Virus record (IMG/VR): IMGVR_UViG_3300024346_003222
Location: 1-21,839 of that record
Reading direction: 5' to 3' (one strand)
Length of the DNA stretch: 21,839 bases
Origin: a virus
Below the pieces are notes generated by a model. The model had not been told where the DNA came from and made no database searches. It was given only the letters and a program-made list of their open reading frames with translations. A program made the position numbers and the translations under genes. Positions 1 through 21,839 of this stretch are shown in pieces (position 1 is the first letter of the stretch; each line of letters begins with the position of its first letter).

Positions 1-536
1 GCTGCCTTAGCAACCTTTGCTGCTGCTTGAACAACAGGAGCACCTGCTTCTCTGGTAGTTGATGGATCGAAGTCTTTAACAGGAGTATACTTTGTTCCAG
101 CTGCTTTAGACTTAGTGGCAACCAGACGCTGTTTGCGATTTCCGCCTTCCTTCTTAATCGAAGCATGAACCCAACCAGAGTTCTTGTCACCAGCAGCATA
201 GAATTCTAGGATGACTTGGTCAAACTCTAGATTATCAGCAACCCAGTCAGCAACCTTCTTATTGTCAACACCCTTTACTTCAAAGTCAATCGCTTGACCA
301 TTAACGTGCTGTGATGTTTTCGAACCGCCAACTGCCTTATTGACAAGTGGTGCGCGATAAGAGGAGTTGATTGTTACTGGACCAAACTTAGCACGAACAG
401 GTTCGAGAATCTTTTCGCAGCAATAGCGCATGTTCTCAATGTGAGTAGCAGTTGGTGTGTTAGGAATACCAAGACGCTTTGCGGTTGGCGAGACGGTCAT
501 TTCCTCTAGAGCAAAATGTTCAGTTAGTTTTGTCAT
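1..536 (-). CDS. M15-family peptidase, probable endolysin (3' end outside window)
   Basis: Probable peptidoglycan-cutting endolysin acting in the periplasm at lysis. I translated it by hand from the ATG at 536; 178 codons are present and no stop is reached at the window edge. Residues 75-85 read SQHVNGQAIDF and residues 121-126 read GWVHAS, which is the zinc-site pattern of M15-type (DUF882/Peptidase_M15_3) D-Ala-D-Ala peptidases; H77, D84 and H124 are the likely zinc ligands. An SSYR motif near residue 58 also fits. After about residue 150 the chain becomes Ala/Lys-rich (PVVQAAAKVAKAA), probably a linker to a further segment outside the window. The start is backed by an AGGGG ribosome site just upstream. 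It is separated by about 9 kb from the holin and spanin candidates at 10.9-11.7 kb. Family assignment is firm, lysis role is inferred. Confidence 0.8.
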   Translation of the reverse strand, partial: MTKLTEHFALEEMTVSPTAKRLGIPNTPTATHIENMRYCCEKILEPVRAKFGPVTINSSYRAPLVNKAVGGSKTSQHVNGQAIDFEVKGVDNKKVADWVADNLEFDQVILEFYAAGDKNSGWVHASIKKEGGNRKQRLVATKSKAAGTKYTPVKDFDPSTTREAGAPVVQAAAKVAKA

Positions 537-547
537 AATATTACCCC

Positions 548-982
548 TTAGAATGGACCGAAGTCGTCGTCGCTGTCTTTATACTTATCGACCGCTGCCA
601 TCAGTTTGATTTCAGTGTCTGCTTCGATAGAGTTTGCTTCCGCGATATGCTTATAATCAGTCTTGCCCATTTCTTGGACTTTAACATTAGGATTGAACTC
701 AGCAGTCTTCATATTCATCATCGTAGCGAATGCACCAACGAACGCACCAACAATCATAGAGAATGCTGGACCAATGATCTTAAAGATTTCATTGTTGTCA
801 ATAATATCATTTGGCATAAACATACCAATCAACATCATAATAACAACAGATATCATGATGGAACCCAAAGTGAGTGCTGCCATCTTCATAATCATGATTT
901 GGACTTTGCCCTTTTCAATCTCTAGTTCTTCTAGAGTATTGACTTCTTTCGACACCGAAACAAAGTTTAATAATCCCTTCAT
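548..982 (-). CDS. Two-helix membrane protein of unknown function
   Basis: A 144-residue protein with two strongly hydrophobic stretches, about residues 32-55 (rich in Met, Ile and Val) and 66-90, separated by a short polar, acidic hinge (PNDIIDNNE). The N-terminal 30 residues are charged and the last 40 are polar and acidic, ending DDDFGPF. This predicts a hairpin in the inner membrane with both ends on one side. It starts one base after the stop of the gene upstream, with GGAAG in front of its ATG, and lies directly before the endolysin gene, so a holin or antiholin role is possible. The long soluble tail is not typical of holins, and a virion or host-takeover membrane protein is equally possible. 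I do not recognise a named family. Confidence 0.7.
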   Translation of the reverse strand: MKGLLNFVSVSKEVNTLEELEIEKGKVQIMIMKMAALTLGSIMISVVIMMLIGMFMPNDIIDNNEIFKIIGPAFSMIVGAFVGAFATMMNMKTAEFNPNVKVQEMGKTDYKHIAEANSIEADTEIKLMAAVDKYKDSDDDFGPF

Positions 983-983
983 A

Positions 984-1169
984 TTACTTCCTTCTAATCA
1001 TTACAGGAGAACCTTCTTCGTTCTTCTTTTTATATTTTTTCTGCTGATTTTTGGTAATTCCAGGTTCTGCTTGGTTTACCTTTGTTGGATGCGAAATACC
1101 AATTCCAGCAATAGCACCACCAGCGACGCCCATGCCTTCTTCAGTGACGAAATCTTTAAATGAAAGCAT
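984..1169 (-). CDS. Possible in-frame internal translation product (61 aa) with capsid-targeting N terminus
   Basis: Alternative product of the 184-residue gene, beginning at its Met124 codon. Seen: ATG at 1169, GGAGG at 1178-1182, 8 bases between them, which is a better ribosome site than most true starts in this window. The product would begin MLSFKDFVTEE, the same pattern as the starts at 7728 and 14151, and would consist of the Gly/Ala-rich segment and the basic tail. Inference: a small internal head protein could be made separately from the full-length protein. The alternative is that GGAGGAAGG simply encodes Glu-Glu-Gly and has no translational role. Confidence 0.35.
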   Translation of the reverse strand: MLSFKDFVTEEGMGVAGGAIAGIGISHPTKVNQAEPGITKNQQKKYKKKNEEGSPVMIRRK

Positions 1170-1538
1170 GTTGCCTTCCTCCAATCTTTGAGATTCTTTA
1201 ATTATTTCTGGATCTTCCATATTCATATAGAATAATTCTTCAAGGATGTCTTCATCGTACTCGACGTTCTCTCTCACGAGGGCGACTGCCGCTGCAAATG
1301 AAAGGAATTGTTTGTTAGCAACTGGAACCTTTTCCAGAATTTTCTTTAAACGAAACACCATACGACTGAGAAGTGTATATGCTTCTTGCTCTTCAGCAGT
1401 GTTTAGTTGCGCCTCAGACTTTAGAACATTACCACGTGCATCGATAATGCCAAGACGATGCGCATCCGTTTGATCGAACGGAGTCGTCAGCATTCTCAAA
1501 ATGCGATAGGTAATAAGTGTATCTAAAACTCTAGACAT
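984..1538 (-). CDS. Conserved T4-like virion-associated protein with internal capsid-targeting motif
   Basis: A 184-residue protein of a family common in marine T4-like phages: the N-terminal part has the typical RILRMLTTPFDQTDA and LGIIDARGNVL segments, followed by a helical EEQEAYTLLSRMVFRLKKIL stretch. The C-terminal third has a GVAGGAIAGIG segment and a Lys-rich tail, as relatives do. Its ATG overlaps the stop of the preceding gene (ATGTCTAG). Residues 124-134 (MLSFKDFVTEE) match the N-terminal peptides of three other genes here, which look like prohead-targeting sequences. The internal Met124 is preceded by GGAGG with 8-base spacing, so a 61-residue short product may also be made. Structural or head-associated role is likely from family context, exact role unknown. 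Confidence 0.8.
   Translation of the reverse strand: MSRVLDTLITYRILRMLTTPFDQTDAHRLGIIDARGNVLKSEAQLNTAEEQEAYTLLSRMVFRLKKILEKVPVANKQFLSFAAAVALVRENVEYDEDILEELFYMNMEDPEIIKESQRLEEGNMLSFKDFVTEEGMGVAGGAIAGIGISHPTKVNQAEPGITKNQQKKYKKKNEEGSPVMIRRK
1178..1182 (-). promoter_or_regulatory. Shine-Dalgarno site inside a coding region
   Basis: On the minus strand the bases read TTGGAGGAAGGCAACATG, giving GGAGG 8 bases before the in-frame internal ATG at 1169. It is the basis for proposing an internal start in the 184-residue gene. Confidence 0.4.
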
Positions 1539-1890
1539 TAAGTTTCCTTAGATATTTAATTATAATACTGTCAAGAGGAATCTCAATCATATCATCTTCT
1601 GTCAATCTATTTAGAAAGACTAGAAAAGTCTTTAAATATGCCCAATGCAGTTCATCCGTTTTATAAAATAACAATTTTGTGGTTGACATACCAAAAACAT
1701 TATACAAGATAATAATATGATTTAAAATCAACCGCTCGTTTAAAATATTGGTATTTTCATACCGCTTAAACAAACGTTTTAAATATTTAAATCGTTTTAA
1801 ATCTTCTTCTAAATCAGCCATCCCAGAACATCCAGGATTGTCATAATTTTTTATTGCAAATATCAAAAAAGTGTCATCATTTAATTCCAT
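1531..1890 (-). CDS. Conserved T4-like phage protein of unknown function
   Basis: A 119-residue protein when started at the ATG at 1890; the frame is open further to 1929, but that would overlap the upstream gene, whereas 1890 lies 2 bases after its TAA. The sequence has the hallmark pattern of a small family found widely in T4-like phages: a YDNPGC segment near the N terminus, then FKYLKRLFKRY, then LNERLILNHIIILYNVFG, then a helical C terminus with LKTFLVFLNRL. It is rich in Ile, Leu and aromatic residues and looks mainly alpha-helical and soluble. It ends in TAG, overlapping the next start. No enzymatic motif is visible. Placement among virion genes suggests a late function. Confidence 0.8.
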   Translation of the reverse strand: MELNDDTFLIFAIKNYDNPGCSGMADLEEDLKRFKYLKRLFKRYENTNILNERLILNHIIILYNVFGMSTTKLLFYKTDELHWAYLKTFLVFLNRLTEDDMIEIPLDSIIIKYLRKLNV

Positions 1891-1892
1891 AA

Positions 1893-2345
1893 TTAAGTTA
1901 CCGTCGCAGTTCCCCCAAGGAAATACCAATTTCCTGCCAAGAACATTAACGTAGCAGTATCATTTGCCGAATTAAATACAATTGACGAGTGCCCAATATT
2001 AGAACTGATAGTTAATGCATGGGAGGCAGAATTGCTGACCATTACAATAACTTTAATTTGCCCCTCTGCACCATCAGCAATAGTCAAAGTTCCTGCGCCG
2101 CTTGGTGAATTGATTCTGGTTATTAGACTTGTAACACTGATGGCACCAGCAGAACTTAATGTCTGAATAGTGCCACCAAATGTTAATGTGTTGTCTAGTT
2201 TTACAGGAACAGGAATCGCAGCAAATAGATTCGTAACGCTCACTTTATGATCATAGGGACTTGTTGAAGGTTTCACGAGATACAGGACGTCGGTCGCGGA
2301 GACTGACGTCGCTGGATTCATGGCGGTTACTTTACTGTCTGCCAT
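1893..2345 (-). CDS. Small fibre-like virion structural protein
   Basis: A 150-residue protein starting MADSKVTAMNPATSVSATDVLYLVK, the pattern of an N-terminal segment common to fibre and decoration proteins of marine myoviruses, in which a short A/T-rich stretch is followed by a DVLYLV strand and a VSVTNLF segment. The remainder is beta-rich, low in charge and high in Ser, Thr, Ala and Gly, ending in a strand-like LMFLAGNWYFLGG segment. This composition fits an extracellular virion protein such as a fibre, whisker or head decoration. It lies 9 bases after the large structural gene and is probably cotranscribed with it. The specific location on the particle cannot be told from sequence. Confidence 0.75.
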   Translation of the reverse strand: MADSKVTAMNPATSVSATDVLYLVKPSTSPYDHKVSVTNLFAAIPVPVKLDNTLTFGGTIQTLSSAGAISVTSLITRINSPSGAGTLTIADGAEGQIKVIVMVSNSASHALTISSNIGHSSIVFNSANDTATLMFLAGNWYFLGGTATVT

Positions 2346-2356
2346 TGTTTAATGCC

Positions 2357-3901
2357 TTATGCGTCTGGGAATTCAATATCATCAGCAGCATCGCTAGATG
2401 CAATAGCATTCTTAGAGAGTGCTACAAGAACTTCATACTTCACACGACCAGCGTTAGCACCAGTTCCAACTGTGCGCTTCACCCAACCAGAGTGAGCGGC
2501 AGAGGTACCAGTTGCACCAGTACCCTTAGCAGCAGTTGCAGTTGCTTGATCCGCAGTTGCTTGGATTTCAAAGTACTGAGCATTGTTACCTGTAGCACTG
2601 ATATCAATAACTGTTTCAGTTATATAGGTTAGACCAGTTAAAGTACCAGCAGTAGTTACAATTGCGACAGCAGCTTCAGTCGTCAGAGTAAAACCAGTAA
2701 CGTTCGGCGAAGTACCAGTTACAGCAGAAACCTTATATGTTGTTCCTGTTGCATAACCAGTAATAGTACCAGTACCTGCACGTGTGCCAGTAATTGTAAG
2801 ACGATCACCAACTGCAAGTGTTGATGCACCACAAGTAAACTGACCAGCGGTACCAGAAGTAGCAACAGTCGCTACCAGAGTACCAGTACCAGCAGCTGCC
2901 TTGACTTCAAATGCGTTAGCAGTTAGACCAGCAGTAGCAACAAAGTAAGATGTAGTCGAGGTTAACCCAGTAGCAGAAGTACCACCACCATTGTTATACT
3001 TAACTTCTTCATTAGCAACTAAACCATGTGCAGTGTATGCAATAGTATCAGTAGCAGCAGTAATTCCAGAAGTAGGAATAACACGGCGAGGTTTCGCAAT
3101 AGCAACTGTCGGGACAGTTTCATATGACGAACCAGTGTTTGTTACTGCGACTGCCGTTACTAATCCACCCGCGATGGAAGCAGTTGCAGCAGCAGAAGCA
3201 CCACCACCACCAGAGAAGGTAACTGGAGGAACTTCAAGGTAACGTGTGCCACCTTGAATTAGTGCAACCGAGGCAACATTGTCACCACCAGCAGCGATTT
3301 CAGTATTGTCAACACCAAAGACTTGGGTTGATTGGAAATCTGTTGTCGAAACCGAAGCGATTGATGTTGGTTTTTCACTGATTGTATAATTCTCACCAGA
3401 AAATACAGTAAGAACTGATCCTGGATTCGCATTAATTACCGTAGCAACTGTGTCACTGGCAACAGCAATAGCAATCATTTCCTGATCACCAACACGAACA
3501 ACATCACCAACTGCAAGAGCAGGATCGAAGTTTGTGCTTGAACCTGTTAGAGTTCCACGACCTAAACTTAATGAAAGAGTGAAGGTATGTGAAGCGCCTG
3601 AACCGTCGGTCGAAGCGATTACTGTAGGAACATTAAGTCTTGCACCTGCCTCAGTGGCAGCAACCATGAAAGTATTTGTTGTAACTTCGGTTACAAAGTA
3701 AGTGGTGCCAGATGTTAGACCAACAACAGAGGTTCCTCCGCCGTTTGCATATGCAACAGGATCACCAAGTTGGAATGGATGTGCGGCAGAAGTATATACT
3801 CCAGCGGCATGCCCAGTTGCACCATTGAATGTGATAGCAGGGGCAGTAAGAGTTACCGTTCCTGCCTATGTCTTATCGTCTTTATTACCCCATGCGGACA
3901 T
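2357..3901 (-). CDS. Large beta-rich virion structural protein with an in-frame TAG at codon 12
   Basis: Conserved marine-myovirus structural protein. The natural start is the ATG at 3901: it gives MSAWGNKDDKT, the usual start of this family, has AGGGAG 7 bases upstream, and forms a TAATG overlap with the preceding gene. Codon 12 (3866-3868) is TAG; after it the frame stays open for another 501 codons to a TAA. The next in-frame ATG, at 3667, has no ribosome site and would remove the first beta repeat. Full length would be 514 codons. Repeated segments around YANGGGTSVVGLTSGTTYF and YNNGGGTSATGLTSTTSYF flank Gly-rich beta regions. The C terminus (SGWVKRTVGTGANAGRVKYE, then FPDA) matches the family. 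The sequence may be a nonsense mutant, a readthrough gene or a sequence error. Confidence 0.85.
2882..3067 (-). repeat. Internal protein repeat, copy 2 (structural gene)
   Basis: Second copy of the beta repeat in the same gene; shared core is NGGGTS-x-x-GLTS-x-T-x-YFV followed some residues later by F-x-V-x-A-A. Confidence 0.65.
3644..3835 (-). repeat. Internal protein repeat, copy 1 (structural gene)
   Basis: Encodes a segment with YANGGGTSVVGLTSGTTYFV followed by TNTFMVAA. It resembles the segment encoded at 2882-3067 (YNNGGGTSATGLTSTTSYFV, then NAFEVKAA). Copy 1 lies between the TAG codon and the first in-frame ATG after it, so its conservation shows that the region upstream of 3667 is coding. 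Confidence 0.65.
3866..3868 (-). other. In-frame amber codon (TAG)
   Basis: Codon 12 counted from the ATG at 3901, reading ACA TAG GCA GGA. It interrupts an otherwise continuous 514-codon frame. TAG is used as a normal terminator at 11729-11731 and 1531-1533, so wholesale recoding is unlikely. Confidence 0.9.
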
Positions 3902-5301
3902 TAATTGTCTCCCTTTTTAAATTCTAGGTCTACGTAGTTGAAAAATTCTTTTCGTTTCGACTCACCAAGTTCCGAGGGAGACTTGATGTTATATTCAATA
4001 AGAGCAGTATTGAATGCAGCCTTATATGACTCGTTCATTGACTTTACTGCATCAATATCTTCTTTGGTTAGTTTCTTGACTGCCATCGAAATACCCTTAT
4101 GGCGCTTAGTGAGTTTCTTTTCAGCACCCGCTGCAGAACTACCGTGGGCTTCTTTGTGCCCTTGTCTATAAGAAACGATATCAATGGAGTCTTTTGCTTT
4201 GTTGATGTAGCGACCTGCAGTTGCCTTCGAGATCTCATCGACTTGCTCAGCATCTTCTTTGGTCAGTTTATTAACCGCAGTTTTGATTCCTGTCTCACGA
4301 TTCTTACGGAGACGCTCTGCTTTATCATAAGTTGCTTGGTTGAATCTTTTACCGAAGTATCCTGTTTCGCTGTCACCTTGGTAAGCAGCGATTTTTGTCA
4401 GAGGAACATTCTTTGGATCCATTACATTCTTTGGTCTCTCAGCACCTGATGCTTTCTTGACATAAGAACCCATTGTTGCTTTTGAGAGTTCGTCGATCTG
4501 TTCTGAATCTTCAGACATCTTGATTTCGCCAGTACGACGCTTATAAGCCATTGCACGACCAGCTGCCCGCTTTCTAAGAGTCTTAGTAGCGGATCCGTCA
4601 GCAGTCCAATCGCCACCACTCATCTTCATTTTATCAGTAATTTTCTTACCTTGTTCGCCACCTTTGTTAAAGTAGTTACGAACTGTATCTTTCGAAAGCT
4701 CTTCAAGTTCTTCTACTGCTTCAGCAACTTTCTTCTTTCTATTACGAAGAAGGTGGAAGTCATGCGCATCTACCTTACCATTCTTGTTGGCATCGATCTT
4801 ATGCTGAGCACCCTTTAGTTCTTCACTCATCTCGCCTTGCATATAGTTGCTTGCGGTTGAGAGATAATCTTCTGCGAGAGTAATCTTAGACTGAACCCAC
4901 TCAGGAAGATTGGTGTCATCAGAAAGCATGTCATGCATACGCTGCGAGTTGGCAATGATTGACTTCAGTTGCGACATTGCCATGTCACCTTCGTAGTCAT
5001 ACTCTGTTTTTTCTTTTTCTTCACGTGTTTGCTGATAGGTCGCTTTAGCGCCAGCACGTGCCTTGTTGAAAATGGCATCGTCGCCCAGAACAATAAACAA
5101 CATAGAGTTGATTAAATCATTCAGAACAGCAACTTCTCTGCCATGAAGCGTAATACCTGATTGCATTTTCGAAAGAGAAGTTTTAAGTGCTGGAATACTT
5201 TGTGACGGCATAAGACCTGCACGCACCAGCTGATCAAGCCGAGCTGCGAGGTCAGCTGACTCTTGTAGTTTTTGGTTTCTAATTGTTTGCTCTAATGACA
5301 T
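3901..5301 (-). CDS. Modular virion (internal head?) protein with repeats and an EF-hand-like loop
   Basis: A 466-residue, hydrophilic, Lys/Glu-rich, mostly helical protein of a type abundant in marine T4-like phages. Residues 100-158 hold the recurrent segment with NLPEWVQSKITLAEDYL. Residues 170-181 (DANKNGKVDAHD) match a calcium-binding EF-hand loop with acidic or Asn residues at positions 1, 3, 5, 9 and 12. Three repeat units start near residues 200, 270 and 355, each with an acidic lead and an ELS-x-x-T-x-x-x-Y-x-x-K core. Residues 196-273 align without gaps to residues 480-557 of the 1062-residue protein, with 53 of 78 identities by hand count. The C terminus (LIEYNIKSPSELGESKRKEFFNYVD) is also typical of this group. 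A late promoter lies 41 bases upstream of the start. Function is unknown; packaging inside the head is inferred. Confidence 0.8.
   Translation of the reverse strand: MSLEQTIRNQKLQESADLAARLDQLVRAGLMPSQSIPALKTSLSKMQSGITLHGREVAVLNDLINSMLFIVLGDDAIFNKARAGAKATYQQTREEKEKTEYDYEGDMAMSQLKSIIANSQRMHDMLSDDTNLPEWVQSKITLAEDYLSTASNYMQGEMSEELKGAQHKIDANKNGKVDAHDFHLLRNRKKKVAEAVEELEELSKDTVRNYFNKGGEQGKKITDKMKMSGGDWTADGSATKTLRKRAAGRAMAYKRRTGEIKMSEDSEQIDELSKATMGSYVKKASGAERPKNVMDPKNVPLTKIAAYQGDSETGYFGKRFNQATYDKAERLRKNRETGIKTAVNKLTKEDAEQVDEISKATAGRYINKAKDSIDIVSYRQGHKEAHGSSAAGAEKKLTKRHKGISMAVKKLTKEDIDAVKSMNESYKAAFNTALIEYNIKSPSELGESKRKEFFNYVDLEFKKGDN
3909..3914 (-). promoter_or_regulatory. Ribosome binding site for the structural gene start at 3901
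   Basis: AGGGAG on the minus strand, 7 bases before the ATG at 3901. This decides the start and shows that the 5' part containing the TAG codon is meant to be translated. Confidence 0.75.
4483..4716 (-). repeat. 78-residue module shared with the 1062-aa gene (copy A)
   Basis: Encodes residues 196-273 of the 466-residue protein. Aligns without gaps to the product of 9246-9479. Invariant core parts include GGDW, a TKTL..KRAAG segment, KRR-x-GE and KMSED-x-EQIDELS. Confidence 0.85.
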
Positions 5302-5341
5302 TTTGATACGGTATCCTTTAAGATGGATTTTTCATTCATTA

Positions 5342-5349
5342 TATTTATA
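5342..5349 (-). promoter_or_regulatory. T4-type late promoter
   Basis: A perfect TATAAATA on the minus strand, the T4 late promoter core recognised by gp55-programmed RNA polymerase. It lies 41 bases upstream of the gene starting at 5301 and contains the TAA stop of the radical SAM gene. Transcription should begin about a dozen bases downstream. Confidence 0.7.
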
Positions 5350-6964
5350 ATGACAATTTCTTATACTTATATTCTGAAATGGTTTTTTGCATTTTATCTA
5401 CAGAAGTTATTTTTTCTTTCCATTGGGGATCGTTTTCAACATCAATACCTTTTAATTTAGCCAGTCCCGACAAATCATTATGATAAAATTCATCTACAGT
5501 ATATTCACCTGAAACAACAAACTCTGGCATTTCCCACATTAAACCTGCTTGATGTTTAAAATTATCGTAATTTCCCATCCATCCAATACCAAATTTAATT
5601 GCTTCCCAAAAATTAGTTTCATTAGATTCCCAGAGATATGTCATGTCAGGGCTTTCTATAAAACTTTTATAAAGCTGTTTTCCAGATCCTTCTGGGATTA
5701 AATCCCATTCAATATTCCAGTTAGCTGGGTCACCTTCGGTATAATATTTTTGTTCATGAATGGTATTTTCCCACTCAGAATAATTTCCACGAAAATCTGG
5801 CGGGAATCCCTCTTTTTTTGATATATGCAAAGGAGAAGTGAGAATATTTAGATCTCCCTTTAGATTATGTAACAGCCAGTCAAGAGAAGATTTTACGGAA
5901 TTTAAAGATTCGTATGGCAATCCCATAATCATTCCAAGACCAGCCCTATACCTTCCATTATCTTTCTTAAAATAATCTTTAATATCTATTAAACCTTGTT
6001 TGATTTTATCAGGATGCATTCCCTTGCCGACTGATTTACCAGCCATAGGATGCAAAGTTTCTATGCCAAAAAAATGAGAAGTGTAACCAATTCGTTTCAA
6101 ATTTTCCCAATCTTGTGGTCGGGATATCATCAAATCAGCTCGAGTATAACCTGTAAGATTTAATTGAGGAAGATTTAATCCGTCAATCGCAGTAGCAATT
6201 TTTGCTATTTTTTCTGAGCTTTCATTGAAAGTTTCATCAACGATTTGATAGTTTGTTATTCCCCAATTGTCATAGTTTCGTTGCAACTCGTATGTTAGAG
6301 TATCAATTTCTCTCAGATGAGGTTCTTTTCTACCAATAAAATGATATGAACAAAATTTACATTTGAAGATACATCCTCGTGATGTTTCGATACTAACAAA
6401 ATCATTCGGTGTTAGAAAATCTCTATTCTCATATAGAACTTTTAAATCAGTCATAGTGTTTGCAGGATGATGCTGGTCACATGATACAAATTTTACATCT
6501 TTGCCAAAAATAGTTTTCTCAGTAATATTTGCAGTATTAGGTTTTCCTGCCAATTTGTTCAGTAGTTCTAGCCCACCAACTTCTCCATAACCAGTTACAA
6601 TATAATCTACATTAAGATTATATGATGTAAACATGTCTCTACTGCCCGCAACAGTTGGAATGTGCGGATATTTTAATTTAAACCAATGAAAAAATAGATT
6701 GAATTGTTCTATGATAGTGTCATCACAGAAAATTAGACTTGTAGAGATAAATTTTGTTTTATCAGTAATGCGCGAACGACACAATTCCTGGAATTCTTCC
6801 AAGGTCCATTCTGCAGCATAATCAATTACTTCAATGTCCCAACCATTTTGCCGTAGGTGACTGGCTATCCGATGCGCACCAGCACTTCTCTTCATTTCTA
6901 TTCTGTAGTTTCTTCCATGACAAAACGTTGAATTGCGAGCAGAAGATAAAATCAAACCATGCAT
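5345..6964 (-). CDS. Radical SAM enzyme with N-terminal B12-binding-like domain
   Basis: A 539-residue protein from the ATG at 6964. An earlier in-frame ATG at 7024 is rejected because it lies inside the upstream gene; 6964 has GGA at normal spacing. Residues 1-150 have the Rossmann-like layout of a cobalamin-binding domain (LILSSAR, then GAHRIASHLRQNGWDIEVIDY, and further on an HIPTVAGS and IVTGYGE segment). Then comes SIETSRGCIFKCKFCSYHFIG, whose CxxxCxxC binds the 4Fe-4S cluster that cleaves S-adenosylmethionine. The rest fits a radical SAM barrel (GLGMIMGLPYES) plus a C-terminal extension. B12-type radical SAM enzymes usually methylate unreactive carbons or rearrange substrates; the substrate here cannot be predicted. 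It follows the Dps-like gene by 19 bases and sits among late genes. A late promoter overlaps its stop. Confidence 0.85.
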   Translation of the reverse strand: MHGLILSSARNSTFCHGRNYRIEMKRSAGAHRIASHLRQNGWDIEVIDYAAEWTLEEFQELCRSRITDKTKFISTSLIFCDDTIIEQFNLFFHWFKLKYPHIPTVAGSRDMFTSYNLNVDYIVTGYGEVGGLELLNKLAGKPNTANITEKTIFGKDVKFVSCDQHHPANTMTDLKVLYENRDFLTPNDFVSIETSRGCIFKCKFCSYHFIGRKEPHLREIDTLTYELQRNYDNWGITNYQIVDETFNESSEKIAKIATAIDGLNLPQLNLTGYTRADLMISRPQDWENLKRIGYTSHFFGIETLHPMAGKSVGKGMHPDKIKQGLIDIKDYFKKDNGRYRAGLGMIMGLPYESLNSVKSSLDWLLHNLKGDLNILTSPLHISKKEGFPPDFRGNYSEWENTIHEQKYYTEGDPANWNIEWDLIPEGSGKQLYKSFIESPDMTYLWESNETNFWEAIKFGIGWMGNYDNFKHQAGLMWEMPEFVVSGEYTVDEFYHNDLSGLAKLKGIDVENDPQWKEKITSVDKMQKTISEYKYKKLSL

Positions 6965-6983
6965 TATATAATTCCAAAAAAAG

Positions 6984-7421
6984 TTACTTTGAGGTTGCGT
7001 TAAGCATCCAAGCATGTTTAGCATGAACGTCTAGACGTTCTTCGAGTAAATTAACCAGTCCGTGATTGCCTTCTGCATCTGCTAATTTATGCGCTGAATT
7101 TAATGCTTCAATTACAGAAACATTAGCATTGATAAGATCTGTGAGCATTCCCGAAACATCAACACCGTAAATGTTTGACTCTTTAACTGTGGTTGTAGAT
7201 GCCAACTCAGTCATATTATATGGAGCGTAGTCATCTAATGCACGAATCTCCTCGGCGATAGTATCTGCCGCCGCGAATAATTCCTGATAGAGATTGGAAA
7301 AGAAATCATGCAACTGAGAGAAGTCTTTGCCCTCTACATTCCAATGATGACCATGTGCTTTGAAATACATCGCGAAAGTATTCGCGAGTACGATCTTTAT
7401 TGATGTTACTAGTTCGTCCAT
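6984..7421 (-). CDS. Dps-like ferritin (DNA-binding protein from starved cells family)
   Basis: A 145-residue four-helix protein. The pattern AHGHHWNVEGKDFSQLHDFF followed by a helix AAADTIAEEIRAL is characteristic of Dps. The ferroxidase ligands H26, H38, D53 and E57 have exactly the spacing (12, 15 and 4) of E. coli Dps H51, H63, D78 and E82. Family members form 12-subunit cages that oxidise and store iron and protect DNA from peroxide. The N terminus lacks the Lys-rich DNA-binding tail of E. coli Dps, so iron handling rather than DNA binding is more likely. It begins 2 bases after the stop of a small capsid-targeted protein gene and precedes the iron-sulfur radical SAM gene. It could protect phage or host DNA during infection; packaging is possible but no targeting peptide is visible. 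Confidence 0.9.
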   Translation of the reverse strand: MDELVTSIKIVLANTFAMYFKAHGHHWNVEGKDFSQLHDFFSNLYQELFAAADTIAEEIRALDDYAPYNMTELASTTTVKESNIYGVDVSGMLTDLINANVSVIEALNSAHKLADAEGNHGLVNLLEERLDVHAKHAWMLNATSK

Positions 7422-7422
7422 G

Positions 7423-7728
7423 TCAACAATTCCACTTTCTCAGTGCGAGTGCCTTACGAGTCGGACGACCTTTTTCGTCTTTCATTGGACCTTCTACACC
7501 AGACATTCTAGCACAGAAACTCTTACGACGACCTGCTGCCTTGCTACCTGCCTTCAACTTAGAAGGAGGAGTGGTTACAGGTGCCTGTAGATTACCACCA
7601 GACTGTCTATTATAGTGGTCACGACCCTTTTGAGTTAATCCACCCGTAGAGGACTTGTGTCCCTTACCATCAACTGCAGCCTCGTCCAGTTCAAATTCTT
7701 CAGCAATATATTGTTTAAAAGAAAGCAT
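7423..7728 (-). CDS. Small basic protein with capsid-targeting-like N terminus and conserved Cys/basic domain
   Basis: A 101-residue protein. It begins MLSFKQYIAEE, which resembles the T4 prohead-targeting peptides (MKTYQEFI-type) cut by the gp21 protease after an (I/L)-x-E. From about residue 26 it carries a basic domain with GGLTQKGRDHYNRQSGGNL, PSKLKAGSKAAGRRKSFCAR and GRPTRKALALRKWNC. I recognise this as a conserved domain widespread in phages and metagenomes (DUF6321-like from memory), function unknown. The basic, Cys-containing body and targeting peptide suggest a DNA-associated internal head protein. The start forms a TAATG overlap with the 1062-residue gene, so translation is probably coupled. 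Confidence 0.8.
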   Translation of the reverse strand: MLSFKQYIAEEFELDEAAVDGKGHKSSTGGLTQKGRDHYNRQSGGNLQAPVTTPPSKLKAGSKAAGRRKSFCARMSGVEGPMKDEKGRPTRKALALRKWNC

Positions 7729-10700
7729 TACCTTTTCTTTCCTTTTGTTCGGTTCTTCATTCTAGATTGCTCTAGTTTACGAACTTGACCAACAATACGA
7801 ACAGAAAGACGAGCTACACTTGGAGCTAGACGCTTTACTTGTGCTTCAATTCTTGTTTTCTCAGCTGCTGACATCGAGGATTTATCGCGACCACGAAGGA
7901 AACGCTGATAGACCATACGTCTTGCAGTAGAAATAGAACGTGCCTTAATACGATCTGGAGTCGAGACACGCTTCAGAGCTAGGTTTCTGGCCATGTTACG
8001 ACGAGTCTTGTTGCGCATCGCAGAAAACTTTTTCTTCAGGCGACCCTGTGGGGTGACACCTTCTTCGATTTCTTCTTCGCCATCGACATACTCGAGTTCT
8101 TCATCGTCGTATTCATCAACGATATCTTCCCAAGTCATATTGTCGACTTCTGCTTCCAATTCTTCCATATCTTTTTCGTCGAAATCTGCAAAAATCATCT
8201 CATCGCCATCAAGCTCGAGGGTTTGCATATGTCCACCGTTTCCGCGATGCGTATCATACTGCGGACCACCACCTTGTTGCGTGATGTCAAGAGTTTCTTC
8301 TGCAATAGCTTTAAAGAAGTCGGCATGCGACTTATGTGCGCGATTGATTAGTGATTCTTTTTCAATCGAAGACTTCAGCGAATGATACTTATCGTTGAAT
8401 TTTTCTACATGGTTTGGAGCAACGTGATGTGATTCGCCATTACGGAATTGAACCTTCGAACCGATGCTGGATGCCTTACGAAGCTGCATAACCAAGTGTA
8501 CTGGTTCAGCTGCCTTTTCTGCTGCCTTCTTCTTAGCTAAAGTTTTCTTGGCTTTGGAGATTGCCGCTGGATCAGCAAGAACTTTTTGGATTTTTGCTCG
8601 GAAGTCTGCACGAGCAACAGCACCCTTAGCAGAGATTTCGCTGAGAAGTGCTTCTTTAATACCACCGCAATACTCAGTAGGGACACCATCGTAACGAGGA
8701 TCGAATGTTGGAATCTTTTTCGCAGCAAGACCTTCTTGTCCAGGAGTCATAGCAGCATACTTCTGTCGGAGAGCATCAGTTCCCCATTCGTTGCTCTTGC
8801 CGAGTTCTTCTTTGACCTGACCATCATGTTCCGAATCAAGACTTTTAAATCCAGATTTAACACCATGATGAAATCCAGACGCTTGATACTCTTTCTTAAA
8901 TTTATACGCTGCGCCTTTATCGGAAGCGTAGTGTAATTCACCGCCCCAACCCTTTAGGTGCTTTTTAAACTCTGGCGAGTTGTGATCCTTACTATCGCCC
9001 TTGACGTGAACAGAGTAGACCTTACCCTCAACTTCTTCCTTGATAGCAGCTTCTGTTTTTAGTTTGTTAACTGCTTTATTAATACCGCTGACGCGCTTAA
9101 TAGCAGAGTTAACATTCTTTTCGCCAGCTTTTTCCTCTTCAGAATCGCGGTTCATATCACCACGAACCGTCATTGCCCCGCCAGAGTAACCTTTGCTGAA
9201 CGCTTGGTTGGATGCACCTTTGATATATGATTTTAAAACTTTATTAGATAGTTCATCGATCTGCTCGGCATCTTCAGACATCTTAACTTCGCCACTGCGA
9301 CGCTTCAGTGCCATGGTGACACCAGCAGCACGCTTCTTCAGAGTCTTCGTGTCGGATCCGTCTTTTGACCAGTCACCGCCACCAACCTTCATTCTATCAG
9401 CAATCGGTTTGCCTTGTGCGATAGCCTTGTTGTAATATGTGCGAACAGTTTCTCTTTTAAGTTCGTCGAGACCTTCGACTTCTTCTGGTAAACCCTTTTT
9501 ACGGCGTGCTGCTGCAGTAAAATGATCTGGTGTTCCTGTATCGGGATCCATTTGTAATTTAGCACCAGCTTTCTTTGCTTTATCTGCTCGATAAGCTTGA
9601 ACATGAGCAACTCTTCCTACTCGAATTGCGTCTTCCTTGACTTCAGTTGGTGTAAACTGATTTGGTTGAAGTGTGAAGTTTGAAACATCGCCCTTCTTAG
9701 AAGAATGCTTCAATTGAACATTAACTCGACCATCATCATGCTTGTAGAATACACGAGCCATCTTACCATGATGTTTGTTGCTAGGAGCATGAATTAGAAC
9801 GTTCTCTTCAGATAGTTCCGCTTCTTCCTTAGCAAGTTTCTTATAGATCTTCCTAGAGGCATCAAGATAACCACCTGCTCTTTTATCAGCCATACGGTTG
9901 TCATCATTATCATCAGCGTCAATAATATCTTGGCGAGCTCTTGTTCTGTACTGATCTAACTTTTTTACCGAGAGCTCGTCAATTTGCTCTTCATCAAGCA
10001 TATTTTTGCCTAACTTAGTACGAACTGCCCTCGCTAACTTCGATGCATCGACACCGAAATCGTTAGCTGCCGAGCGAACATGGCTCTTGCGAATGTTATC
10101 ACCATAACGCTTTTGGAGATGTGCAACAATCTTTGCAGTTTCATCGAGATCTTCGACTTCTTCATTGGCTTTCATTGCTTTTTTCGCAAGATACCTAGCA
10201 ACATTTTTTACTGGATTACCATATTTGTCTTTGCGTTCACCAACCTTACGAGTTGGATTCTTTGGATCTTCGTGCCACGGAAATGTATCTGAGGATTGTT
10301 CATCAAGACCCTTCTTGCGTCTCTGAGCTGCAGTGAAGTGATCAGGTGTTCCAGTATCTGGATCCATCTTCAGTTTCGCACCTGCTTTTTTTGCTACTGC
10401 TGCCTTCGCCTTTGCAATAATATCGGTTGCTTCAGGTACACAGTTAGGAACCATTCTGTCACCCTTCTTCTTCATGCCGACACGTTTATATCCCTTCCAG
10501 CATGCTTCGTCAACAGTTTCTTCGCTAACAGACCTCCATCCGCCGCCTTTCGACTTGTAATACTTTGCTGCCCAACCATTTGCATATGCTGATGGATAAA
10601 CGTCAAACTTTTGTTTTGCCAAAGACTTTGCCTTTGACCATAAAGATGGATTAGTAGGTTCATTACCCTCCACCATAAATTCTTCAGTGTTTACCATTAT

Positions 10701-10916
10701 TGGTTTTCCTTTACGATCAGCATTTGGGTCTTCTCTTCTTTTTCTACGAGTCGCAGTTGCTCTATCTTTTTTTGTCATCGATCTTGCTTTGGAACCAGAA
10801 AGGCATTTAGGTTTACCTTCACTATCATCTTTTCCGCCACATGGTCCTATGATTTCGCCTTTGGTGTTCATTCGCACCCATTTTTGACGAAACCATTTTC
10901 TAAGATCTTCGTTCAT
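7728..10916 (-). CDS. Giant modular virion protein (1062 aa) with repeats and basic C terminus
   Basis: A very hydrophilic multi-module protein, probably internal to the head. Seen in order: residues 1-62, a KWVRMNTKGEIIGPCGGKDD module with Lys/Arg-rich tail; 90-128, a NPSLWSKAKSLAKQKFDVYP segment leading to GWAAKYYKSKGGGW; 138-162, a CWKGYKRVG...NCV motif; 178-206 and 449-477, two near-identical copies of AGAKL-x-MDPDTGTPDHFTAA; ELS/LDEL-type repeat units near 310, 480 and 552; 480-557, a module 68 percent identical (hand count) to one in the 466-residue protein; about 905-950, a very acidic stretch; 951-1062, a strongly basic helical domain with GRDKSSMSAAEKTRIE. Each module type is familiar from marine T4-like phage proteins. 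Its start overlaps the spanin stop (ATGA). No catalytic motif is visible. Confidence 0.8.
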   Translation of the reverse strand: MNEDLRKWFRQKWVRMNTKGEIIGPCGGKDDSEGKPKCLSGSKARSMTKKDRATATRRKRREDPNADRKGKPIMVNTEEFMVEGNEPTNPSLWSKAKSLAKQKFDVYPSAYANGWAAKYYKSKGGGWRSVSEETVDEACWKGYKRVGMKKKGDRMVPNCVPEATDIIAKAKAAVAKKAGAKLKMDPDTGTPDHFTAAQRRKKGLDEQSSDTFPWHEDPKNPTRKVGERKDKYGNPVKNVARYLAKKAMKANEEVEDLDETAKIVAHLQKRYGDNIRKSHVRSAANDFGVDASKLARAVRTKLGKNMLDEEQIDELSVKKLDQYRTRARQDIIDADDNDDNRMADKRAGGYLDASRKIYKKLAKEEAELSEENVLIHAPSNKHHGKMARVFYKHDDGRVNVQLKHSSKKGDVSNFTLQPNQFTPTEVKEDAIRVGRVAHVQAYRADKAKKAGAKLQMDPDTGTPDHFTAAARRKKGLPEEVEGLDELKRETVRTYYNKAIAQGKPIADRMKVGGGDWSKDGSDTKTLKKRAAGVTMALKRRSGEVKMSEDAEQIDELSNKVLKSYIKGASNQAFSKGYSGGAMTVRGDMNRDSEEEKAGEKNVNSAIKRVSGINKAVNKLKTEAAIKEEVEGKVYSVHVKGDSKDHNSPEFKKHLKGWGGELHYASDKGAAYKFKKEYQASGFHHGVKSGFKSLDSEHDGQVKEELGKSNEWGTDALRQKYAAMTPGQEGLAAKKIPTFDPRYDGVPTEYCGGIKEALLSEISAKGAVARADFRAKIQKVLADPAAISKAKKTLAKKKAAEKAAEPVHLVMQLRKASSIGSKVQFRNGESHHVAPNHVEKFNDKYHSLKSSIEKESLINRAHKSHADFFKAIAEETLDITQQGGGPQYDTHRGNGGHMQTLELDGDEMIFADFDEKDMEELEAEVDNMTWEDIVDEYDDEELEYVDGEEEIEEGVTPQGRLKKKFSAMRNKTRRNMARNLALKRVSTPDRIKARSISTARRMVYQRFLRGRDKSSMSAAEKTRIEAQVKRLAPSVARLSVRIVGQVRKLEQSRMKNRTKGKKR
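9246..9479 (-). repeat. 78-residue module shared with the 466-aa gene (copy B)
   Basis: Encodes residues 480-557 of the 1062-residue protein, aligned without gaps to the product of 4483-4716, with 53 of 78 identical residues by hand count. Confidence 0.85.
9486..9572 (-). repeat. 29-residue internal repeat, copy 2
   Basis: Encodes AGAKLQMDPDTGTPDHFTAA followed by ARRKKGLPE (residues 449-477). It differs from copy 1 at only three positions. Confidence 0.85.
10299..10385 (-). repeat. 29-residue internal repeat, copy 1
   Basis: Encodes AGAKLKMDPDTGTPDHFTAA followed by QRRKKGLDE (residues 178-206). In both copies it is preceded by an Ala/Lys-rich stretch and followed by an acidic linker. Confidence 0.85.
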
Positions 10917-11428
10917 TTCTTTTTATTCTCTTTTGCCATGGCATCAACGGCCATTTTATTCTCACTTATCCAGCGTTGAAGTTCGGTGAGCTGGACCGAG
11001 TTTGATTGGCAGATGGCGTAGTTTCTGATGATTCCGATGAGGGCATCAGTGTCTTTAATTCCTGAGGGGGACGCATCAGAACTTCTGGTGGCGTCGGCAT
11101 CACTGGCACTGGCACTAATGTCGTGCGTGAACACCCAGCCGTTAGACATAACAGACTGATTAGGAACACTTTCTTTAGCGGCATCAACATAAACATATTC
11201 TTTCTCTCTAATTGTATTTGTTCTATCAACATATTCAGTAACTACATTATTGCTAATCTCTGAATTTTTTCTCTCTAGTTCAGCAACTTGTTCATTTGCT
11301 TTAGCAGAGAATCTAGCAAGTTCTGCATCAGCATAAGCAGATCCTTTCATGTATCCATATACAAACACACCAAGTATCAAGGCAGCACCTGCCAGTAACT
11401 TATATGGTAATGGGATCATACCGAACAT
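10913..11428 (-). CDS. Rz: Inner-membrane spanin subunit (i-spanin, Rz-like)
   Basis: A 171-residue protein that, with the lipoprotein encoded inside it, would fuse inner and outer membranes at the end of Gram-negative host lysis. It has one N-terminal transmembrane helix, about residues 10-28 (LLAGAALILGVFVYGYMKG), followed by a charged helical periplasmic region (ELARFSAKANEQVAELERKN) that fits the coiled coil of Rz proteins. The segment SNGWVFTHD and the C-terminal NYAICQSNSVQLTELQRWIS match Rz-like proteins of other phages. GAGGA precedes the ATG by 7 bases. A late-promoter-like AATAAATA sits upstream, overlapping the holin-like gene's stop. The identification is strong because the embedded o-spanin has a textbook lipobox. 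Confidence 0.88.
   Translation of the reverse strand: MFGMIPLPYKLLAGAALILGVFVYGYMKGSAYADAELARFSAKANEQVAELERKNSEISNNVVTEYVDRTNTIREKEYVYVDAAKESVPNQSVMSNGWVFTHDISASASDADATRSSDASPSGIKDTDALIGIIRNYAICQSNSVQLTELQRWISENKMAVDAMAKENKKK
10966..11196 (-). CDS. Rz1: Outer-membrane lipoprotein spanin subunit (o-spanin, Rz1-like), embedded in another frame
   Basis: Lies wholly within the i-spanin gene in a different frame, the classic Rz1-in-Rz arrangement. From the ATG at 11196 the 76-residue product starts MFMLMPLKKVFLISLLCLTAGC: a lysine-containing signal peptide and a lipobox LTAG-C with the lipidated Cys at position 22. The mature part is short and proline-rich (PVPVMPTPPEV, then RPPQEL), as in known o-spanins. 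AGAGAGA lies 6-12 bases before this ATG. In-frame ATGs at 11232, 11190 and 11184 are possible alternatives; 11232 would add 12 charged residues before the signal peptide and is less likely. The mature lipoprotein should sit in the inner leaflet of the outer membrane. Confidence 0.85.
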   Translation of the reverse strand: MFMLMPLKKVFLISLLCLTAGCSRTTLVPVPVMPTPPEVLMRPPQELKTLMPSSESSETTPSANQTRSSSPNFNAG

Positions 11429-11451
11429 ATCAATTTCCTCTTAATTTTCTA

Positions 11452-11459
11452 TATTTATT
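11452..11459 (-). promoter_or_regulatory. Late-promoter-like site upstream of the spanin genes
   Basis: AATAAATA on the minus strand, one base different from TATAAATA, 24 bases before the i-spanin start. It contains the TAA stop of the holin-like gene, the same layout as the two perfect late promoters at 5342 and 14184. Confidence 0.4.
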
Positions 11460-11709
11460 CTTTATTTTTTCCAACTTTGTCTGAGATTTTGCTTGCAAAT
11501 TTCTCAGCGCCAGTCATACCAAGACCAGCAATAGCAATTGCCATAACTGCATTTAACACATTATCTTCGATTTTAAGTCCATAAAACAAACTACCACAAA
11601 AGGCAATCGCCACTAGTAATACACAACCCACAGAGATAAATCTTTTTGAGGATGGTGAACCATCGCTATCTCCCATAATTCCTTTAAGATATGCTAGAAT
11701 TTTTCCCAT
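11455..11709 (-). CDS. Putative holin, two transmembrane helices
   Basis: An 84-residue protein with two hydrophobic helices, about residues 24-44 and 50-68, separated by a short polar turn (GLKIEDN) and followed by a basic tail (KFASKISDKVGKNKE). The pattern SPSSKRFISV before helix 1 and AGLGMTGAEKF after helix 2 is familiar from small phage holin-like proteins. Holins collect in the inner membrane and open it at a set time. The gene lies directly upstream of the spanin pair with only a short gap, which supports a lysis role. AGGGAG lies just before the ATG. The endolysin candidate is elsewhere (1-536), so the lysis genes are split. Family is not certain. Confidence 0.65.
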   Translation of the reverse strand: MGKILAYLKGIMGDSDGSPSSKRFISVGCVLLVAIAFCGSLFYGLKIEDNVLNAVMAIAIAGLGMTGAEKFASKISDKVGKNKE

Positions 11710-11728
11710 TTCTTATCTCCCTTAATTG

Positions 11729-13189
11729 CTACCGTTTTAATTTTATTTTACCAGCGAGTATTCCCACCCTTGCTCGATTCATAATACTTTTCGATTCTGC
11801 ATCGGAGAAATTAGGTCCGAGATGATTTTTGTATGTCTTTTCATCACCCGATGCCGCTGCGTTACGCATCTTTGTTCCTGACATACCATGCGAGCGATTT
11901 TCGTCTTTCGGATAATGGATTTCTACTCTGTGAGGTTTCTCACCATTCAATTCAGGAATCTTACCCGTTTCAATCGACTTCTTTAGACCTTCTGCCATTT
12001 CCTTGCGATCGTGTCCGAAGTGCAGATGTAATACTTTCTTTGGACCCGTCAAAGAATGAAATGCGCGACCTACTGTCTGCCCAGCAGTCTTTTCTATTTT
12101 GAATTCAGCAGCACCGTTAGACTGTTTGTTGGCGATATGTTCTCTTTCTTTATCAGAAAACACATCTGACTTACCAGACAAACCAACATGCTTCTTACCA
12201 GCACCCATTCCGCCAACAACATCAATATGATGACCCATATGAGTGTGAGGGGATGCACCCATAAATGCTACGTGCGCATGCTGTTCTGCTTCTTCCTCAA
12301 GATATGATTCGTTAGCAGTATCTTTGGCGCCAAGATTCTTACGTAAATGCTCTGTCGCAGGACCGTGCAACATACCTTTCATTTTAGCAAGTCCTGTTTT
12401 AAACTTGTCGTATATTTCTTGGTGTTGTGCCTTGGGAATATGCTTCTTGATTAAGTCTGCTACACCCTTGAATGATTTAATCTTCTCGTGGTCTGCAGAA
12501 TTACCGAACAGATGCTTTGATATTTCATGAGGATGCTGCACACCAAGATCGTTGTCGTCCGTTCTAGAACGCAGACCGTGCGAGATAGAAAATTTATGAG
12601 TCGATCCAGACGCTGCATTGATCAGCATCTTATGATGAACACCCTTGATACCTGACTTGGTATCTTCCCAGCTAGAAGAATGCAGGAATCTATCAGTTTC
12701 TGATCCAGGATTATGGACACCCTCAAAGTCAAATTGATGATGCTCGCCATTCTTGTGGCGCATTACTGCAGAGATTTCGTTACCGTGCTTTTTAGTTCCT
12801 GCGACGGTATAGTTACCAAATTTCTTACCTGTTGCCAGAGTTGATGCTAGTTTTTCTTTATGATCGTGACTGACCTGAACGTCGACATCGCCGACATGCG
12901 GTTTATGTTTAGCAAACTCTTCATCATCAACATGACTGCCCATAAAATCATGCGAAGAACCTGAATAAACGTGCCCTGTTTTCAGGTGAGTTTTATTTGC
13001 ACCAAACAGATGTTCGCCATGCTCTTTGTGAAACGCATCGTGTACTTTACTCAGTGCTGTATGAACATCAGTCCTGCGTGCAGATCTAGTATCCGATCTG
13101 ACTGGAAAGGGAGCAGCAGAAGTTTCTTGCCCCTTTGGTCCAACCTTGATGTTTCCACCTTCGTTCAGAAACGACTTAAAACTTTTCAT
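11729..13189 (-). CDS. Double nucleotidyltransferase with capsid-targeting-like N terminus
   Basis: A 486-residue protein. Residues 1-11 (MKSFKSFLNEG) look like a prohead-targeting peptide with a cut after LNE. Residues 76-160 fit a pol-beta-type nucleotidyltransferase: a GS pair at 77-78, then GDVDVQV with D101 and D103, and a third carboxylate D154 in QFDFEGV. The C-terminal part (about 305-460) fits the cytidylyl/adenylyltransferase superfamily: GASPHTHMGHH with H317-x-G-H320 as the HxGH motif, and MSGTKMRNAAASGD at 436-449 as the S-x-T-x-x-R motif. The protein is unusually His-rich. Substrates are not predictable; NMN, nucleotides, sugars or RNA ends are all possible. It ends in TAG and its start forms a TAATG overlap with the ligase-like gene, so both are translated together. 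Confidence 0.75.
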   Translation of the reverse strand: MKSFKSFLNEGGNIKVGPKGQETSAAPFPVRSDTRSARRTDVHTALSKVHDAFHKEHGEHLFGANKTHLKTGHVYSGSSHDFMGSHVDDEEFAKHKPHVGDVDVQVSHDHKEKLASTLATGKKFGNYTVAGTKKHGNEISAVMRHKNGEHHQFDFEGVHNPGSETDRFLHSSSWEDTKSGIKGVHHKMLINAASGSTHKFSISHGLRSRTDDNDLGVQHPHEISKHLFGNSADHEKIKSFKGVADLIKKHIPKAQHQEIYDKFKTGLAKMKGMLHGPATEHLRKNLGAKDTANESYLEEEAEQHAHVAFMGASPHTHMGHHIDVVGGMGAGKKHVGLSGKSDVFSDKEREHIANKQSNGAAEFKIEKTAGQTVGRAFHSLTGPKKVLHLHFGHDRKEMAEGLKKSIETGKIPELNGEKPHRVEIHYPKDENRSHGMSGTKMRNAAASGDEKTYKNHLGPNFSDAESKSIMNRARVGILAGKIKLKR

Positions 13190-14151
13190 TATCTTTTTCC
13201 AAACTTTTGAGTAGAAGAAGACTTAGCTTCTTTGAATTTTGGATTGATTGCCTTGAAGCGAGCCGCTTCTGGATTAGATGGTGAAGGGTGAATTACCAAT
13301 CCTTCAGTACCAGATCCAAATTTATTTTTGATTTTCTTTTCGCCAAGATGCGCAGTAACCTTAGCACTAACACGCTTTTTTATCTCATTAAACTTTTCAG
13401 TCTCTGCGAGTTTTGCTTCTTTGTTCTTAGGAACTGTTCTGGAATTGATCAACTCATGATTCAATTTATGGAAATCTGCTACTTCATGCTTGACATCTAC
13501 GTGCGATGGAGTATGGTGAATGGTATCATCGTCGAATTTAATATTATCATCCGACAATTTTTTCTTGAAGTGTTCAGTGTCGTGTTGCTGATTGGTTGGT
13601 AATTTAGAGTGAATGATAAATGAACCTTGCTTACCCATTCCCTTCGTGGAATAGGAAGTATGAACAAATTTCACTTCACCTTTTTTATCTCCAGGACGAG
13701 CAAGCGAGCGATTAAACGCTTCGCCGCTGACAGCAACTTCGCCGTGCTTCTCATAATGTTTTTTCAAATGATCCTGTAGAGCTTTGTTTTTGTGCAGCGC
13801 ATCATGGAACTTAGACATTGCTGTTGGACCAGTAGGATCATATTCCTTACCAGTCTCAGATGCTCTGCGTTTTGCTCTTTCAATATGTCCATCACCAGTT
13901 CGAATTCGTTCACTACCAGAACCCGAATGCTGAGTATAGAATCCATTTTCATCATGACCAAACTTAAATGTTTGACCGTCGGTCTTTTCAGTTACATGAT
14001 GAATGTGGAGTTTACCACCACGAGTAGTTTTCTCGAATTGATCTGTAGAAAGCGAGGGAGTTTGTGCACCTGCTGGTGTCGGTGTTGAATATAGGTGTGG
14101 GAGACCCTGTCGTATAGATGCTTCACTGATATATTGGCGAAAAGATAGCAT
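13189..14151 (-). CDS. Nucleotidyltransferase/ligase-fold protein with capsid-targeting-like N terminus
   Basis: A 320-residue protein. It begins MLSFRQYISEA, matching T4-type prohead-targeting peptides (cut expected after ISE). Motifs consistent with the ATP-dependent RNA/DNA ligase fold appear in the right order: EKTDGQTFKFG with K56-x-D-G as motif I, VSGEAF with G143-E144, HTSYSTKGMGKQGSFIIHSK, EGLVI at 283-287 as motif IV, and ARFKAINPKF at 297-306 as motif V. If active, K56 would take AMP from ATP. The family is known from marine T4-like phages as an uncharacterised virion-gene neighbour. It is first in a late unit: a perfect TATAAATA lies 33 bases upstream. Alternative: an inactive ligase-fold protein with a structural role. 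Confidence 0.7.
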   Translation of the reverse strand: MLSFRQYISEASIRQGLPHLYSTPTPAGAQTPSLSTDQFEKTTRGGKLHIHHVTEKTDGQTFKFGHDENGFYTQHSGSGSERIRTGDGHIERAKRRASETGKEYDPTGPTAMSKFHDALHKNKALQDHLKKHYEKHGEVAVSGEAFNRSLARPGDKKGEVKFVHTSYSTKGMGKQGSFIIHSKLPTNQQHDTEHFKKKLSDDNIKFDDDTIHHTPSHVDVKHEVADFHKLNHELINSRTVPKNKEAKLAETEKFNEIKKRVSAKVTAHLGEKKIKNKFGSGTEGLVIHPSPSNPEAARFKAINPKFKEAKSSSTQKFGKR

Positions 14152-14183
14152 AGGAGTCTCTATTAATTGATGTTGTTCACCCC

Positions 14184-14191
14184 TATTTATA
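14184..14191 (-). promoter_or_regulatory. T4-type late promoter
   Basis: A perfect TATAAATA on the minus strand, 33 bases upstream of the ligase-like gene start. It contains the TAA stop of the glycosyltransferase gene. It marks the change from the replication block to the virion block. Confidence 0.75.
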
Positions 14192-14894
14192 ATAATTGCT
14201 CCCAGTCAAAATTGATTTTAGTGGTAATTTGCGTAATGTCTTCTTTTCGATGTTTTGGATGGTGCATTATACCATTCTCATTGTCGTAAATGATTCTATC
14301 TCCGTCGTGGTATTGTATTTTTCTAGCACCGCGATGATCATGTAGAGTCATATTTAATGCATGGTCTGTCACAAATTGTCTCATTTTATTGATAAACTCT
14401 CTGTCACCAACATGGATTGTTGTCCACGATTCATTATATCCACCAGCTTTCCAGAAAACATCTTTGTGAACAATGTATTGATTAACAGACTCACATTCCT
14501 CGACAGGATAGTTACGCAAAACTCTCCACTTAAAATAATAAAGTTTTTCTTTATCAAGAGTCATGTTCTCAACAATATGAGTTAGAGCAGTAATTCCAAC
14601 AAAGTGATCAATATCGGTAAAGAACAACCATTCAGTTTCTGCAACCTTTGCTGCTAAGTTTCTAGCACCATGGCTATTGAATCCGATGTCTTCCTTTACT
14701 CGATACAATGAAAGACGTACCCCTTCGTTGAGAGATACGTCTTTCAGAATATCATATGCTGGATACTTTTGTGATGCATCGTCGACGATAAGCACATCAA
14801 TAGGAGTCGGGAATAAATTCCATCGCGCAATTTGTTTTTTTAGTAACTCAGGTTCATCATAATATGTGTGGATGAGAGTTAATTTATTCGACAT
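14187..14894 (-). CDS. Family 2-like glycosyltransferase
   Basis: A 235-residue GT-A fold protein. Near the N terminus LTLIHTYYDEP begins the nucleotide-binding fold, IVDDAS at 36-41 supplies the DD of the nucleotide site, GARNLAAKVAETEWLFFTDID gives the usual GxRN helix and D94-x-D96 metal-binding motif, and FWKAGGYNESWTTIHVGDREF matches the acceptor-side segment of GT2 enzymes. It should transfer a sugar from a nucleotide sugar in the cytoplasm. In phages such enzymes modify DNA bases, virion proteins or host surface glycans; which applies is not visible. Its start overlaps the preceding gene by 11 bases, and its stop is part of a late promoter. Confidence 0.85.
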   Translation of the reverse strand: MSNKLTLIHTYYDEPELLKKQIARWNLFPTPIDVLIVDDASQKYPAYDILKDVSLNEGVRLSLYRVKEDIGFNSHGARNLAAKVAETEWLFFTDIDHFVGITALTHIVENMTLDKEKLYYFKWRVLRNYPVEECESVNQYIVHKDVFWKAGGYNESWTTIHVGDREFINKMRQFVTDHALNMTLHDHRGARKIQYHDGDRIIYDNENGIMHHPKHRKEDITQITTKINFDWEQLL

Positions 14895-15222
14895 CGTCTT
14901 CTATTTGCATATCCGTAATATCATTGGCGGGAAAATCGATTGCATTATTGTGTGTGAGTTGGAAGTATTCATTATTTGTCATATTGTCGGTAAGATATAA
15001 TTGCCACCCATCAACGGTTTCTTTGAAGCCCGTATCAAGCGTAACAATCATATGCTCAGCATCTGTGACCGCATTACCAATTTCTTCAATGGTCGGTTCA
15101 TGATCAAAATACTTAACAATATATTCTTTACCACCCGTAGTTCTCCACATTGGTAGTTCGGTTGTACCGTGGTTCAACCAAATTCGTGTAGAAACAACTA
15201 ATTTTAAATTAATTTCGCTCAT
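14884..15222 (-). CDS. Hypothetical protein
   Basis: A 112-residue acidic, soluble protein I do not recognise. It has a beta-rich first half (LKLVVSTRIWLNHGTTELPMW, then GKEYIVKYFDHEP) and an acidic C terminus ending QIEDDVE. No metal-binding or nucleotide-binding motif, signal peptide or membrane helix is visible. It follows the tRNA gene and overlaps the glycosyltransferase start by 11 bases, which suggests coupled translation and perhaps a shared role, but nothing in the sequence shows it. Confidence 0.65.
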   Translation of the reverse strand: MSEINLKLVVSTRIWLNHGTTELPMWRTTGGKEYIVKYFDHEPTIEEIGNAVTDAEHMIVTLDTGFKETVDGWQLYLTDNMTNNEYFQLTHNNAIDFPANDITDMQIEDDVE

Positions 15223-15239
15223 ATTAATACTTTCAAAAA

Positions 15240-15316
15240 TGGTGATGCTAGTAGGACTTGAACCTACGACCTAGAGCTTAGAAGGCTCTTGCTCTATCCA
15301 GCTGAGCTATAGCACC
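15240..15316 (-). tRNA. tRNA-Arg (anticodon UCU)
   Basis: A 77-base cloverleaf on the minus strand. The acceptor stem GGTGCTA pairs with TAGCATC (one G-T), the anticodon stem AGAGC pairs with GCTCT around the loop CTTCTAA (anticodon TCT), and the T arm is GTAGG-TTCAAGT-CCTAC. The 3' CCA is encoded (15240-15242). It reads AGA codons, which are common in the late genes here. T4-like phages often carry this tRNA to match their AT-rich codon use. Confidence 0.95.
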
Positions 15317-15349
15317 TCTAACTTTTTCTATTTAGGCACAATTTGATGC

Positions 15350-15355
15350 ATTATA
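15350..15355 (-). promoter_or_regulatory. Possible promoter -10 box before the tRNA
   Basis: A perfect TATAAT on the minus strand just after the helicase stop and 34 bases before the tRNA. No convincing -35 box lies at the expected distance, so it may need a phage activator or be chance in an AT-rich gap. Confidence 0.3.
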
Positions 15356-15361
15356 GTCAAG

Positions 15362-16750
15362 TTAAAAATTGAATTTAGACATGTCTCTACGTTTACCGAT
15401 TGTGGTATTATCAAACACAGGAAGATCATCCTGCCCCGAATCAGTAATATCCTGTTGCGCTGATTGTTCTAGATCATATAGCTTCATCTTGCCACGGTCG
15501 ACGCCGATCATGAAACGTTTGTTGACTCCAGGATCATTGTAGCGATTCTTCAACTGCTTGACCATCAGCTGTCCCATCTTCTCAAGTTCTTCTGTAGAGA
15601 TTAAAGCAAACATCAAGTCAGCCGTAGCAGGGAGACCGAACGACTCCGAGGTATCGGTAAGTTCTACATCACTGTTAGCATAACCGCCACGAGTGGTTTG
15701 AGTGGCAGAAACAATCGGAAGATCAAACTCAACTGCAAGACCGCGAAGTTCCTCAGCAATACCCTTGATCAATGTATAGGAATTAACTCCAGACGATGCC
15801 TTGAACCGACTCGACGAACAAATGTTCAGGTAGTCAATAAAGATAATATCAGGACGGAAATTGCGCTTCAATTGAAGTTCATTTAGCAATGCCTTGAAAT
15901 GACCAGTATGAGCAGATGCAGTTGGATATTCCTTGACAATCAGACGACCCTCAGTCTTGGCTCGGATCTTAGTCATTCTATTCTCGAACATCGACCGAGA
16001 TAGATCCTTCAGTTCATGAATATTAACGTTCATCAGGTTAGCGTCGATACGTTCAGCAATACGTTCTTCTGCCATTTCTAACGTAATGTAGAGAACGTTT
16101 TTGTTCTGACTGAGTGCACCAGCAGCCATGTGACACATGAACAAAGACTTACCAACACCAGTACCAGCAAGACATATATTCAACGTCTTGTTCGGCAAAC
16201 CACCGTTCGTAATCTTGTTAAACATCTCAAGATCGAATGGCAGTTTTGTTTCATCACGATGATAGAAGTCATACCGACTATCAGCATTGTCAAGATAATC
16301 ATGCCCAACGTTATTGTCGAAACAAACTGCCAGTGCTTCTTGTAGAATAGAGGGAATACCATCTGCCGAGTTTGTTTTATCATTACCATCGATAATATTA
16401 ATCGACTTCAGGATTGAGTTATAGAGTGCTTTATCCTTACAAAACTTCTCAGTCTCGTCAAGGATCCACTTTTCGTTTACATCGATCTCATCATCGAGTT
16501 TCGTAAGAGTCTCAGAAATACTCTTGTACTCGTTCTCATTGACACTTTTGTCATTCTGCATCGCAATATTAATTGCATCAATTGTCGGTAGTGAATTATA
16601 TTTTGTGACGAACTGATGAATGTAAGCGTAAATTTTACGCTCACTGCTTTCCATAAAGTAATCTTCTTTAATGAAGGGAATTACCTTACGCAGATAATCC
16701 TCATCATTAAATAGTTTACTAAGGATAATCGTCTCGATCTTCTGTTGCAT
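15362..16750 (-). CDS. 41: Replicative DNA helicase, DnaB/T4 gp41 family
   Basis: A 462-residue hexameric 5'-3' helicase that unwinds DNA ahead of the phage polymerase and works with a primase. The N-terminal helical domain (about 1-140) is followed by the RecA-like motor: Walker A AGTGVGKS at 195-202, a TLEM segment with the likely catalytic Glu at about 225, Walker B DIIFIDYLNI at 301-310, and a Q/R segment ATQTTRGGY. The length is close to T4 gp41 (475). The gene order 43-uvsX-41 fits T4-like marine phages. Its ATG overlaps the end of the small zinc-binding ORF. Assignment is secure. Confidence 0.95.
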   Translation of the reverse strand: MQQKIETIILSKLFNDEDYLRKVIPFIKEDYFMESSERKIYAYIHQFVTKYNSLPTIDAINIAMQNDKSVNENEYKSISETLTKLDDEIDVNEKWILDETEKFCKDKALYNSILKSINIIDGNDKTNSADGIPSILQEALAVCFDNNVGHDYLDNADSRYDFYHRDETKLPFDLEMFNKITNGGLPNKTLNICLAGTGVGKSLFMCHMAAGALSQNKNVLYITLEMAEERIAERIDANLMNVNIHELKDLSRSMFENRMTKIRAKTEGRLIVKEYPTASAHTGHFKALLNELQLKRNFRPDIIFIDYLNICSSSRFKASSGVNSYTLIKGIAEELRGLAVEFDLPIVSATQTTRGGYANSDVELTDTSESFGLPATADLMFALISTEELEKMGQLMVKQLKNRYNDPGVNKRFMIGVDRGKMKLYDLEQSAQQDITDSGQDDLPVFDNTTIGKRRDMSKFNF

Positions 16751-16952
16751 TTATTTCTTCCATCCCATGGTCAGCGTCATATTCAAATGCGATTTTCTCG
16801 CAGCAAGGTTCGCAGATAAAGATCTCAAACTCAAGACTATTATCTACACCATGCAAACAAACTGCAGGGTCATTCTTTTTAAGAATGGCCCCACACTGAT
16901 CACAGATCTTCGTAGGCTTCTGAAATATCTTCAGCACTGATTTCACTTTCAA
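16719..16952 (-). CDS. Small zinc-ribbon-like protein between uvsX and gene 41
   Basis: Up to 77 residues. CDQC at about 18-21 and CEPCC at about 48-52, with another Cys and a His between, form a plausible zinc-binding knuckle pair. The frame overlaps the 3' end of uvsX by about 50 bases and the 5' end of gene 41 by about 30, and fills the 149-base gap between them. There is no ATG before the first Cys pair: a TGA lies directly before TTG at 16952, and GTG codons at 16946 and 16937 are the other candidates. Ribosome site is weak, so coupling to uvsX termination is likely. It ends in TAG. Function unknown; a role as helicase or recombination accessory is a guess from position. Confidence 0.6.
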   Translation of the reverse strand: MKVKSVLKIFQKPTKICDQCGAILKKNDPAVCLHGVDNSLEFEIFICEPCCEKIAFEYDADHGMEEINATEDRDDYP

Positions 16953-17955
16953 TCATCTGGCTATTACCCATGCAATAGCGATTTTCAATCCATTGGGAGA
17001 ATGTAGTATCAGTCAAGATAGGCATCCAGAATTCTTTGTTATAGGTATCAGTCAGACGATACTTCTTTTCTTCCTTCGCATTCTGATACCAACCATTGTT
17101 CGGTTTAACAACGTGTCCTGATTCCAGTGCCATGTCAAGCAGACCAGACCACTTACTGATACCACCTTCAAAGGTAACTTCAATCGGGATCTTACTCTTT
17201 TCTCGAACGAAGCGAGACTTCTCGACGTTGATGATAAAGTTATAACCAACAATCTCGGTTCCCTGTTTCTCTTGTTGACGACCAATGATGAAGATGTTAT
17301 CAGCCGAATAGTAGATACCTGTACCACCCGAGACGATTGCCTTGGGGAACATGCCGATTTCCATATACGTATGATTGACCACGACCATAGGAATATCCTT
17401 AATGGTAAGGTGCGGAGTAATCATACGGAACAACGACTTCATCTGTTTGGCACGAGTCATATCCGCCACCGACTTACCGTCAAGCGCATCATCGACTTCC
17501 TTCTTAGAAGCCAAGTTACCAACCGAGTCAACGATGATCATAACGGTATCACTACGTTCGATCTCATTGATCTGTTTCATAACATCATGCTTCAACTGTT
17601 CAATGTCAGTGATGGGAGTATGAATAACCTTGTTGGTGTCGATGCCGAAGTTCTCAAAGTATGACTGCGGTGCACCAAACTCCGAGTCATAGAACAAGAT
17701 TACACCATCAGGATACTTAGTCTGAAAACTCTTAGCAAGAAGCATTGCGAATGCCGTCTTGAAGTGCTTCGATGGACCAGCAAAGATGGTCAGACCTGGA
17801 GTAAGACCACCTTCTAGTTTGCCTGACAAGGCAACGTTTAGTGCAGGAACTGATGTTTGAATCAGATCCTTGGTACTGAACAGTTTACTTTCAGAGAGAA
17901 CGTTCGTCTCTTTAATTGTACTGTTCTTTTTAATTTTATCAATTAATGCATTCAT
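16900..17955 (-). CDS. uvsX: UvsX recombinase (RecA/Rad51 family)
   Basis: Strand-exchange protein for recombination-dependent replication and repair in T4-like phages. Starting at the ATG at 17955 it has 351 residues; the frame is open to 17997, but 17955 has GGAGGA 9 bases upstream and forms an ATGA overlap with the polymerase stop. The Walker A loop is GPSKHFKT at 60-67, the form typical of UvsX (T4 GPSKSFKS), and VMIIVD at 138-143 is Walker B. The following segment SVGNLASKKEVDDALDGKSV also matches UvsX. It should form filaments on ssDNA. Overlaps the small zinc ORF at its 3' end. Confidence 0.95.
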   Translation of the reverse strand: MNALIDKIKKNSTIKETNVLSESKLFSTKDLIQTSVPALNVALSGKLEGGLTPGLTIFAGPSKHFKTAFAMLLAKSFQTKYPDGVILFYDSEFGAPQSYFENFGIDTNKVIHTPITDIEQLKHDVMKQINEIERSDTVMIIVDSVGNLASKKEVDDALDGKSVADMTRAKQMKSLFRMITPHLTIKDIPMVVVNHTYMEIGMFPKAIVSGGTGIYYSADNIFIIGRQQEKQGTEIVGYNFIINVEKSRFVREKSKIPIEVTFEGGISKWSGLLDMALESGHVVKPNNGWYQNAKEEKKYRLTDTYNKEFWMPILTDTTFSQWIENRYCMGNSQMIESEISAEDISEAYEDL

Positions 17956-20480
17956 GCAAATAAATCCTCCAATGTTGCGGTTGGTCTGGTTTTCCATCCC
18001 AACCCTTCTACGATATAATTTAGTGGTTCAAGAAAACTCTTTTCGAACATTACCTTGTAATCCACATAACGTACTAAGTCAAGTTCTTTTGGTAACTTTC
18101 CAAGAAAAGCGATACAGTTTTCTCCTAGAGTATTAGGCTCCTTCAGATAAAGGAACTTAATCTTTTCACCTTCTTGAATCATTTCATACTTCTGTGTTAG
18201 TTTATTTTTCTCAAGCAGATGATTATAAAGCAATGCACCACGAACATGCATTGGTGTTCCTTTAGAATAAATGTCAGCACGAGAAGTATACTTCAGAAGT
18301 CCATTGACACCACGAGGGAAGGCAATAACTTCGGGAGCTAGTTTATTAAAATCAGCTTGAGTCTTTTCAATGAACCGCTGAAGTATGGTTTCGTCTGCAG
18401 TCAGACAAAGTCTTACTGCTTCCTTGAGACTTTCACGAACAGGTGCTGGAGTCGAGGAACGAACAATCTCGAGACCCATGACTTTGAGTTTTGGTTCTGT
18501 GTATCGGACACCTTCGTTATCATAGACATTGAGTGCATACCTTTTCTTCGCAACCCAGATGCCACGTTCCGCGATTGCCTCACGTTTGAATATAATTTTC
18601 TTTTGAAATGCGTTCGTGTAGTCTGCAAGTTGATCACAACTCTTGTTGATTGTCTCTGTGATTTTCTCTTCGCAGATTTTATCGAGAACATCAATGAGTT
18701 TATCGCGTGATAAATTGCCATAATACTTACGAACAAGAGGGTCCAAGGAAATATAACAAGAATCAGTATCACTGTAGAAACAGTAGTCGTGTCCATTGGT
18801 TCCAACAACCTTATTTAGATAATCGTTTAATGCCTTGCCGACTTCCTGAATGATATACTGACCAGTCATCGTGATACCCTCGGCAATACGAGCATCATAG
18901 TAGCGGAAGTATTCGTTACCCATCGCTCCGAACAATGAGTTTAGCTGAATCTTTCTAGCCATCTGGAAGTTGTTATACTTCGCGATGTCATTCTTCAGCC
19001 GTTCTTGTTTTGTTTCTTGGTACTCTTTTTCCGCAGCAATCATCAGCTTTTTATACTTCTGGCGATCATCGAAAAACTTCTGAACAATCTCAGGGAACTT
19101 ACCCATTTGTTTGCGAGTATAAGAATACCCATTAGAAGTCATACAATGATCTCTAGATTGTAGGCTCTCAAGATTATACTTCTTATCTAGGAGTCCGTGA
19201 ACAGTTACATCCATCGGAGTTTCTTGAACAAAAGTTTCAGGAGACTGATTGTATTGCATAATGATTGACGGATACAGCGAGGTCGCATCGAATGAAACAA
19301 CCCAGTCGTACTGTCCAGGTTTTGGTTCCTTCACGAAAGCACCTTCAATCCCTCGACCCTGCGACTCTTTCTTCTGAGGAATCTGGATCTTCTGAGTGTG
19401 GAGGTGATTGTAGATGATACAATCCCACGTGCGAACCTGAGAAAATACATCATTGAAATTACACTTAGCGTCATACGCCATAGTGAGAATCAGTTCAACC
19501 AACTTCATCTTACGCTCAAGACCATCAACGATCTCAACGTCTCGAATATTATATTCCGTAAATTTCTGCCAATCCTTAGAGTAGAATTCTCGGAATGACT
19601 CGTATGGATTCTCTAACTTCTTCAGACCAAGTTCTACCTCGCCGATGAAATCTAGTTTATAACTTTCCCGACGAATATAGGTAAATTTCTTATAGAGATC
19701 AATGTAGTCAATAATCGCTACGCCTGTGATGTCATACGCAATCTGCTCACGACCCATTACGGTCAACGTGCGACGACGAACAAGACCCCATGGACTGAAA
19801 CGTTTACGCCATGCTGTATCTTCTTCAGTGCAGAGGACACGTTCAACACGAGCGATAAGATAGGGAAGATCGAAAAGATTATTGTTCCAACCTGTGATGA
19901 TGTCAGGATAATCTTCTGAATACCAGCGCAGGAATGTTTTAAGAAGATCGATCTCATTATCACATTTTACATAGAGATATTTGTTACCCTGATCACGAAG
20001 TTCCTGCACAGTTTCATTATTATCGTCGAAGTCTCCACATCCCCAAGTTACGAACTGCTTGGTCACGAGATTCTTAACGGTGATCAGTAGGACTTCTTCA
20101 ATCGGATTAGCAACGTCAGGAAACCCATGTTCAGCTGAAGTCTCAATATCGATAGTTTGAATGTTTAGATAACGCATATCCCACTGGACTTCTCCAGGAT
20201 ACTTATGAGTAATATACTGATAGCCGAAATTGTTTTGCCCGTAGATTGGAAAGTTCTCTACGTTCTTATATGTCTGCATGAAGTCGCGTGCAGCGTTGTT
20301 GTCTTCAAATTCTATGGGTTGTAAGTTCTCGCCATAAAGCGAGGTAAACTCAGATGGCTCTTTAGACTTAACATACAAAGTCGGCGAGAAATCATCACGC
20401 CGAATAAAACGCACACCATCACGGACTCCACGGACAAGAACCTTGGATCCATATTGGTGTGCGCATGTATAAAATTTCAT
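17952..20480 (-). CDS. 43: DNA polymerase, family B (T4 gp43-like)
   Basis: An 842-residue replicative polymerase with proofreading. Exonuclease motifs: Exo I TIDIET with D111 and E113, Exo II NNLFDLPY with D204, Exo III Y310-x3-D314. Polymerase motifs: A, FDATSLYPSII with D398; B, KIQLNSLFGAMGN starting at K510; C, YSDTDSCY with D571 and D573. All catalytic residues are present, so the enzyme should be active. It is slightly shorter than T4 gp43 (898), as in marine relatives. A sigma70-like promoter lies 25-53 bases upstream of its ATG. The stop overlaps the uvsX start (ATGA). Confidence 0.97.
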   Translation of the reverse strand: MKFYTCAHQYGSKVLVRGVRDGVRFIRRDDFSPTLYVKSKEPSEFTSLYGENLQPIEFEDNNAARDFMQTYKNVENFPIYGQNNFGYQYITHKYPGEVQWDMRYLNIQTIDIETSAEHGFPDVANPIEEVLLITVKNLVTKQFVTWGCGDFDDNNETVQELRDQGNKYLYVKCDNEIDLLKTFLRWYSEDYPDIITGWNNNLFDLPYLIARVERVLCTEEDTAWRKRFSPWGLVRRRTLTVMGREQIAYDITGVAIIDYIDLYKKFTYIRRESYKLDFIGEVELGLKKLENPYESFREFYSKDWQKFTEYNIRDVEIVDGLERKMKLVELILTMAYDAKCNFNDVFSQVRTWDCIIYNHLHTQKIQIPQKKESQGRGIEGAFVKEPKPGQYDWVVSFDATSLYPSIIMQYNQSPETFVQETPMDVTVHGLLDKKYNLESLQSRDHCMTSNGYSYTRKQMGKFPEIVQKFFDDRQKYKKLMIAAEKEYQETKQERLKNDIAKYNNFQMARKIQLNSLFGAMGNEYFRYYDARIAEGITMTGQYIIQEVGKALNDYLNKVVGTNGHDYCFYSDTDSCYISLDPLVRKYYGNLSRDKLIDVLDKICEEKITETINKSCDQLADYTNAFQKKIIFKREAIAERGIWVAKKRYALNVYDNEGVRYTEPKLKVMGLEIVRSSTPAPVRESLKEAVRLCLTADETILQRFIEKTQADFNKLAPEVIAFPRGVNGLLKYTSRADIYSKGTPMHVRGALLYNHLLEKNKLTQKYEMIQEGEKIKFLYLKEPNTLGENCIAFLGKLPKELDLVRYVDYKVMFEKSFLEPLNYIVEGLGWKTRPTATLEDLFA
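17965..17970 (-). promoter_or_regulatory. Ribosome binding site of uvsX
   Basis: GGAGGA on the minus strand 9 bases before the ATG at 17955, lying inside the end of gene 43. It decides the uvsX start in favour of 17955 over 17997. Confidence 0.75.
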
Positions 20481-20504
20481 AATAATCCCTAATCATCAAA
20501 TACT

Positions 20505-20533
20505 ACTATACCATATAATCATAACAAAGTAAA
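20505..20533 (-). promoter_or_regulatory. Sigma70-like promoter for gene 43
   Basis: On the minus strand TTTACT (20528-20533), exactly 17 bases, then TATAGT (20505-20510). Matches to consensus are 4 of 6 and 5 of 6. It lies between the SNase stop at 20538 and the gene 43 ATG at 20480, giving a leader of roughly 18 bases that holds an AGGG ribosome site. Confidence 0.5.
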
Positions 20534-20537
20534 GGGA

Positions 20538-20960
20538 TTAATTTGCCTTTCTTCTAGACAAAAGTAATTCTAAATCCATATCTTTTGTGCCACCGTCATA
20601 TGCCAAAGCATATCCCTCGGCAATCATCTGATTATTCAATGAGGTCTCTTGACCATTGATAAACAGATGACCGATAATACGACCATACTTCTCTGTGCTA
20701 TCTGGTAACTCAGTCTTGATTAGAATATCTTTAGCACCTGCAAGAGTTTTCTTCATCCACTCTTTAGACTCAAGTCCCAATGCTTTTTCTTTAAGATTTG
20801 TTGTGCGACTTTCTGGAGTATCAATACCTGCAAGACGAATTCTTTTCGTAAGGGAAATATCAAAACCAAGGTCGATATCAGCGTCAATAGTGTCGCCATC
20901 TACAACTTTAGTAACTGATTTGATGCGGTAAATATACGGGTCTTTGTTTTCTGTTGTCAT
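20538..20960 (-). CDS. Staphylococcal-nuclease-like (thermonuclease) protein
   Basis: A 140-residue SNase-fold protein. VVDGDTI at 19-25 gives the metal-binding Asp residues, RIRLAGIDTPES at 40-51 supplies the equivalents of nuclease R35 (R42), D40 (D47) and E43 (E50), and EKYGRIIGHLF supplies R94 as the R87 equivalent. All catalytic residues of the family are thus present, so phosphodiesterase activity on DNA or RNA is likely. There is no signal peptide, so it acts in the cytoplasm, perhaps in host DNA breakdown or phage DNA repair. Its ATG overlaps the preceding stop (ATGA). Similar proteins occur near gene 43 in marine T4-like phages. Confidence 0.88.
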   Translation of the reverse strand: MTTENKDPYIYRIKSVTKVVDGDTIDADIDLGFDISLTKRIRLAGIDTPESRTTNLKEKALGLESKEWMKKTLAGAKDILIKTELPDSTEKYGRIIGHLFINGQETSLNNQMIAEGYALAYDGGTKDMDLELLLSRRKAN

Positions 20961-21256
20961 AGGATAATTTTACTTTCTGGAACAACCAGACCTGAACCGT
21001 AGCGAGTATTATACTCGTTTAACATACCAGTCTCTGGTTCGAAGATGGAAATCACTGCACCTTCACGAATAGGGACGATATCGTCCTTTGCGTAAGGACA
21101 GAAGGGTGCCAAACCAATGCCAAATTGATTGTTCTGATTTGGAATCATCATAATAGCCAGTGGCTTCTTTAGAATTATAAGACCTTCAACAGTCTCATCA
21201 ATATCAGCAATAACATCTTCACCGCTGATCAATCGTATACATTTAACATTAGCCAT
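20957..21256 (-). CDS. Conserved small beta-rich protein of marine T4-like phages
   Basis: A 99-residue protein from the ATG at 21256, chosen because GGAAGGG lies just upstream; the frame also has an ATG at 21271, inside that ribosome site. The sequence ANVKCIRLISGEDVIADI, then GLIILKKPLAIMMIP, then GIGLAPFCPYAKDD, then a hydrophobic strand, is a pattern I recognise from hypothetical proteins of cyanophages and related viruses. The spacing of short strands suggests a small beta barrel, possibly Sm-like, but this is a weak inference. It is sandwiched between hsp20 and the nuclease with overlapping or near-overlapping ends. Function unknown. Confidence 0.8.
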   Translation of the reverse strand: MANVKCIRLISGEDVIADIDETVEGLIILKKPLAIMMIPNQNNQFGIGLAPFCPYAKDDIVPIREGAVISIFEPETGMLNEYNTRYGSGLVVPESKIIL

Positions 21257-21279
21257 TTGGCACCCTTCCATTATTTAAA

Positions 21280-21768
21280 TTACTTTGTTTTACCTTCTGC
21301 TAAAAACTCAGCAGCTTGCGATGGATACTCAGTATCTTCATCTTCAATTTTAATTTTCTTTGGTTTCTTTTCTTCTGGAATAAATGCTTCAAGAAAAATC
21401 TTCAGCATACCATTGACCAGAGAAGAACTCTTTACTTCAACATTGTCGGCGAGAGTGAATTCACGTTTGAATCCTCGCTCGGCAATTCCCTTGTAGAGAT
21501 ATTCAGTAGACTCAGACGAGTCACATTTTCCGTGGATACTCAACAGACCCTCTTGCAATTGAATATCAATCTCCGACTTACCGAAACCAGCAACTGCCAG
21601 TTCGATTACGTATCGATCTTCATCGACTTTCTTGATATTGTACGGGGGATATTTAATTGGCATCATCAGCGTGGATTGATCAGCAATATCTGCTAATCTT
21701 TTCATGACGCGATCAGCGCCAACGAAATAACGATCCATGTGCGAAATACTTGTTGTATCAAATTTCAT
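21280..21768 (-). CDS. hsp20: Small heat-shock protein, Hsp20/alpha-crystallin family
   Basis: A 162-residue chaperone that holds unfolding proteins in a refoldable state. The alpha-crystallin domain spans about 40-135: YPPYNIKKVDEDRYVIELAV, AGFGKSEIDIQLQEGLLSIHG, the loop YLYKGIAERGFKREFTLADN, and the closing NGMLKIFL, which carries the G-x-L-x-I/V signature. The C-terminal tail is charged, ending EGKTK. Phage Hsp20 genes are nearly universal in marine T4-like phages and may help scaffold or replication proteins. It begins 25 bases after a terminator and has AGGAG upstream, so it heads the operon seen here. Confidence 0.93.
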   Translation of the reverse strand: MKFDTTSISHMDRYFVGADRVMKRLADIADQSTLMMPIKYPPYNIKKVDEDRYVIELAVAGFGKSEIDIQLQEGLLSIHGKCDSSESTEYLYKGIAERGFKREFTLADNVEVKSSSLVNGMLKIFLEAFIPEEKKPKKIKIEDEDTEYPSQAAEFLAEGKTK

Positions 21769-21792
21769 ATTTTGCTCCTATTAAGCGAGTTT

Positions 21793-21819
21793 AAAAAAGT
21801 GCCATCCGAAGCATGGCAC
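21793..21819 (-). terminator. Rho-independent terminator
   Basis: On the minus strand GTGCCAT-GCTTCGGA-ATGGCAC style hairpin: a 7-base perfect stem (21799-21805 with 21813-21819) whose loop contains a C-UUCG-G tetraloop, followed by six T residues (21798-21793). It ends a transcription unit from outside the right edge, just before hsp20. Not all transcription need stop there. Confidence 0.85.
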
Positions 21820-21839
21820 TCTCTCTTTATATTATATTT

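Follow-up and report, generated by a model that had tools for sequence, protein, structure and literature searches.

The window, a 21,839-nucleotide stretch of viral DNA (IMG/VR record IMGVR_UViG_3300024346_003222), carries on its minus strand two adjacent genes encoding predicted nucleotidyltransferases, LIG and NT-CyT (Table 1), the second comprising two domains. Both open reading frames lie where the initial annotation had placed them, and the stop/start overlap that it had read between them is present on the minus strand within GGAAAAAGATAATGAAAAGTT, which is the minus-strand sequence over positions 13200–13180, across the junction. The dN/dS values of the two genes, calculated against two close relatives, are 0.09–0.17, and LIG and NT-CyT are therefore maintained genes. 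The neighbouring genes in the window encode a glycosyltransferase, a spanin-like protein and a small protein that matches no family; no phosphatase, kinase or nuclease-like gene adjoins the pair there. The glycosyltransferase gene (family 2, 14187–14894, minus strand) lies directly upstream of LIG, and a glycosyltransferase-like gene occupies the equivalent place in 16 related contigs.

Table 1 Features of the locus, in window positions (a slash marks the predicted prohead-protease cut)
Feature	Position	Strand	Description
LIG	13189–14151	minus	320 aa; ligase-fold nucleotidyltransferase with N-terminal capsid-targeting leader
LIG leader	14122–14151	minus	MLSFRQYISE/A, predicted cut after E10
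NT-CyT	11729–13189	minus	486 aa; pol-beta-type nucleotidyltransferase (NT) fused to HIGH-superfamily nucleotidyltransferase (CyT)
NT leader	13160–13189	minus	MKSFKSFLNE/GGN, predicted cut between E10 and G11
NT domain	12317–13159	minus	Residues 11–291; GS...D-x-D...D active site
Candidate internal prohead-protease site	12293–12301	minus	Interdomain linker [LI]xE, L297-E-E299/E300
CyT domain	11732–12283	minus	Residues 303–486; H317-M-G-H320 and S437-G-T-K-M-R442
LIG/NT-CyT overlap	13187–13191	minus	TAATG stop/start, read from sequence
T4-type late promoter motif	14184–14191	minus	TATAAATA; first base 40 nt upstream of the LIG start
Leader-bearing small protein	7423–7728	minus	MLSFKQYIAE/E; Pfam DUF6321, E 2.6e-26

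Predicted folds and active sites

The AF2 model of LIG (pLDDT 88.3, with a low-confidence leader) shows the adenylyltransferase fold of ligases and is nearest to RNA ligases. All of its leading structural matches are ligases or capping enzymes, RNA ligases first, with VIA Z scores of 9.4 for Naegleria Rnl (over 185 residues), 7.9 for T4 Rnl1, 7.7 for TbREL1 and 7.6 for T4 Rnl2, compared with about 5–6 for DNA ligases. The likeness, of moderate strength (Foldseek E 5e-3, TM about 0.3, Z 9.4), does not tell RNA ligases from DNA ligases. The motif set of the Rnl superfamily was found in LIG, comprising KxDG, the motif III glutamate (E144), the motif IV EG (E283/G284) and the motif V lysine, and residues K56, D58, G59, G143, E144, E283 and G284 are invariant in 36 homologues. 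The K-x-D-G, GE and EG elements named in the initial annotation hold throughout this set, whereas its K-x-x-x-P-K-F motif is not conserved and was rejected; R298-F299-K300 is conserved instead, and its invariant K300 is assigned here as the motif V lysine.

Against the Pfam RNA_ligase profile (PF09414) LIG scores 13.2 bits, below the curated cut-off of 27, and it is therefore labelled RNA-ligase-like and not a member of that family; sub-threshold matches occur in 10 of the 36 LIG members, with a best E value of 0.001. No LIG relative was found in cultured phages by tblastn, and none was confirmed in bacterial genomes. Comparison by hhalign with KxDG proteins of Vibrio phage SRILMA (p 0.26) and Xanthomonas phage X1 (p 0.037) did not establish homology, although the motif order fits in the latter. 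Profile searches of PDB sequences with the LIG and NT-CyT alignments, and with those of two neighbour families described below (HAD and nuclease-like), gave nothing useful, and an NCBIfam search gave nothing usable. The LIG gene of one related contig (L013, 3734–4711) is split into two reading frames by an apparent frameshift or stop, for which sequencing error or decay is possible; the same applies to an NT gene in L079 (5105–6582).

In NT-CyT, modelled at pLDDT 86.1 and again with a low-confidence leader, the two active sites read in the initial annotation are strongly conserved. NT residues G77, D101, D103 and D154 are invariant in 29 homologues and S78 is present in at least 90%; in CyT, H317, G319, H320, S437, G438, T439 and R442 are invariant in the same number. 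The NT fold assignment is tentative and comes from Foldseek matches, the VIA rows not covering NT. These matches, to DNA polymerase lambda (probability 0.98, but E 0.017), DNA polymerase beta (0.87) and terminal nucleotidyltransferases (TENT5/TUTase), are weaker than those of CyT, whose VIA-align Z scores for NadM (10.5), NadR (10.3), NMNAT (10.2) and PPAT (10.1) are not separable. CyT matches the PHROG 3041 cytidyltransferase family (E 2.7e-4) and has the HxGH and (S/T)xTxxR motifs and the Rossmann-like fold of HIGH nucleotidyltransferases; it is predicted to be an AMP- or CMP-transferring member of that superfamily. The models are consistent with a ligase fold for LIG and a nucleotidyltransferase fold for CyT and, more tentatively, for NT, as the initial annotation had proposed, and all three domains are likely to be active nucleotidyltransferases.

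Leaders, predicted cleavage sites and a late-promoter motif

The capsid-targeting sequence of T4 IPIII, mapped by mutation, consists of ten residues, of which positions 4 and 7 serve targeting and 8 and 10 processing (PMC9026906). The leaders of LIG and NT-CyT, described at the outset as T4-type prohead-targeting peptides, match these determinants with F4, Y/F7, I/L8 and E10. Across the window and related contigs, a simple form of the leader pattern occurs in 72 of 513 sense-strand reading frames of at least 120 aa, whereas 1 of 125 antisense frames and 0.1% of internal positions match; a looser layout fits 34 of 37 unique LIG N termini. Leaders recur on LIG, NT and stand-alone CyT, the last carrying its own leader when encoded by a separate gene. 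LIG and NT-CyT are very probably targeted to the head, and sequence evidence supports their packaging well. The leader-bearing DUF6321 protein (Table 1) is probably a further head cargo. A leader-like segment, MLSFKDFVTE, also lies mid-protein in the window (1140–1169, minus strand), at residues 124–133 of a conserved phage protein encoded at 984–1538, and can be likened to the embedded leader of a LIG-CyT fusion in contig L102, in which an entire leader-like sequence (MPFGAFLAE) is retained internally.

The predicted cleavage sites are retained in most fused forms. The motif [LI]xE/GGN stands ahead of NT in every homologue that was inspected, three in-frame fusions among them, and in LIG-NT fusions [LI]xE still stands before GGN (as LLRE, IIME and LLNE). 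Linkers preceding CyT contain [LI]xE in 20 of 29 non-redundant cases, against 8.9 ± 2.3 in shuffled sequences, with none of 2,000 shuffles reaching 20, although common descent leaves the counts less independent than such shuffling presumes; the other nine mostly have V or M in place of L/I. Homologues of NT in cultured phages, which are securely homologous (local hmmsearch E 5e-20 or better; hhalign 98.8%), illustrate the boundary: NT of Campylobacter phage CP220 begins MKLSELMFILE/GGN, whereas those of the Vibrio phages Va1 and SRILMA and of Xanthomonas phage X1 have no leader and start with MGGN, exactly at the predicted cut. The leader therefore behaves like a removable module that ends at this position.

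The window is a fragment without the prohead-protease region, and the protease is known from related records, 7 of 11 of which, including four of the five largest, encode a Peptidase_S77 (gp21-type) enzyme. At five of six capsid-protein loci examined, [LI]xE occurs at residues 52–61, near the end of the T4 propeptide; at the sixth, the script chose a different reading frame. Two large proteins of the window (7728–10916 and 3901–5301, both minus strand) have repeated [VI]DE[LI]S motifs that could represent many prohead-protease sites, and the N-terminal domain of the former recurs in a 2,202-residue fusion protein of contig L071.

The claim that the pair leads a late unit agrees with the TATAAATA motif ahead of LIG. 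The window contains two exact matches, with 1.24 expected, which is not above chance. In 796 kb of related contigs, some of them near-identical, the motif is found 109 times in the sense and 9 times in the antisense orientation, and 71 of 103 occurrences lie within 80 nt upstream of a reading frame. This strand bias and proximity to genes in relatives support late transcription of LIG and NT-CyT.

The triad in related and cultured phages

In an HMM survey, LIG, NT and CyT are adjacent, whether encoded by a single gene, by two or by three, in all 59 viral contigs that could be judged, that is, with enough sequence downstream of LIG. The co-occurrence analysis suggested in the initial annotation thus shows linkage among relatives and not independent origins, because the contigs, many of them near-identical, came from two profile scans in which LIG or NT-CyT served as the query. 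In addition to the arrangement of the window, with LIG followed by NT-CyT, three separate genes are present in L069, L073, L077, L093, L099 and L101, a LIG-CyT fusion beside NT in L102, and a single LIG-NT-CyT protein of 906 (L094), 981 (L097) or 2,202 (L071) residues. The last of these includes further Zeta_toxin/AAA_33 domains and is closed by DUF6321. Multi-domain polypeptides are found in L071, L087, L094 and L097, compared with one two-domain protein in the window.

Several enzyme families adjoin the triad in relatives. One is a phosphatase of the HAD type, which matches PHROG 415 ‘polynucleotide kinase’ (E 1.1e-5), and another a P-loop kinase; a phosphatase-like gene is present in 15 contigs and the kinase in 11, just after CyT, and neither these two nor the nuclease-like genes are universal. 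Among PDB sequences the kinase profile matches adenylate-kinase P-loops only, and weakly. Seventeen nuclease-like proteins from 17 contigs, usually encoded just upstream, have the E-x-K signature typical of PD-(D/E)xK nucleases, an assignment made at the motif level with no Pfam match. A zincin is also among these families. The leader pattern is present in 12 of 16 HAD or zincin proteins and in 9 of 17 nuclease-like proteins. Among the five large related records, two have a separate ATP-type DNA ligase and two a NadV-type NAPRTase; NadV was not found in the other three, which are possibly incomplete, and KptA was found in none of the five.

Proteins related to CyT have been reported in virions of cultured cyanophages. 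S-SZBM1_140, a CyT of PHROG 3041 with the leader MRFRQFIIE, was detected by two peptides in CsCl-purified virions; its KxDG neighbour S-SZBM1_141 has no leader and goes unnamed in the main text of the virion paper. NMNAT- or cytidylyltransferase-like proteins were likewise reported in virion preparations of S-CREM2 (three peptides), S-SCSM1 and S-CBWM1. The authors of these reports allow for carry-over, and the detections lend slight support to packaging for relatives of CyT but do not extend to LIG or NT. These cyanophage proteins resemble the window system in having a CyT of PHROG 3041, leader-bearing in S-SZBM1, and a DUF6267 neighbour with KxDG and EGxV; they differ from it in that no NT was seen beside CyT and no homology of DUF6267 to LIG could be detected.

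In T4-like cyanophages, in Methylophilales phage Melnitz and in Stenotrophomonas phage DLP6, the DUF6267 proteins (L161:1215–2408, L162:1330–2250, L163:2326–3582, L164:1351–2277 and L149:1825–3060) share invariant K-x-D-G, EG-x-V and K-x-V-x-R motifs and lie beside or near CyT, those of Melnitz and DLP6 bearing leaders. From these motifs DUF6267 is likely to be an unrecognised ligase-like family; merging it with LIG was rejected, as no significant alignment was obtained (hhalign p 0.21). Xanthomonas phage X1 (L148:6022–9371) encodes consecutively an NT, an uncharacterised protein, a KLDG/EGVVI protein and a cytidylyltransferase, the NT and cytidylyltransferase being leader-less.

Proposed function and alternatives

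In the mechanism that we propose, LIG, NT and CyT would be made late and packed into a T4-type prohead through leaders of approximately ten residues, and a gp21-type protease would trim them after [LI]xE, also between fused domains, to leave mature enzymes beside the DNA. Delivered into the cell together with the genome, the enzymes would be at work before any phage gene is transcribed, mending cleaved nucleic acid and probably RNA, for example tRNA that host defence nucleases have cut. NT would add lost nucleotides and LIG would seal, the ends being conditioned in many relatives by the Pnkp-like phosphatase, P-loop kinase and nuclease-like protein; CyT might have a role involving a cofactor such as NAD or in end activation. 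The case for nucleic-acid repair as the task of these enzymes is evenly poised, as is that for the reading as a whole, in which a virion-packaged kit delivered on infection would repair nucleic acid, probably RNA; CyT, which resembles cofactor enzymes rather than repair enzymes, counts against it, as does the lack of a phosphatase, kinase or nuclease-like gene next to the pair in the window. If repair is the task, RNA is the more probable substrate, because the structural neighbours of LIG are RNA ligases and relatives have a Pnkp-like phosphatase. The most specific form of the proposal, a virion-borne RNA heal-and-seal kit of leader-tagged enzymes or protease-cleaved polyproteins that would undo tRNA-cutting defences from the first moment of infection, is put forward tentatively, as a possibility. 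Of the packaged nucleotide-transfer system envisaged in the initial annotation, sequence and comparative evidence upholds the head targeting and the nucleotide-transfer chemistry, whereas its range of action, to repair or modify RNA, DNA or protein, was too broad.

The same enzymes could instead repair DNA ends of the incoming phage genome, as a packaged miniature non-homologous end-joining set. The best-scored nucleic-acid-polymerase matches of NT, DNA polymerases lambda and beta, would suit such a role, as would the several PD-(D/E)xK-like neighbours in relatives and the fact that the enzymes would travel with DNA. LIG, however, is nearer to RNA ligases than to DNA ligases, two of the five large records have their own ATP-type DNA ligase, and recombination and terminal redundancy are usual in T4-like genomes, all of which makes this reading unlikely. 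A defence of cofactors, in which an NMN-adenylyltransferase-like CyT would restore NAD early while LIG and NT modified other targets, is quite doubtful: it draws on the closeness of the CyT model to NadM, NadR and NMNAT, on NadV in two large records and on the NAD role that cyanophage authors proposed for virion NMNAT-like proteins, but PPAT and NadD tie in score for CyT, the three records in which NadV was not found (perhaps through incompleteness) speak against it, and the constant linkage of CyT to LIG and NT is left unexplained.

An Alt-like modification of the host early in infection, with nucleotides transferred onto host proteins or intact RNA, has precedents in T4 Alt itself, a packaged and injected nucleotide-using enzyme, and in pol-beta nucleotidyltransferases of polyvalent injected proteins. 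We consider it improbable, and favour end repair over Alt-like modification because LIG shares its fold and motifs with polynucleotide ligases or capping enzymes and because the phosphatase, kinase and PD-(D/E)xK-like proteins encoded nearby in relatives are of types that work on nucleic-acid ends. Equally improbable is that LIG and NT-CyT are ordinary late cytoplasmic enzymes whose leader is an unrelated N-terminal helix, with nothing packaged. The leader-less homologues in Vibrio and Xanthomonas phages would fit this view; the position-specific match to the mapped T4 signal, the recurrence of the leader on unrelated folds, its loss at the exact boundary and the retention of linker sites argue against it.

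Enzymes that are packaged and injected have been described before, as have leaders and CyT-like virion proteins, and the earlier statement that the system has no described equivalent was too strong in view of CyT-like virion proteins, T4 internal enzymes and polyvalent proteins. The complete kit nevertheless appears to be undescribed, a linked set of ligase, NT and CyT with leaders not having been found in a limited open-access literature search. T4 IPI–III and Alt share with the predicted cargo a leader of approximately ten residues (positions 4, 7, 8 and 10), an [LI]xE-type cut, late expression and, in relatives, a gp21-type protease. Here, by contrast, the cargo would be linked nucleotidyltransferases, their packaging being predicted, whereas Alt acts as an ADP-ribosyltransferase and IPI inhibits restriction. 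The RNA repair system of T4 (Pnkp and Rnl1) has an Rnl-superfamily ligase fold in common with LIG, and in relatives of the window a HAD phosphatase and a P-loop kinase are present as well; the present system differs in its packaging leaders and additional NT and CyT, and LIG has no detectable sequence homology to Rnl1. The T4 enzymes are made after infection starts and may be late relative to fast tRNA-cutting defences, so that a pre-made, head-carried kit would, if real, constitute a new counter-defence strategy. Through these assignments, late genes of T4-like freshwater phages that had lacked annotation gain a likely chemistry, and cultured Campylobacter, Vibrio, Xanthomonas and Synechococcus phages offer relatives suited to testing it.

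Polyvalent proteins, which are multidomain, predicted to be packaged and injected, and include pol-beta nucleotidyltransferases and metallopeptidases among their domains, are similar in joining several domains, including a pol-beta nucleotidyltransferase, in one polypeptide, the 2,202-residue L071 protein being an example. In the present system the enzymes are usually small and leader-bearing, and domain boundaries retain prohead-protease sites, which suggests that fused head cargo may be separated into individual enzymes by the prohead protease.
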